The position numbers and the translations under genes are program-made. From a virus, in the IMG/VR virus record IMGVR_UViG_3300032278_004255, positions 1-51,200 of that record: a stretch of 51,200 nt of DNA; one strand, 5' to 3'. The notes under the pieces are model-generated. The model was not told the DNA's origin. It made no database searches and worked only from the letters and a program-made list of their open reading frames with translations. Positions 1 through 51,200 of this stretch are shown here, one piece after another (position 1 is the first letter of the stretch; each line of letters opens with the position of its first letter).

Positions 1-202
1 TCAGCGCTCTTCTGGAGGCGTCATTGAGCTGACTGGCCTGATCCCGCACGGTCCGGGGTGAGGGCGAGACTTCAGGACCGTTGGCGTCACGTGTAGCCCG
101 CTCTCGGGCGCCTCGTGATGCGACAATAAAACGAGAGCTACACACGTAGAAGCCAGAGTAGCGGAACGCTTTCGGACGCGGGTTCGACTCCCGCCGCCTC
201 CA
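1..202 (+). ncRNA. ssrA: 3' part of tmRNA (ssrA), 5' end outside the window
   Basis: Transfer-messenger RNA rescues stalled ribosomes. The T arm (stem 178-182 with 190-194, loop TTCGACT 183-189), the acceptor 3' strand 195-201 and discriminator A202 are intact, in the tmRNA-typical context GGACGCGGGTTCGACTCCCGC. Upstream stems support it: ACGGTCC pairs with GGACCGT (about 50-94), and GTGTAGC and CTCTCG (about 100-118) pair with CGAGAG and GCTACAC (about 132-144) as in a terminal pseudoknot. The tag-coding part and 5' acceptor strand lie before position 1. CCA is not encoded (CTA follows). This gene end is the phage attachment target. Confidence 0.88.
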
Positions 203-1470
203 CTAGAAATACAGGGGTCAATCGCACCCTCGCCACCATTCCCGCCACCATGGGCGGAGGGCGGCGGGGGCTGCGGTTGGCCGCTAGTCGCTTCACGCAC
301 CGCCTCGAGCTCGACCACCGGCGCGCGCTCGAGGCCGAGCCGGAGAGACCCGACCGCCTCCGAGAGCGCGGTCCACTCCCAGTCGGTGTACCCGTCGACG
401 ACGTCCCCGCGCGCGTTGTGCGTGACGCGCTCGAGCACGTCCTTCCGCGCGCCGTCCGAGCGCGCGAGCGAGATGAACGTGTGCCGGAAGGCGTGGCACG
501 CGCGCCCCTTCTTGGCGCCTGGCTCGCGGTGCGGGATCCCGACTCGCTGGAGATCGCGGTAGAGCGCCTTCACCGCCTGGTTCTGGGTCCGCGGCTGCCC
601 GGTCCGGGGGTCGGGGCAGAGCCAGTCGTCCGGGCTCGGATGTCGGCCGTAGAGCTCGGCGAAGCCCTCGCGTCGCCAGCGCTCGAGGATGTCGGCGAGC
701 GCGGGATGCACCGGGACGAGACGCTCCCGCGTGTCCTCGCCGTCGTCGGCCGTCTTGAGCGGCTGGTCGTCGTACTGGCTGTGGACGAGCAGCGCGCCCA
801 GCCCGGACGTGTCCGTGTCGTAGTCCCGCCAGCGCCGTCCGGACGCTTCGCCCAGACGGAGCCCGCCGAGCCCCATGAGCGCGTAGAACACGCGCCGCCA
901 GTCTGGGATCGCCGGGTCGGTGAGCAACTGCCAGAGCTCCTCACGGCTGAACCGCGGCTTCCGCTTCTTCGCCACCCGCGGCAGCCTCCCCCGCGGGAGG
1001 CTCGCCGGGTTCGTGACGATCACCTCCTCGAATCGGGCGAGCTCGAGCATCGAGCGGAGCACGCCGTGCACGTTGCGGATCGTCTTCGCCGCCAGCTCCC
1101 CCCGGAGGTCCCGGACCATCCCGTCGACCATCTTCGGCGTGAGGTCCTCGACGCGGACGCGGCCGAGCCGGGGACGGATGTGGTTGTCGTAGCAGGCCCT
1201 CGCGTCGTCGAGCGAGCGCATCCCCTCGCGCTCCTTCTCGGCGGTCCAGTAGTCCGCGAGCTCGTCCATGAGCATCCGGGCGTGGGGCCCGCCGTGCACG
1301 TAGGTACCGGCCTTCACCTCGGCGAGCCGCTTCTCGCGGAGGCGCTGCGCGGCGCGCATCGTCGTGCCCGCCGGCTCGTACCGGCGGACCCCGTGCTGGT
1401 CGTAGAAGTTGATCTCGAAGACGGTCTTCCCGCCGATCGAGCGCTTCCGGATGCCGGTCGCCTTCGCCAT
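1..1470 (-). CDS. int: tyrosine site-specific integrase
   Basis: Catalyses phage integration and excision at ssrA. The protein of 489 residues has an N-terminal arm-binding region (1-60), a core-binding SAM-like region (about 65-165) and a catalytic domain with Arg205 (GLRLGEA), His326-x-x-Arg329 (HAFRH), His351 and nucleophile Tyr361. The ATG at 1470 is chosen because it overlaps the upstream stop (TGATG) and follows a GGAAGG ribosome site; a GTG at 1488 is an alternative. The catalytic domain ends near 385. From about residue 423 the frame runs antisense through the host tmRNA gene and stops at 1-3, so the last roughly 66 residues are read from attachment-site and host DNA. Last gene of the leftward operon. 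Confidence 0.92.
   Translation of the reverse strand: MAKATGIRKRSIGGKTVFEINFYDQHGVRRYEPAGTTMRAAQRLREKRLAEVKAGTYVHGGPHARMLMDELADYWTAEKEREGMRSLDDARACYDNHIRPRLGRVRVEDLTPKMVDGMVRDLRGELAAKTIRNVHGVLRSMLELARFEEVIVTNPASLPRGRLPRVAKKRKPRFSREELWQLLTDPAIPDWRRVFYALMGLGGLRLGEASGRRWRDYDTDTSGLGALLVHSQYDDQPLKTADDGEDTRERLVPVHPALADILERWRREGFAELYGRHPSPDDWLCPDPRTGQPRTQNQAVKALYRDLQRVGIPHREPGAKKGRACHAFRHTFISLARSDGARKDVLERVTHNARGDVVDGYTDWEWTALSEAVGSLRLGLERAPVVELEAVREATSGQPQPPPPSAHGGGNGGEGAIDPCISSGGGGSRTRVRKRSATLASTCVALVLLSHHEAPESGLHVTPTVLKSRPHPGPCGIRPVSSMTPPEER
150..205 (+). other. left prophage junction (attL) inside the 3' end of ssrA
   Basis: The integrase gene abuts and overlaps the tmRNA 3' end, the classic position of an attachment core for tyrosine integrases that use tRNA or tmRNA genes. 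Phage DNA starts no later than about 203, and the core probably lies within the T arm and acceptor strand (about 175-202). The matching direct repeat is expected beyond 51200 and was not found in the window, so the exact core is inferred. Confidence 0.65.
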
Positions 1471-1745
1471 CAGCCTACCTTCCCCCACGCCATGATCTCG
1501 GCCTCGAGGAAGCGGACCTCTTTCCCGCCGAGCTTCCGGTGGGGGAGGCCCTCACGTCGGGCCCACTTCAGCACGGTCTCTTTGCTCACGCCGAGACGTT
1601 GCCCCGCCTCCTCGGCGGTGAGCAACCGGAGCTCGGGGCGCTCGCGCTCCTCGAGGGCCTTCCGCACGGCGCCGTCGATCAGCTCGCGCAGCGTCGTCAC
1701 GTCGGTGATCACGACGCCGTTGTGCAGATGCTCGAGGTCAGCCAT
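1470..1745 (-). CDS. xis: small HTH protein, probable excisionase
   Basis: A 91-residue protein whose C-terminal half is a MerR/excisionase-type winged helix: LLTAEEAGQRLGVSKETVLKWARR, followed by a LGGKEVRFLEAEI wing. This family bends DNA at attachment sites and steers integrases towards excision. It sits directly before int with a TGATG stop-start overlap, so the two are translationally coupled. The start is the ATG at 1745, 8 bases inside the preceding methyltransferase gene and after GGAGGTGAGG; a GTG at 1757 is possible. It could instead be a transcriptional regulator. Excisionase is preferred from position. Confidence 0.75.
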   Translation of the reverse strand: MADLEHLHNGVVITDVTTLRELIDGAVRKALEERERPELRLLTAEEAGQRLGVSKETVLKWARREGLPHRKLGGKEVRFLEAEIMAWGKVG

Positions 1746-2748
1746 GGGCCACCTCACCTCCCTCGGGGATCAGCGGGTACTGGATGCCGCGGCATCGCTC
1801 CTCGATCAGCGGCACATAGTCGGGGTTGAGCTCGATCCCGACTCCTCGCCGGCCGAGTCGCAGCGCCTCCTCCAGCGTCGTCCCGCTGCCGGCGAAGGGG
1901 TCGAGCACGACGCCGTCGGGCGGAGCTCCGGCGAGGATGCAACGCGACGCGAGCGCGCGCGGGAACGTGGCGAAGTGCGCCTCGGTGTAGGGCTCCTGGG
2001 CGATCGTCCAGACCGTGCGCGCGTTGGCGCCGACCGGCCGGCCGTCGTCGTCCACGCGCGGTCGCCGCTCCGGGATGTCCTGGGCGAGGTTGTGGGAGGC
2101 GACCTTGCCGAGGCCGTCCGTTCCCTTGCTGCGCCGCCGCGTGCCGTAGGCGGTCAGCGTCTTCGGCTTGAGCGGAGTCCGAATCGCCTCGGCGTCGTAG
2201 TAGTAGCGGCTGCTCTTCGTCAGGAGAAAGACGTACTCGTGATTCCGGGCGGGGCGGTCGCGGACGGACTCCGGCATCGCGTTCGGCTTCCGCCAGATCA
2301 CGTCGGAGCGGAGCCACCACCCGTCGGCCTGCAGCGCCAGGGCCACGCGCCACGGGACTCCGACGAGGTCTTTCGGCTTGAGCCCCGGCGCGGTCCGATG
2401 CCGTCGCCTGCCGCTCGCTATCGCCGCCTCAGCCGCCACGCGGTGGTTGCGCGAGCTCACCACCGACGAGGTTCCGATGCCGCCGCTCCTCCCGCCCATG
2501 TAGGTGTCGCCGAGGTTCATCCAGAGCGTGCCGTCGGGTCGGAGCACTCGCCGGATGTCGGCGAAGACCGCGACGAGCTCGTCGACGAACGCGTCGGGCG
2601 TCGCCTCGAGGCCGATCTGTCCGGCGACCCCGTAGTCGCGCAGGTTCCAGTACGGCGGGCTGGTCACGACCGTCTGCACGGACTCGTCCTCGAGGTCGGC
2701 CAGGCGCTCGCGCACGTCGCCGACGAGGATGCGGAGGCGCTCCGACAT
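1738..2748 (-). CDS. DNA methyltransferase, SPPYW type (probably N4-cytosine)
   Basis: A 336-residue beta-class DNA methyltransferase. The catalytic motif IV SPPYW is near residues 30-34 (TSPPYWNLRDYG), and the AdoMet-binding motif I is near the C-terminus (DPFAGSGTT), so the catalytic motif precedes the cofactor motif as in this class. SPPY is more usual for N4-cytosine enzymes, whereas NPPY or DPPY marks N6-adenine enzymes; the base specificity is inference. No restriction enzyme is adjacent, so it is probably an orphan enzyme protecting phage DNA. ATG at 2748 overlaps the upstream stop (TGATG). Confidence 0.9.
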   Translation of the reverse strand: MSERLRILVGDVRERLADLEDESVQTVVTSPPYWNLRDYGVAGQIGLEATPDAFVDELVAVFADIRRVLRPDGTLWMNLGDTYMGGRSGGIGTSSVVSSRNHRVAAEAAIASGRRRHRTAPGLKPKDLVGVPWRVALALQADGWWLRSDVIWRKPNAMPESVRDRPARNHEYVFLLTKSSRYYYDAEAIRTPLKPKTLTAYGTRRRSKGTDGLGKVASHNLAQDIPERRPRVDDDGRPVGANARTVWTIAQEPYTEAHFATFPRALASRCILAGAPPDGVVLDPFAGSGTTLEEALRLGRRGVGIELNPDYVPLIEERCRGIQYPLIPEGGEVAHG

Positions 2749-3458
2749 CACCCCGCCTCGGCCTGGATGCGCTGCATCGTCTCGAGCCAGGTCGTGACGA
2801 CGCTGCTCGCCGCCACCTCGACGCCGTTGGCGTAGAGCACCACCCGCAGCGCTGACATGCTGCTGGTCTCCGGCGCCCGAGGCTTGGTCGGCGCCGCCCG
2901 CGACGGCTTCGCCTTCCGCGCGCGCTTCCGCGCTCCGCCGACGTTCTTCGGCGTGCTCACCGCCTTCTCGGGGCTCATGCGCTTCAGCCGGTAGTAGAGG
3001 GTCGACTCGGTGAGCCCGAGCGCTTTCGCTTCGGGCAGCTCGAGCAGCTCCGCGGCGGTGAGCTCGCGGCCCTTGTACGGGTAGGTCCTTCTCGTCTTCG
3101 GCATCCTCGCCTCCTCGCGCCGATCGGCGCTCTCGTCGGTCTCCGGGGAGGGGCCCGCCTCGGGCTCCTGGTGCTGCTCGGCGGGCTGGTCGGTGGGCTG
3201 CTCCGCACCGCCGAGCAGCATCGAACCGCCGGGGGCGAACCCGCCGGCGAGCTCCACGAGCTCGACGTCCGGCGTCTCCCCGCGGGCGTGAGCCGCGCCG
3301 ATCGGGCAGTCGGTGCAGCCGGCGGCGGCGAGGTGCCTCTGGCCCTTCGCGCCCCGGCCGCCGGCCTCCTTCCGCGCGCGCCGGAAGCGCTGGGTGCAGC
3401 TCGTCCTCGTGAGCTTCGTCGCCAGCCGCTCGCACCGGAACAGCTCGAGTTCAGCCAT
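2748..3458 (-). CDS. unknown early protein with Cys cluster
   Basis: A 236-residue protein with no recognised family. The N-terminal 60 residues are basic and Cys-containing (CERL, TSCTQRF, CTDCPIG). The middle (about 75-120) is acidic, Pro/Glu/Gln-rich and probably disordered. A conserved-looking segment, ELTAAELLELPEAKALGL then TESTLYYRLKR, looks like a helix-turn-helix (about 130-160), followed by a Lys/Arg-rich stretch. The same LYxR-type motif recurs in the protein at 6606-7229. It may bind nucleic acid. ATG at 3458, overlapping the upstream gene by 8 bases. Confidence 0.6.
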   Translation of the reverse strand: MAELELFRCERLATKLTRTSCTQRFRRARKEAGGRGAKGQRHLAAAGCTDCPIGAAHARGETPDVELVELAGGFAPGGSMLLGGAEQPTDQPAEQHQEPEAGPSPETDESADRREEARMPKTRRTYPYKGRELTAAELLELPEAKALGLTESTLYYRLKRMSPEKAVSTPKNVGGARKRARKAKPSRAAPTKPRAPETSSMSALRVVLYANGVEVAASSVVTTWLETMQRIQAEAG

Positions 3459-4056
3459 GGTGCGCTCCCCCGTCGTCGCCCCAGGTGCACGCCGCGCGGA
3501 TCACTTCCGCCTCAAACCGGCGCCACGCCGGGAGGTCCTCACGCACGACCCAGGCGGTCGAGCCGTCGGCGAGCCATCGCACCGGCCAGTGACATCCCGG
3601 GGCGCTCAGGTCGACCGTCACGCCGTCGACGTGGGCGATGACCCTGCGCACGGTCGCGCCCGGCCAGCGGCGCTCGGCCTCGACGCGGGCCTGCAGCCTG
3701 GCCTCGGCGCGTCGCGCGCGGTCGGCCTTGCGGGCCGCCACGATGTCCGCGGCGTCGGGCGCGCACTCCGAGCACCAGACCCGATCGGCGTCGTCGACGT
3801 CGCCGCCGTCGCAGAGGTCGGCCTCGTCGACCTGCGCGCTGCACCCGTCGCAGGAGAGCCACCAGCCGTGCTCGAGGATGAGCGCGCGATTCGTCCAGCC
3901 GGCGTCGAACTCGGGCGCGCGCCGAACGTCGAGGCCTTCCCCCTCGGGCTCACCGTCGAGCTCCAGCCCGCCGGCTCGGCGCGCCTCCGCCTCGGACGCC
4001 GCGCGCACGATGCACGAGAACTCGTCTGCGCTCACCACCCATGCAGGCTCACCCAC
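3451..4056 (-). CDS. unknown early protein with zinc-ribbon-like cysteines
   Basis: A 201-residue protein starting with GTG at 4056. CDGC near residue 69, a Cys near 82 and CSEC near 95 are spaced like a four-cysteine zinc ribbon. A helical Arg/Ala-rich segment (about 105-135) follows, then a Trp-rich C-terminal part. No catalytic motif is seen. Genes with similar Cys pairs occur at 2748-3458, 12727-12915 and 13295-13897 in the same operon. Overlaps its neighbours by 8 bases on both sides. Confidence 0.62.
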   Translation of the reverse strand: MGEPAWVVSADEFSCIVRAASEAEARRAGGLELDGEPEGEGLDVRRAPEFDAGWTNRALILEHGWWLSCDGCSAQVDEADLCDGGDVDDADRVWCSECAPDAADIVAARKADRARRAEARLQARVEAERRWPGATVRRVIAHVDGVTVDLSAPGCHWPVRWLADGSTAWVVREDLPAWRRFEAEVIRAACTWGDDGGAHHG

Positions 4057-4204
4057 GGCGCCCTCCTCTCGGCTGCTCGCTCGCCGCCAGGTGCCGCGCC
4101 GCGTCTCGCAGGATCGCCAGCCGCGTACGGCAGTCGCCGTCGCGCCACGCCGCGCGGGCGTGCAGGCCGAGGCGAAGCGCCTTCCCGATGAACGCGCGGA
4201 TCAC
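4049..4204 (-). CDS. very small basic early protein (51 aa)
   Basis: A 51-residue, Arg/Ala-rich, probably helical peptide (starts MIRAFIGKALRLGLHARAAW). The GTG start at 4204 overlaps the upstream TGA in the four-base GTGA arrangement used throughout this operon, and its end overlaps the next gene by 8 bases. These couplings are the main support. Function unknown. Confidence 0.5.
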   Translation of the reverse strand: MIRAFIGKALRLGLHARAAWRDGDCRTRLAILRDAARHLAASEQPRGGRRG

Positions 4205-4455
4205 GCCGGCCTCCGGTAGTAGCGCCGCGCGAGCTGCGAGCCGCGATGCTCGCTCGGCGGGACGAGGCGCGACGCGAGCTCGCCGTCGACCTCCATGCGG
4301 CGGAGCACGTGACCGACGAAGGTCACCGCCCCGTGACGGCGCGGGTAGGGGGACTCCGGCCACGCGTCGACGACGTCGCCGGACCAGACCTCGGCGTCCT
4401 CCTCGAGGAGCTTGAGCGCGATGCGCCGCACGTCCTGGCGGTGGTCTTCACGCAT
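4201..4455 (-). CDS. small protein, possible winged-helix regulator
   Basis: An 84-residue protein. The N-terminal half is helical (DVRRIALKLLEEDAEVWSGDVVDAW) and the C-terminal half reads like a recognition helix and wing (FVGHVLRRMEVDGELASRL, then ARRYYRRPA), as in PadR-like wHTH proteins. That fold is inferred from pattern only. ATG at 4455, overlapping the gene upstream by 8 bases and the next gene by GTGA. Confidence 0.58.
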   Translation of the reverse strand: MREDHRQDVRRIALKLLEEDAEVWSGDVVDAWPESPYPRRHGAVTFVGHVLRRMEVDGELASRLVPPSEHRGSQLARRYYRRPA

Positions 4456-4810
4456 GGTCCGCCTCGTCGGTCTCGCGGCGGAGCCGCTCGAGCACGCCAT
4501 CCGCGGCCTCGGCTCGGCGTCGCAGGCAGTCGTCGTCCTCGTCGCGGTCCTCTCTCTCTTCGTGGTCGAAGGCCCAGCGGTCGACCTCACGCTCGGCCCG
4601 GGTGAGCGCGCTTCCGACGCGGGCGCCGAGGGCGCCGACCTTGTCGGCCACCTCGTATCCCCAGGTGACGGCGTCCGCGCGCGGTGGCTCGTCCGGTCCC
4701 CCGCGCAGCTCGGCCGCGAGGGCGCGCAGCTGGTCGGGCAACGTGTCGGCGAGCGCCTCCAGCGCGGCAGCCGTCGAGCCGAGGCCCGTCCGGTCGTCAG
4801 CGCGGCCCAT
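4448..4810 (-). CDS. unknown acidic helical protein
   Basis: A 120-residue, mostly helical protein (ALEALADTLPDQLRALAAEL at residues 16-35) with a highly charged segment rich in Glu, Asp and Arg (HEEREDRDEDDD) near residue 90. It is unrecognised and could be a small binding or anti-host protein. ATG at 4810, overlapping the upstream gene by 14 bases. Confidence 0.55.
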   Translation of the reverse strand: MGRADDRTGLGSTAAALEALADTLPDQLRALAAELRGGPDEPPRADAVTWGYEVADKVGALGARVGSALTRAEREVDRWAFDHEEREDRDEDDDCLRRRAEAADGVLERLRRETDEADHA

Positions 4811-5402
4811 GCGCCACCTCGCCCTTGAGTGCCTCGAAGAGCAGCGGGAGGAGCGCGTCTTTGACCACGCCGAAGCTGTGCGGCTTGCGGTAGACCGCGC
4901 TCTCCCAGTAGTCGTCGGCGATGACCCGGTGCAGGTCCTCGTCGGCGAGAGCCTCCTGGAGGAGGAGGTCGGCCGGCGCCGATGAGTCGAGCTCGTCGAG
5001 GGCTCTCCACGCGGCGCGCGCCTCGTCGCGGGTGAGACCACCGCTCCGGCGGCCCTCGAGCACCTCCGCGCGCCAGTCCTTCACGGTCGCCGGCCCGTCG
5101 AACTCCTCCGGCACGCCAACGAAGAGCTTGCGGGCGACGTAGTCCGCGCCGAACCCCCCGAGGAGCGCGTCCGAGAGGTTCTGCGACTCGCAGAGCCAGG
5201 GACCGCGCCCCCACCGGTGCGACCACGTCCCCCAGTCCGAGACGAGCGCGAGGGTGCCGTGGGTGTCGTCCACGTAGAACGCCGCCCAGCCGCGGCCGGC
5301 GCCCGGCACCTCGATGCCGTCGAAGCGGTAGGCCCGGAGCGAGTCGGCCCGGGCGGCCCGAAGGTCGGCGCGCTCGGGCGCTTCGGCACGGACTTCACGC
5401 AT
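4797..5402 (-). CDS. unknown phage protein with Trp-rich N-terminus
   Basis: A 201-residue protein. Residues 28-65 form a likely beta-rich unit (GWAAFYVDDTHGTLALVSDW, then GTWSHRWG). A helical segment with GGFGADYVARKLF follows, and the C-terminal half is helical and acidic. The GADYVARKL signature is familiar from unannotated phage early proteins, but no function is known to me. ATG at 5402, overlapping its upstream neighbour by 8 bases. Confidence 0.6.
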   Translation of the reverse strand: MREVRAEAPERADLRAARADSLRAYRFDGIEVPGAGRGWAAFYVDDTHGTLALVSDWGTWSHRWGRGPWLCESQNLSDALLGGFGADYVARKLFVGVPEEFDGPATVKDWRAEVLEGRRSGGLTRDEARAAWRALDELDSSAPADLLLQEALADEDLHRVIADDYWESAVYRKPHSFGVVKDALLPLLFEALKGEVAHGPR

Positions 5403-5832
5403 CCGACGGCTCCGCGCTCGACGCGATCGGCGCGGCGATCGAGACGCGCGCCCCCGCAGACTGAGGCACCCACTTCGCCAGGGCCTCGATGCCGGTGTCG
5501 GTGAAGCAGGCTGACCAGCCGTCCCCCTCCCCGACGAACTTCGCGAACCCGCGCGCGACGAGGTCTCGGAAGTCGGGGACGAGGAACGGGTTGGTGAGCC
5601 AGCCCATCGAGTCGGCGTGGTTCTCGAGGACCGCCTGGAGCTCCGCGGAGTCGACCCGGGCCCAGAAGTCGCCCTTGTCCCGGAGCGCGAGCAGCATCCA
5701 GCCGGCGGCCGCCTCGACCTCGGCCCGCCCCATCGTCCCGATGAGCGGAACGTGGGGCATCAGGACCACGTCCGAAGGCCTGAACGGCGGGGCCTCCGTG
5801 ACACCTTCCCGCGCACCATCTTCATTCGCCAT
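5395..5832 (-). CDS. unknown early protein
   Basis: A 145-residue protein starting at ATG 5832 with a strong GAGGAGG site upstream. It is therefore translated independently, and is probably the first gene of the distal block after the gap at 5833-6114. A helical region (EVEAAAGWMLLALRDKGDFW) is followed by LVPDFRDLVARGFAKFVGEGDGWSACF. No family recognised. It may be preceded by its own promoter. Confidence 0.6.
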   Translation of the reverse strand: MANEDGAREGVTEAPPFRPSDVVLMPHVPLIGTMGRAEVEAAAGWMLLALRDKGDFWARVDSAELQAVLENHADSMGWLTNPFLVPDFRDLVARGFAKFVGEGDGWSACFTDTGIEALAKWVPQSAGARVSIAAPIASSAEPSDA

Positions 5833-6114
5833 GAACCCCTCCTCGGCGCCCTCGCTCGGCGCCAGTGATACGAGCGGCCGAAATCGGCTGATTCGCACGC
5901 AAATCGGGTGCGGCGTTGCATCTCGTCGTGTTGTCCGAGCGGAGCAGGGTCGAAACCCCGGAAACAGGCCCAGAAGACACGCGGGGCCGCGGATTTGAAA
6001 TCCCGCGACGTCTACACTCCATATCACGAAACGTTGTCCCCAAACTCATTCCTGATCCGAGCGCCAATTTCGGCCGATCACTCGCGCCGGATTCCGTCAA
6101 CTTCGCTGATCCGG
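5833..6114. other. 282-base non-coding gap with inverted repeats
   Basis: No convincing gene on either strand, and A+T content is clearly higher than in the flanks. GGCCGAAAT at 5876-5884 is repeated inverted as ATTTCGGCC at 6067-6075, each arm also carrying AGTGAT (5864-5869) or ATCACT (6077-6082) nearby. A near-palindrome with GATTTGAAATC at its centre spans 5988-6007. A TTGACG hexamer lies at 6101-6096 on the minus strand without a good -10. The gap splits the leftward operon, so it probably holds a regulatory site for the genes from 5832 to 1. Confidence 0.5.
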
Positions 6115-6609
6115 TCACGCCGACGCCTCCTCGGCGCAGACGGCCAGCGGCGCGACGACCATCAGCCACCCGTCGCCACGCGCGACGAGGACCCGGAGCG
6201 GGTCCATCCCGGCGTCCATCGCCCCAGCCGCGACGCTCCGATCGCCCGAGAGCTGTCCGACGACACCGATGTGCGCGGCGAGCCTGGCGTCGACCAGGAC
6301 GCCGGCCAGGGTCAGCCGTCCGTCCCTCCCCGGGCGCTCCGCCGCCTTCCGGATCAGCGCCCTCGAGCGGAGCCGTCGAGGCAGCTCCGCGGCCGCGGCG
6401 CGCTCGAGGAAGGGCGGGAGGTTCGCCGGGACGTCGGAGAGGTGGTCGTGCTGTTGCGCGCTCGCGAGGACCGGGGCCACGAACGCCTGATCGGCGGCCG
6501 CGCGCATTGCCCACTCGCGAGCGCGCCCCCAGAGGTAGACCGTCTCGCCTTCGACTCCGATCGCGAACGGCACCGCGACCTCGAGGCCCTTGAGGCTGCC
6601 GTTCGTCAT
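6115..6609 (-). CDS. unknown early protein
   Basis: A 164-residue protein starting MTNGSLKGLEVAVPFAIGVEG. An N-terminal beta-rich part (TVYLWGR) is followed by helices. The C-terminal stretch VLVARGDGWLMVVAPLAVC is hydrophobic but too broken for a clear membrane segment. ATG at 6609 overlaps the sigma-like gene by four bases. Unrecognised. It is the last gene before the non-coding gap. Confidence 0.55.
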   Translation of the reverse strand: MTNGSLKGLEVAVPFAIGVEGETVYLWGRAREWAMRAAADQAFVAPVLASAQQHDHLSDVPANLPPFLERAAAAELPRRLRSRALIRKAAERPGRDGRLTLAGVLVDARLAAHIGVVGQLSGDRSVAAGAMDAGMDPLRVLVARGDGWLMVVAPLAVCAEEASA

Positions 6610-7229
6610 CCGCCGCTCCCCCGCCGACGAAGCGGCCGAGGCGGCGTCCGCACCGCGCGCGAGACCTCCCAGCCGTACTTCACGAGCCGGACGTAGATGG
6701 TGCTCGCCGCCGCGCGCGCCTCGGGGAGCCGAGCGAGCTGGCCGATCGAGTAGAGCTCGTCGTCCTCCCAGCGCCAGACGAGCGCACTCTGACGGCCGCG
6801 CGCGCCGCGGCCGATGCTGGCGCGCGCCGGGAGCGCCGAGGCCTCGCCAGGCTCGCGTCGCTGGGTGACGCGCTCACCGCGCGGAGCGTGGTCGGGCCGC
6901 ATGGGGCCACGCCCAGCGAGCCAGGCACCCACGAGCTCGGGCGCTTCACCCTCGGCGTGGCCGAAGCGCCCGGCGAGCGCGTCGAGCGCGTCCTCGCCGA
7001 CCGCGACCCGCAGTCGACGGGCGAAGGTCCGGAGCGCGTCGGTTTCGATCTGCCGGATCCTCTCACGCGTCACGCCGAACGCGGCCGCGACGTCCTCGAG
7101 GGCCGCCCCGTCCGGCCAGTTCGATCGGAGCATCTGACAGCGAGCGTCCTCGGCGTACGGGGTCTCGAAGTCGAGGAACGGCTCGTCGGCCTGCTCGTCG
7201 TGCGCGAGCGCTTCGGTTCGGGAGCTCAT
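6606..7229 (-). CDS. sigma-70 region 4-like DNA-binding protein
   Basis: A 207-residue protein. Residues 44-72 (LEDVAAAFGVTRERIRQIET, then DALRTFARRL) match the HTH of sigma-70 region 4, which contacts the -35 element. No region 2 is visible. A disordered Arg/Ala-rich linker follows, then a C-terminal HTH-like unit (YSIGQLARLPEARAAASTIYV, about 158-180) echoing the protein at 2748-3458. It could redirect host RNA polymerase or act as a -35 recognising activator; it may be an anti-host factor. ATG at 7229 overlaps the recombinase stop (ATGA). Confidence 0.75.
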   Translation of the reverse strand: MSSRTEALAHDEQADEPFLDFETPYAEDARCQMLRSNWPDGAALEDVAAAFGVTRERIRQIETDALRTFARRLRVAVGEDALDALAGRFGHAEGEAPELVGAWLAGRGPMRPDHAPRGERVTQRREPGEASALPARASIGRGARGRQSALVWRWEDDELYSIGQLARLPEARAAASTIYVRLVKYGWEVSRAVRTPPRPLRRRGSGG

Positions 7230-8494
7230 GAGGTCACCTCCGACAGCTCGGGGATGGCGCGGTCCATGTCGGCCAGGTCGCCGAGGCCGAGCTCGGCGAC
7301 GAGCCTGGCGGCGCGCCGGTAGCGGTTGATCATCGCGCTCGAGCGGTGGCCGGTGCGGTCGGCGACCCAGGTCTCGGTCTTCTCGTTCGCGAGCGCGATC
7401 GTGATGAAGGTCGCGCGGAGGTCGTGGAGCCGGATCGGCTGCCGCGTCGCGCTCCGCTCGTAGAGCTCGGGCCGATCGATCCCGGCGCTCCGGAGCTGCT
7501 CGCGAAACCGCGGCGTTGCACGGCCGTCGCCGCGGGTGATCAGCGGCTCGCCCGCCTCGTCGACGAAGACGCGGCCGTCGCCACCGCGGCGCGCGCGCCA
7601 GGCCCGGAGCGCGCGGGCGCAGTCCGGGCGCAGCGCCCAGGCCCGCGGTTCCCGGGTCTTGTTCTCGACCAGGGCGACCGCGCCGCGCTCGAGGTCCACG
7701 TCCGCCCAGGCCAGGTCGGAGGCCTCGCTCCGCCGCATCCCCTCCCGCGACATGAAGCCGTACAGCAGTCGGAAGTGCAGCGGGATCGAGCGGCAGCCGA
7801 GGAGCGCGCGGTCCTCGTCGGGGTAGAGGAACGTGTAGGCCTTCTCGTCGGTCAGCTTCGGCAGGAACCCCTTGGGCAGCGGGTTCGCCGTGATCACGCG
7901 CGCGGGGAAGTGCGCGAGCGTCAACACGCGCGCCATCACCTGCGCGACGTGTCGGCGCGACGCGGGCGCGAGGTGGGCGGGGAGGCGCTCCATGACGGTG
8001 AGCGCGTGGTCGAGCGTGATCTCCTCGAGAGGGATCGTCCCGATGATCGGGTAGACGTGATTCTCGAGGCGCCGCGCGTCCTGCGTCGCGGTCTTCTTCT
8101 TCTTGATGTGGTCCGGGTACCGGCTCCGCAGCTCGCCGCTCGTCCACGCGTAGCCGAACTCGGCGAAGGTCATCGACGCGACGGGCGGCGGCGCCGCCTC
8201 GCCGGTGCTGAGACGGCGGATCGCCTCGAGCGGGCGCTCGTGCCGGTCATCGCTCCCGCCGAGCAGCTGGAGCAGCGTCCTCGCGAGCTCCGCGCCGACG
8301 GGCTTCTCGGCGTCGCGGAGGAGGCAGGCCTGCTCGGCGAGCAGGCGCGCCCGGGAGCGGGCCTTCTCCTCGTCCTCGACCTCCCGCGGGCAGGTGGTGA
8401 GCTGGACCGTGCACCGCGAGCTCCCGCGGAGGGTCACGATCGCGCGCCAGCATCCGCCGTAGTAGCGGATCGATCCCGTCGCTTGCCGGCTCAC
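7226..8494 (-). CDS. second tyrosine recombinase
   Basis: A 422-residue site-specific recombinase distinct from the integrase at the left end. Core-binding domain about 108-205; catalytic residues Arg254 (EGMRRSEASDL), His357-x-x-Arg360 (HDLRATF), His383 (TGHRS) and Tyr392 (INRYRR) all present, so it should be active. It starts with GTG at 8494, overlapping the upstream HTH gene by GTGA. Possible roles are resolution of genome multimers, inversion, or a relic integrase from an older element. No inverted gene or crossover site was identified nearby. Confidence 0.88.
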   Translation of the reverse strand: MSRQATGSIRYYGGCWRAIVTLRGSSRCTVQLTTCPREVEDEEKARSRARLLAEQACLLRDAEKPVGAELARTLLQLLGGSDDRHERPLEAIRRLSTGEAAPPPVASMTFAEFGYAWTSGELRSRYPDHIKKKKTATQDARRLENHVYPIIGTIPLEEITLDHALTVMERLPAHLAPASRRHVAQVMARVLTLAHFPARVITANPLPKGFLPKLTDEKAYTFLYPDEDRALLGCRSIPLHFRLLYGFMSREGMRRSEASDLAWADVDLERGAVALVENKTREPRAWALRPDCARALRAWRARRGGDGRVFVDEAGEPLITRGDGRATPRFREQLRSAGIDRPELYERSATRQPIRLHDLRATFITIALANEKTETWVADRTGHRSSAMINRYRRAARLVAELGLGDLADMDRAIPELSEVTS

Positions 8495-8835
8495 TTGGCC
8501 GCGCTCCCGGGCACGCAGCCCTGCTCGAGGAGGAGGCGGTCCACGTCGTCGAGCTCCGCGGCGTTCGGCACGCGCTGAGCTCGCCGCGACGCCCCGGACT
8601 CGTCGCCCAGCCGGGCGAGGTAGGCCATCAGCGCCGTGCGCTCGACCATGCGGGTCTTGCCGAGCTTCGACACGTGCGGCGCCCCGTCCCGACGCAGCAG
8701 CTCGAGGAACTTCCGCTTGCTGAGCCCGAGCAGGTGGCAGTTGTCCTGCGTGTAGTAGTCCGGGTGCGCCTCGGGCAGGTCCGAGCGCCGGATCTGCACG
8801 CGGGCATCCGCCTCGATGAAGCCGTCCTCAGGCAT
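8491..8835 (-). CDS. HTH DNA-binding protein, excisionase-like
   Basis: A 114-residue protein. Residues 27-75 (YYTQDNCHLLGLSKRKFLELL, then RRDGAPHVSKLGKTRMVERTAL) form a MerR/excisionase-like winged helix. It lies directly before the second recombinase with a four-base overlap, copying the small-HTH plus recombinase pairing at the left end. It may be the recombination directionality factor of that enzyme. ATG at 8835. Confidence 0.7.
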   Translation of the reverse strand: MPEDGFIEADARVQIRRSDLPEAHPDYYTQDNCHLLGLSKRKFLELLRRDGAPHVSKLGKTRMVERTALMAYLARLGDESGASRRAQRVPNAAELDDVDRLLLEQGCVPGSAAK

Positions 8836-9205
8836 CGGTCGGCGTCTCCGGCAGCGATGCGACGAGCCGCTCTCGAGCTTCCCGGTAGCGGAGGGTCGCC
8901 TTGTCCCGCTCCTTCGCGGCTGTCCCGCGCTCGCTCCGCGCGCGCTGCAGGGCGGCCTCGGCCTCCGCCTCGAGCTCGGCGATCCGCGCCGCGAGTCGCT
9001 GGTCGAGCGCCTCGATCTCGGCGTCTCGCTCCGCGCGCGCGGCGTCTCGCGCCACGTCGAGCAGCCTCCCGCGCTCCGCCTCCTCGCGCTCCGCCTCGGC
9101 GAAGCGGCGCGCCGCTGCGTCGATGGCGGAGAGCGCCTCGTTGACCTCGGCGACGCGCGCGGCGCGCCGCTTCGCCTCCCGGGCGATGTCGACCTCGGCG
9201 CCCAT
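8828..9205 (-). CDS. coiled-coil protein
   Basis: A 125-residue protein that is almost entirely one long charged helix rich in Ala, Glu and Arg (about residues 8-118), with heptad-like Ala/Leu spacing typical of a coiled coil. No enzymatic motif. ATG at 9205 overlaps the upstream stop (TGATG). Role unknown. It could dimerise with other early proteins such as the next one upstream, which also ends in a coiled coil. Confidence 0.6.
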   Translation of the reverse strand: MGAEVDIAREAKRRAARVAEVNEALSAIDAAARRFAEAEREEAERGRLLDVARDAARAERDAEIEALDQRLAARIAELEAEAEAALQRARSERGTAAKERDKATLRYREARERLVASLPETPTDA

Positions 9206-9561
9206 CAGCCCAGCGCCTTTCGGAGGGTGCTGCGCAGCTCCTCGAGCTCGGCCTCGAGGCGCATGCGCTCCTCGACCAGTCGCTCGACCTGCGAGGGGAC
9301 GTCAGCGAGCGACTTGGCGCCGATGAGCTCGGCGATGCACTCCAGCGTCGAGGGCTCGCCCTTCCCCTCGTCCTCGTCGGCGACCGCGAGCGGGCAGGGC
9401 GAACCGAGCTGGACGCCCGGGGGTACCTGCCAGACGACGCGCGCGCCGCCCTCCTCGTCCTGCTCGACGTGGAGCGTGAGGCATCGGTTGCGGCCGATCT
9501 CCTTGACGATGGCTTCGGCCTTCCGCTCGCTCTCGCTTCGGTAGATGTCTCGCGCTTCCAT
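9205..9561 (-). CDS. unknown protein with C-terminal coiled coil
   Basis: A 118-residue protein. It has an N-terminal helix-strand part (RKAEAIVKEIGRNRCLTLHVEQ), a short beta region (ARVVWQVPPGVQLG) and a C-terminal coiled coil (VERLVEERMRLEAELEEL). ATG at 9561 overlaps the upstream TGA by one base; a GTG one codon earlier (9564) is possible. Unrecognised. Confidence 0.55.
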   Translation of the reverse strand: MEARDIYRSESERKAEAIVKEIGRNRCLTLHVEQDEEGGARVVWQVPPGVQLGSPCPLAVADEDEGKGEPSTLECIAELIGAKSLADVPSQVERLVEERMRLEAELEELRSTLRKALG

Positions 9562-10244
9562 CACTTCCGTGCCTCCCGGCCGCCGAGCTGGCGGGCCTCT
9601 TCTTCACGCAGGCGCGCCATCTCGGCGGCCATCTCCCGGTCGACCTCGGCGCGTGCCACCTCCGCGACGCTCATCCGGTGCCGGGCGCCCGTGCGCATCG
9701 CCCGGGCGAGGAGCTCGGTCTCGTCGAGGCGCTCGAGGTCCGAGATTCGCTGGGCGATGCGCGCGCGGCGCGGGCGCTTGGCGACGGCCCCGAACTCCAC
9801 GAGCCGCGCGCGGAAGCCAACGCGCCGCGCGAGCTCCTCCGGAACGGTCCAGAGCCCCTGCCGCCCGCGGCACTCGAGCGGCGGGATCGGGATCACGCGC
9901 TCGAGCACCCAGCCGATGCACCCGGGAATGAACCAGCCGGACTCGCCGGCCGCGCGCGCCGCGGCGTCGTCCAGGTCGCCGGCGAAGTCGAACCCGCCGG
10001 CGCCGCTGACGCGAATCCACCCACGGAGCCGCGCGACCCCGACGATCCCGGTGGGGCTGTCCTCGCTCAGCCGGGGTCGGTCGCCCTCGGGCCAGACCGA
10101 GTCGGCGTCGAAGCGCTGCCCGGCGTGGATGGCGAACATGCAGCCGATGGCGGCGGCGGGCGGGCGCCATGTGCGGTTCTCGACCCGCTTCGTGCTGTGC
10201 ACGATCGCGTCGGACCACGGGCGGTGGAGGGTGAGGGCCTTCAC
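9561..10244 (-). CDS. ASCH-domain protein
   Basis: A 227-residue protein whose first 130 residues are an ASCH (PUA-like, RNA- or nucleotide-binding) domain: KALTLHRPWSDAIVHSTKRV, then ENRTW, FAIHAG and GIVGVARL. The C-terminal 90 residues are a basic, probably helical tail. ASCH proteins bind RNA or modified nucleosides, and some are nucleases or amidohydrolases. GTG at 10244 overlaps the DUF5131 stop (GTGA), and phages often carry these two families together, so they may share a nucleic-acid modification role. Confidence 0.8.
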   Translation of the reverse strand: MKALTLHRPWSDAIVHSTKRVENRTWRPPAAAIGCMFAIHAGQRFDADSVWPEGDRPRLSEDSPTGIVGVARLRGWIRVSGAGGFDFAGDLDDAAARAAGESGWFIPGCIGWVLERVIPIPPLECRGRQGLWTVPEELARRVGFRARLVEFGAVAKRPRRARIAQRISDLERLDETELLARAMRTGARHRMSVAEVARAEVDREMAAEMARLREEEARQLGGREARK

Positions 10245-11299
10245 GCTCGACCTCCGAACGCGTGCGGGAACTCGCGCACGCGCAGGTCCTCCGGCCACTC
10301 GTCCATTGCGCCGCCCTTGCGGTCGCGAGTGCGCAACGCGACGCGCTCGGGGTCGAGGTCTTCTCCATCCAGGCCCTCGTGTAGATCGAACGGGTCGACT
10401 CCGAGCAGCTTTGCGAGAGAGTCCGAGCTGACGTAGGGCCTCGCCCCGAGCTGCTTCACGAACACCGGCACGCCGGCCTCGCGCGCCTGCTCGATCGCCT
10501 GCCGAGCCCAGGCCAGGTCGAACGGTCGCGCCCCCGGCCCGCTCTCTCCGCCGACCACGATCCAGTCGAGGCCGTGCGGCTTGGGGCCGGAGCCCAGATG
10601 AACGGGGGTCAGCCAGTTGTAGTCGCACCCTGAGCGCCACCGGACAGGCCCCAGCGCCGGTTCGTAGCTCACCCAGCGGACAGCTGCGGGGACGCCGAGC
10701 AGCACGGGGATCCGCTCGTTCGCGGTAGCCTGGTCCTCGACGCTCACGCCGATCCAGACGTTCGGCAGGGGCCAGGCTTCGGCACACCCGAGGTACCTCA
10801 GCGCCAGGCCGAGCCCGCCTGCGCTCACGGTGTCGAGCGCATCCGCGGCGGCTCGACGGCACCTCCGAAGCGCATCCCCCGGCGACAGGTGGCCGCCCTC
10901 GGCCGCCCACGCGAAGAACTCGGCCGCCCGCTCGGGCCGCTTCGTGAGCACCTGGAAGGTGTGCTGCGGCGCCGCCGCCATCACCCCGAAGACGGCCGCG
11001 ATGTACTCGAACGGCACCGACTCGTGGAAGAGGTCGCTCATCGAGTTGACAAACACCATCCGCGGCTTGCGCCACCGCAGCGGGTCCCCGAGGTGCTCCG
11101 GGACCTGGCGCACCGTGCCGTTCCACCGCGCGCGCGGCTTGCCCTCAGCGGTGAGGCGCACGAGGCCCTCGTACGGCTTCCCCGGACCTGCGAAACGCCG
11201 CGCGACCACCTCTGCGTAGCAGTGCCGGCAGCCCTCCGAGACGCGCGAGCAGCCGCGGAGAGGGTTCCACGTGGCGTCCGTCCACTCGATCTTGCTCAC
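10241..11299 (-). CDS. DUF5131 / phage Gp37-Gp68 family protein (radical-SAM-like)
   Basis: A 352-residue protein opening with the family signature KIEWTDATWNPLRGCSRVSE, then GCRHCYAE, which places Cys17, Cys24 and Cys27 as a presumed iron-sulfur ligand set. Further family motifs: VFVNSMSDLFHE, FQVLTKRPER, WIGVSVEDQ and VGGESGPGARP. The family is related to radical SAM enzymes and is frequent in mycobacteriophages and other phages; its substrate is unknown to me. GTG at 11299 overlaps the upstream stop. Co-transcribed with the ASCH gene. Confidence 0.88.
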   Translation of the reverse strand: MSKIEWTDATWNPLRGCSRVSEGCRHCYAEVVARRFAGPGKPYEGLVRLTAEGKPRARWNGTVRQVPEHLGDPLRWRKPRMVFVNSMSDLFHESVPFEYIAAVFGVMAAAPQHTFQVLTKRPERAAEFFAWAAEGGHLSPGDALRRCRRAAADALDTVSAGGLGLALRYLGCAEAWPLPNVWIGVSVEDQATANERIPVLLGVPAAVRWVSYEPALGPVRWRSGCDYNWLTPVHLGSGPKPHGLDWIVVGGESGPGARPFDLAWARQAIEQAREAGVPVFVKQLGARPYVSSDSLAKLLGVDPFDLHEGLDGEDLDPERVALRTRDRKGGAMDEWPEDLRVREFPHAFGGRA

Positions 11300-11853
11300 C
11301 TCGACCTCCGCTCCGGACGAGGGCGTCCGGCGTCGCGGCGCGCGGCCGCGAAGATTTCGCGGTGCAGCCGGAGGCGGCGCCGCTCGTTGCTGGGTGTCCG
11401 CGGGTCCTCGAGGCGGGCGTCGATGGCGCGCACCACGATCGCCCGGCCGCGCCGGACCCACTGGTAGAGGGCGTCGAGGCTGGGGGCTTCGAGCCCGTAC
11501 TCGTCGGCGAGCTGCGCCTCGATCTCGGCCGAGGGCAGCCGGAGGATGCGGCGCTTCATCGCCGCTCGAGCTCGGCGGCGCGCGGCGAGCCGGCGGCCGG
11601 CGTCGCGGCGCGAGTAGAGCAAGAAGACGAGCTGGTCGAGCCAGAGCATCTCCGGGTCCGCGCCGGCCCGGGTCCGGGAGATGTCGCGGAGGAACGCGCG
11701 CGCCTCCTTCGACTCGGGCAGGGGCGTCGAGATCCGCGCGCGGCGGACCGGGGCGCTCGAGGAGTCCCCCGCGTCCCCGCGTGGGGGGGAGCACGACGGG
11801 GGCGCAGAGGACTCCTCCAGCGCCGCGGCGGCGGCGTGGTCGTGACGGCTCAC
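11296..11853 (-). CDS. unknown basic early protein
   Basis: A 185-residue protein. The N-terminal 50 residues are low-complexity (Ala, Ser, Pro-rich). Residues 50-185 are helical and very Arg-rich, with ARAFLRDISRTRAGADPEML, WLDQLVFLLYSRRDAG and SLDALYQWVRRGRAIVVRAI. The last could be an HTH-like element, so nucleic-acid binding is plausible. GTG at 11853, GTGA overlap with the HNH gene upstream. Confidence 0.55.
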   Translation of the reverse strand: MSRHDHAAAAALEESSAPPSCSPPRGDAGDSSSAPVRRARISTPLPESKEARAFLRDISRTRAGADPEMLWLDQLVFLLYSRRDAGRRLAARRRARAAMKRRILRLPSAEIEAQLADEYGLEAPSLDALYQWVRRGRAIVVRAIDARLEDPRTPSNERRRLRLHREIFAAARRDAGRPRPERRSR

Positions 11854-12395
11854 CGGGACACCTCGCGGGCGCCGCCGGTGCGGAACCACTCGACCAAGAG
11901 CTCGACCTGGCGATCCGAGAAGAAGGCGCGGGTCTGCCCGGCCGTGATCCCGGGCAGGTGCCCGTGGTCGTGGAAGTGGCCGTGGTGCTCGCGGCAGAGC
12001 GGGACGGTCCGGTAGTCGTGGACTTTCTGCGAGACGCCGCGCCGGGGAGCCCAGTGGTGCGCCTCGATCCCGGATCGCCTGCCGCAGTGGCAGCACGGGA
12101 GGCTGGCGACCCAGCGGAGGTAGGCCGCGTCGCGGGCGGGGCCCTTGGGCCGGGGCTGCGGGCGGAGCTCCGGCCTCGCGAGCTCGGGCGGCGACGGGAG
12201 GGCGCCCGGCGACGACGCGCGCCGCTCGAGCGGCGAGACGCTGTCGAGGGCCACGCGGCGGGGCTTCGCCTTGCCGTCCGGCACGACGTAGGCCTCCCCC
12301 GCGCCCGCGGTGACCTGCGTGACCCGGCCCTGGTAGAGCCGGCGCCCGCCCATGCCGCGCACCTGGACGCGGTCCCCCTCGCGCAGCTCCTTCAC
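11850..12395 (-). CDS. HNH-type nuclease
   Basis: A 181-residue protein. Residues 1-55 form a small beta-barrel-like (SH3/KOW-like) module (LREGDRVQVRGMGGRRLYQG). Residues 90-150 are an HNH-like nuclease: YLRWVASLPCCHCGRRSGIE then AHHW (His113-His114), HDYRTVPLCREHH (Cys134, His137-His138) and HGHFHDHGH, with Cys101/102 and Cys104 as likely zinc ligands. Related to DUF968/Ref-type phage nucleases by motif only. It could cut host DNA or process recombination intermediates. GTG at 12395. Confidence 0.8.
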   Translation of the reverse strand: MKELREGDRVQVRGMGGRRLYQGRVTQVTAGAGEAYVVPDGKAKPRRVALDSVSPLERRASSPGALPSPPELARPELRPQPRPKGPARDAAYLRWVASLPCCHCGRRSGIEAHHWAPRRGVSQKVHDYRTVPLCREHHGHFHDHGHLPGITAGQTRAFFSDRQVELLVEWFRTGGAREVSR

Positions 12396-12730
12396 GCCGC
12401 ACCTCGCGCGCCGGTGATCGCCCTGACGACGAGCCGGCCGACTCGCGTCTCCGGAATCCAGTCGATCACACAGGCGGTCGAGAGGCCCAGCTCGGCAAGG
12501 CGCGACAGCGTGCGGCGAACGTAACGCTCCGCGCCGGCCGCGGTGGATTCCCGGGCGCAACAGAGCGGGCGGTGGTTCACTCCCACGCAGCCCAGCTCGC
12601 TGCGGTAGCGCTCGGGGACGGCGCCGTGGTCCCAGGCGATGGCCCAGCCCGCCACGTCCTCGCGAATCGACACGCGCACGGGGGTGATCACCGGCTTGAG
12701 TGCCGCGGTGCGGTAGGTGCACCCGCTCAC
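12392..12730 (-). CDS. unknown small protein
   Basis: A 112-residue protein with several Cys (Cys4; CVGVNHRPLCC near residues 49-59). An Arg-rich segment and a C-terminal strand-rich part (TACVIDWIPETRVGRLVVRA) follow. No recognised family. GTG at 12730 overlaps the upstream stop by four bases, as in most genes of this operon. Confidence 0.55.
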   Translation of the reverse strand: MSGCTYRTAALKPVITPVRVSIREDVAGWAIAWDHGAVPERYRSELGCVGVNHRPLCCARESTAAGAERYVRRTLSRLAELGLSTACVIDWIPETRVGRLVVRAITGARGAA

Positions 12731-12915
12731 GCCGCGTCCCTCCGGACGATGCGGAGCCGGCGAGCGGCGCGGGCGGACCGCTGGCGGACGCGCAGGGCGC
12801 AGAAGCAGCAGACGAACGCCCACGGACCACCGGGCCAGAGGGGGCGGTCCTCGACGGCGGGGCGCTGGACGCCCCGGTGAGCGCAGGGCTCGCAGAGCTG
12901 GTCCGCGCCGATCAC
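12727..12915 (-). CDS. 62-aa zinc-finger-like protein
   Basis: A 62-residue protein with CEPC (residues 8-11) and CCFC (36-39), spaced like a treble-clef or zinc ribbon, followed by a very Arg-rich C-terminal tail suited to nucleic-acid contact. GTG at 12915, GTGA overlap with the receiver-like gene. Function unknown; the gene is supported by coupling on both sides. Confidence 0.55.
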   Translation of the reverse strand: MIGADQLCEPCAHRGVQRPAVEDRPLWPGGPWAFVCCFCALRVRQRSARAARRLRIVRRDAA

Positions 12916-13298
12916 CCGCACACCTCGGGCTGCTCGTAGACGACGGTCGCGCGGGCGAGGAGCCACTCCAGGCCGGCGCACCAGTCGACCCCGGCCCAGC
13001 GCTTCCGGGTCGTGTCGGTCCAGGTCCAGGGCCGCTCGCCGCCGCTGATCACCACCACGGGGAGGCGGCGCTCGGCAGCCCACGCCACCACGGTGCTCCC
13101 GCACCCGGGGCGGAGGTTCCAGTCGGTGATGACCGCGTCGAAGGCTCGGTGCTCCACGGAGGGCAGGAGAGCGAGCCTGGTCAGCGTCTCCACCTCTACG
13201 GCGTACCCGCGCCCACTCGCGGCACGGTGGAGGGCCTTGCGGACGGCGGAGGCCTTCAAGAACTCGTCCTCGACGTGAAGGATGCGGAGGGTGATCAC
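12912..13298 (-). CDS. CheY-like response-regulator receiver protein
   Basis: A 128-residue stand-alone receiver domain. ILHVEDEF supplies the acidic pocket (Glu10, Asp11), AFDAVITDWNL the phospho-acceptor Asp59, and LPVVVISGG the switch residue Ser85. The conserved lysine after the fifth strand is not clearly present (Lys99 is the nearest candidate), so it may be a pseudo-receiver. There is no output domain and no histidine kinase in the window. It could titrate a host phosphorelay or serve as an adaptor. GTG at 13298. Confidence 0.72.
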   Translation of the reverse strand: MITLRILHVEDEFLKASAVRKALHRAASGRGYAVEVETLTRLALLPSVEHRAFDAVITDWNLRPGCGSTVVAWAAERRLPVVVISGGERPWTWTDTTRKRWAGVDWCAGLEWLLARATVVYEQPEVCG

Positions 13299-13897
13299 GC
13301 GCCCGCCTCCCGGTTGAGGCGCGAGACGATGGCGCTCGCGGTCGCGGCGTCGCAGTCCAGCGCGCCCACGCGCCGTCCATCGGCGAGCAGCTCCACGTCG
13401 CCGCCGCTGACCGGCTGCAGGCTGTAGAGCGGCGCCGACTGGTCGGTGGGGTCCTCGTCGCACCCCTGGCAGATGGTGACGCCCTCGTCGTCGCTCCACG
13501 CCTCCTGGCCGGGAGCGATCCAGCCCTCGCACCCCTCGCACCGGAGCGCGCCGGCCTCGCGGGCGTGGTCGGGGCACAGCGGCTCGTCCTCGACCTCGAC
13601 GACCGCGGCGATCAGGATGCGCCCGTCGTCGTCGTCGCAGGCCGCGCAGCGCTGGACGGTGTCGGCGTCGGGTCGGGCCCGGCACCGATCCCGAATCTCG
13701 GCCTCGACGACGAGCGGCGCCCCTATCTCGGCCGCGAGCCGGACCGCACCGATGTAGCCCTCCTCGTCGATCGGACCGGTGTGGCGGAAGAAGATCCCGT
13801 CGCTCGTCTCGAGAGCGAAGACGGCGTCCTCGCAGCTCTCCGCCGCGTACTCGCGCGCGTACCAGACGCGCGCGACTCGAAGAGACCCGCTCACCAT
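13295..13897 (-). CDS. unknown protein with two Cys-pair modules
   Basis: A 200-residue protein. Residues 1-75 look like a beta-rich domain (VARVWYAREYA, AVFALETSDGIFFRH). CAAC near 88 and CPDH near 114 come next, then CEGCEGW near 124 and CQGCDED near 147, consistent with one or two zinc-ribbon units. The C-terminal ELLADGRRVGALDC resembles a short beta hairpin. Unrecognised. The start is the ATG at 13897 (TGATG overlap); a GTG just before it is possible. Confidence 0.58.
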   Translation of the reverse strand: MVSGSLRVARVWYAREYAAESCEDAVFALETSDGIFFRHTGPIDEEGYIGAVRLAAEIGAPLVVEAEIRDRCRARPDADTVQRCAACDDDDGRILIAAVVEVEDEPLCPDHAREAGALRCEGCEGWIAPGQEAWSDDEGVTICQGCDEDPTDQSAPLYSLQPVSGGDVELLADGRRVGALDCDAATASAIVSRLNREAGA

Positions 13898-14376
13898 CAC
13901 GCGACCTCGGCGAGGCGCTCGGCCTCGATCAGGAGCTCGGTGACCCGGCGGGCCGCGAAGTCCGCGTGGTAGCAGTAGGCGCGCTCGGCGCCCGACTCGT
14001 CCCAAGCGCGGAAGTAGCCGCGCTCCGGGCCGTGCTGGATGGTCCAGCCCTCGTGCTCGAGCTCGGCGTCCCGCGGGAGGTCGTGGAGCCGGGCGGCGAG
14101 GGGACCGCTCAGCTCGCGCATGAGCTCGTCGTCGTACTCGACGCGGACGTAGGTGTTGCCGCCGAGGAGGATCTCGCCGGTCATCTCGTCGCGCGAGAAC
14201 TGCTCGAACTGCCGAGCCACGGTCTCGACCTCGCTCTTGCGCACGTCGGCGCGACGGATCGTGACGTAGAGCGACGAGTCCGTGGTGCACCGGTCGGAGC
14301 GGACCGAGACGGCGCGGGCGTTCCACCCGCGGGCCTTGAGCTCGGCGCGGAGGCGCTGGGCGCGAGCGGCGCTCAT
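13897..14376 (-). CDS. unknown protein resembling the LPD29-type polyvalent domain
   Basis: A 159-residue protein. The N-terminal half (LRAELKARGWNARAVSVRSD, SSLYVTIRR, then ILLGGNTYVRVEYDDEL) resembles LPD29, an accessory domain of large polyvalent phage and conjugative proteins. The resemblance is by eye and unverified. The C-terminal half has a helical region with CYHADFAARRV. ATG at 14376, TGATG overlap with the first gene of the operon. Confidence 0.58.
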   Translation of the reverse strand: MSAARAQRLRAELKARGWNARAVSVRSDRCTTDSSLYVTIRRADVRKSEVETVARQFEQFSRDEMTGEILLGGNTYVRVEYDDELMRELSGPLAARLHDLPRDAELEHEGWTIQHGPERGYFRAWDESGAERAYCYHADFAARRVTELLIEAERLAEVA

Positions 14377-14735
14377 CAGGCGACCTCGCAGAAGAGGGTG
14401 CCGACGATGAGGTGCTCACCGCTCTCGTCGAGGAGGTCGCCCTCGAGCTCGTCGGGGAGGCCGCTGTCGAGCGTGACGTCGCCCGTGGGGAAGACGCCCC
14501 CGTGCTCGCGCCGCATGTGGCGGAGTCGGGTGACCTCCCCCGAGTCCTGCAGGGCGGTGAGCTGCTCGCCCCGGTCGATGACCAGAGCCACGTCGGCGCC
14601 GGCGTCGGTGAGCTCGCCGCGGATGCGGCACGCGACCAGGCCGCGGCACACCTGCACTTCGACCTCCACGCCACCTACGACCACCAGCCCGGTCGCGTTT
14701 CGTTCCGTTCCGTCGTGTCCCTGCTCGCTTCGCAT
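14376..14735 (-). CDS. first gene of the leftward early operon, unknown
   Basis: A 119-residue, mainly beta-rich acidic protein (GLVVVGGVEVEVQVCRGLVA, DVALVIDRGEQLTALQDS, HLIVGTLFCEV). ATG at 14735 is preceded by a good GGAGGT site 8 bases upstream. It is the promoter-proximal gene behind the operator-controlled leftward promoter, the place of the first delayed-early gene in lambda-like phages. No family recognised. Confidence 0.62.
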   Translation of the reverse strand: MRSEQGHDGTERNATGLVVVGGVEVEVQVCRGLVACRIRGELTDAGADVALVIDRGEQLTALQDSGEVTRLRHMRREHGGVFPTGDVTLDSGLPDELEGDLLDESGEHLIVGTLFCEVA

Positions 14736-14751
14736 CGTCGTGACCTCCGTT

Positions 14752-14767
14752 GCGTACAGATGTACGC
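14752..14767. promoter_or_regulatory. repressor operator palindrome (OL-like)
   Basis: Perfect 16-base inverted repeat GCGTACA-GA-TGTACGC covering the -10 of the leftward promoter. Related sites at 16071-16086 and 16114-16129 lie between the repressor and Cro-like genes, the arrangement expected for an immunity operator set. Confidence 0.75.
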
Positions 14768-14787
14768 GCAGCCGCGAGCGATGTCAA
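14759..14787 (-). promoter_or_regulatory. leftward early promoter (PL-like)
   Basis: On the minus strand a perfect -35 TTGACA (14787-14782) is followed by a 17-base spacer and a -10-like TACATC (14764-14759). Transcription would start about 14752 and give a short leader with GGAGGT before the ATG at 14735. The -10 lies inside the palindrome 14752-14767, so the bound repressor would block it. The Cro-gene promoter has the same TACATCTGT after a 17-base spacer. Confidence 0.75.
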
Positions 14788-14812
14788 ATACAAAAGTACG
14801 CGTTCGAGAGAA

Positions 14813-15484
14813 TCAAGAGCAGTCCGCGAAGACGTCGATGCTCGCCAGGGAGATGACGCGGGCGAACCCCGGCTCGAAGACGGGCCACGCGCGCACCCCG
14901 CCGCACGACTCCGCGGGGGCGCGCGTCTCGATCGCCGCGTCGATCGCGTCGAGCTCGTCACGGGTCGGGCGGCGGTGGGGCCAGCGCTGCCCGGGAGTCA
15001 CGATGGAGTAGGGCCGGCGCGAACCGCTGGGGGTCTCGCAGTCCCACACCCAGGCGACGCCAGGCATGATGCTGACGAGGCGTCGGACGAGGGCCTCATG
15101 AGAGGCCCAAGGGTGCAAGGCCTTCAGCGCGAAGAGGCAGCCTCCCGTTCGGCGCATGTCCCGCGTGAAGTCGATCCGTGGGAGAAGCAGGCACGAAGCG
15201 ATCCCGTCACACACGCGTTCTGTCTGCGAAGCGTGGGGAATCCCCTCCAGGTCGCACAGGTAGTGTGCGCACTCATGAGCGACGGTGAAGCCCTGGCGCT
15301 CGAGGCGGTCGCGAGGGTTCACGAAGATCCGGTCGCCGATGAGGCAGCCTGCCTTGAGCGAGGCGGGACCGGTGCGGACCTCGAGGCTCAGCGCCCACGC
15401 GAGCATCCAGGGGTCGACGGGGACTGGTATTCCGCAGGAATCTAGGAGTTCGTTGGCCAGTCCTTCGCAGTCTTCCCAGTCCAC
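14813..15484 (-). CDS. ImmA/IrrE-type zinc metalloprotease
   Basis: A protein of about 223 residues with the zinc-protease motif HECAH (residues 70-74, in QGFTVAHECAHYLCD), preceded by the family-typical PVDPWMLAWALSLEV. In ICEBs1 and related elements such proteases cleave the neighbouring phage-type repressor to trigger induction. Here it follows the repressor gene in the same direction, 46 bases after its stop. The start is uncertain: no ATG is available, GTG at 15484 fits the family's usual N-terminus, and the frame is open further upstream into the repressor gene. The ribosome site is weak. Confidence 0.82.
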   Translation of the reverse strand: MDWEDCEGLANELLDSCGIPVPVDPWMLAWALSLEVRTGPASLKAGCLIGDRIFVNPRDRLERQGFTVAHECAHYLCDLEGIPHASQTERVCDGIASCLLLPRIDFTRDMRRTGGCLFALKALHPWASHEALVRRLVSIMPGVAWVWDCETPSGSRRPYSIVTPGQRWPHRRPTRDELDAIDAAIETRAPAESCGGVRAWPVFEPGFARVISLASIDVFADCS

Positions 15485-15530
15485 GAGGACCCGGACGGAA
15501 GGCGCCTGGCTGAACTGACGCTCCTTGCGA

Positions 15531-16046
15531 TCATTCTGAACGTTCTTTGCGGAATCGGCGCACGCCCTGCGAGGCGGCCTCGTCCGAGACGTCGCGCACG
15601 ACCTGGCCGCCGTCGTCCAGGAGGCGCCGAGCGATGTCGAAGTACACGCCCGGCTCACTCGGAGGGCCGCCCCGGAACTTGAGGTTCGCGAGCTGCTCGA
15701 TCTGAGCCTCGGTGAGCTCATCGAAACGGGCGAAGTCGCGCTGGAACGCCTCGAAGGCCGCCGGCCTGGTCTTCGCCCGGCCGCGGACGTGGTTGGTGTA
15801 GTGCGGCTCTCCGAGGCTCTCGTCGTGGAAGAACCTGGCCTCGAGGTGCATGCGGTCCCGAACCTTCTTCAGCGTCGCCGCGCTCACCCCGGTTCGTGAG
15901 CCGTCGACGTACTTCCGCACCGATGACAACGACAGCCCCGTGCGCTCGGCGACTCGTCCGGGCCATCCGCGTGCCCGATCGCACTCGTCCGCAAGCTGCT
16001 CGATGAGGAGGAGAAGTCGTCTGACTTCGATGGGTTGCGCCGCCAT
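15531..16046 (-). CDS. XRE-family phage repressor (CI-like)
   Basis: A 171-residue protein with an N-terminal HTH (WPGRVAERTGLSLSSVRKYV at about 28-47). The following VSAATLKKVRDRMHLEARFF and a C-terminal helical region probably mediate oligomers. It faces the Cro-like gene across an operator region and is followed by a metalloprotease, so it is the likely lysogeny repressor. ATG at 16046 is chosen because it leaves the shared promoter-operator region free; the frame stays open to 16298, but that extension would cover the divergent gene. No strong ribosome site precedes it, so translation may be weak or leaderless. Confidence 0.8.
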   Translation of the reverse strand: MAAQPIEVRRLLLLIEQLADECDRARGWPGRVAERTGLSLSSVRKYVDGSRTGVSAATLKKVRDRMHLEARFFHDESLGEPHYTNHVRGRAKTRPAAFEAFQRDFARFDELTEAQIEQLANLKFRGGPPSEPGVYFDIARRLLDDGGQVVRDVSDEAASQGVRRFRKERSE

Positions 16047-16070
16047 ACGGACAAATGTGTCACGTAGAAC

Positions 16071-16086
16071 GCGTACATTGGTACGG
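16071..16086. promoter_or_regulatory. operator (OR-like), imperfect palindrome
   Basis: GCGTACA-TT-GGTACGG matches the 14752-14767 palindrome in the left arm and in 5 of 7 positions of the right arm. It lies 25 bases before the repressor start and overlaps a possible weak repressor -10 (TACCAAT on the minus strand, about 16083-16077, 16 bases after TTTCAG). It could provide autoregulation. Confidence 0.55.
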
Positions 16087-16093
16087 ATTCCCT

Positions 16094-16129
16094 TTGCGTC
16101 TGAAACGTCGTTCGCGTACATCTGTGTCA
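16094..16129 (+). promoter_or_regulatory. rightward early promoter with overlapping operator
   Basis: -35 TTGCGT (16094-16099), a 17-base spacer and -10 TACATC (16117-16122). The 12-base string GCGTACATCTGT is identical to the one at the leftward promoter. An imperfect operator GCGTACA-TC-TGTGTCA (16114-16129) covers the -10. The ATG at 16132 is only 10 bases after the -10, so the transcript would be leaderless or nearly so. Confidence 0.65.
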
Positions 16130-16131
16130 CC

Positions 16132-16404
16132 ATGTCTGCGACGCCCCCCACCGCGGTCGAGCGCTTCAATGCGTGGCTCTCCGACAAGGAGATGTCCTCG
16201 GCAAAGGCTGCGGAGCTCCTCGGATGCTCCGTGTCCATGGTGCAAAAGGTCCGGCAAGGGGACCGTGTGCCTGGTCTCGCGCTGGCGCTTGCGATCAAGC
16301 GCGAGTCGAGCGCCTGGAGCCCAGGACCGATTCAGCCTTCGGAGTGGGTGCTCCCGGCGAAGTCGGCGGCTCTCGCCCCGACCGGCTCGGATTCACCCCG
16401 ATGA
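16132..16404 (+). CDS. Cro-like HTH regulator
   Basis: A 90-residue protein with an XRE/YdaS-like HTH at residues 22-43 (SSAKAAELLGCSVSMVQKVR, then QGDRVPGLALALAI). It is divergent from the repressor and is the first rightward gene, the position of cro. It probably represses the lysogenic promoter through the same operators. The frame is open far upstream, but the ATG at 16132 directly follows the promoter. No Shine-Dalgarno sequence is visible, consistent with a leaderless message. Its C-terminal 40 residues are Ser/Pro-rich and probably flexible. Confidence 0.78.
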   Translation: MSATPPTAVERFNAWLSDKEMSSAKAAELLGCSVSMVQKVRQGDRVPGLALALAIKRESSAWSPGPIQPSEWVLPAKSAALAPTGSDSPR

Positions 16405-16481
16405 CCAGCACGGTAACCAGCCGCCCCGGCGGCGAAACTGATCCGCCGTTCAGCACTCTGCACACCGCTTCTGGCGTGCCG

Positions 16482-17027
16482 CTACTGTCGGAGCGCGTCT
16501 CGCACGAGGGTGCTGTTGGGCGGCTGCGCCCACCACAGTCCGGAGCACGCGCGTCGCGCTTCGGACTCCAGCACGGCGGCGGCGTCGAGATGGGTGACCT
16601 CGAGTCGCCGCTCGACCACGGTCCCGTCGTCGAGCACGTGCTCCTCGTTCGTGACGCACTGAGCGAGCGCGCGAGCGCCGAAGCGATCGTCGCAGGCCTC
16701 ATCGATCGCCGTCGTTCCCTCGAGAGGCTCGAGACTCGGTGCCTGCCAGTCGCCGGCGAGAGTCGCGGGCGGCAGGAAGGTCGCCTCGATGGCGATGCAC
16801 TCGACCACGCGGCCGGCGCGGCTGCGCGTGACGTGCAGCGCACGTGTGACCTCCTGGGGGCCGTCGGGCGCCAGCGCCGCCGTCGGTCCACCCCCGACCT
16901 CGACCTGAGGCTGCTCGGCATGCGGCGGCGCCGGCGTGGCCCGTGGTGGCGGCGGCCAGTCCCCGCCACAGGCGAGGGTCAGCGCCAGGAGAAGTGCCGC
17001 GGACAGGGTGAGTCGAGTTGCGCGCAT
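16482..17027 (-). CDS. predicted lipoprotein (lysogenic-conversion candidate)
   Basis: A 181-residue protein with a lipoprotein signal: MRATRL, hydrophobic core, lipobox LTLAC with Cys20, then a Pro-rich linker (to about 40). The mature domain contains four further Cys (CIAI, EACDDRF, AQCVTN, RRACSG), perhaps disulfide-paired. It is transcribed against the flanking rightward genes, with a possible own promoter (TAGAAT at 17039-17034, 6 bases from the ATG). Such independently transcribed genes often act in the lysogen at the cell surface, for example in superinfection exclusion; that is inference. Confidence 0.7.
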   Translation of the reverse strand: MRATRLTLSAALLLALTLACGGDWPPPPRATPAPPHAEQPQVEVGGGPTAALAPDGPQEVTRALHVTRSRAGRVVECIAIEATFLPPATLAGDWQAPSLEPLEGTTAIDEACDDRFGARALAQCVTNEEHVLDDGTVVERRLEVTHLDAAAVLESEARRACSGLWWAQPPNSTLVRDALRQ

Positions 17028-17077
17028 CTGTCGATTCTACACGCGATCGGCGCGGGGCGGACCGGGAGGGCCAACTG

Positions 17078-17431
17078 ATGCAGACGCTTGTCTTCGACCC
17101 GAAACCGGGGAGCCCCAAGGCGGTCGCTGCGGGCTGCACCCGCCCTCGCGCGGACAACGCGCACGGCGCGGGCGTCGGCTCGCCGCCCCGCTTCTTCATG
17201 TCCGGCGCGTGCCCGGTTCACGCCGTTCGGGAGCGGGAGCCCGACGACTGGGCCACGCGGACCGCCGTGGCCTACGTGAGCGACCTGCGCCCGACGCCTT
17301 CGGACGTCGACGGCGCGATCGCTCGGCTCGCCACCGTGCTGCGCGAGGTCGCCTGCGACTGCCCGATGGCGTCGCCGATGGTGCGGCCCGAGCTCGTCGA
17401 ACCGAGCGAGGGATCCGCCGCCGACCGATGA
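17078..17431 (+). CDS. unknown protein with Cys residues
   Basis: A 117-residue protein starting at ATG 17078 after GGGAGGG. Cys residues near 20, 45, 92 and 94 (CTRP, GACPVH, CDCPMAS) could bind metal. The central GAIARLATVLREVA is helical. No family recognised. First gene of the rightward middle operon after the Cro-like and lipoprotein genes. Confidence 0.58.
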   Translation: MQTLVFDPKPGSPKAVAAGCTRPRADNAHGAGVGSPPRFFMSGACPVHAVREREPDDWATRTAVAYVSDLRPTPSDVDGAIARLATVLREVACDCPMASPMVRPELVEPSEGSAADR

Positions 17432-17464
17432 ACGCCCGGCACGGAGCCGGGCCGAGGAGGGATC

Positions 17465-17860
17465 ATGGACGAGGACTTCGAGGAGGAGGGCGCGCGCAGC
17501 TTCACGCGTGCGCTGGAGATGATCGCGGACGGTGACCTGGTCATCGACGCCAGCGCGGAGCTCTACGAGCTGAACCAGGCGCTTCGCCGGGAGGCGCGCA
17601 TCAGGCGCACGGCGGTGAAGGGGACCTTCACGCTGAAGCTCCAGCTGATGGTCGAGCCCAACGGGCCGGTGGAGATCCGCCCGTCGATCACGACCAAGCG
17701 CGCCGATCGCAAGGCAGCGCGCGGGCTCCTGTGGCTGACGCCGAGCGGCAACCTGACCGCGGAGAACCCGCGTCAACAGAACCTGCCACTGCGCGAGGTG
17801 GCGATGGTCGACGACGAGCCGCGTGACGTGGGCTCCGACCGCAACGTGAGGGAGGTCTGA
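17465..17860 (+). CDS. conserved-looking phage protein upstream of the YfdQ homologue
   Basis: A 131-residue protein. It has an acidic N-terminus, a helical part (ASAELYELNQALRREARIRR), a beta-rich centre (VKGTFTLKLQLMVEPNGPVE) and a C-terminal stretch (ARGLLWLTPSGNLTAENPRQ) that looks conserved. Strong GAGGAGGG site before the ATG. It ends two bases before the DUF2303 gene, so the two are likely co-translated and may work together. Function unknown. Confidence 0.65.
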   Translation: MDEDFEEEGARSFTRALEMIADGDLVIDASAELYELNQALRREARIRRTAVKGTFTLKLQLMVEPNGPVEIRPSITTKRADRKAARGLLWLTPSGNLTAENPRQQNLPLREVAMVDDEPRDVGSDRNVREV

Positions 17861-17861
17861 G

Positions 17862-18764
17862 ATGGACTACGAGAACGAGAGCCGCGGCGACGCCGCCGCC
17901 ATCATCGAAGAGGTTCGCCGGCACGTCGACCCGCGGATCATGCAGACCCAGGACGGCACCAGTTTCTTGGTCTTGCCCGATGGCCTGAGCGCCGAGAGCC
18001 TCAAGCGCTTCGAGGACGAACGTCGTCCGAACCCCGAGCGCCGTCGCGGTACGGCGACTCTGACGACGTTGCAGAGCTTCGCCGACCACGTCTCGCGGTT
18101 CGCCGACGACCACTCGGCCGTCTTCGCCAGCGACGACCGCGAGCGTCCCGAGCTCCTCGCGGTGCTGGACTACCACCAGCAGGGCGCCCTCGGTCAGCCT
18201 CGGTTCGGTGAGCATCGCTCGCTGTACCGCTTCCCGCTGTCCGACGAGTGGCGGGCCTGGAGCGCGCTCGCGGGCAAGAGCCTCGATCAGGCGACGCTCG
18301 CGAACCACCTCGAGGATCACCTGGACGACGTCCTCTCCCCGGAGTCTGTGGGCGAGACGGTCAAGGAGTTCGCGGAGCGGCACGGAATCGCCTTGGCGGG
18401 GCCGCTGCGGCTTCAGGAGCTCGCTCGCGGGCTGAGCGTCCGCGTCGACCGGAAGGTCACCAACCTCCAGAACCCCTCCACCGGCGAGGCACGGATCCAC
18501 TTCGAGGAGACTCACGCGGGCGAGGACGGCGGCGAGTTGAAGGTGCCCGGAGGTTTCGCCCTTGGGATCCCGGTCTTCCGCGGGGGCGACCTCTACCAGG
18601 TCCCCGCGCGGCTTCGCTACCGGGTCTCGAAGGGGCTGATCCTGTGGTCGATCGCGCTGCATCGGACGGACCGCGTCTTCGACCACGCTTTCGAGCAGGC
18701 CTGCCGCCTCGTCGAGGAGGCCACGGGACTGCCGATCTTCCAGGGCAAACCGGAGCACTGCTGA
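17862..18764 (+). CDS. DUF2303 family protein (YfdQ-like)
   Basis: A 300-residue protein. Family features: an N-terminal LVLPDGLSAESLKRFEDERR segment, TLQSFADHVSRFADDHSAVF, then VLDYHQQGALGQPRFGEHRS and the C-terminal part (RVSKGLILWSIALHR). YfdQ/DUF2303 proteins occur in E. coli prophage CPS-53 and many temperate phages near recombination and replication genes; their activity is not established to my knowledge. Start ATG 17862, one base after the preceding stop. A perfect hairpin follows its stop. Confidence 0.85.
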   Translation: MDYENESRGDAAAIIEEVRRHVDPRIMQTQDGTSFLVLPDGLSAESLKRFEDERRPNPERRRGTATLTTLQSFADHVSRFADDHSAVFASDDRERPELLAVLDYHQQGALGQPRFGEHRSLYRFPLSDEWRAWSALAGKSLDQATLANHLEDHLDDVLSPESVGETVKEFAERHGIALAGPLRLQELARGLSVRVDRKVTNLQNPSTGEARIHFEETHAGEDGGELKVPGGFALGIPVFRGGDLYQVPARLRYRVSKGLILWSIALHRTDRVFDHAFEQACRLVEEATGLPIFQGKPEHC

Positions 18765-18768
18765 ACGA

Positions 18769-18800
18769 CCGGGCGCAGCGGCGTTGGCCGCTGCGCCCGG
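18769..18800 (+). terminator. perfect 14-bp hairpin after the DUF2303 gene
   Basis: CCGGGCGCAGCGGC (18769-18782), loop GTTG, and the exact complement (18787-18800), extendable by A18768-T18801. It starts four bases after the stop codon. Only TTCC follows rather than a T-run, so it may be a weak or factor-dependent terminator, an RNA-stabilising 3' structure, or a site uncoupling the downstream gene. Confidence 0.6.
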
Positions 18801-18823
18801 TTCCGCTCGAGAGGGAGGACTGG

Positions 18824-19339
18824 ATGATGCTGGCCTGGATCCTTGGAGGCTTCGCCGTGGTCGCGGCGCTGCCGTTCGTGCTGCTCGCCCGCGGCGCGCG
18901 CGTAGGCGATGACGAGCTCCTGCTCGAGCGCCACCCCGAGGCGGCTCCGGAGGTGCGCGCGCCGCGCCGCCCGCCGCCGCTGTGGGCCCCGCCTCCGGTG
19001 CCCCCGCAGGACTCCGAGTCCTGGCCCGGCGCGCTCGGTGCCGTCCTGCACACGGACGGCTACCGCGGCCCTCGAGACGCGGATGAGCGCCGGCCGACGA
19101 CGCACTACGCGCTCGCGTTCTGCGCCACGCGTCCCGCTTCCGACCCCGAGAGCGCCGAGCACGTCGTCACGGCGACGCGGTGCGGGGTTGTGGAGGATGC
19201 GGACTCGTTCGCTCTCGACACGTTCAGCGACCGGATCGACTGCGAGGACTGCCGGGCCGCGCTCGGCCGCAACGACCTCGCCACCATCCGCGTCTGGCAC
19301 CTCCGCGCCGGCCGGGTGATTGGGGGCGGCGATGCGTAG
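18824..19339 (+). CDS. membrane-anchored unknown protein
   Basis: A 171-residue protein with one N-terminal membrane segment (MLAWILGGFAVVAALPFVLL, residues 2-21), a Pro-rich linker (about 45-65) and a soluble C-terminal domain containing Cys99, Cys115 and a CEDC motif near 136-139. GAGGGAGG site before ATG 18824. The soluble domain includes HYALAFCATRP and HVVTATRCG. Orientation and function unknown. Confidence 0.6.
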   Translation: MMLAWILGGFAVVAALPFVLLARGARVGDDELLLERHPEAAPEVRAPRRPPPLWAPPPVPPQDSESWPGALGAVLHTDGYRGPRDADERRPTTHYALAFCATRPASDPESAEHVVTATRCGVVEDADSFALDTFSDRIDCEDCRAALGRNDLATIRVWHLRAGRVIGGGDA

Positions 19340-19901
19340 GCTCGCTGGCTCCGCCTTCCGCGGCCTGGTGCTGCTCGGCCTGCTCGCGCTTTACGCGGGG
19401 ATCCTGTCGGGCAGGGTCAGCGCGTCCGGTGCGCCGCGTCCCGTGGACGCCGAGGCATGCGCCCGCGTCTCGGTCGGCGAGGCGGGCTGGGATCCGGCTA
19501 CCGGGGACGCGGCCGCGATCACCAACGTGCTGCGTCGCCGCGCCGAGCGCCGGGGCGTGTCGATCTCGCGGATGGCGCGCCTCTACTCCACCGGGCACTT
19601 CGACGGGGCGCGCAGCCGACGCCGTTGGATCGCGGGCCTCACGCTCGCCGCGTCTCGCCCCTCCGGGTGGCCGGCGCAGCTCGCCTGGCGCGGTGACTAC
19701 CGCGCGCGCTGGCTGGCGATGGTCGAACACGTGCGCTCTGTGCTCCGGGGCGAGGTCCCGGATCCGTGCCCTGGCGCAGACCACTGGGGAGGCCCGATGG
19801 ACGACTGGCGAGCGGAGCGCGCCGGCTGGGCGCGCGTCGAGTGCCGAAGTCCGACGCGCAATCGCTTCTGGCGTTCCGGAAGAGTCCGGGGCGCATCGTA
19901 G
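19332..19901 (+). CDS. secreted or anchored protein, possible cell-wall enzyme
   Basis: A 189-residue protein with an N-terminal hydrophobic signal or anchor (LAGSAFRGLVLLGLLALYAG, residues 4-23) and a helical domain: ARVSVGEAGWDPATGDAAAI, RRRAERRGVSISRMARLYST, WIAGL, DHWGG, CRSPTRNRFWR. SVGEAGW with TRNRFW recalls lysozyme-like or transglycosylase-like proteins with an active-site Glu, but I cannot assign a family. It could act in lysis or superinfection control. ATG 19332 lies 8 bases inside the previous gene. Confidence 0.58.
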   Translation: MRRLAGSAFRGLVLLGLLALYAGILSGRVSASGAPRPVDAEACARVSVGEAGWDPATGDAAAITNVLRRRAERRGVSISRMARLYSTGHFDGARSRRRWIAGLTLAASRPSGWPAQLAWRGDYRARWLAMVEHVRSVLRGEVPDPCPGADHWGGPMDDWRAERAGWARVECRSPTRNRFWRSGRVRGAS

Positions 19902-19932
19902 CCAATGTATCTGTCAACGGAGAACGCATATC

Positions 19933-20202
19933 ATGAACGAGAGTAAGCAGGTCGAGTCGAGGCAGGCGTCCGGCCCGAGCATCGAGGACGAGCACGGGGC
20001 CGAGTTCCTCGACGTAGACGGACGCCCCGTCTACCTCACCCACGACACCGTCATGAGCGCGCGCCCGAACGACCGGGCGCTGCTCGAGAACGGGGAGTCG
20101 TACGTGACGCTCGTGTGGCTGAAGGGCCATCGGCGTCCGGTCGCGCTCCAGAGCACCTGGGCGGAGTTCCGCTCCTGGCGCTTCAGCCGGAACGCGGCGT
20201 GA
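19933..20202 (+). CDS. unknown small protein
   Basis: An 89-residue protein starting at ATG 19933 after GGAGAA. The N-terminal 25 residues are polar, then FLDVDGRPVYLTHDTVMSAR, SYVTLVWLKGHRRPVALQST and WAEFRSWRFSR suggest a small beta-rich fold. No family recognised. It is followed one base later by the 45-codon gene at 20204. Confidence 0.55.
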   Translation: MNESKQVESRQASGPSIEDEHGAEFLDVDGRPVYLTHDTVMSARPNDRALLENGESYVTLVWLKGHRRPVALQSTWAEFRSWRFSRNAA

Positions 20203-20203
20203 G

Positions 20204-20341
20204 ATGAACGACCAGCGTCGACGAAGGCGCCGAGTGCGGCGTCACCACCGAACGCGCAGCCGACGGGCGGCGCTTCGGAGGCAGATGCGAGACGCGCTCG
20301 GCGCCCTCGTCGGCGTGCTCCTCTGGAGCCGCAGCCGATGA
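20204..20341 (+). CDS. 45-aa Arg-rich microprotein
   Basis: A 45-residue frame starting ATG one base after the preceding stop and ending in TGA that overlaps the next start (ATGA). The N-terminal 27 residues are extremely basic (RRRRRRVRRHHRTRSRRAAL), followed by a short hydrophobic C-terminus (DALGALVGVLLW). It could bind nucleic acid or membranes. Support comes only from tight coupling on both sides. Confidence 0.42.
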   Translation: MNDQRRRRRRVRRHHRTRSRRAALRRQMRDALGALVGVLLWSRSR

Positions 20342-21588
20342 AGATTGCAGGCTACGAGACACACCCCGCCGCGGACCTCTTCCCGATGATGGAGGAGGAG
20401 GAGCTCCGCGAGCTCGCGAGCGACATCAAGCGAACCGGCCAGCGGCACGCCGTCGTCGTCATCGGGTCGAAGATCCTCGACGGCCGGAACCGTGTGCGCG
20501 CCTGCGAGATGGTCGGCGTCGAGCCGCGATTCAGCCAGTACGAGGGCCCGAAGGATGTCGCATCCATCCTCGACTACGTCGTCTCGCTGAACCTGTCGCG
20601 CCGGCATCTCTCGGCGAGCCAGCGCGCCTGGCTCGGCGCGCTGCTCGAGGAGAGGTACGCGGAGGCAGGGATCGAGAAGAAGCGCGAGGGGGGCCGCAGG
20701 GGCGGGCAGGCGGCCAAGCATCGGGCCGATCGGCCAAATGCTTCCGAGTCGGACAGTTCCCACCGTTCTCGCGACCGCGCCGCCGCGGCCGTCGGGTCCA
20801 GCGGCAGGTCAGTACAGAAGGCCAAGGCGGTGCGGGAGAAGGCGGCCGACGAGGTTCAGCGGGCCGTCGCGGCCGGCGACCTGACCGTCGACGCCGCGAG
20901 CGAGCTCGCGAAGATCGACGACCACGACACGCAGCGCGAGATCCTCGAGCGGAGCAACGGGAAGCCCGGGAACATCCGCGCCCACATCCGCCAGCACCAG
21001 CAGCGCGAGATCGCGAAGGAGCTCGAGAAGGCGCCGCCCCCGCCTCCGAGCGGGCCGTACCGGGTGATCGTCGCCGACCCGCCGTGGAAGTACGACCTTC
21101 GCGCCACAGACGCGACGCACCGCGGGAACCTCCCGTACCCGCCGATGACCACGGACGCGATCTGCGCGCTCCCGGTGGGTGACCTCGCCGAGGAGGGGTC
21201 GGTGCTCTGGATGTGGGTGACGAACGGTCACCTCCTGGGCTCGGGCGGCGTCAGCGACGGGCTCCGCGTGGTGCACGCCTGGGGCTTCGAGCCGAAGGCG
21301 CTGCTGACGTGGGCGAAGCCGAAGCTCGGCCTCGGGCACTACCTGCGCAACGTGACGGAGCACTGCATCCTCGCGGTGCGCGGCAAGCCGACCATCGTCC
21401 TCGACAACGAGACGACGCTGCTCGAGGCGCCGGTGCGGGAGCACTCGCGGAAGCCCGACGAATTCTACTCGCTCGTCGAGAAGCTCACCCCCGGCTCCAA
21501 GATCGAGCTGTTCGCGCGCGAGCCGCGGGAGGGCTGGGCGGCCTGGGGCGCCGAGGTCGACAAGTTCGCGGGGATGACGTCGCGATGA
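20338..21588 (+). CDS. ParB-like / MT-A70 adenine methyltransferase fusion
   Basis: A 416-residue two-domain protein. Residues 1-100 are a ParB/Spo0J-like nuclease-fold domain (ELASDIKRTGQRHAVVV, DGRNR at 49-53 and NLSRRHLSASQRA). A basic linker with a possible HTH (about 150-200) follows. From about 240 there is an MT-A70 domain with the N6-adenine catalytic motif DPPW (247-250, in VIVADPPWKY), then LWMWVTNGHL, HCILAVRGKP, and HSRKPDEFY near the C-terminus. It probably methylates adenine in phage DNA, with the ParB part directing binding. Overlaps both neighbours by four bases. Confidence 0.9.
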   Translation: MKIAGYETHPAADLFPMMEEEELRELASDIKRTGQRHAVVVIGSKILDGRNRVRACEMVGVEPRFSQYEGPKDVASILDYVVSLNLSRRHLSASQRAWLGALLEERYAEAGIEKKREGGRRGGQAAKHRADRPNASESDSSHRSRDRAAAAVGSSGRSVQKAKAVREKAADEVQRAVAAGDLTVDAASELAKIDDHDTQREILERSNGKPGNIRAHIRQHQQREIAKELEKAPPPPPSGPYRVIVADPPWKYDLRATDATHRGNLPYPPMTTDAICALPVGDLAEEGSVLWMWVTNGHLLGSGGVSDGLRVVHAWGFEPKALLTWAKPKLGLGHYLRNVTEHCILAVRGKPTIVLDNETTLLEAPVREHSRKPDEFYSLVEKLTPGSKIELFAREPREGWAAWGAEVDKFAGMTSR

Positions 21589-21779
21589 GCGATCGCGAGG
21601 TCGAGATCAGGCGCGAGCTCGAGCGCGTGCGCTCGCAGATCGACGAGGCGTACTGGCTGTTCACGCGCACCGCGCGCGGCCTCCCGCCGTCGATGGCTCG
21701 CCCAGACCTCTACGCGCGTCGCCGCGCGCTACGGCGGGAGCTCGTTCAGCTGCGGGAGGTCCGCCGGTGCGGGTGCTGA
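21585..21779 (+). CDS. small helical protein (64 aa)
   Basis: A 64-residue charged helical protein (VEIRRELERVRSQIDEAYWL, LYARRRALRRELVQLREVRR), ending CGC. ATG 21585 overlaps the methyltransferase stop (ATGA), and its own 3' end overlaps the initiator gene by 13 bases and carries that gene's GGGAGG ribosome site. Function unknown. Confidence 0.6.
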   Translation: MSDREVEIRRELERVRSQIDEAYWLFTRTARGLPPSMARPDLYARRRALRRELVQLREVRRCGC

Positions 21780-22756
21780 TCCCAGGGTGGCTCGCCTCGA
21801 TGCGTGGCCCGGGCCTCGGCCCGAAAGTCGTGTTCGGAACGACGTCTGGAGACACCGGCTTCCTCAGCTGCGCTGCGCTCGCGCGTGACCTGGGGACGTC
21901 GGAGCGGAGCGTCCGGCGCTGGGCCGAGGAGCTGGCCGACCGCGGGCTCTGGGAGCTGAACCAGGCCGGGCGGCAGGGGTTCGAGTTTGTACTACTCGTG
22001 GACAGGAAATCCGGACAGCCTGTCCGGACGAGCGAGACCGGTCGTCCGGACAATCTGTCCGGACGAGGCCTCCCCGATACCCGGACAGACTGTCCGGATG
22101 AGTCGACCGGACAATCTGTCCGGACAACCGCCACCGAAATCCGGACAGCCTGTCCGGACGAGCGACCCGCGGAAACGCCTCGACCGGACAGCCTGTCCGG
22201 ATATCCGCCCGGCGGCGGCGGGGGCGGCGCCGCGCCCACCTCTTCCCTAGATCAGGATCCTTCGGATCCTCCCCCCCCTATAGTCCCCCCCCTCCCCGCC
22301 GAGGCCGCTGCGGAGCGGAGCCGTGGTGGTGGTGGCGAGGTCGACTTCGATGCCGCAGCAGCCGAGCGAGACCGGCTCGCGCTGGCGTCGAAGTCGGCGA
22401 TGAAGCGGGTCATCGAGGCTCGGGGCGGCGAGTACCAGCGGGACGACCGCGAGCAGCACCTCGAGGTCGGCACCACCGCGGCGGCCTACGCGGAGAAGCA
22501 CGGGCTCGAGCTGCGCGAGGTCCTCGACGTCTGGGCGAAGCGCTGGATCGAGACCGTCAAGGTCCGTAGCGCGAGGTCATGGGCGACGTTCGTCGCCGCT
22601 GAGGTGAGCGGGGCGCCGTGGCGGAAGCAGCGTGGTCGGGAGGATGGCTACCAGCGCGCCCCTGCCCCGGCGCACTGGCAGACGGGAGACAGGGATTTCG
22701 GAGACGGGGACATCCCGGCTTCCGAGGAGGACCAACGGGTGATCAAGTATGGATGA
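21767..22756 (+). CDS. replication initiator (lambda O-like) with internal origin
   Basis: A 329-residue protein starting at GTG 21767 after GGGAGGT. Residues 30-72 form a winged-helix DNA-binding domain (FLSCAALARDLGTSERSVRR, then WAEELADRGLWELNQ). Residues 82-145 are encoded by six palindromic DNA repeats and read as a low-complexity linker (SGQPVRTSETG, RPDNLSGRG). A Pro-rich stretch (about 160-180) and a C-terminal helical domain (KRVIEARGGEY, LREVLDVWAKRWIETV) follow, probably binding the helicase loader encoded next. The design (N-terminal DNA binding, iterons inside the gene, C-terminal partner contact) matches lambda O. Overlaps the loader gene by 8 bases. Confidence 0.82.
   Translation: MRVLIPGWLASMRGPGLGPKVVFGTTSGDTGFLSCAALARDLGTSERSVRRWAEELADRGLWELNQAGRQGFEFVLLVDRKSGQPVRTSETGRPDNLSGRGLPDTRTDCPDESTGQSVRTTATEIRTACPDERPAETPRPDSLSGYPPGGGGGGAAPTSSLDQDPSDPPPPIVPPLPAEAAAERSRGGGGEVDFDAAAAERDRLALASKSAMKRVIEARGGEYQRDDREQHLEVGTTAAAYAEKHGLELREVLDVWAKRWIETVKVRSARSWATFVAAEVSGAPWRKQRGREDGYQRAPAPAHWQTGDRDFGDGDIPASEEDQRVIKYG
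22011..22200. repeat. six palindromic iterons, probable replication origin
   Basis: Six copies of CCGGACA-NNN-TGTCCGG at 22011-22027, 22046-22062, 22081-22097, 22107-22123, 22141-22157 and 22184-22200. Every 7-base arm is exact and only the central three bases vary (GCC, ATC, GAC, ATC, GCC, GCC). Start-to-start spacings are 35, 35, 26, 34 and 43. They lie inside the initiator gene and upstream of the loader gene, as the lambda origin does inside O. Confidence 0.85.
22254..22298. repeat. hairpin and poly-C tracts beside the iterons
   Basis: AGGATCC-TTC-GGATCCT (22254-22270) is a perfect 7-bp hairpin, followed by C8 (22271-22278), TATAGT and another C8 (22285-22292). The minus strand is therefore G-rich enough for a quadruplex. 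In the protein it only encodes a Pro-rich linker. It may assist strand opening or fork arrest at the origin, which is inference. Confidence 0.5.
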
Positions 22757-23411
22757 GCCGCAGGACATCAGCGATGCGCTCCAGCGCGTCCTCGCTCGAG
22801 GTCGAGAGACGCTCGCCAGCGAGGAGGAGATCAGAGCGTGGGAGCTTCACCAGGACCGAAGGGACCGGCGCGACCGGCTCGCCGCCTCGGGCGTCGATGA
22901 GCGCCTCGATGCTGCCGGCGCGGCGGCTCTACTCGACGACCGCATGTGGGACACACGCGCCCTCCGGCTGGTTCGTGCCTGGATCGCCTCACCCCGTCCG
23001 GCACTCATGCTCCTCGGAGACCCGGGGCAGGGAAAGACCGTCGCTGCGGCCTGGGCCCTGTCGCGCTGTGCCGGTCGCTACATTCGAGCCAACGAGCTGT
23101 GCGAGCTCAGAGCTTCTCGGTGGCGAGGCCGCGACCGCTACCAGAAGCACCTGACGACCGAGCTGCTCGTCATCGACGAGCTCGGCACCGAGGCCGACAT
23201 CTCGCTTGCTGCTCCCACTCTGCAGGATGTCATCGACGCGCGGCAGCGTCTCCCGCGGCGAACCCTGCTCCTGGGCAACGACCTCGACCTGGTGGCTCGC
23301 TACGACGCGCGCACTCTCGACCGCCTCGGCATCGAGGGGGACGACCACGGGATCGCCATCCTTCGCACCCTCCGCGGCCCATCGCTTCGTGTGGGGGCCC
23401 GTGCCCGCTGA
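22749..23411 (+). CDS. DnaC-like helicase loader ATPase
   Basis: A 220-residue AAA+ protein of the DnaC/IstB type. Walker A GDPGQGKT at residues 90-97, Walker B LLVIDE at 139-144, and sensor-1-like LLLGNDLDL near 197. The N-terminal 80 residues are helical and would contact the replicative helicase. It replaces lambda P by function, loading host DnaB at the iteron origin with the initiator. ATG 22749 overlaps the initiator end by 8 bases. Confidence 0.85.
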   Translation: MDEPQDISDALQRVLARGRETLASEEEIRAWELHQDRRDRRDRLAASGVDERLDAAGAAALLDDRMWDTRALRLVRAWIASPRPALMLLGDPGQGKTVAAAWALSRCAGRYIRANELCELRASRWRGRDRYQKHLTTELLVIDELGTEADISLAAPTLQDVIDARQRLPRRTLLLGNDLDLVARYDARTLDRLGIEGDDHGIAILRTLRGPSLRVGARAR

Positions 23412-23775
23412 CTTCCCCTACGAGCGCCACGTGGACGCTGCCGAGCAGGAGCGCTACCGCCGGGCCGGCAGGTCGGCCGGCCAGCCCGAGCGACTCCGGC
23501 AGCTCCTCGCTCGCGGCAGTGAGCTCGCGTCCGACGCCCACGCGCCGCCCGGTCGGCCGGTGCAGAGCGGGTCCGCGTGGCTCGACCGGCGGCACCTCTC
23601 CGAGGACCACGAGCGGCTCTCGCCCTGGGTCCCGGCGAACGAGCGCGAGCTGAAGTCGGGCGCGCACCTTGGCGAGGTGACCGGGGGTTGGGTGTGCCTC
23701 GCGCGCAACCTCGAGACCGGCCCCCGCGAGCTCGTGCTCGCGCTCGAGTACGCCGGCCGCGCGGAGGTCGCGTGA
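23401..23775 (+). CDS. unknown middle protein
   Basis: A 124-residue protein starting at GTG 23401, inside the end of the loader gene. Arg/Ala/Gly-rich N-terminal half (RYRRAGRSAGQPERLRQLLA), then AWLDRRHLSEDHERLSPWVP and a beta-rich C-terminus (GGWVCLARNLETGPRELVLA). No family recognised. Confidence 0.58.
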   Translation: MPADFPYERHVDAAEQERYRRAGRSAGQPERLRQLLARGSELASDAHAPPGRPVQSGSAWLDRRHLSEDHERLSPWVPANERELKSGAHLGEVTGGWVCLARNLETGPRELVLALEYAGRAEVA

Positions 23776-24020
23776 ACACCGACTCGGTCACTCGGACCCT
23801 GGTGTCCCGACTCCGTGCGCTCGAGTACCTGGCGTCCGTCGAGACCAGCCGAGGCGTCGAGGTGGTCGCCGTGCGTCACCCGCAGACGCGCGTCCACGGT
23901 GAGCCCTGGCTGGTCGCCCTCATCTCCACCGCGGACTGGTCGGTCGACTACGCCGTGCCGGTCTACCGGTCTGCCATCGAGGGGGCCGTCGCCGGTGTGC
24001 TGGACGGGGGACGCCGGTGA
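23772..24020 (+). CDS. unknown small protein
   Basis: An 82-residue protein, GTG 23772 overlapping the previous stop (GTGA). One helix (TLVSRLRALEYLASVE), then strands VEVVAVRHPQTR and PWLVALISTADWSV and a C-terminal helix: a compact alpha-beta fold. Unrecognised. Confidence 0.55.
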   Translation: MNTDSVTRTLVSRLRALEYLASVETSRGVEVVAVRHPQTRVHGEPWLVALISTADWSVDYAVPVYRSAIEGAVAGVLDGGRR

Positions 24021-24253
24021 GGCCTGCACCGCCGATCATCGTGAGTCTTGAGCAGGGGCTCGTCGTGGTCCGCATCGGAGTCCTCAGCCTCCACATGTGC
24101 CCGAAGAAGGCGATGGAGGTCGCGAGCTCCATCGCGCACATCAGCTCGGCGGCGCTGGCGGAGGCCGAGGAGCACGCCAGGCTCGCCAAGGAGATCGCAG
24201 CGACGGCCCTCCACGATGCGGTACGGGCGCGCGGCGACGCGGAGGACGAGTAG
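24017..24253 (+). CDS. unknown small protein
   Basis: A 78-residue protein with a beta-rich N-terminus (IIVSLEQGLVVVRIGVLSLH) and a long C-terminal helix rich in Ala and Glu. GTG 24017 overlaps the previous stop (GTGA). It ends directly before the gene at 24254. Unrecognised. Confidence 0.55.
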   Translation: MRPAPPIIVSLEQGLVVVRIGVLSLHMCPKKAMEVASSIAHISSAALAEAEEHARLAKEIAATALHDAVRARGDAEDE

Positions 24254-24901
24254 GTGATCTTCCTGACGGCGGTCGAGGAGCTCCAGGCGTGCCTCTCGGG
24301 GGAGCTCGAGGGGTGGATGGGCGCGCGCTCGTGGCTGGGCGCCTACGTCGACTATGGAGCGGGCGGCGCCCCATCGGGTGGGGACGACAACACCGAGCCG
24401 ACCGCGGCCGCCCTACATGCGGCGCGCGTCATGGACCTCGTCGAGCGCACCCTGCGCGCGCTCCCTCGGTCGCAGGCGGAGATCCTCGTGGAGCGCTACC
24501 GGCCCCGCGGGCCCTACGCGCCCCTGGGGCTTCGCCAGCACTTCGGCGAGCTCGCGCCTGTTGTGGTCCTGCTCGCCTCGCACGCCGAACTCGCCGCGGC
24601 GCTCCTCGAGCACGTCGAGGATGAGGACCTGAGGCGCTGGATGCGCCCCAAGCGAGGTCAGACGTCGAGGGAGGGGCTCGACGCCCTCGGGGGCGCCGAG
24701 CTGCTGCGATTCGTCGTGCGTGGAGCCACGTCCTCGCGTGACCTGCGGCGCCTCGTGAAGTCCGTCCACGGTCACGCAGGGGCCGCTCTCCAAGATGCGC
24801 TCGTGGCCTACCGTGAAGAGCACGAACGCCAGCGCCGAGAGGGTAGGGAGCGGACGCCCTCACGTGCGGCACGTCTCCGAGCGGCCCTGGGGGTCGGGTG
24901 A
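24254..24901 (+). CDS. unknown protein in late-regulator position
   Basis: A 215-residue, mostly helical protein. The segment RVMDLVERTLRALPRSQAEI, then LVERYRPRG, recalls sigma-like or RinA/ArpU-type late regulators, in which a helix of this kind precedes a DNA-binding motif. The likeness is weak. Residues 130-200 are basic and helical. GTG 24254 abuts the previous stop. Being almost the last gene before the late region makes a late-transcription activator or antiterminator plausible, but this is positional inference. Confidence 0.5.
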   Translation: MIFLTAVEELQACLSGELEGWMGARSWLGAYVDYGAGGAPSGGDDNTEPTAAALHAARVMDLVERTLRALPRSQAEILVERYRPRGPYAPLGLRQHFGELAPVVVLLASHAELAAALLEHVEDEDLRRWMRPKRGQTSREGLDALGGAELLRFVVRGATSSRDLRRLVKSVHGHAGAALQDALVAYREEHERQRREGRERTPSRAARLRAALGVG

Positions 24902-25254
24902 AGGCCTCAGCGGAAAGGGTAGCGGTCGCGGAGGCCGTGGAGATGCTCGGGGCGCCCGACGCGCGCTGGCTGCGCAGGGTCTTGCGGCGGCGGGCGCGGA
25001 CGTGTGGCGCGGAACTCCTGATCAACGAGACTCCCGCGGCCGCTCGGCCGACGTACGTGGTCGACATGGATGCCGTGAGCCAGCACTGCCCCGACCTGAT
25101 CAGCGTCGAGTTCCGCGTCGCTCGCGCGTTGCGGTCGGAGGCGCTCTCGAACCGCACGCAGCTGCGCGCCATCGAGGGCCGTCTCGAGGCGATGCAGGAG
25201 CAGCTCAACATCCTGACCGAGTGCGTCCGGCAGATGCGCCATAGCCCCCGGTGA
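24898..25254 (+). CDS. unknown protein with C-terminal coiled coil
   Basis: A 118-residue protein. Residues 8-60 (AVAEAVEMLGAPDARWLRRV, ELLINETPAA and TYVVDMDAV) could be a degenerate winged helix. Residues 85-112 form a heptad-like helix (LRAIEGRLEAMQEQLNILTE). GTG 24898 overlaps the previous stop by four bases. It may be a DNA-binding dimer acting with its upstream neighbour. Confidence 0.52.
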   Translation: MKASAERVAVAEAVEMLGAPDARWLRRVLRRRARTCGAELLINETPAAARPTYVVDMDAVSQHCPDLISVEFRVARALRSEALSNRTQLRAIEGRLEAMQEQLNILTECVRQMRHSPR

Positions 25255-25379
25255 ACGACCACCAGCGATTTCTGGCGATCTTTCTACGGCCCGGAAATCA
25301 CGGGGCTTTCGCCTCTATCCGTAGCGGGTGAAGGGCCAAAATGGTCCTTCTGTGGCCCATCGCTGCACCATAAGGGTAG
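25255..25379 (+). promoter_or_regulatory. non-coding spacer before the late genes
   Basis: 125 bases without a gene and with lower G+C. CTACGG (about 25285) pairs with CCGTAG (about 25318), and GGGCCA pairs with TGGCCC (about 25333-25358), so the leader could fold. No good sigma-70 promoter was found. It is the natural place for a late promoter or antitermination site. Confidence 0.4.
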
Positions 25380-26102
25380 ATGCGCTTCACCGTGGACACG
25401 AGCGAGCTCGCTCACCTCGAAGCTGCGCTGGGGCAGCTCTCTCGGAGGGCAATCCCCTACGCGGCGCGAAACACGCTCAACGCGGCCGCCTTCGAGGGGC
25501 GCCGAGCGTGGGTCGCCCAGGTCGAGAAGTCGTTCACGCTGCGGAACAAGTGGACGGCTCGGTCTCTTCGAGTGGTGAAGGCTCGCGGGACCACCATGCG
25601 GGCGATGAGGGCTACGCTCGGCAGCGTGGCCCCCTACATGGCCACCCAGGAGAAGGGCGGCGTGCTGCGCCGCACCGGAAAGCACGGCGTCTCGATCCCG
25701 ACATCCGTGGCGTCTGGAGAGGGCCGCGGCGCCCGCCCGCGCCGCCGGCTGGTTCGGAGGCCGAATCGTCTGCCGAACATTCAGCTCGGCGCCCGAGGGC
25801 TGAGCACGATGTCGAAGCGACAGCGCAACGCGGTCGCAATCTCGCTCGCTCAGCGTGCGGGGAGGAAGTTCGTCTTCCTCGAGTTGGAGAAGCGGAGGGG
25901 CATCTTCCGGATCTCCGGCGGGAAGCGCCGGCCGCGGTTGGACCTCGTCTGGGATCTCACCCACCCCACCGTGCGCATCCCCGAAAGCAACACGCTCGAG
26001 CGCAGCTTGCGCTCGATTCTCCCCACCCTCCCGCGGCTTCAGGAGAAGGCCCTGATGGACCAGATCGCCTTCGTCATGAAGCTGCGCTCGGGCCGCCGGT
26101 AG
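25380..26102 (+). CDS. phage structural protein, possibly minor tail (gpZ-like)
   Basis: A 240-residue basic protein. The N-terminus (LEAALGQLSRRAIPYAARNT, then LNAAAFEGRRAW) resembles tail-completion/minor tail proteins of the lambda Z or HK97 gp10 kind, which cap the tail tube; KSFTLRNKWTARSL and YMATQEKGG also fit. Its place before the terminase instead of beside the tail genes is unusual. ATG 25380 after AAGGG. Alternative: a head-morphogenesis protein. Confidence 0.5.
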   Translation: MRFTVDTSELAHLEAALGQLSRRAIPYAARNTLNAAAFEGRRAWVAQVEKSFTLRNKWTARSLRVVKARGTTMRAMRATLGSVAPYMATQEKGGVLRRTGKHGVSIPTSVASGEGRGARPRRRLVRRPNRLPNIQLGARGLSTMSKRQRNAVAISLAQRAGRKFVFLELEKRRGIFRISGGKRRPRLDLVWDLTHPTVRIPESNTLERSLRSILPTLPRLQEKALMDQIAFVMKLRSGRR

Positions 26103-26336
26103 GTCTGCATCCCTCGCACGCGTCTCGTCGCGCCGGCCTGACTGGCCGCACTCGCGGTCTTTCGCCGCCTCCCACCCACCCCCCTGCCCAGCGCGCTACA
26201 GTCGGAGCGGATGTCAACGGGTCCTGTGGGATACCCCTCCCCCACCGCGGTTTATTTTCACCACCGCCGCCCTCGCACAAACTCTGATCGTTGAACCGAA
26301 TTGAACCTTCGGCCGGGCGGGGGTTGAACCGCCGCC
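26103..26336. promoter_or_regulatory. non-coding region before terminase with TTGAACC repeats, candidate cos/packaging site
   Basis: 234 bases without a gene. Three direct copies of TTGAACC lie at 26291-26297, 26301-26307 and 26324-26330, just before the small-terminase start. A patch with TTTATTTT (about 26250-26258) and a hairpin CGGCC-TGACT-GGCCG (about 26133-26147) precede them. Lambda-like phages carry cos and the small-terminase binding sites at this position. Confidence 0.5.
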
Positions 26337-27038
26337 ATGCCCCGTCTGGTCACCCGCTCCGAACTCGCGCGCATCGCTGGCGTCTCGCCGGCCGCCATCA
26401 CCAAGGCCTGCAAGGCGAGCCTGAGCGAGGGGTGTGTCGGCAAGCGGATCGACCTCGATCACCCGGTGGTCGTCAAGTACCTCCGGAAGAAGGGCGTCGC
26501 GCCGACCTCGGACACGGTTTCGGCGCCGGCGGCGCGGTCGAAGCCGACGAAGCGCCGACCTCGATCAGCCAAGAAGCCAGCCGGGAAGAAGCCGCCCCAG
26601 CGACCGCCGAAGAAGAAGAGCTCCGCCAGCGCGGCCTCTCCGACCGACGTTCCCGACGTCACGGACGACGACATCGAGGCCTACGCCCACATGTCGCTCG
26701 ACGAGCTCGTGGAGCGCTTCGGGACGGCGACGGCGTTCAAGGACTGGCTCGACTCTCGGAAAACCATCGAGGACATCCGGCAGAAGACGCTGAAGAACAA
26801 CGAGATCGATGGGCGACTCATCAGCCGGGACCTCGTCCGAGCTCACGTCTTCGGCGCCATCGAGTCCGGAAACCGTCGGCTGCTGGGCGACTCCCCGAAG
26901 ACCATCGCCCGTCGTCTCTACGCGCTCGCGAAGAACGGCACGCCCGTCGAAGAGGCCGAGGCCATCGTGCGCGAGATCATCTCCAGCCAGCTCGCGCCGG
27001 TGAAGGCGCAGGCGGCGCGGGCGCTGCGGAATGCTTGA
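26337..27038 (+). CDS. terminase small subunit (Nu1-like)
   Basis: A 233-residue protein with an N-terminal HTH (LVTRSELARIAGVSPAAITK, residues 4-23), a Lys/Pro-rich linker (about 65-100) and a C-terminal helical region (DAIEAYAH-like start at about 112, SLDELVERFG, KTIEDIRQKTLKNNEIDGRL, HVFGAIESGNRRLL). It recognises the packaging site and hands DNA to the large subunit. ATG 26337 has only a weak ribosome site. It overlaps the large-subunit gene by 8 bases. Confidence 0.8.
   Translation: MPRLVTRSELARIAGVSPAAITKACKASLSEGCVGKRIDLDHPVVVKYLRKKGVAPTSDTVSAPAARSKPTKRRPRSAKKPAGKKPPQRPPKKKSSASAASPTDVPDVTDDDIEAYAHMSLDELVERFGTATAFKDWLDSRKTIEDIRQKTLKNNEIDGRLISRDLVRAHVFGAIESGNRRLLGDSPKTIARRLYALAKNGTPVEEAEAIVREIISSQLAPVKAQAARALRNA
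27031..27038 (+). other. terS-terL start-stop overlap
   Basis: The last codons of the small-subunit gene contain the ATG of terL (27031), with the small-subunit stop at 27036-27038. No separate ribosome site is visible, so terL is probably translated by coupling. Confidence 0.6.
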
Positions 27039-29034
27039 CCTGGACATCGACGAGGGCGGCGAGAAGCTGTCCGACGAGGAGTGGCTGGCGCGGCAGTTCG
27101 AGGAGCTCACCACCGAGCTCGAGGTGCTCACGCCGTCCCAGTGGGCCGAGAAGAAGCGCTACCTCCCCTCGGAGGTCACGCCGCTGCCGGGCTACTACCG
27201 CTTCGAGGTCGCGCCCTACCTGCGCGAGGTCGTGGATTGCCTCGGGGTCGACTCGCCCGTACGCGAGCTCGCCTTCATGAAGGGCGTCCAAATCTGCGCC
27301 ACCGTCGGGGTGCTCGAGAACGCCATCGGCTACTTCATCGACCACGTGAAGACGGCGCCGGTGATGCTGGTCACCGCCGACGCCGAGCTCGTGAAGCTCC
27401 GGATGGAGAGCTACGTGATGCCGATGCTCCGGTACTCGGGGCTCGACCACCTCATCCGCAGCAACGACGAGAGGAACCCTCGGAAGACCGGTCGGACCGA
27501 CAAGAAGATCGAGTGGATGGGCGGCGGGTTCCTGATCCCGTTCGGCGCGCAGAACGCCAACAAGCTCCGCTCTGTGTCGATCCAGGTGCTCCTCAGGGAC
27601 GAGATCGACGGGTGGCCGGACATCGTCGGCAAGGACGGCGACCCGGTGAAGCTCAGCGGAGACCGGACGGCGTCCTTCGAGTCCTCGCGGAAGATCGCCG
27701 ACATCTCCACCCCGCTCATCAAGGGGCAGTCGAAGATCTCGGAGCGGTTCGCGCGCGGAGATCAGCGGCGGTACTTCGTCTGCTGCCTGAGCTGCGGATT
27801 CCCGCAGGTTCTTCGCTGGCGGCGCGAGGACCCAGAGACGGGTGAGCTCAGCGGCATCGTCTGGGAGATGAACGGCGGCCGGCTGGTCGCCGACTCGGTT
27901 CGCTACCGCTGCGCGAACTGCGGGCACGACCACGTCAACGACGACAAGACGAAGCTGCTCTCGCCGGACTACGGCGCGGAGTGGCGCCCGACCGCGGAAC
28001 CGGTGAGCCCGCAGGTGCGGAGCTACCACCTGTCCGCGCTCTACTCGCCGGTCGGCATGCAGACCTGGGCCGCCTGCGTTCAGAAGTGGCTCGACGCATG
28101 GGACGAGGAGCGCGGCCGGCCGCGGGACCTCGGCAAGCTCCAGGTCTTCTACAACAACGTCCTCGGCGAGCCGTTCGAGCTCCGCGGGGACAAGCTGCGG
28201 TTCGAGGCTGTCTCGAGCCACCGCCGTGCGGAGTACCGGTTCGGGCAGATCCCCAACCGCTTCGCCGCGACCTACGCAGGGAGTGAGATCGCGCTGCTCA
28301 CCTGCACGGTCGACGTCCACAAGCACGAGCTGCCCGTCGCGGTGATCGGCTGGACGCGAGGCGGGCGGGCGATCCTCGTCGATTACTGGCGCTTCGAGGG
28401 CGACACCGAGCAGCTCGACAACCCCGACACCTGGGGGCGGCTCCGGAAGCTGATCGAGACTCCGGGCCTGTACGTCGCCGACGACGGCAAGCGGTACAGC
28501 ATCGCGTGCACCCTCATCGACTCCGGCTACCGCACCGACGTCGTCTACCGGTTCTGCTCGGAGTACCAGGCCGGCGTGGCTCCCGTGAAGGGCCGCGACT
28601 CGGCGCCCAAGAGCGCCACCATCAAGCACTTCTCCGCCTACACGACGCCCGACGGCGTCACGGGCTACTCGGTCACCGTCGACCTCTACAAGGACCGATG
28701 GCACGGGGCCCTGCGGCGGTCATGGGACCGGCAGTCCCTCCAGCCGGCGCGTCACTTCAACGCGCCCCTCGACGCGACCGACGCCCAGCTGCGCGAGCTC
28801 ACCGTCGAGGTGAAGCAAGAGAAGATCGAGGCTCGCTCCGGTCGTCGCGTCGGGTTCCACTGGCACCGCCCGTCGGGCGCCGCGAACGAGCTGTGGGACC
28901 TGCTGATCTACGGCAGCGCGGCCCTGGACATCGTGGTGATGGAGGTCTGTCGCCACCAGCTCGGCATGGACCTCGCCAACGAGGTCGCCTTCTTCGACCT
29001 CGCCCTCGAGCAGCGGTTGTTCTTCCAGGAGTAG
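27031..29034 (+). CDS. terL: terminase large subunit, GpA family
   Basis: A 667-residue packaging motor ATPase and nuclease of the lambda gpA family. The expected Walker A position reads MKGVQICATVGVLENAIGYF (residues 85-104), without a classical GKT/S, as in a subgroup of this family. LLRDEIDGW is the Walker B-like region. A zinc module is formed by CCLSCG and YRCANCGHDH, and the C-terminal nuclease region contains TVDVHKHELPVAVIGW and TLIDSGYRTDVVY with acidic residues. Followed by a gpW-like and a portal gene in lambda order. Confidence 0.92.
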   Translation: MLDLDIDEGGEKLSDEEWLARQFEELTTELEVLTPSQWAEKKRYLPSEVTPLPGYYRFEVAPYLREVVDCLGVDSPVRELAFMKGVQICATVGVLENAIGYFIDHVKTAPVMLVTADAELVKLRMESYVMPMLRYSGLDHLIRSNDERNPRKTGRTDKKIEWMGGGFLIPFGAQNANKLRSVSIQVLLRDEIDGWPDIVGKDGDPVKLSGDRTASFESSRKIADISTPLIKGQSKISERFARGDQRRYFVCCLSCGFPQVLRWRREDPETGELSGIVWEMNGGRLVADSVRYRCANCGHDHVNDDKTKLLSPDYGAEWRPTAEPVSPQVRSYHLSALYSPVGMQTWAACVQKWLDAWDEERGRPRDLGKLQVFYNNVLGEPFELRGDKLRFEAVSSHRRAEYRFGQIPNRFAATYAGSEIALLTCTVDVHKHELPVAVIGWTRGGRAILVDYWRFEGDTEQLDNPDTWGRLRKLIETPGLYVADDGKRYSIACTLIDSGYRTDVVYRFCSEYQAGVAPVKGRDSAPKSATIKHFSAYTTPDGVTGYSVTVDLYKDRWHGALRRSWDRQSLQPARHFNAPLDATDAQLRELTVEVKQEKIEARSGRRVGFHWHRPSGAANELWDLLIYGSAALDIVVMEVCRHQLGMDLANEVAFFDLALEQRLFFQE

Positions 29035-29036
29035 CG

Positions 29037-29291
29037 ATGCCCGTCGATCGCGAGTGGCTCGACGACCGGATCGAGCGGACCAAGGCGATGATCATCGCGC
29101 ACGAGAACGCCATCGAGGCGCTCTCGGGCGGCGCCCAGATGTACCAGCTGGACACCGGTCAGACCCGGCAGATGGTCACGCGGGCGCAGCTCTCCCAGCT
29201 CCGGATGGCCCTCGACTCGCTCGAGAACCGGCTCTCGACCCTCTACGCGCGCCGCAACGGCGCCGGCCTGCACATCAAACCCGGCTTCTGA
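29037..29291 (+). CDS. gpW-like head-tail joining protein
   Basis: An 84-residue protein with two helices (AMIIAHENAIEALSGG and RAQLSQLRMALDSLENRL) around a short hairpin and a C-terminus YARRNGAGLHIKPGF. That tail resembles the end of lambda gpW, which fills the portal channel exit. The gene lies between terL and portal exactly as W does in lambda. ATG 29037. Confidence 0.72.
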   Translation: MPVDREWLDDRIERTKAMIIAHENAIEALSGGAQMYQLDTGQTRQMVTRAQLSQLRMALDSLENRLSTLYARRNGAGLHIKPGF

Positions 29292-29294
29292 ACC

Positions 29295-30947
29295 ATGGAC
29301 CCCACCGCCCGCGCCGAGATCCAGCAGCTCGAGGCGCTGGAGGCGGACATCGCGAGGGGGGTCGAGTCCATCTCGGCCCAGCCGCCACGAGTCTCGGTCT
29401 CGGCCCTCGCGCCCTGGACTCCGGCTTGGCACGACGGGGAGAAGTTCTTCGGGGGCTTCGGTCCGACGCAGCTTCTGACCGCGGACTACTGGACGCTGCG
29501 CGCGAGGAGCGCCCAGCTCTTCAGGACCAACCTCTACGCGCGCGGGATCATCCGCCGCTTCATCACGAACGTGATCAACACCGGCCTCCACCTCGAGGCG
29601 GTGCCGGACGAGTCGATCCTCGGAGTCGAGGAGGACGCGCTCTCCGACTGGTCCGAGCTCACGGAGAACCGCTTCGCGATCTGGGAGAAGGCCCGGCACT
29701 GCGATCAGCGAGAGCTGCTCTCCTTCGGCAAGCTCCAAGCCGCGGCGTACCGAGAGGCCCTCGTCGCCGGCGACGTGCTGGCCGTCCTCCGGCAGGACCG
29801 TCGCACCGGGCTGCCCAGGGTGCAGCTGATTCCGGGCAGCGCGGTGCAGAGCCCGCTCGAGTCGCCCCGCCGAGGCAACAGGATCGAGCACGGCGTCGAG
29901 CTCGACGCCTCCGACCGGCAGGTCGCCTACTGGGTCACCCAGCGGGACGGGACGTCGAAGCGACTCCCGGCCTGGGGCGAGAAGTCCGGCCGGCGCATCG
30001 CATGGCTGGTCTACGCCGTGGACAAGCGCCTTGACGACGTTCGAGGGGAGCCGCTGCTGTCGCTCGTCCTGCAGTCGCTCAAGGAGATCGACCGGTACCG
30101 CGACAGCGTCCAGCGCAAGGCCGTCATCAACTCGATGCTGGCCATGTTCATCAAGAAGTCCTCGGACAAGCCCGGGACGATGCCCATGGCCGGCGGAGCC
30201 ATCCGACGAGCCAGCGTGCTGGCGCACGACGCGGCCACGGGAGAGACGCGCAGCTTCAACAGCGCCGACCAGATCCCCGGATTCGTCATCGACGAGCTCC
30301 AGGAGGGCGAGGAACCGAAGTCGTTCGGGTCGCAGGGCACCGACGAGAAGTTCGGCGACTTCGAGGAAGCCATCGTGCAGGGCGTCGCGTGGGCGCTCGA
30401 GGCACCGCCCGAGATCCTCCGCCTCGCGTTCTCGAACAACTACTCGGCGAGCCAGGCCGCGATCAACGAGTTCAAGATGTTCCTCAACCGAGTCCGAACG
30501 GACTTCGGCGAGGACTTCTGCGCACCCGTGTACGAGGAGTGGCTGCTCTCCGAGGCGCTCGCCGGACGCGTCGACGCGCCAGGCCTCATCGAGGCGCGCC
30601 GCGACCCCGCCCAGTTCGACACGTACGGCGCGTGGATCGCGTCGGAGTGGGCGGGCCAGATCAAGCCCGCCGTCGACCTGTCCAAGCTGGTGCGCGGCTA
30701 CAAGGAGCTGCTCGGCGACGGGCTGATCACGAGGGACCGGGCCAGCCGCGAACTCACAGGGATGAAGTTCTCGAAGGTCGCCAAGCGGCTCCGCATCGAG
30801 AACGAGCAGCTGATCACCGCGCTCGCGCCCCTGGCTCCGCTGCTCAGCAACCCAGAGCCGGTCAACGCGCCCGAGCTCGACCCCACCGATGACGAGCCTG
30901 CGGCTGTGGTGCGGCTCCCAGGCGTCGCCGGGACGAGGAATTCATGA
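29295..30947 (+). CDS. portal protein, lambda family
   Basis: A 550-residue portal protein forming the DNA channel vertex. Family segments: RTNLYARGIIRRFITNVINT near residue 80, VAGDVLAVLRQDRRTGLPRV, SLVLQSLKEIDRYRDSVQRK, AVINSMLAMFIKK, and APPEILRLAFSNNYSASQAA, then INEFKMFLNRVR. The length is normal for lambda gpB-like portals. ATG 29295 three bases after the previous gene; it overlaps the protease gene by four bases. Confidence 0.92.
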   Translation: MDPTARAEIQQLEALEADIARGVESISAQPPRVSVSALAPWTPAWHDGEKFFGGFGPTQLLTADYWTLRARSAQLFRTNLYARGIIRRFITNVINTGLHLEAVPDESILGVEEDALSDWSELTENRFAIWEKARHCDQRELLSFGKLQAAAYREALVAGDVLAVLRQDRRTGLPRVQLIPGSAVQSPLESPRRGNRIEHGVELDASDRQVAYWVTQRDGTSKRLPAWGEKSGRRIAWLVYAVDKRLDDVRGEPLLSLVLQSLKEIDRYRDSVQRKAVINSMLAMFIKKSSDKPGTMPMAGGAIRRASVLAHDAATGETRSFNSADQIPGFVIDELQEGEEPKSFGSQGTDEKFGDFEEAIVQGVAWALEAPPEILRLAFSNNYSASQAAINEFKMFLNRVRTDFGEDFCAPVYEEWLLSEALAGRVDAPGLIEARRDPAQFDTYGAWIASEWAGQIKPAVDLSKLVRGYKELLGDGLITRDRASRELTGMKFSKVAKRLRIENEQLITALAPLAPLLSNPEPVNAPELDPTDDEPAAVVRLPGVAGTRNS

Positions 30948-32095
30948 CCCAACCCAAGCAGATCTTCGCGGTTCGCGGCGAAGGAACCGACACCCTCGAG
31001 CTCGACGTCTACGACGTCGTGGGTGGCTCATGGTGGAGCGACGGCGTCACCGCCAAGGGCGTTCGTAGCGCGCTGAAGAGCAACGCCAACGCGAAGACGA
31101 TCAAGCTGCGCGTGAACTCCCGCGGCGGCGACGTCTTCGAGGGCACCGCGATCTACAACCTCCTCCGCGACCACCCGGCCAACGTGGTGGCCGACGTCGA
31201 CGCGCTCGCGGCGAGCATCGCCTCCGTGATCCTCATGGCGGCCGACGAGATTCGCATCGCGCCGGGCGCGATGGTGATGATCCACAACCCCTGGGCAATC
31301 AGCCTCGGGGAGGCCGACGACCTCCGTTCGACGGCGGACCTTCTCGACAAGGTGCGTGGCCAGATGGCCGACATCTACGCCGCCCGCACCGGGCTCGCCC
31401 ACGAGCGTCTGCTCGAGATGATGGCGGCCGAGACCTGGATGACGCCGGAGGAGGCGAAGGCGAACGGCTTCGCGGACGTGATCAAGAGCGCGTCCCAGGG
31501 AGCGACGAAGGCGCGCGCCCTCGCGGCGCTCGACCTCTCCGGCCTCACCGTTCCGCGGGACTTCAACGCGGCCGTAGAGCGGGCGCGCGCGGAGCTCGCC
31601 ACCCCGCCCAACGAGACCACGCGCGCGGCAACCCCGCCGCCGCCCGACGACGCGCCCGCCGGTGGCGAGCGCCCGAACCGACGCGAAGGCCCCTCGGCGC
31701 CTTCCGAGCCGAGACAGGAGAAGAATTCCATGGAGAAGCTGGACCTCAGGACGCTCCGTTCTCAGCACCCCGACCTCTTCGAGGCGGCCGTGCAGGAGGG
31801 CGTGAAGGAAGAGCGCGACCGCGTCTGCGCCCACCTCACGATGGGCGAGCAGTCGGGCGACCTCAAGACCGCCTTCGGCGCCATCCGGGCGGGCGACGGC
31901 ATGACCCAGACGCTCACCGCCACCTACCTGGCGGCGGGCATGAACCGGGCCGAGCAGACCGCGCGGCAGACCGAGACCGACCAGGCCGGCGACGCGGTGG
32001 CCGGGGCCGAGCCGGCCCCGGAGGAGCAGCCCGACCTCGGCGCCCAGGTGATCGACATCATCGAGGCGCGCCGCGGCAAGAAGGCGGAGGGCTGA
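30944..32095 (+). CDS. ClpP-like head maturation protease with C-terminal scaffold
   Basis: A 383-residue protein. Residues 1-185 are a ClpP-type serine protease: RVNSRGGDVFEGTAIYNLL, nucleophile Ser91 (ALAASIAS), His114 (MIHNPW) and a probable third acidic residue at Glu163 (ETWMTPEEA). A low-complexity Pro/Ala linker (about 215-258) leads to a scaffold-like domain (LDLRTLRSQHPDLFEAAVQE). As with lambda C and Nu3, the same reading frame probably yields both full-length protease and separate scaffold. Protease processing shapes the procapsid. Confidence 0.88.
   Translation: MTQPKQIFAVRGEGTDTLELDVYDVVGGSWWSDGVTAKGVRSALKSNANAKTIKLRVNSRGGDVFEGTAIYNLLRDHPANVVADVDALAASIASVILMAADEIRIAPGAMVMIHNPWAISLGEADDLRSTADLLDKVRGQMADIYAARTGLAHERLLEMMAAETWMTPEEAKANGFADVIKSASQGATKARALAALDLSGLTVPRDFNAAVERARAELATPPNETTRAATPPPPDDAPAGGERPNRREGPSAPSEPRQEKNSMEKLDLRTLRSQHPDLFEAAVQEGVKEERDRVCAHLTMGEQSGDLKTAFGAIRAGDGMTQTLTATYLAAGMNRAEQTARQTETDQAGDAVAGAEPAPEEQPDLGAQVIDIIEARRGKKAEG
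31716..31720 (+). promoter_or_regulatory. internal ribosome-binding site for the nested scaffold
   Basis: AGGAG nine bases before the in-frame ATG at 31730, within the linker between the protease and scaffold parts. It is a better site than that of most of the coupled genes nearby. Confidence 0.65.
31730..32095 (+). CDS. nested scaffold protein (Nu3-like), in-frame internal start
   Basis: An internal ATG at 31730 is preceded by AGGAG (31716-31720) at a spacing of nine bases, inside the protease gene and in frame. It would give a 121-residue helical scaffold (MEKLDLRTLRSQHPD onward) for capsid assembly, like lambda Nu3 inside C. The protein has KEERDRVCAHLTMGEQSGDL and a Glu/Ala/Pro-rich C-terminus. 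Shared frame and stop with the protease. Confidence 0.7.
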   Translation: MEKLDLRTLRSQHPDLFEAAVQEGVKEERDRVCAHLTMGEQSGDLKTAFGAIRAGDGMTQTLTATYLAAGMNRAEQTARQTETDQAGDAVAGAEPAPEEQPDLGAQVIDIIEARRGKKAEG

Positions 32096-32098
32096 GCC

Positions 32099-32497
32099 GT
32101 GCCCAACATGACGATCACGAACCTCGACAACGGCACGGTCCTCATCGGCGAGGGCGAGTTCAGCGACGAGCTGCTCACCTTCGGCGGGGCCGACACCATC
32201 GCGGAGGGCACCATCCTGGCGCGCGACAGCGGCACCGGGAAGATGGTCCCCTTCGACCCGGACGACGCCGGCGGCGTCGACCACGAGGTCGCCAAGGCGG
32301 TCCTGACCTACCCGGTCACGGCGACCGGCGCCGGCGACGTGGCCATCCGGGCTCTCATCTTCGGGCGCGTCAACGCGGACCGGCTCGTCGTCGACGACGG
32401 CGCGACCGTGACGGCGGCCATCAAGGACCAGCTGCGAGGCTACGGCATCACCCCGGTGAGCGTCAGCCAGCTCTCGCAGCTGGACACCCAGGACTGA
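32099..32497 (+). CDS. capsid decoration protein (gpD-like)
   Basis: A 132-residue protein with the lambda gpD fold pattern: LLTFGGADTIAEGTILARDS, KAVLTYPVTATGAGDVAIRA and RLVVDDGATVTAAIKDQLRG, ending YGITPV. Trimeric gpD stabilises the expanded head. It lies between scaffold and major capsid genes as in lambda. GTG 32099 after GGAGGG; an ATG three codons later is possible. Confidence 0.85.
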   Translation: MPNMTITNLDNGTVLIGEGEFSDELLTFGGADTIAEGTILARDSGTGKMVPFDPDDAGGVDHEVAKAVLTYPVTATGAGDVAIRALIFGRVNADRLVVDDGATVTAAIKDQLRGYGITPVSVSQLSQLDTQD

Positions 32498-32508
32498 AAG
32501 GGACCGCC

Positions 32509-33585
32509 ATGAGCGACGCAACGACGAAGCGGATGATCTCGGCGTACATGGACGACGCCGACGCGCCCATGTTCCTGTCGGGCTTCTTCCAGAGCCCGCC
32601 GCGGAACTTCCACACCACCGAGATGGTGGAGATCGACATCGAGCGGGACGACCCCGAGGTGGCGATCGTGGTCACCGACCTGAAGGCCGGCGGCCGGAAG
32701 AACGAGATCGGCCAGTACACCAACAAGGGCTTCACCCCGCCGATCTTCAAGGAGGAGGGCGTCATCACGGCGTTCAACCTCATGAAGCGTCGTCCCGGGC
32801 AGAACCCCTTCCAGGACCCGAACTTCCTCGCGAACGCGACGGAGGAGGCGTTCCGCCTCTTCCGGAAGCTCGAGAAGAAGATCCGGCGCGCCATCGAGCT
32901 CCAGGCCTCGCAGGTCCTCCAGACCGGCGTCCTCACCCTCATCAACGAGGACGGGGTCGCCGCCTACACCCTCGACTTCCAGCCGAAGTCGACGCACTTC
33001 CCGGCGGCCGCGGCCACCTGGGCCGGCGCGAGCGACAAGCTCCTCGACCTGGAGAACCTCGCCGACGTCATCCGGCGCGACGGCAAGTCCCAGCCGCGCC
33101 GGCTGGTCTTCGGGCAGACGGCGCTCCGTCGCTTCCTGGCGGACAGCGCGGTGCAGGCCCGCCTCGACTCTCGCAACATGACGGTCGGCTCCATCGCCCC
33201 CGAGACGCGGGGGCAGGGAGCGACCTTCCAGGGATGGGTCTGGATCGGTCACTACCGGTTCGAGATGTGGACCTACGACGGGTTCTACAAGCACCCCCAG
33301 ACCGGCGTCCTCACCCCCTACGTCGGGACCGACAACGTCATCATGCTGTCGGAGGGCAGTCGCCTCGACCTGACCTACGGCGCCATCCCGATGATCCGCG
33401 GCCCCGAGACCCGCGCGCTGCCCTTCCTCCCCCCGCGGATGAGCGACGGCGGCCTCGGCCTCGACCTCACCACCAACAGCTGGTTCTCGCCCGACGGCGA
33501 GACGCTGAACGTCTCCGCGGGCACGCGCCCCCTCACCATCCCCACGGCGATCGACACCTTCGGGTGCCTCGACACCACCACCTGA
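32509..33585 (+). CDS. major capsid protein E family
   Basis: A 358-residue lambda gpE-type capsid protein (HK97 fold). Typical segments: FFQSPPRNFHTTEMVEIDIE, NEIGQYTNKGFTPPIFKEEG, RRPGQNPF, ELQASQVLQTGVLTLINEDG, and RTLPFLPPRM-like near the end (ALPFLPPRMSDG), then SCFSPDGE-type (NSWFSPDGETL). GAAAGGGA ribosome site before ATG 32509. Forms the icosahedral shell with gpD. Confidence 0.93.
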   Translation: MSDATTKRMISAYMDDADAPMFLSGFFQSPPRNFHTTEMVEIDIERDDPEVAIVVTDLKAGGRKNEIGQYTNKGFTPPIFKEEGVITAFNLMKRRPGQNPFQDPNFLANATEEAFRLFRKLEKKIRRAIELQASQVLQTGVLTLINEDGVAAYTLDFQPKSTHFPAAAATWAGASDKLLDLENLADVIRRDGKSQPRRLVFGQTALRRFLADSAVQARLDSRNMTVGSIAPETRGQGATFQGWVWIGHYRFEMWTYDGFYKHPQTGVLTPYVGTDNVIMLSEGSRLDLTYGAIPMIRGPETRALPFLPPRMSDGGLGLDLTTNSWFSPDGETLNVSAGTRPLTIPTAIDTFGCLDTTT

Positions 33586-33599
33586 TCCAGGAGCGGCTC

Positions 33600-33950
33600 A
33601 TGGCGAAGAACAGCAACAGCAGCAAGGCGTCGGGCGGCGCCGCCGTCTCCGGCGGCGCGGTCCGCTCCAGCGACTCGAGCGAGCCGTCCGGCAAGGGCGA
33701 CGAGCCCAAGCCCAAGGCCCCGCCCGACGAGCGGCTGCCCGAGGAGCAGCCGCGCGAGGGCGCCAAGGCGAGCGCCGACGGGTCGGAGAACGGGAAGACC
33801 AAGGCCCCCTTCACCGTCGCCAAGGGCAAGTCCGTCAGCTCGCGCCGAGGCATCCTCGGACCGGGTGACGAGGTCAGCGCCCGAGACTTCGCCGCCGGCG
33901 CCGAGCGCCTCGACGAGCTCGTGGACGCCGGCGTTCTCGTCAAGGCGTGA
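33600..33950 (+). CDS. FI-like protein, probable head-completion factor
   Basis: A 116-residue protein. Residues 1-70 are low-complexity (Lys, Ser, Gly, Pro, Glu) and probably disordered. Residues 75-116 form a small domain (KSVSSRRGILGPGDEVSARD, then FAAGAERLDELVDAGVLVKA). Its position immediately after the capsid gene is that of lambda FI or of short head-completion proteins; the C-terminal motif is common in such proteins. GGAG before ATG 33600. Confidence 0.58.
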   Translation: MAKNSNSSKASGGAAVSGGAVRSSDSSEPSGKGDEPKPKAPPDERLPEEQPREGAKASADGSENGKTKAPFTVAKGKSVSSRRGILGPGDEVSARDFAAGAERLDELVDAGVLVKA

Positions 33951-34336
33951 GCCTGCGCGACCAGGCCGCCGCCGACGCGCTCTCGTTCCTCGAGGACGAC
34001 GTCGGCGGCTTCGGCTGCGACATCATCATCACCACGCCCGACGGCGTCGAGCTCGAGCTGAAAGGCTACGCGGCCGACATCGGGCACACGATCGACCCGG
34101 AGACGAGTCAGGCGGTCAGCGGCCGCCGAGCGTCGGTCGCTCTCCCGATCGCGCGCTTCACCGCTGCCGGCGTCGACCTCCCTCGGCACGTCGCCGATCG
34201 CGGCTCGCGCCCATGGGTGGTCCAGGTCGCCGACATCGAAGGGCAGTCGCACACCTACGCGGTGGCCGAAGCGATGCCAGACCGCGCCATCGGCGTCGTG
34301 ACCTGCCTGCTCGAGGCGTACCGCCCGACTCCGTGA
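33947..34336 (+). CDS. head-tail joining protein (FII-like)
   Basis: A 129-residue beta-rich protein (CDIIITTPDGVELELKGYAA, RRASVALPIARFTAAGVDLP, WVVQVADIEGQSHTYAVAEA). The position after FI-like and before the tail genes corresponds to lambda FII, which connects head and tail. GTG 33947 overlaps the previous stop (GTGA). Confidence 0.68.
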   Translation: MSLRDQAAADALSFLEDDVGGFGCDIIITTPDGVELELKGYAADIGHTIDPETSQAVSGRRASVALPIARFTAAGVDLPRHVADRGSRPWVVQVADIEGQSHTYAVAEAMPDRAIGVVTCLLEAYRPTP

Positions 34337-34342
34337 GGCCAG

Positions 34343-35020
34343 ATGCCCGCCAGACTCACCGACCTGATCGACAAGCGGGACACCTTCGAGGTCCTGCGGG
34401 ATGAGGTCGCGGCGATCCTCGCAGTCGAGATCGCCGAACAGAAGGCCCTCGCGGCCGCGGCCGCGCGCGACCCCGACGAGTGGGACCTCAACGTCTTCGT
34501 CGAGCGCGCTCACCCCTGGGCCGAGTTCATCGACTCGCCGGCGACGGCACCCCCGATCGTCAACGTCTCCTACGACAATCAGAACTTCGACCGCGGCGCA
34601 TCCAATGCCGTCGAGCGGCAGAAGGCCACCGCGGTCTATCACCTCGACTGCTACGGCTACGGGATCGCGAGTTCCGACGGGGCCGGCGGGCACGTCCCGG
34701 GCGACCGCATGGCGGCCGAGGAAGCGCAGCGAGCGGTTCGACTGGTGCGCAACATCCTGATGTCCGGCGCCTACACCTACCTGGGGCTCCGCGGGACTGT
34801 CTGGAGACGGTGGGTGCAGTCCATCACGATGTTCCAGCCGCCCCTCGAGGAGCGAACCGTTCAGCAGGTCGTCGCGGCCCGCATCGCGCTCGAGGTCGAC
34901 TTCAACGAGCTCTCTCCGCAGGTCGCGGGCGACGAGCTCGACCTGGTCTCCGCCACCGTCACGCGGAGCGCCAACGGACAGATCCTGATCAACGCCGACT
35001 ACGAACTCGGCGGCTCCTGA
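34343..35020 (+). CDS. tail terminator-like protein
   Basis: A 225-residue protein located directly before the sheath gene, where contractile phages encode tail-completion or terminator proteins. Features: TFEVLRDEVAAILAVEIAEQ, a central part with PIVNVSYDNQNFDR, helix AEEAQRAVRLVRNILMSGAY, and strands ARIALEVDFNELSPQ. Assignment is from position and general pattern. GAGG site before ATG 34343. Confidence 0.6.
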   Translation: MPARLTDLIDKRDTFEVLRDEVAAILAVEIAEQKALAAAAARDPDEWDLNVFVERAHPWAEFIDSPATAPPIVNVSYDNQNFDRGASNAVERQKATAVYHLDCYGYGIASSDGAGGHVPGDRMAAEEAQRAVRLVRNILMSGAYTYLGLRGTVWRRWVQSITMFQPPLEERTVQQVVAARIALEVDFNELSPQVAGDELDLVSATVTRSANGQILINADYELGGS

Positions 35021-35029
35021 GGAGAAGAA

Positions 35030-36796
35030 ATGGGCGTAGACGCATCGGCCGTGGCCAGGGTGCTCGGCATCGAAACCAGCTTCGAGGATCGGCGCGCCGG
35101 CGGCGTGCTGTTCCTCCCGCAGCGCCTCGTCGTGATCGCCCAGGGGGCGAGCGACGCGGTCTACTCCTCGGCCAAGCGCCAGGTCACCGGCGCGCAGGAG
35201 GGTGGCAGCGTCTACGGCTACGGGAGCCCGATCCACCTGACGCTGCGTGAGCTCTTCCCGCTGAACAACGACGGCGTCGGCACCATCCCGGTGACCGTGA
35301 TCCCCCTCAGCGACCACGCGTCCGGGGTCGCGGCGGCGGGGGACATCACGCCGACCGGAAGCCAGACCAGGCAGGCGGCCTACCGGGTGAAGGTGAACAA
35401 CATCCTCTCCGAGGCGTTCGTGATCCCGGTCGGCGCCAGCGTCACCGCGATCTGCGCGGCGATCGGGCAGGCCGTCGCGGCCGTGCTCGAGATGCCCGTG
35501 GCCGTGAGCTACGCCTACGGCTCCATCACGGCGACGCCGGACGGCGGGAACACCGGCGACGGGACGGTGACCGGGCTGTCGGCGAGCGGCACCCCTGTGC
35601 CCGGCGACTACACCCTTGAGTGCACGGCCACGGCGGCAGACGGCGGGACCTTCCGCCTCCTCGGGCCCGACGGCGCCGAGGTCGCCTCGGGCCTGGCCCT
35701 CGCGGGTGGCACGCTCGCGGTGGACGAAGGCGGCCTCGCCTTCACGATCAACGACGGAGCCACCGACTTCGCCGAGGGCGACAGCTTCACCATCGCCGTG
35801 CCCGCCACCGCGGTGAACCTCACGGCGAAGTGGAAGGGCGCCAGCGGGAACGCGCTCTACGTCGAGCTCGAGGGCGAGGACTACGGCGTCACCTTCACGG
35901 TCACCCAGCCGACCGGCGGGCTGGTCAATCCCAGCGTGCAGCCGGCGCTCGATCTCATCGGCGACGTCTGGGAGACGATGGGGCTCAACGCCCTCGACAT
36001 CGCGGACACCACCGCCCTGGACGCGCTCCAGGCGTTCGGCGACGGCCGGTGGGGGGCGCTCGTCCGAAAGCCCATCGTGTTCTTCACGGGGGTCACGGAG
36101 GCCACCGTGGCGGCGGCCACCGCCGTCTCGGCGACTCGGCGTGACGACCGGGTCAACGCCCAGCTCGTCTCGCCGGGCTCGCGGGATCTCCCCTTCGTCG
36201 TGGCGGCGAGGCAGCTCGCGCGCATCGCGGCGGTCGCGAACAACAACCCGCCGACCGACTACGGCTCGCAGCGCGCCACCGGACTCACGCCCGGGGCGGA
36301 CTCGGTGCAGTGGGACTACGTCCAGCGCGACCAGGCCGTGAAGGCGGGGAGCTCCACCGTCGTGGTGAAGAGCGGCGTGGTGAACATCGGGGACGTGGTC
36401 ACGTTCTACCGGCCCGAGGGCGACCCGCTGCCGGCGTACCGGCACGTGGTCGACATCGTCAAGCTCCAGAACGTCATCTTCAACGTCGACCTGATCTTCA
36501 ACCGCGAGGAGTGGGACGGCGCGCCTCTGATCCCCGACGACCAGCCGACGGTGAACCCCAACGCTCGGAAGCCCCTCAGCGCGAAGGCGGCGGTCGGCGA
36601 CAAGCTCGATTCACTCGCGCTCAACGCGATCATCAGCGACGCGAAGACCGCGAAGAAGAACACCGTCGCGGTCATCGACCCCGGCAACCCGAGGCGGCTG
36701 AACGTGACCGTGCCGATCCAGCTCTCGGGCAACACCAACATCATCGACGTCGCGCTGAAGTTCGGCTTCTTCTTCGGCAGCGCGGCGGGCGCCTGA
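35030..36796 (+). CDS. tail sheath protein (Mu gpL-like) with inserted beta domain
   Basis: A 588-residue contractile sheath subunit. N-terminal part LFLPQRLVVIAQGASDAVYS, and SRLTLRE-like (HLTLRELFPLNNDGVGTIPV); C-terminal part DDRVNAQLVSPGSRDLPFVV, QRATGLTPGADSVQWDY, ARKPLSAKAAVGDKLDSLAL. Residues about 172-259 (GDGTVTGLSASGTPVPGDYT, FTINDGATDFAEGDSFTIAV) look like an inserted immunoglobulin-like or surface beta domain. Sheath contraction drives the tube through the host envelope. GGAG before ATG 35030. Confidence 0.88.
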   Translation: MGVDASAVARVLGIETSFEDRRAGGVLFLPQRLVVIAQGASDAVYSSAKRQVTGAQEGGSVYGYGSPIHLTLRELFPLNNDGVGTIPVTVIPLSDHASGVAAAGDITPTGSQTRQAAYRVKVNNILSEAFVIPVGASVTAICAAIGQAVAAVLEMPVAVSYAYGSITATPDGGNTGDGTVTGLSASGTPVPGDYTLECTATAADGGTFRLLGPDGAEVASGLALAGGTLAVDEGGLAFTINDGATDFAEGDSFTIAVPATAVNLTAKWKGASGNALYVELEGEDYGVTFTVTQPTGGLVNPSVQPALDLIGDVWETMGLNALDIADTTALDALQAFGDGRWGALVRKPIVFFTGVTEATVAAATAVSATRRDDRVNAQLVSPGSRDLPFVVAARQLARIAAVANNNPPTDYGSQRATGLTPGADSVQWDYVQRDQAVKAGSSTVVVKSGVVNIGDVVTFYRPEGDPLPAYRHVVDIVKLQNVIFNVDLIFNREEWDGAPLIPDDQPTVNPNARKPLSAKAAVGDKLDSLALNAIISDAKTAKKNTVAVIDPGNPRRLNVTVPIQLSGNTNIIDVALKFGFFFGSAAGA

Positions 36797-36809
36797 GGAG
36801 GGCTAGTCC

Positions 36810-37193
36810 ATGACGGCAGTAGGCGGATCGATCGAGTCGCTCGGAATCGACGGGCGCATCTTCCCGGTGGCCTCCGACGCGGAGGCGAACCGAAAGCTCG
36901 GCGGCTTCGAGAACGAGGTCCAGGCGAACGGGGACGGGACGGCGCGGATCATCAAGACGCGCGTCCCGTGGTCGCTGGACGGCGTGGTCGTCGAGGTGGA
37001 CGACGCGCGCGGCGACCAGGAGTTCCTCCAGGAGATCGCCGACGCACGCGACTTCGTGCCGATCTCCATCACCTTCGCGTCCGGGCTCACCTACTCGGGC
37101 CGCGGGACCATCACCGGTGAGATCCAGGCCAGCTCGCAGAACGCGACGGCCGGCATCTCGCTCAGTGGCCCAGCCTCGATGGAGCAGCAGTGA
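36810..37193 (+). CDS. tail tube protein (Mu gpM-like)
   Basis: A 127-residue tube protein (SLGIDGRIFPVASDAEANRK, GGFENEVQANGDGTARII, VEVDDARGDQEFLQEIADAR, FVPISITFASGLTYSGRGTI). It forms the inner tube under the sheath. GAGGAGGG before ATG 36810; overlaps the chaperone gene by four bases. Confidence 0.86.
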   Translation: MTAVGGSIESLGIDGRIFPVASDAEANRKLGGFENEVQANGDGTARIIKTRVPWSLDGVVVEVDDARGDQEFLQEIADARDFVPISITFASGLTYSGRGTITGEIQASSQNATAGISLSGPASMEQQ

Positions 37194-37645
37194 TCGGCGT
37201 CGCGGAGGGGGACGCCCTCGGCCTCGAGGAGGCGGAGGGTGAGACCGAAGAGCGAGTCGCGGACGAGGTCGCGGAGCACGAGTTCACGCGCTTCGTCGAG
37301 GCGATGGATCTCGACCTCGACCCGGAGCACATGAGCGAGGAGGACCGCGCGGGCTTCGAGCAGCAGAGGCGGTACTTCCTCGGCGCCGTGCAGGAGGGCC
37401 GGCTCACCGTCGACGAGCGTGGCCAGCCTGTGTTCCAGCCCTCGAGCGGCGGCGCGCTGAAGTTCCGCGAGCCGAACGGCGCCGCGCTCATGGAGATGGA
37501 CAAGGGCAAGCGCAACGAGAACCAGCGCAAGCTGCACCTGCTCATGGCGGCCATCACCAAGAGCCCGCCGGCACGGTTCGCGAAGATGCCGAAGCGCGAC
37601 CTGAAGGTCTGCACGGCGATCGTCATTTTTTTGATGCAGGGGTAG
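37190..37645 (+). CDS. tail assembly chaperone, short form
   Basis: A 151-residue chaperone that binds the tape measure during tail assembly. Helical; HEFTRFVEAMDLDLDPEHM, GRLTVDERGQPVFQPSSG, KGKRNENQRKLHLLMAAITK and KMPKRDLKVCTAIVIFLMQG. It ends just after a run of seven T (37626-37632) where ribosomes can slip to the -1 frame, giving the long form. GTG 37190 overlaps the tube gene stop. Confidence 0.8.
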   Translation: MIGVAEGDALGLEEAEGETEERVADEVAEHEFTRFVEAMDLDLDPEHMSEEDRAGFEQQRRYFLGAVQEGRLTVDERGQPVFQPSSGGALKFREPNGAALMEMDKGKRNENQRKLHLLMAAITKSPPARFAKMPKRDLKVCTAIVIFLMQG

Positions 37646-37908
37646 CCCGCACGCTCCTCGTCCGGCATGGCGAGGACGAGCGGCTACCCGCCGATCGAGA
37701 GACTGGTCGGGCAACGCATCGGATCTCGGTCGTCTACCGAGAGATGCTCCTGCAGGTCGCTCGCGACTACGCCGGCTTGCCCGACCCCCGCACGCTCACC
37801 CTGAGCGAGATCCGCTTCTTCTACGAGGCCCTCCGCCCCGAGCTCAAGAAGCACTCACGTCCCGGCGCGGGACCCAAGCCCCCGCGTCTCCCCTCACTCC
37901 GCAGGTAG
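37633..37908 (+). CDS. -1 frameshift extension of the tail assembly chaperone
   Basis: The -1 frame is open for 92 codons from the T-run to TAG at 37906-37908 and has no good start codon of its own (first ATG at about 37742). The slip site T-TTT-TTG (37627-37633) lets both tRNAs re-pair as TTT-TTT. The extension begins DAGVARTLLVRHGE and contains ISVVYREMLLQVARDYAGLP, LSEIRFFYEALRPELKKHS: the RFFYEALRPEL motif is typical of long-form (G-T-like) chaperones. Full product about 238 residues from 37190. Confidence 0.78.
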   Translation, partial: DAGVARTLLVRHGEDERLPADRETGRATHRISVVYREMLLQVARDYAGLPDPRTLTLSEIRFFYEALRPELKKHSRPGAGPKPPRLPSLRR

Positions 37909-37910
37909 CC

Positions 37911-39947
37911 GTGGCCACCAGCTTCTCCGTCGACGCCGTCTTCCGCGTGGTCGACCGTATGACGCGCCCCATCCGCCGAATGCAAGGCCGGATGGGGCGT
38001 TTCGTCGGTGAGGTGCGCGGAGGCTTCCGCGACCTCGGCCGGTGGGGCGACCGCATCCGGAGCGTCTACCTCGGCGTCGCGGCCGCCGTGCTTGCGGCCA
38101 CCGCCGCCGTGGCCGCCGGACTGCGGCGCGTGATCGAGACCGGGATGGACTTCGACACCGCGATCACCGCGGCCGCCGCGAAGTTCCCAGGAGAGATCCG
38201 TCGAGGCAGCGAGGCCTTCGCCGAGCTCGAGGAGGCGGCCCAGCGCGTGGGGAGCGCGACCGAGTTCACCGCCACCCAGGCGGCCCAGGCGCTCGATTTC
38301 TTGGCCATGGCGGGGTTCAACTCCGAGCAGGCCATCGCGGCCCTGCCGGGCGTGGTCGACCTCGCCACGGCGTCGCAGATGGAGCTCGCCGAGGCGACCG
38401 ACATCGCGTCAGACACTCTCGGCGCGTTCGGCCTGATGACACGGGACACGGCGCAGCTGGGGACCAACCTCGCACGCGTCAACGACGTGCTCGCGCGCAC
38501 TTCGACCTCGGCCAACACCACGGTCGAGCAGATGTTCGAGGCGATCCGCACGGGTGGCGCCGTCGCGCACTCCTCGGGCGCCTCCATCGAGACGTTCAGC
38601 GCGATGCTGGGCGAGCTCGGCAACGCAGGAGTGAAGGGCGCGGAGGCGGGCACGGCGCTGCGGAACGTCTTCCTGCGCCTTCAGAACCCGGCCGCGGCCG
38701 CTCGCCGGCACATCCGCCGGCTGGGGATTCAGACCGTCGACGAGCAAGGGAACTTCCGAGACATCATCGACATCATGGGCCAGTTCGAACAGCGCCTCTC
38801 GGGAATGGGCACTGCGGAGCGCGGGCGCATCCTCGGAGACGTCTTCGGCGCCCGATCGGTGAACGCGGTCAACATCCTGCTCCAGAGCGGCGCTCAGCGC
38901 CTCAACGACTACCGGACCTCCCTCGAGCAGGCGGAGGGAGCCTCGGCCTCGATGGCGGCGACGATGCGCGACACGGCCGGCGGCGACCTCGCGTCGATGA
39001 ACTCGGCGATCGAGGGCTTCTCCCTCCAGGTCTGGGCTCTCATTCGAGGGCCCGTCCGGGGGGTCATCCAGGCCATCACCGAGTGGGTGCGCGCGAACCA
39101 GGACGTGATCTCGAGCGGCATCGAGGACGTGATCCAGTTCCTCACGGCGAACATGCCGACGATCGAGGTGTGGGCTCGGCGAATCGGGATCGCGGTGGCC
39201 ATCGTCGGCACGCTGCTCCTGCTGACGATGGCGGCGTTCGTCGCGGTGATCGTCGCGGTGCCGGCCCTGATCGTCGGCGTCGTGAGTCTCCTGGTGGCCG
39301 CGTGGGAGTGGATCTCCGAAGCCGCGAGCTCGGCGGCTGCGTGGATCGGCGAGGCCTTCGGAGGGGTCTGGGACTCGATTCGAGACTTCGGGATCGCCGT
39401 GCTCGAGTTCGTCGTCGGCTTCTTCGTGCTCCTGCGACGGCAGGCCACGACGCTGCTCCGGCCGGTGATCGACTGGATGGCGGGCGCGGCGGCCTGGATC
39501 GCCGAGCGCTGGCGTCCGATCGGCGCGTTCTTCGGCGCCCTCTGGGCCGGGATCACGACGGCGTTCTCAGGGGCTTGGGACGGGCTGATGAAGCAGGCGG
39601 TGGCCATGTACAGCCGATTCCTCGCCATCTGGCGGCCTCTCCGAGCCTTCTTCGCCAGCCTCTGGAGCGGGGTCGCCCAGCTGTTCGACAGCACCCTCGG
39701 CGGCATCCTCGACCACATCGGCGGGGTGGTCGAGAACGTGCGCGGCGTCGGCCGATCGGAGCTCGACGGTGACGCTCCGCCGCCGTCGGTGGTCAGCCCC
39801 GAGGCGCGCGTCGCGCGCTCCATCTCGGAGAGCACCAGCACCGAGAGGGCCGAGATCACCGTCCGCGCCGGCGACGGTGCTTCGGCCGAGGTGACGCGCC
39901 GCCCGCGAGGCAACACGCTCCTCGTTCCCGCTTCGGGTGCGACGTGA
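37911..39947 (+). CDS. tail tape measure protein
   Basis: A 678-residue protein that sets tail length and occupies the tube lumen. N-terminal FSVDAVFRVVDRMTRPIRRM is typical of Mu-like tape measures, and a long helical TP901-type region (about 75-330) includes TEFTATQAAQALDFLAMAGF, GTALRNVFLRLQNPAAAARR. Hydrophobic segments lie at about 420-465 (IAVAIVGTLLLLTMAAFVAV, ALIVGVVSLLVAAWEW). A 678-residue protein predicts a tail of about 100 nm using the rough 1.5 A per residue rule. GTG 37911, two bases after the chaperone stop. Confidence 0.9.
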   Translation: MATSFSVDAVFRVVDRMTRPIRRMQGRMGRFVGEVRGGFRDLGRWGDRIRSVYLGVAAAVLAATAAVAAGLRRVIETGMDFDTAITAAAAKFPGEIRRGSEAFAELEEAAQRVGSATEFTATQAAQALDFLAMAGFNSEQAIAALPGVVDLATASQMELAEATDIASDTLGAFGLMTRDTAQLGTNLARVNDVLARTSTSANTTVEQMFEAIRTGGAVAHSSGASIETFSAMLGELGNAGVKGAEAGTALRNVFLRLQNPAAAARRHIRRLGIQTVDEQGNFRDIIDIMGQFEQRLSGMGTAERGRILGDVFGARSVNAVNILLQSGAQRLNDYRTSLEQAEGASASMAATMRDTAGGDLASMNSAIEGFSLQVWALIRGPVRGVIQAITEWVRANQDVISSGIEDVIQFLTANMPTIEVWARRIGIAVAIVGTLLLLTMAAFVAVIVAVPALIVGVVSLLVAAWEWISEAASSAAAWIGEAFGGVWDSIRDFGIAVLEFVVGFFVLLRRQATTLLRPVIDWMAGAAAWIAERWRPIGAFFGALWAGITTAFSGAWDGLMKQAVAMYSRFLAIWRPLRAFFASLWSGVAQLFDSTLGGILDHIGGVVENVRGVGRSELDGDAPPPSVVSPEARVARSISESTSTERAEITVRAGDGASAEVTRRPRGNTLLVPASGAT

Positions 39948-41233
39948 GCTGGGAGGACCGGATCCGGGAGGCGGCCTACACGTCTCCGAGCGGAACCCGC
40001 CGCGTCTTCGCCTTCGAGGCCGTCTCCGCCGAGGTCGAGCTCCGAGCGAAGGCCTTTGAGTTCCCCGGGGTCAACGCCACCTACGTCCAAGGCAACGGCC
40101 ACGGGGGGAAGCGCTTCCCGCTGAGGTGCTTCTTCGCTGGCGACGAACACGACCTCGAGGCGGAGGCGTTCGTCGAGGGGCTGCTCGAGCGCGGGGTAGG
40201 GCGGCTCGAGCACCCCTTCTACGGCATCCACGACGTGGTGCCCCTGGGGACGATCACGCGCCGAGACGACCTGAAGGACGCGGCGAACCAGACCGTGATC
40301 GAGGTGACGCTCGCCGTCTCGCTCACCCAGGTCTATCCGACCCTCCGCCCCAGTCGCTCGGCGGAGGTGTCGGCGTCGCTGCGAGCCCTCGACGAGGCCA
40401 GCAGCCAGCAGTTCCAGGACGCGCTGGACCTGAGCACCGCCGCCGCGCGCGCGAGCCAGGAGAGCGCCGTCCGCGCCTCGCTCGCCGCTGCGAGCTCCAC
40501 GCTCGCCGACATCGCGGCCGGCGTCGACGACGTGCGCGACGCGTTCCGAGACGCCCAGGACGCCGTGAACCTCGGCCTCGACGTGCTAATCGGACAGCCG
40601 CTGCAGCTCGCGCAGAGCATCGCCAACCTCGTCCGTGCTCCGGCGCGGTCGGACGTGGCGATCCGTTCCCGGCTCGAGGGATACGGAGACTTCCTCGAGC
40701 GCATCGTCACCGCGCCCTCCGCGCGCCCGGGCGACGCCTTCCTCAGCGGCGTGGTCCTTCCGGGGCGGCGCCGGGTGGTCTCCAACGACTTTCACACCGC
40801 CGTCGTCTTCGCTGTGCAAGGGGTCGCTGGGAGCGTCGAGAGCGTTCTGAATCACCGCTTCCCGGACCGACCCGCCGCCCTGGCAGCGGCGGAGACTCTT
40901 CTCGCGCAGCTCGACCGAGTGGTGCCGTGGATGGAGGAGGGGTTCGGCGAGCTCGCGGAGGCCGGCGCGCCCGCAAGCGTCGACACGGGCGGCACCTACC
41001 AGGCGCTGCAGGAGGCCGTCGCCGTGGCCGCGGGCTTCCTCGTCGACATCTCGTTCACCCTGCTTCCGCAGAGGCGGGTGGTGCTCGACCGACCCCGCAC
41101 GATCATCGACCTCGCGGCCGAGTTCTACGGAGAGGTCGACGCTCGGCTGGACTTCATCCTGCAGACCAACGACCTGAGCGGGGCCGAGATCCTTGAGCTC
41201 CCGCGCGGGCGGGAGTTCGTCTTCTATGCCTGA
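39944..41233 (+). CDS. DNA circularisation protein N-like (Mu gpN/gp43)
   Basis: A 429-residue tail/baseplate protein. The N-terminal DNA_circ_N domain shows WEDRIREAAYTSPSGTRRVF, FEYEDV-like strands (FAFEAVSAEVELRAKAFEFP), YVQGNGHGGKRFPLRCFFAG and GIHDVVPLGTI. The C-terminal part (about 330-429) includes QRRVVLDRPRTIIDLAAEFY, resembling a LysM-like or hub-contact segment. In Mu this protein sits in the baseplate. GTG 39944 overlaps the tape measure. Confidence 0.85.
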   Translation: MSWEDRIREAAYTSPSGTRRVFAFEAVSAEVELRAKAFEFPGVNATYVQGNGHGGKRFPLRCFFAGDEHDLEAEAFVEGLLERGVGRLEHPFYGIHDVVPLGTITRRDDLKDAANQTVIEVTLAVSLTQVYPTLRPSRSAEVSASLRALDEASSQQFQDALDLSTAAARASQESAVRASLAAASSTLADIAAGVDDVRDAFRDAQDAVNLGLDVLIGQPLQLAQSIANLVRAPARSDVAIRSRLEGYGDFLERIVTAPSARPGDAFLSGVVLPGRRRVVSNDFHTAVVFAVQGVAGSVESVLNHRFPDRPAALAAAETLLAQLDRVVPWMEEGFGELAEAGAPASVDTGGTYQALQEAVAVAAGFLVDISFTLLPQRRVVLDRPRTIIDLAAEFYGEVDARLDFILQTNDLSGAEILELPRGREFVFYA

Positions 41234-42269
41234 GCGCCTCGAAGAGGTCGCGCTGCGGATCGCCGCTCAGCGCTGGCTGGCCTGGGAGGACTTCGAGCTC
41301 AGCGTCTCCATCGACCGTCCCGCGACCGTGGGATTCGTGTCGCCGTTCGAGCCCGATCGCCCGGGGTTTCGGGAGGCCTTCGCCCCGCTCGCGTTCACAC
41401 CGATCTCCGTCGAGATCGGGGAAGAGGTGGTGTTCAACGGTACGCTCGTGGACATCACGCCGAAGCGCACCCCAGACGAGCGAACGGTGGAGGTGGCAGG
41501 CTACTCGTTCCCCGCGGTCCTCGGTGACTGCGCGCCGCCCGCGAGCGCCTTCCCGCTCGAGCTCAACGGCTTGAAGCTGAGCAGGATCGCCGAGACGCTC
41601 GTCGCCCCGTTCGGGCTGGACGTGGTGATGGACGCCGACGAGGGCGCTGCGTTCCGACGAGTCGCAGCGAAGCCGGACCAGGCGATCTTCAGCTTCCTCA
41701 TGGAGCTCGCGCAGCAGAGAGGGCTGGTGATCGGCGACACGCCTGCCGGGGCCCTGCGCTTCCTGCGGTCGGCGCCGGGCGGCTCACCAGTCGCTGCGTT
41801 CCGCGAGGGCCAGCCCCCGTTGCTCAGCGTCGAGCCGCGGTTCTCGCCGCAGCAGTACTACAGCGAGGTGACGGCGATCGCGAAGACGCGCGCGGGCCGG
41901 ACGGGCCAGAGCTACACGGTCTCGAACCCGTTCCTCGCCAACGAGGTCCGCCCACACACCTTCGTGCTGGGCGACACCGACGACCCGGACCTTCCGACCG
42001 CCGCGCGAGCGAAGCTTGGCCGGATGCTCGGCAACGCGCTCGCCGTCACGCTCGAGCTGCCGACCTGGCGCAACCCGGGCGGCGCGCTGTGGTGGCCGAA
42101 TCAGACGATCCTGCTCGAGGCACCCGGGGCGATGATCTACCGCGAGACCGAGTTCCTGATCCGTGACGTGTCCCTCCGCCAGACCGCGGAGGCGCAGATC
42201 GCCAAGATAGAGGTCGTGCTCCCGGGCGCGTTCTCTGGCGAGGTGCCGGAGTTTCTCCCATGGGTCTGA
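41226..42269 (+). CDS. baseplate hub protein (Mu gpP/gp44-like)
   Basis: A 347-residue hub protein of the gpD/gp27 type. Features: VALRIAAQRWLAWEDFELSV, ISVEIGEEVVFNGTLVDITP, EVAGYSFPAVLGDCAPPASA, then LAQQRGLVIGDTPAGALRFL, and FLANEVRPHTFVLGDTDD. It forms the trimeric hub holding the spike. ATG 41226 lies inside the previous gene (8-base overlap). Confidence 0.85.
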   Translation: MPERLEEVALRIAAQRWLAWEDFELSVSIDRPATVGFVSPFEPDRPGFREAFAPLAFTPISVEIGEEVVFNGTLVDITPKRTPDERTVEVAGYSFPAVLGDCAPPASAFPLELNGLKLSRIAETLVAPFGLDVVMDADEGAAFRRVAAKPDQAIFSFLMELAQQRGLVIGDTPAGALRFLRSAPGGSPVAAFREGQPPLLSVEPRFSPQQYYSEVTAIAKTRAGRTGQSYTVSNPFLANEVRPHTFVLGDTDDPDLPTAARAKLGRMLGNALAVTLELPTWRNPGGALWWPNQTILLEAPGAMIYRETEFLIRDVSLRQTAEAQIAKIEVVLPGAFSGEVPEFLPWV

Positions 42270-42784
42270 TCTCGCAGCTCCTCTCGTTCACACGGTCGCG
42301 CGTCGACGACGCGCACGTCTCCGACGCGAAGATCGACCCGGGCGGCGGCGCGAACGTCACCGCGCACCACTTCGGACCCCCGGGCGACGACTCGGTCCCG
42401 CTGCCCGGTGACTTCGTGGCGACCTCGCCATCGACCGGAACCGGGACCGAGCAGGTCACCGGGTACATCGACCCAGCCAACGAGCCCGAGGCAGAGGCCG
42501 GAGAGAAGCGGCTCTACTCGAGAGACGGCGACGGCGCCGTCGTCGCGGTCGTGTGGCTGAAGAACGACGGCTCGGTGGTCATCGAGAACGGCGCGGGAGC
42601 GGTCGAGCTCGAGGCTGGGGGCAACGTCACGATCAACGGGGTGACGATCGACACCGACGGCAACGTCACTGCGCCGGGCGAGGTGTCGGCCAGGAGTGCA
42701 TCGCCGGCGACGCGGGTCGCGCTGTCGACCCACCTCCACCCAACCGCCATGGGGCCCAGCGACGCCCCCACACCGGGCACCTGA
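42260..42784 (+). CDS. baseplate spike protein (Mu gp45/gpV-like)
   Basis: A 174-residue puncturing spike with an N-terminal OB-like domain (VSDAKIDPGGGANVTAHHFG, VPLPGDFVATSPSTGTGTEQ), a repetitive beta helix (WLKNDGSVVIENGAGAVELE, GNVTINGVTIDTDGNVTAPG) and a C-terminal tip with HLH (158-160) followed by PTAMGPSDAPTPG. In P2 gpV and phi92 gp138 such an HxH coordinates iron at the tip. ATG 42260 overlaps the hub gene. Confidence 0.87.
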   Translation: MGLISQLLSFTRSRVDDAHVSDAKIDPGGGANVTAHHFGPPGDDSVPLPGDFVATSPSTGTGTEQVTGYIDPANEPEAEAGEKRLYSRDGDGAVVAVVWLKNDGSVVIENGAGAVELEAGGNVTINGVTIDTDGNVTAPGEVSARSASPATRVALSTHLHPTAMGPSDAPTPGT

Positions 42785-43221
42785 TGCCGCTCGATCTCCC
42801 GGCCTTGACCTCGGGGCTCAACGACGTTGCCTCGTCCCCGCCCCCGACGGCGGCGGGGTGCGCGGCATCCTGGGCGAGCGCTGCGCGCGACCACGCGCTT
42901 GGGGTCGCCCCCGCTTCGTCGACCGTCGCCGCGGCCGCAGCCGCGCTCGCGGCGTCGCTCGCGGCTGCGTTCGACAGCGACGACGCTGCGCCCGGCATGG
43001 AGACCGCCTTCGCCGCCTTCGCCGCGACGATCGGCGGCGGCATGGCCGGCTTCGTGCCGACTCCGCCTCCCGGCCCGGTCGGGTTCGCGGCGCAGTTCTC
43101 GGGTCCGAAGCCTGCGACCCACGCGGCCGCGGCCGGCGCCGTCGCGACGCTGATCGACACCTGGATGCGGACCGGGACGGCGACGCCTTCGGGCGGCGGC
43201 GCCCCCGTCGCGTGGAGCTGA
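42784..43221 (+). CDS. unknown tail-region protein
   Basis: A 145-residue protein very rich in Ala, Gly and Pro: helical first half (PLDLPALTSGLNDVASSPPP, AAAALAASLAAAFDSDDAAP), then FVPTPPPGPVGFAAQFSGPK and WMRTGTATPSGGGAPVAWS. It lies between spike and gp46-like genes, so a baseplate or tail-assembly role is likely. The start ATG overlaps the spike stop by one base. No family recognised. Confidence 0.6.
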   Translation: MPLDLPALTSGLNDVASSPPPTAAGCAASWASAARDHALGVAPASSTVAAAAAALAASLAAAFDSDDAAPGMETAFAAFAATIGGGMAGFVPTPPPGPVGFAAQFSGPKPATHAAAAGAVATLIDTWMRTGTATPSGGGAPVAWS

Positions 43222-43223
43222 GC

Positions 43224-43652
43224 GTGACCGACGTCCTGATGCAGCACACCGCCGATGGCGGCGAGATCACGGTCGAGGGGGGGCGTGTCAGGCTCGACGA
43301 TGGCGTCCGGACGGCCGTCTACCTCTCGATGTTCGGCGGCAACGAGCGCGATGCCGGGACGGGTGCCACCGAGAGCGAGCAGTGGTGGGGGAACCTCCTC
43401 GAGGATCAGCCCGCCCGCCGACTCCGGAGCGAGACGCAGCATCTCCTCCGGGCGCTTCCTGCGATCACCGCCAACGTGCGCAGGGTGGAGGACGCCGCCC
43501 GGCGTGACTTGTCCTGGCTCGAGGAGATCGGCGCGACGGTCTCCGCGACGGCGACGCTGCCGGCGGTCCGACGCATCCGGATCGCAGTCGTCGTCGAGAT
43601 CGACGGCGAGAGAACCGAGCTGCGCTTCGAGGAGGAGTGGGCACCAGTATGA
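43224..43652 (+). CDS. Mu gp46-like baseplate protein
   Basis: A 142-residue protein with the gp46 signature: GVRTAVYLSMFGGNERDAGT, EQWWGNLLEDQPARRLRSET and LLRALPAITANVRRVEDAAR, DLSWL. In the contractile-tail wedge it pairs with gp47/J, which follows. GTG 43224 with GGAG seven bases upstream; GTG 43212 is an alternative. Confidence 0.85.
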   Translation: MTDVLMQHTADGGEITVEGGRVRLDDGVRTAVYLSMFGGNERDAGTGATESEQWWGNLLEDQPARRLRSETQHLLRALPAITANVRRVEDAARRDLSWLEEIGATVSATATLPAVRRIRIAVVVEIDGERTELRFEEEWAPV

Positions 43653-44845
43653 GCCTCGAAACACCCACCACCGGCGAGATCGCCGACAACATCCTCGCGC
43701 AGATCGAGGCGAAGTTCGGCCAGAGCGTCCCGCTGCTCGCCAAGGCTTTCCTTCGGGTACTGCCGCGCGCGCTCGCGGGCGTGTTCACCCTGCTCTACAA
43801 GTACTCCGGGTTCATCTTCCTCCAGCTCTTCGTCTCCACCGCGTCCACGCGAGAGACGGTCGTCAACGGCCAGACCCTAATCCCGCTGGTGGAGTGGGGA
43901 CGCCTGTTCGGCGTGGGCGATCCAGAGCCCGCCACGCGCGCCGAGCTCCTCGTCGTCGTCACTGTCGAGGTTCAGTCCGGCGTCCTGGCGGCCGGGTCTC
44001 AGCTCCTCTTCCCTTCGACCGGCGTCGTCTACGTCACCACGGCGTCCGTCGCGCTCGACGCACCGACGAAGACGGTGACGATCCGCGCGGTCTCGGACCA
44101 GGCGGGCGGCGGCGGCGCCGGGGCGATCGGCAACCTCCAGGCCGGTGACGTGCTGAGCTTTGCCAGCCCGCTCGCGAACGTGGCTCGAGACGCCGTGGTG
44201 GACTCTCAGGTGGTCACGGGAGCGGACGGTGAGTCGTGGGACGCCTACCGCGGCCGCGTGCTCCGGAAGGCCGGGCGGCGCCCTCAGGGCGGCGCCTACT
44301 CCGACTACCGAGACTGGGGTGAGGAGGGCGCCGGGATCCTCAACGTGTACCCCTACACGAGCGCGAGCCCCGGGCAGGTCGACGTCTACGTGGAGGCCAC
44401 GGCAGCGAGCTCGGGGAGTCCCGATGGGATCCCCACGGCGGCGCAGCTGGCCGAGGTGTCCAACCTCATCAACCTCGAGGTCGACGGCCTCGCCAGCCGA
44501 AGGCCGGTGAACGCGGCTGTGAACGTGCTGCCGATCACGCGGAGCCCGTTCGACCTCGAGGTGGGTGGCCTTGCGGCCGACGATGTGCCCGCCGCGCAAG
44601 CGGCGATCGAGGCGGCGGTGGACGAGTACCTGCGTTCGCGAGCTCCGTTCATCGCCGGCCTCTCGGTACTTCCGCGCAGGAACCGGATCACTCAGGCCGC
44701 CCTCTCGGGCGTCGTTGATGAGACGGCGAGCGCGCTCGGCGGAAGCATCACCACGGTCGCGCTCTTGGAGGTCGGCGCTCCGCTCGTGGCGCGAGACCTG
44801 GGACAGGGCGAGACGGCGAAGCTCGGCTCCATCAGCTGGGTGTAG
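43649..44845 (+). CDS. baseplate protein J / Mu gp47
   Basis: A 398-residue wedge protein of the baseplate J family. Segments: FLRVLPRALAGVFTLLYKYS, WGRLFGVGDPEPATRAELLV, FPSTGVVYVTTASVALDAPT, then DAYRGRVLRKAGRRPQGGAY, SDYRDW and NVYPYTSASPGQVDVYVEAT. It links the hub to the outer baseplate. ATG 43649 overlaps gp46; GTG 43637 is less likely. Confidence 0.9.
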   Translation: MSLETPTTGEIADNILAQIEAKFGQSVPLLAKAFLRVLPRALAGVFTLLYKYSGFIFLQLFVSTASTRETVVNGQTLIPLVEWGRLFGVGDPEPATRAELLVVVTVEVQSGVLAAGSQLLFPSTGVVYVTTASVALDAPTKTVTIRAVSDQAGGGGAGAIGNLQAGDVLSFASPLANVARDAVVDSQVVTGADGESWDAYRGRVLRKAGRRPQGGAYSDYRDWGEEGAGILNVYPYTSASPGQVDVYVEATAASSGSPDGIPTAAQLAEVSNLINLEVDGLASRRPVNAAVNVLPITRSPFDLEVGGLAADDVPAAQAAIEAAVDEYLRSRAPFIAGLSVLPRRNRITQAALSGVVDETASALGGSITTVALLEVGAPLVARDLGQGETAKLGSISWV

Positions 44846-44853
44846 GAGACAAG

Positions 44854-45642
44854 ATGGCAATCTCACCGCAGGCTGAATATGCCGGGCAGATCGACACGGG
44901 CGATCCGGCCTACCCTCACGGGAAGGCGCGCAACGTGACCACCCCTGGCGACGGTACGGGCACCCCGTTCGAGGAGCGCTGGGTGAACGACCTCTACGGG
45001 TTTCAGCAGGCTCTCTTGGCAGAGGTCGGAGCGGTACCGTCCGGAAACCCGGACGAGGTCGGAGCGTCTCAGTACCTCGACGCGGTGAGGCTGGTCGGCG
45101 GGAGTCATCGGTTCGACGCGAATGGCGAGGTCGAGCTCGTGGACGCGGCCGGCAACCCGGTCACCCTCTCAGGGATCGTGTACGTCGGCGCCAACGGCCT
45201 CATGGTCGACGGCCCGACGACAGAGGTGATCAAGTCCCGGGGCGGCGTCACCCTCGCGGCCGCCAACAAGCTGGCGTGGTGGGACCTCACGCCGCGCCTT
45301 TCGCGGAACTGGACGATCGTCCGCGCCCGTGTCCTGGTGGAGCCGGGAGGAGCGCGCGGCGCGGGCAATCGGGTAGATGCCGTGCTCCAGCACGACGGCT
45401 ACGGCGTCTCCTTTGCCAAGCCGATCTCGGTGACGCAGACAGTCGACGCGTCCGCGAGCGACGACGGCACGGCTGACCGACAGTGGATCACCCTGGCCCC
45501 CGCCGCGCCCGTGGCGGTTGGCGCGGGGGCCATCTGGACGCTCGAGGTGCAGTCGAGCCCATTGGTCACCGGGGCGGGGGACGCGGACACGATTCGCGCC
45601 GCGGTCATCGAGTTCACGACCGGGAAGCTGACGAACATCTAG
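44854..45642 (+). CDS. tail fibre-related protein
   Basis: A 262-residue protein whose N-terminus has the attachment signature of many tail fibres (TPGDGTGTPFEERWVNDLYG, FQQALLAEVGAVPSGNPDEV, SQYLDAV). The rest is beta-rich (ELVDAAGNPVTLSGIVYVGA, WTIVRARVLVEPGGARGAGN). It may be a short fibre or fibre base. GGAG before ATG 44854. The stop TAG shares the bases CTAG with the stop of the opposite-strand lipoprotein gene. Confidence 0.72.
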   Translation: MAISPQAEYAGQIDTGDPAYPHGKARNVTTPGDGTGTPFEERWVNDLYGFQQALLAEVGAVPSGNPDEVGASQYLDAVRLVGGSHRFDANGEVELVDAAGNPVTLSGIVYVGANGLMVDGPTTEVIKSRGGVTLAAANKLAWWDLTPRLSRNWTIVRARVLVEPGGARGAGNRVDAVLQHDGYGVSFAKPISVTQTVDASASDDGTADRQWITLAPAAPVAVGAGAIWTLEVQSSPLVTGAGDADTIRAAVIEFTTGKLTNI

Positions 45643-46268
45643 CGGCAGTGCTGGAACCGCATCTCGACGTTGCAGGCGATCGGGTTCCTGAACTCGTGGA
45701 CTTCGCCGCAGGTAGGGATCGGCTCGAACTCCCGGCATTCCCCTGGGGCGGGGTCGACGCAGTAGAGGAACCACCCTCCGCCCGTACCGTCGGGCGCCGA
45801 GGGCGAACAGGTCGCACGGACGGGGTACTGGAGCTCCTCCACGCCGTCGCAGTTCCAGTCGAAGCTACCGTCTCCCCGGTCCACCGTGCGCCAGCCGGGT
45901 GCGTCTGGGTACACGTCTCGGCTGAGGTCGTAGCAGTCCCCGGCGACGTCGACGAAGCCGTCCGGAAGGAAGCCGCGGCAGAAGTAGGGGCGCGTCACCT
46001 CGGGATCGCCGTAGCCATCGCGATCCATGTCTCGGTACGCGATGCAGTCGGGCCCGCCGTCGAGGCCCGAGTCGGTTCCGGCGTCGAGGCCTGAGTCTCG
46101 GGCGAGCTCGCCAGCGTCCTGGCCGCCGTCTTCATCGACCCCCGCGTCCCCGGCGGCGGCGTCGGACGCGCTCGAAGCGTCCTCGTCGGCGCCGGCGTCC
46201 ACCGGCGGCGCCCCGTCGCACGCGACGACGCTCGTCGCGAGGACCAGAGCCCAGATCCAGCGCTCCAT
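45639..46268 (-). CDS. predicted lipoprotein with metal-binding motif, antisense to tail genes
   Basis: A 209-residue protein: signal peptide, lipobox SVVAC with Cys17, then a long Asp/Ala/Gly-rich linker (about 20-80). A Cys-rich domain follows, starting CIAYRDMDRDGYGDPEVTRP and continuing FVDVAGDCYDLSRDVYPDAP. DMDRDGYGD resembles the Ca-binding or MopE-type motif common in myxobacterial surface proteins. ATG 46268 after AAGGGGG; GTG 46298 is unlikely. It interrupts the baseplate gene order between fibre and gp48, so it is probably a lysogenic-conversion cargo gene taken from a host. Confidence 0.78.
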   Translation of the reverse strand: MERWIWALVLATSVVACDGAPPVDAGADEDASSASDAAAGDAGVDEDGGQDAGELARDSGLDAGTDSGLDGGPDCIAYRDMDRDGYGDPEVTRPYFCRGFLPDGFVDVAGDCYDLSRDVYPDAPGWRTVDRGDGSFDWNCDGVEELQYPVRATCSPSAPDGTGGGWFLYCVDPAPGECREFEPIPTCGEVHEFRNPIACNVEMRFQHCR

Positions 46269-46301
46269 CAGAACCCCCTTCGTCGCCACGGTAGCCACGG
46301 A

Positions 46302-47066
46302 ATGTTCTTTCGCATCCTACAACACCTCCTGCCGGACGGCGCGGCGTGGCGCACCACGGTGCAGAAGCGGCTCCGGACCCTGCTCGAGGCGCTCGCCGAG
46401 GAGCCGGCGGCGGTGCGCGTGTTCGTCGACAAGGTCTATCGGGACCTCTTCCCGGAGAGCACGCGGGAGCTCGCGGCCTGGGAGCGCTTCTTCGTCCTCC
46501 CGGGCAACGGAGACGACACGACCCGCCGCCAGCGCCTGGCCGCTGCGTGGCAGGAAACCGGGGGGCAGGCGCCGCGGTACCTGCAGGACATCGTCCAGGC
46601 CGCTGGCTTCGACCTCTACGTGCACGAGTGGTGGTCATCGGGGCCGCCGTGGGTGGCTCGAGACCCCCGCGCCCACACCCAGGTGCCGCTGATCGGGACG
46701 GTCCAATGCGGCGAGCCGGACGCCCTGTGCGGAGAGGTCAGCGCGCAGTGCAACGCGTTCCTCGCGAACGAGCCCGGCTACCTCGTCAACATCGACCTGA
46801 CCCCGACCGCCCCTCCGCGGGTCCCAGACGACCCGGCCGCCTGGCCCTACTTCGTCTACTTCGGCGGCGCGTCCTTCGGCGACCGGGTGTCCATCACGGT
46901 CGCCCGCCGTCGCGAGCTCGAGGACCTGCTCCTGAAGCTCTGCCCGGCCCAGCACTGGATCGTCCTGATGGTCGACTGGGTGGGCGAGGCGACCACGCGC
47001 GTGACCCTCGCGGGCGACACCCGCACGACCTTGAGCGGAGACACCCGCTTCACCCTCGGACTCTGA
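46302..47066 (+). CDS. Mu gp48-like tail protein (DUF2313)
   Basis: A 254-residue protein related to Mu gp48/YmfQ: ILQHLLPDGAAWRT, RDLFPESTRELAAWERFFVL, QRLAAAWQETGGQAPRYLQD, then PYFVYFGG and KLCPAQHWIVLMVDW. The C-terminal TRVTLAGDTRTTLSGDTRFT is a short tandem motif. Normally it follows gp47/J, as the outer wedge. Here the fibre and lipoprotein genes intervene. ATG 46302 has no strong ribosome site. Confidence 0.82.
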   Translation: MFFRILQHLLPDGAAWRTTVQKRLRTLLEALAEEPAAVRVFVDKVYRDLFPESTRELAAWERFFVLPGNGDDTTRRQRLAAAWQETGGQAPRYLQDIVQAAGFDLYVHEWWSSGPPWVARDPRAHTQVPLIGTVQCGEPDALCGEVSAQCNAFLANEPGYLVNIDLTPTAPPRVPDDPAAWPYFVYFGGASFGDRVSITVARRRELEDLLLKLCPAQHWIVLMVDWVGEATTRVTLAGDTRTTLSGDTRFTLGL

Positions 47067-47073
47067 GGACTCG

Positions 47074-48039
47074 ATGCCGACAACGATCAAGGATCTGCCC
47101 ACCGAGCTGCTCGCGGAGGACATGGACGCGCCCGCGGACTGGCTGGAGGTCGAGGACGTCGACGCGAACGAGACGAAGAAGGTCCACCCGGACGAGCTCG
47201 TCAAGGGCGGCGGCGGACTGCACGACGACGACTTCGCAGGCACCTACGGAGGTGCCCTTGTCCGGATCGGCCCCGGCGCCTACCGCGCCATCCGCCACAA
47301 CCTCTCTGCGATCGCGTCGCCGGCCGCCGGAGACGACGACGCGGACGGCTACGCGGTCGGCTCTCTCTGGGTGAACGTCTCCGCGGACCGAGCGTGGATC
47401 TGCGTCGACGCGTCAACCGGGGCGGCCGTGTGGGCGGAGGCATCGGTCCCCGACCTGCAGGCGGTGCTCGACGCGGGCAGCACGGCGACCGGGAGCATCA
47501 GCCTCGACGGGTCGATCACCCTCGGCGCCGACGCGCTCGGCTTCAAGAGCCTGATCCTCTGGGAATCGGCCACGGGCTCGGAGCCGATCGGCGTGGCGGA
47601 TCGAGGCCGGCTCTACACGACCGAGGACGGCGACACCTTCGAGACCGAGCTGGTCTACCTCGACTCCGCCGGCAACGCCGTCCAGATCACGCGGGGCGGC
47701 GCGCTGAACGTGCCTCCGGTCGACACCCGGCCGACCCCGGTGGCGGACGCGACGACGGCGCGCGCGATGAGCGACGCGGACCACGACCGGATCGTCTACT
47801 TCACGGACGGCGTGGGGCCGTGCGTGGTCACGGTCCCGACCGGGCTCACGCCGGGCACCACGGCGGAGTACGCGCAGGTCTCGAGCGGGCAGGTGCAGAT
47901 CGCCGCCGGCGGCGGGATGACGCTCCTCTACGACTCGGACACCTTCAACCCGTACACCGCCGCGCTCGGCTGCAGCATCGTCGTCACGATCCTTACCAGC
48001 ACGACCGCGCTGCTCCGCGGCGACCTCGAGGCAGTCTGA
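47074..48039 (+). CDS. tail fibre protein
   Basis: A 321-residue beta-rich protein: N-terminal acidic attachment part (TIKDLPTELLAEDMDAPADW), a central repetitive region (STATGSISLDGSITLGADAL) and C-terminal strands (DRIVYFTDGVGPCVVTVPTG, VQIAAGGGMTLLYDSDTFNP). YAVGSLWVNVSADRAWICVD is a familiar fibre module. GAGG before ATG 47074. Likely host-recognition component. Confidence 0.75.
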   Translation: MPTTIKDLPTELLAEDMDAPADWLEVEDVDANETKKVHPDELVKGGGGLHDDDFAGTYGGALVRIGPGAYRAIRHNLSAIASPAAGDDDADGYAVGSLWVNVSADRAWICVDASTGAAVWAEASVPDLQAVLDAGSTATGSISLDGSITLGADALGFKSLILWESATGSEPIGVADRGRLYTTEDGDTFETELVYLDSAGNAVQITRGGALNVPPVDTRPTPVADATTARAMSDADHDRIVYFTDGVGPCVVTVPTGLTPGTTAEYAQVSSGQVQIAAGGGMTLLYDSDTFNPYTAALGCSIVVTILTSTTALLRGDLEAV

Positions 48040-48803
48040 TGCCGGCGGCGGCCAGAGCGGGGGCGGCGGCGATCCAGGGCGCGCGGCGGACCCGCGTCTC
48101 GAGCTTCGACCCGCTCGGCGCGCAGCTCTACCTCTGGGCGCCGGAGGCGAGCAGCATCACGCTCGACGGCTCGAGCGAGGTCGACGAGTGGGCGAACCTC
48201 GGGGTAGCCGGCTCCGCGCTCGACGCCGTGCGGGTGAGCGGCGCGGTCACCTACGTGCCCGGCTCGCACCTCGTCGTCCCGACCGGCAGCGCGTTCCTCA
48301 GCCGGCTGGCGGCCTCCGCGCTCGACATCCCGGACGCGGGCGTGCTCGACGTGATCGGCGTGGTGAGCACGACGGCGGCGAACGCTCAGCGGTTCCTCGT
48401 CGGCGGCCAGAGCCAGACCCACTTCGCCTTGATCCCGCGGTGGAGCGGCCTGTCCGTCTTCCGCGTCTTCGAGGGCGCCACGACGCTGCAGGCGATCGGC
48501 GCGAGCCTCGCGAACGACGGCACGATCTACTGTCAACGCGGGCGCTTCACCGGCGCCGCCGCACCGAGCAACGACGCAGCCTTCCTCAAGACGAACGACT
48601 CCACGGGCTCGACGGCCAACGCGAACCTCGGGGCGGTGAGCTTCGGCGCCGACAAGCTCGCGCTCTTCTCGGCCAGCGCGAGCGAGTTCGTGGGGCGCTG
48701 CTACGCGATTATCGCGAAGGTCGGCGGCTTCTCGGCCGGCGAACTCGCGGAGCTCACCACGCGCATCAACGCGGCCTTCGGGACCGCACTGGCGGGCGTG
48801 TGA
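48039..48803 (+). CDS. receptor-binding or fibre-tip protein, lectin-like
   Basis: A 254-residue protein with a beta-sandwich pattern of LamG or concanavalin-like modules: LYLWAPEASSITLDGSSEVD, EWANLG, GVLDVIGVVSTTAANAQRFL, KLALFSASASEFVGRCYAII, then AELTTRINAAFGTAL. It follows the fibre gene with a one-base overlap (TGATG), the position of a receptor-binding tip. Family assignment is by pattern only. Confidence 0.6.
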   Translation: MPAAARAGAAAIQGARRTRVSSFDPLGAQLYLWAPEASSITLDGSSEVDEWANLGVAGSALDAVRVSGAVTYVPGSHLVVPTGSAFLSRLAASALDIPDAGVLDVIGVVSTTAANAQRFLVGGQSQTHFALIPRWSGLSVFRVFEGATTLQAIGASLANDGTIYCQRGRFTGAAAPSNDAAFLKTNDSTGSTANANLGAVSFGADKLALFSASASEFVGRCYAIIAKVGGFSAGELAELTTRINAAFGTALAGV

Positions 48804-49372
48804 TGGCCGGCGTCACCGACAGCTTCGACTCCGAGGACTACGGGCGCCTGCTCGTGGCGTCGGCGAAGGCGCAGGAGGAGTGCCGGCTCGCGACCGAGCG
48901 GCTTGAGGAGCGTCTCGTCGCCCAGGGCGAGCGTGCGCAGGAGCGCGACGAGGCGCGCCAGGCGGAGATGCGCCAGCTCAGCGCGCAGATGACCGCCCTG
49001 CAGGAGGCCCAGGCCGCCGACGACGAGGCGCGGGCAATGCGAACGGCCGCCGAGAAGCGCGACGGCTTCTGGCTCCGCGCGCTCGGCGCCGTGCTGCTGA
49101 TGGTGTCCGGCGGCGCGGCGTCGCTCGCCCTCAGCCACATGAGCCGGATGGATCGGCTCGAGGTACAGGCGGCGGCGCTCCGCCAGGCGGACAGCCGCCT
49201 CGAGGCGGCTCTGGCGCGACACGAGGCCGACCCCGGTCACGAGGGGACTCGGTCGGAGGTCTCGGCGCTCCGGAGCGACGTCCGCGAGCTCGGCGCCACG
49301 GTGCGCGGCACCGCGGCCGTCGTGCGCGAGATGCAGCAGGACGTCCGCGAGCTCCGCCGGAGGGTCCGGTGA
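48803..49372 (+). CDS. coiled-coil membrane protein
   Basis: A 189-residue protein: a helical charged N-terminal half (SAKAQEECRLATERLEERLV and on to about 85), one membrane segment (WLRALGAVLLMVSGGAASLA, about 93-112) and a coiled-coil C-terminal half (DRLEVQAAALRQADSRLEAA, RTEVSALR-like). It lies after the fibres, where lysis cassettes usually begin. It could be a spanin-like or holin-associated protein. ATG 48803, TGATG overlap. Confidence 0.55.
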   Translation: MAGVTDSFDSEDYGRLLVASAKAQEECRLATERLEERLVAQGERAQERDEARQAEMRQLSAQMTALQEAQAADDEARAMRTAAEKRDGFWLRALGAVLLMVSGGAASLALSHMSRMDRLEVQAAALRQADSRLEAALARHEADPGHEGTRSEVSALRSDVRELGATVRGTAAVVREMQQDVRELRRRVR

Positions 49373-49689
49373 GACCGCACCTCGTCCGCGCCATGGAGCG
49401 CGTCGCCTCCCACCTCCCGCGGGAGGACGAGGAGGTCATGCGCGCGTGGCGCCTGATCGCGGTCGCTCTGCGCCGCGGTGAGCGCGCGAGCTCCCAGACG
49501 CTCCCCCGGCTCGCCGGCCTGGCCCAGCACGCGGTGCTCGCGCGCGAGCTGCTCGACCAGCTCGTCCCGGCGCTGCCGCCGACCCTCTACGCGACCGCGG
49601 CAGACGCCCGGACGCACATCGTCGCGATCCTCAGCGCGCTGTCGCCGGGGACCGACTCGGAGCCGCCCGAGCGCGGCATGGAGACCTGA
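49369..49689 (+). CDS. unknown helical protein
   Basis: A 106-residue helical protein (LVRAMERVASHLPREDEEVM, AWRLIAVALRRGERASSQTL, LAQHAVLARELLDQLVPALP). No membrane segment. GTG 49369 overlaps the previous stop. Unrecognised. Confidence 0.55.
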   Translation: MRPHLVRAMERVASHLPREDEEVMRAWRLIAVALRRGERASSQTLPRLAGLAQHAVLARELLDQLVPALPPTLYATAADARTHIVAILSALSPGTDSEPPERGMET

Positions 49690-49691
49690 CC

Positions 49692-50381
49692 ATGACGAAG
49701 ATACTCGAACCGTGGCGGTGGCCGATCGCCGTCGTCCTGAGCGTCGCGCTCGCGTCGCTCGCCGCCCTTTTCCTCGTCGGCCCGCAGATGGGCGTCGATC
49801 CGGAAGTGCTCACGGACCTGAAGCGCTGGGTCTCCGGCGGCGCGGCTGCGCTCGGCGCCCTCCTCCTCCCCGCGCTGAAGGCCTGGCTCACCGCCGACTC
49901 CGACGGCGACGGCCGGCCCGACTGGATCGACCCGACTCCTCGAGGCGGCCCGCCCGACACCCTCGTCGCGCTCCTCGTCGCCGGCGCCATGGTGCTCGGC
50001 GCCGGCCTCCTGCAGGCGTGCGGGTCGAAGGCGGATCAGCATCGGACGCTGAACTGGATCACCCGCGTCGGCGACCCGAGCTACGAGCTCGTCGTCCAGG
50101 CCTGCGACGAGATGCGCGACTACGTAGTCGACCGCGACGGCCACACCGAGGAAGAGGACCGCGAGCTCATGGGCGAGATCAACGGCGTGTGTGACCGCGC
50201 CGTCGCTTCCTTCGAGGTCCTGATCCACACCCAGCACGGCGCGCGGGCCGCGATCGAGGCCGGCGTCGAAGGCGTCGCGGTCGAGGCGGTCGCCCGAGCG
50301 CTGGCCATCTGGCGCGAGCTGCAGGCGGTGGTCGACGGGATCGAGGTCCGCAACGCGCGCACGGCCGGAGGTGAGGCGTGA
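49692..50381 (+). CDS. three-segment membrane protein with internal lipobox
   Basis: A 229-residue protein. Hydrophobic segments: 11-30 (PIAVVLSVALASLAALFLVG), 48-66 (SGGAAALGALLLPALKAWL) and 91-109 ending in a lipobox-like LLQAC with Cys110. DSDGDG at 70-75 (ADSDGDGRPDWID) resembles a calcium-binding loop. The C-terminal half is soluble and helical (YELVVQACDEMRDYVVDRDG). It may combine a holin-like N-terminus with an outer-membrane lipoprotein-type part. Lysis role is inference. Confidence 0.55.
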   Translation: MTKILEPWRWPIAVVLSVALASLAALFLVGPQMGVDPEVLTDLKRWVSGGAAALGALLLPALKAWLTADSDGDGRPDWIDPTPRGGPPDTLVALLVAGAMVLGAGLLQACGSKADQHRTLNWITRVGDPSYELVVQACDEMRDYVVDRDGHTEEEDRELMGEINGVCDRAVASFEVLIHTQHGARAAIEAGVEGVAVEAVARALAIWRELQAVVDGIEVRNARTAGGEA

Positions 50382-50794
50382 GCATCAGCGAGCAGGAGAT
50401 TCAGACGGCCGAGGCCGTCGCGCGCATCGCCGGCGCCGTGGCGCCCGACCTCTTCCGGTGGATCGCCGAGCTGTTCCGGCAGGGGCACACCGAGGAGGAG
50501 GTCCTCGAGATCGTGAACATCCAGTCCCGGCGCGAGCGCTACGAGCGGGAGCGGGCCGAGGACGTGGCCGCGCTCGACGCGAAGCACGCCGGCGTCAGCG
50601 TCGTCGTCAACGGGCGGCGCGTCGAGGTCCCGGCCCGCGCGACCTACGAGCAGCTCGTGGCGGCGGCCGGCTCGGCAGGGCAGCCGACGGTCATCGTCCG
50701 AGGCGCGGGCGAGAGCAAGAGCGTCCTGCCGGGGCAGACCACCCACCTCTTCGCCGACGCGATCGTCAACGTCGCGCACACGGGCGACGCGTGA
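50378..50794 (+). CDS. unknown protein with C-terminal beta-grasp-like domain
   Basis: A 138-residue protein: helical N-terminus (EAVARIAGAVAPDLFRWIAE and on to about 70), then a compact unit at 72-138: VSVVVNGRRVEVPARATYEQ, LVAAAG, PTVIVRGAGESKSVLPGQTT, VNVAHTGDA. The strand-helix-strand order resembles multiubiquitin-type beta-grasp folds, by eye only. GTG 50378 overlaps the previous stop. Function unknown. Confidence 0.55.
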   Translation: MSISEQEIQTAEAVARIAGAVAPDLFRWIAELFRQGHTEEEVLEIVNIQSRRERYERERAEDVAALDAKHAGVSVVVNGRRVEVPARATYEQLVAAAGSAGQPTVIVRGAGESKSVLPGQTTHLFADAIVNVAHTGDA

Positions 50795-50976
50795 ACACGC
50801 TCCGCGCGGGGCAGGGCGAGCGCGGAGCGCCTCGCCGGCGCCCGATCTGGGTCTCGGGCCCGGACGAGCCGGCGGGGCACCCCCCGCGGCCGCGTGAGCA
50901 CCTCCGCGGGCGCCTGGGCACCCTCGGAGACCTCCTGCAGCTCCGCGCCGATCAGACCCGGGAGCGGCAGACGTGA
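50791..50976 (+). CDS. small Arg/Pro-rich protein (61 aa)
   Basis: A 61-residue basic protein (RAGQGERGAPRRRPIWVSGP, REHLRGRLGTLGDLLQLRAD) with GTG 50791 overlapping the previous stop and its TGA overlapping the next start. Probably disordered N-terminus and a short C-terminal helix. Unrecognised. Confidence 0.45.
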   Translation: MNTLRAGQGERGAPRRRPIWVSGPDEPAGHPPRPREHLRGRLGTLGDLLQLRADQTRERQT

Positions 50977-51200
50977 CCGCCCTCGTCACCATCCCGCGCG
51001 CCGAGTCGCTCGAGCACGCGGTGGACCAGGGGCCGCGCTGGCGTCCGGTCGCGGACCTCGGGGAGGGCCCCCACCTCTACGGCGACGGCCGGCCGATGCG
51101 CGTGGTCGTCAGCTGTCCGGCCGGGCAGCTCCTCGGCCTGCCGCACGACGTCGGCGACGACGGCCGCGTCAGCCCGTCGATCGTCTGCCGGTGCGGGTGC
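50973..51200 (+). CDS. unknown protein, cut by window end
   Basis: The first 76 residues of a frame that continues past the window, with GTG 50973 overlapping the previous stop. Contains ESLEHAVDQGPRWRPVADLG, PMRVVVSCPAGQLLGL and RVSPSIVCRCGC. The final Cys-x-Cys-Gly-Cys with SPSI recalls DUF6527-like proteins, which sometimes accompany ubiquitin-like proteins. This is a weak pattern-based idea. Confidence 0.45.
   Translation, partial: MTALVTIPRAESLEHAVDQGPRWRPVADLGEGPHLYGDGRPMRVVVSCPAGQLLGLPHDVGDDGRVSPSIVCRCGC

Follow-up and report, generated by a model that had tools for sequence, protein, structure and literature searches.

Genes and features of the locus

The window analysed here is the whole 51,200-nt stretch of the IMG/VR virus record IMGVR_UViG_3300032278_004255, a 51.2-kb virus contig with a head/tail module (gpA-type terminase, E-type capsid protein, tape-measure-like protein and Baseplate J). 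The features of its putative replication locus are collected in Table 1, where the comparison is made with a sister phage, L033 (IMGVR_UViG_3300025109_000007). A predicted O-like initiator gene, which contains six palindromic iterons and a second conserved DNA block with a C-rich motif (the C-box), is directly followed by a helicase-loader gene, whose first 8 bp are shared with the end of the initiator gene. The DnaC-like nature of this loader, as proposed in the initial annotation of the locus, is supported by its PHROG matches.

Table 1. Coordinates of the features of the putative replication locus in the window
Feature	Position	Strand	Description
Replication initiator gene (O-like)	21767..22756	+	329 aa; predicted N-terminal winged HTH, disordered linker and C-terminal four-helix domain; L033 protein 82% identical
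Predicted winged HTH codons (aa 29-87)	21851..22027	+	Recognition helix around SERSVRR; AlphaFold2, weak HTH_36 match, structural matches
Iteron 1	22011..22027	.	CCGGACA-GCC-TGTCCGG; arms kept in L033
Iteron 2	22046..22062	.	CCGGACA-ATC-TGTCCGG; arms kept in L033, spacer altered
Iteron 3	22081..22097	.	CCGGACA-GAC-TGTCCGG; arms kept in L033, spacer altered
Iteron 4	22107..22123	.	CCGGACA-ATC-TGTCCGG; arms kept in L033, spacer altered
Iteron 5	22141..22157	.	CCGGACA-GCC-TGTCCGG; arms kept in L033, spacer altered
Iteron 6	22184..22200	.	CCGGACA-GCC-TGTCCGG; kept in L033
Second conserved DNA block	22243..22297	+	55 nt identical in L033; contains AGGATCC-TTC-GGATCCT (22254-22270)
C-box CCCCCTATAGTCCCCC	22274..22289	+	About 75 bp past the last iteron; identical in L033; recurs in phage initiator genes
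C-terminal helical domain codons (aa 194-281)	22346..22609	+	AlphaFold2; better supported than the N-terminal part
DnaC-like helicase loader	22749..23411	+	phrog_50 E=1.3e-12, phrog_3277 E=7.7e-9; Walker A GDPGQGKT, Walker B LLVIDE

The predicted initiator protein

The assignment of the initiator is based on several predictions. The Pfam family HTH_36 matches aa 32-61 with E=0.005 and 17 bits, under the curated cut-off of 25, and the PHROG families of O-like and replication-initiation proteins match the protein weakly (E 0.005-0.2), so that membership of the phage O-like or HTH_36 family is not established by sequence. AlphaFold2, for which the input comprised only two sequences, predicts a helix-turn-helix with a wing at approximately aa 35-76 with low confidence (pLDDT about 50), and the structural matches of this predicted N-terminal domain are wHTH proteins with Z of about 5. 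The iterons lie, as the initial annotation had it, within the coding sequence of a putative wHTH protein. The linker at approximately aa 80-190, where the iterons fall, is modelled with low confidence as disordered. The C-terminal part, when modelled alone, forms four helices with pLDDT of 82, and the structure search returned no match for this domain over the usual background; that it contacts the loader or the helicase is a guess.

The sequence search of solved structures gave no match for either the initiator or the loader, no relatives of the initiator were found in named phages, and the alignment search of viral contigs found the sister phage alone. Despite the sub-threshold family matches, the best reading is that the protein would work like an O-like initiator.

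The iteron array and its conservation as DNA

The motif scan of the 51.2-kb record for CCGGACA-NNN-TGTCCGG returned exactly the array that had been reported earlier, namely, six sites with exact arms within 190 bases, at the start-to-start spacings of 35, 35, 26, 34 and 43. In the whole record, no further exact copies occur outside 22011-22200, the next-best site, with two mismatches, lies at 46716, and the reversed-motif control gave 0 matches. Since only about 7e-4 exact matches per whole window are estimated from the base composition (71% GC), six of them in 190 bp are not due to chance, and a chance origin is ruled out by the exact-match count together with the empty reversed control. Some of the palindromes are longer than 7 nt per arm when read from the sequence, such as TCGTCCGGACA-ATC-TGTCCGGACGA. 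The iterons are inverted repeats with perfect 7-nt arms and an N3 spacer, a symmetry suited to a dimer. All six are within the open reading frame of the initiator, about 245 bp or more past its start and 3' of the codons of the DNA-binding domain.

The sister phage carries the same six iterons at identical spacings. None of the 84 arm bases is changed in it, while 5 of the 18 spacer bases are, and the synonymous-capable sites of the arms are all kept (0/32 changed) against 92 changes in 296 such sites (31%) elsewhere in the gene (Fisher p=1.7e-5), which argues for selection on the DNA and not on the protein. Moreover, the iterons span all three reading frames and, therefore, encode unrelated peptides (SGQPVRT, PDNLSGR, TRTDCPD, TGQSVRT, IRTACPD and PDSLSGY). 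It is thus supported by inference that the iterons are conserved as DNA elements and tolerated by a disordered linker, in agreement with the suggestion of the initial annotation that the protein accommodates them as a linker.

The second conserved block and the C-box

The conservation extends to a second block beside the iterons, in which none of the 22 synonymous-capable sites of 22241-22303 is changed in the sister phage (p=9e-4). The 30-mer at 22240 (22240-22269) is among the 0.1% of the window with the lowest duplex stability; the region 22235-22284 has 58% GC and is not A+T-rich in absolute terms, and weaker stretches exist elsewhere in the window. The 40-mer with the highest pyrimidine content in the whole window also falls in this block.

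The C-box within this block was found with exact matches at no fewer than 119 loci of viral contigs (L188-L306) against 5 for its reversed control. Among the matches listed, an ORF of at least 150 aa lies over the box at 42 of the 119 loci, the longest such ORF being on the strand of the box in 34 of them, and the replication-initiation family phrog_270 alone is matched by 18 of these 42 ORFs; the other 77 of the 119 listed loci have no ORF of at least 150 aa over the box. In the 22 genes among the matches listed that were assigned as initiator-like by judgement, the C-box is located at 0.39-0.68 of the gene length (0.51 in the window), in frame 0 in 14 genes and in frame 1 in 8, and the stretch before it is richer in A+T than its gene (p=4e-5), whereas in the window the 60 bp preceding the box are not A+T-rich. 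The exact box is present in Flavonifractor phage Cormatin and Hafnia phage Pocitis76, with one mismatch in Corynebacterium phage phi16 and with two mismatches in Serratia phage BZS1; neither lambda, phi80 and P22 nor 20 of the 21 wHTH initiators sampled below contain it. Many of the copies listed are non-coding and belong to contigs with genes for a terminase or a portal protein, and some copies lie in C-rich low-complexity DNA. By eye, several of the non-coding boxes in the terminase/portal contigs L200, L219, L248, L226, L203 and L253 stand just past a terminator-like hairpin. The search of the open-access literature found no mention of CCCCTATAGTCCC or its complement, and, among the matches listed, the papers with shorter 10-12-mers were unrelated, as judged by titles.

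Tentatively, and rather on the doubtful side, the C-box CCCCCTATAGTCCCCC may be taken as a cis element that is conserved in the replication origins of phages and has not been described so far, and which is placed in the middle of the initiator gene after the linker repeats, in many cases directly behind (3' of) a stretch relatively rich in A+T, in any reading frame and in phages with hosts from several phyla. Such an element might act at strand opening or at helicase/primase loading. The non-coding copies near the head or packaging genes could perhaps mark second origins, like oriR of SPP1, or be a wholly other signal. If the box is an origin element, it would provide a shared landmark for locating phage origins by sequence.

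Palindromes in other phage initiator genes and the recognition helix

In the scan for clusters of at least three CGGACA-N3-TGTCCG sites, such clusters were found inside the wHTH initiator genes of several other phage lineages (L131-L134, L137, L135/L140, L139), the products of which match PHROG families 1032, 270, 6493 and 391. The CGGACA clusters also occur outside phage initiators, in Prevotella intergenic DNA and in a long Streptomyces-phage ORF. The Prevotella-group contigs L141, L145-L147, L149 and L151 carry CGGACA-type palindromes with 22-bp spacing, mostly without a long ORF, so that here a similar palindrome is put to another use, and in L041, L136 and L148 the same palindromes lie near the C-terminus of a streptomycete-type virion/protease-like long ORF, in which no HTH was seen. 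In the genomes of the Olsenella group (L144, L150, L154), a frame that encodes the HTH-like helix SERQVRR has a cluster of CGGACA palindromes at its 3' end, possibly the same pairing of helix and half-site in a chromosome or prophage.

The generality of this anatomy was assessed on 21 phage wHTH initiator genes drawn by protein similarity alone, in which palindromes were scored with an exact seed against codon shuffles. Repeated palindromes at p<=0.05 were obtained in 13 of the 21 genes, with lineage-specific half-sites; by this exact-seed score, the remaining eight have no significant palindrome repeat, while degenerate repeats are visible by eye in some of them. Besides these 13 genes, repeated palindromes scored in the same scan in gene 18 of P22 (TTTACC-N5-GGTAAA, four sites, at the annotated origin) and in gene 15 of phi80 (TTCCCG-N4-CGGGAA, three sites, at the annotated gp15 binding sites). 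The O gene of Edwardsiella phage GF-2, in the gene order cI-antirepressor-cII-O-P, contains three ATCCCAA-type palindromes, and repeats in the O-like gene of MD8 were noted previously (PMC8508860). From this comparison, it seems that in many phage wHTH initiators the DNA of the linker contains the palindromic binding sites of the protein itself, and the DNA specificity of an initiator would thus often be readable from its own gene.

The CGGACA arms may be a first testable case of such reading, as they appear to be associated with a particular recognition helix. The pattern [STDE][ED]R-x-[VIL]-RR, to which SERSVRR of the window conforms, is encoded 20-450 bp upstream at 5 of the 119 palindrome-chosen loci, the sister phage being one of the five, where random positions would give 0.45 (p=1e-4). 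In the set of 21 genes drawn by protein similarity, the strict form [DE]R-x-[VIL]-RR was present only in Yavru (SERTIRR) and PPF1 (DERSVRR), and exact CGGACA-N3-TGTCCG sites only in the same two genes, with at least three mismatches in the other 19 (Fisher 1/210); this association is post hoc, having been noticed before testing, and the query that drew most of the 21 genes contained the helix SERTVRR. The pairing of CGGACA arms with the [DE]R-x-[VIL]-RR helix is accordingly considered as a hypothesis with support, not proof, and no other evidence in this analysis speaks more strongly for a binding of the iterons by the encoded protein itself. The aligned HTH cores were also used as a search query, for which their conservation was too low to be useful.

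The locus as a probable replication origin

The arrangement is most probably a theta-type, lambda/O-type origin of replication located within the initiator gene of the phage, the product of which would bind the six iterons. This reading follows from the six exact sites, their conservation as DNA over three frames, the predicted disordered linker, the neighbouring loader gene and the recurrence of the same anatomy in other initiators, and it is well supported, by inference rather than by experiment. According to the scheme known for lambda, the N-terminal wHTH of the initiator would bind each palindromic iteron as a dimer, and the six occupied iterons would form an O-some-like nucleoprotein complex that might strain and open the neighbouring weak block at 22240-22300. 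The initiator would then recruit the DnaC-like loader, the product of the next, overlapping gene, by which the host DnaB helicase could be placed on the opened DNA.

The initial annotation had also proposed an origin with the logic of lambda, and this part is probably right, while the palindromic sites that it regarded as a contrast with lambda are not one, because O dimers bind the iterons of ori-lambda, which have the form of inverted repeats (PMC5043065), and the sites of P22 and phi80 are palindromic as well. Both in lambda and in the window, the origin (a putative one in the window) lies inside the initiator gene between the N-terminal DNA-binding and the C-terminal codons, inverted-repeat iterons serve initiator dimers (dimer binding being presumed for the window), a region of low stability, in the window only a relative one, lies beside the iterons, and the loader gene is immediately downstream. 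However, lambda has four annotated iterons inside its O gene, of 19 bp and spaced by about 20-24 bp, a 40-bp A+T-rich DUE and a P-type loader, whereas here there are six 17-bp iterons with perfect 7-nt arms at 26-43 bp, a block that is C-rich and weak only in relative terms, in a GC-rich context, and a DnaC-like loader. These differences are a matter of degree. The number of six iterons per origin is not new either, since Stx phages have six inside the O gene (PMC7466680); by the description in that paper, their origins differ in iteron sequence and phage lineage.

Similarly, P22 gene 18 and phi80 gene 15 share with the window repeated palindromes in the initiator gene at the annotated origin or binding sites and differ in half-sites and spacers, and in P22 the gene behind the initiator encodes a DnaB-like helicase, not a loader. 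The O protein of GF-2 and other HTH_36-type initiators likewise have a wHTH followed by a linker with several palindromes (in GF-2, in the order repressor-CII-O-P), but with lineage-specific half-sites and different recognition helices. In SPP1, gp38 binds repeats within its own gene 38 (oriL), and the genes of the loader gp39 and the helicase gp40 follow (PMC6316719); the initiator's repeats inside its own gene and the loader gene behind it are thus common to both, while the repeats of SPP1 are described as direct and a second origin, oriR, is present. The class of iteron-plasmid (Rep) origins was rejected for the window, where the sites are symmetric and inside the coding sequence, unlike the direct, asymmetric iterons of that class, to which Rep monomers bind and which lie outside or beside rep.

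It is improbable that the iterons are instead an operator array, through which the wHTH protein or a phage repressor regulates the transcription of the replication operon, with the origin located elsewhere. Palindromic operators are common targets of wHTH proteins, a loader is able to act at a distance, and one protein could serve both roles; however, all the sites are deep inside the coding sequence, no other site with fewer than two mismatches exists in the record, the region upstream of the operon included, and in the studied relatives of the same layout such sites are the origin (PMC5043065; annotations of lambda, P22 and phi80). The promoter scan of 19500-25000 found none, which is weak evidence in DNA of 71% GC. 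It is very improbable that the palindromes act as hairpins in the mRNA, by which the initiator-loader transcript would be tuned in its translation or stability. Each iteron does form a hairpin of 7 bp, and the folding of the region is much stronger than that of shuffled sequences (z=-11), which is to be expected of palindromes in general, but a hairpin requires pairing and not identity, and yet the six arms are identical, with no compensatory change in the sister phage. In addition, the equivalent palindromes of other phages have spacers of 1-2 nt, which make poor hairpin loops, and no Rfam family reached the gathering score here, the sub-threshold hits being noise of self-complementarity. Although low-complexity linkers can be functional, it is hardly credible that a protein repeat of the linker is under selection and the DNA repeat is its by-product. 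This explanation was rejected, as it is contradicted by the frame test, the three frames giving three unrelated peptide sets, and by the unchanged synonymous-capable sites of the arms.

With the iterons read as an origin, a GC-rich uncultured phage lineage is placed in the replication scheme of lambda, and a ready candidate origin is provided. An intragenic lambda-type origin is itself of a known kind; the C-box is a new lead, and the pairing of helix and half-site is a testable rule.

Genome setting of the locus

The GC skew has no turning point at the iteron site. The record starts with a 3' fragment of tmRNA (1-205) that overlaps the end of an integrase-like gene (4-1488; Phage_int_M, just under the cut-off), and the left end is probably an attachment site in ssrA. 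A second tyrosine recombinase is encoded at 7229-8494 on the minus strand (Phage_integrase E=1.7e-15). Just upstream of the initiator, at 20338-21588, a ParB-like N-terminal part is fused to an MT-A70 methyltransferase part, and the window's left end contains the gene of an N6_N4 DNA methylase (1741-2760, minus strand). In the sister phage, a methyltransferase gene (10600-11640) with 72% DNA similarity to the latter methylase is located directly upstream of the initiator.
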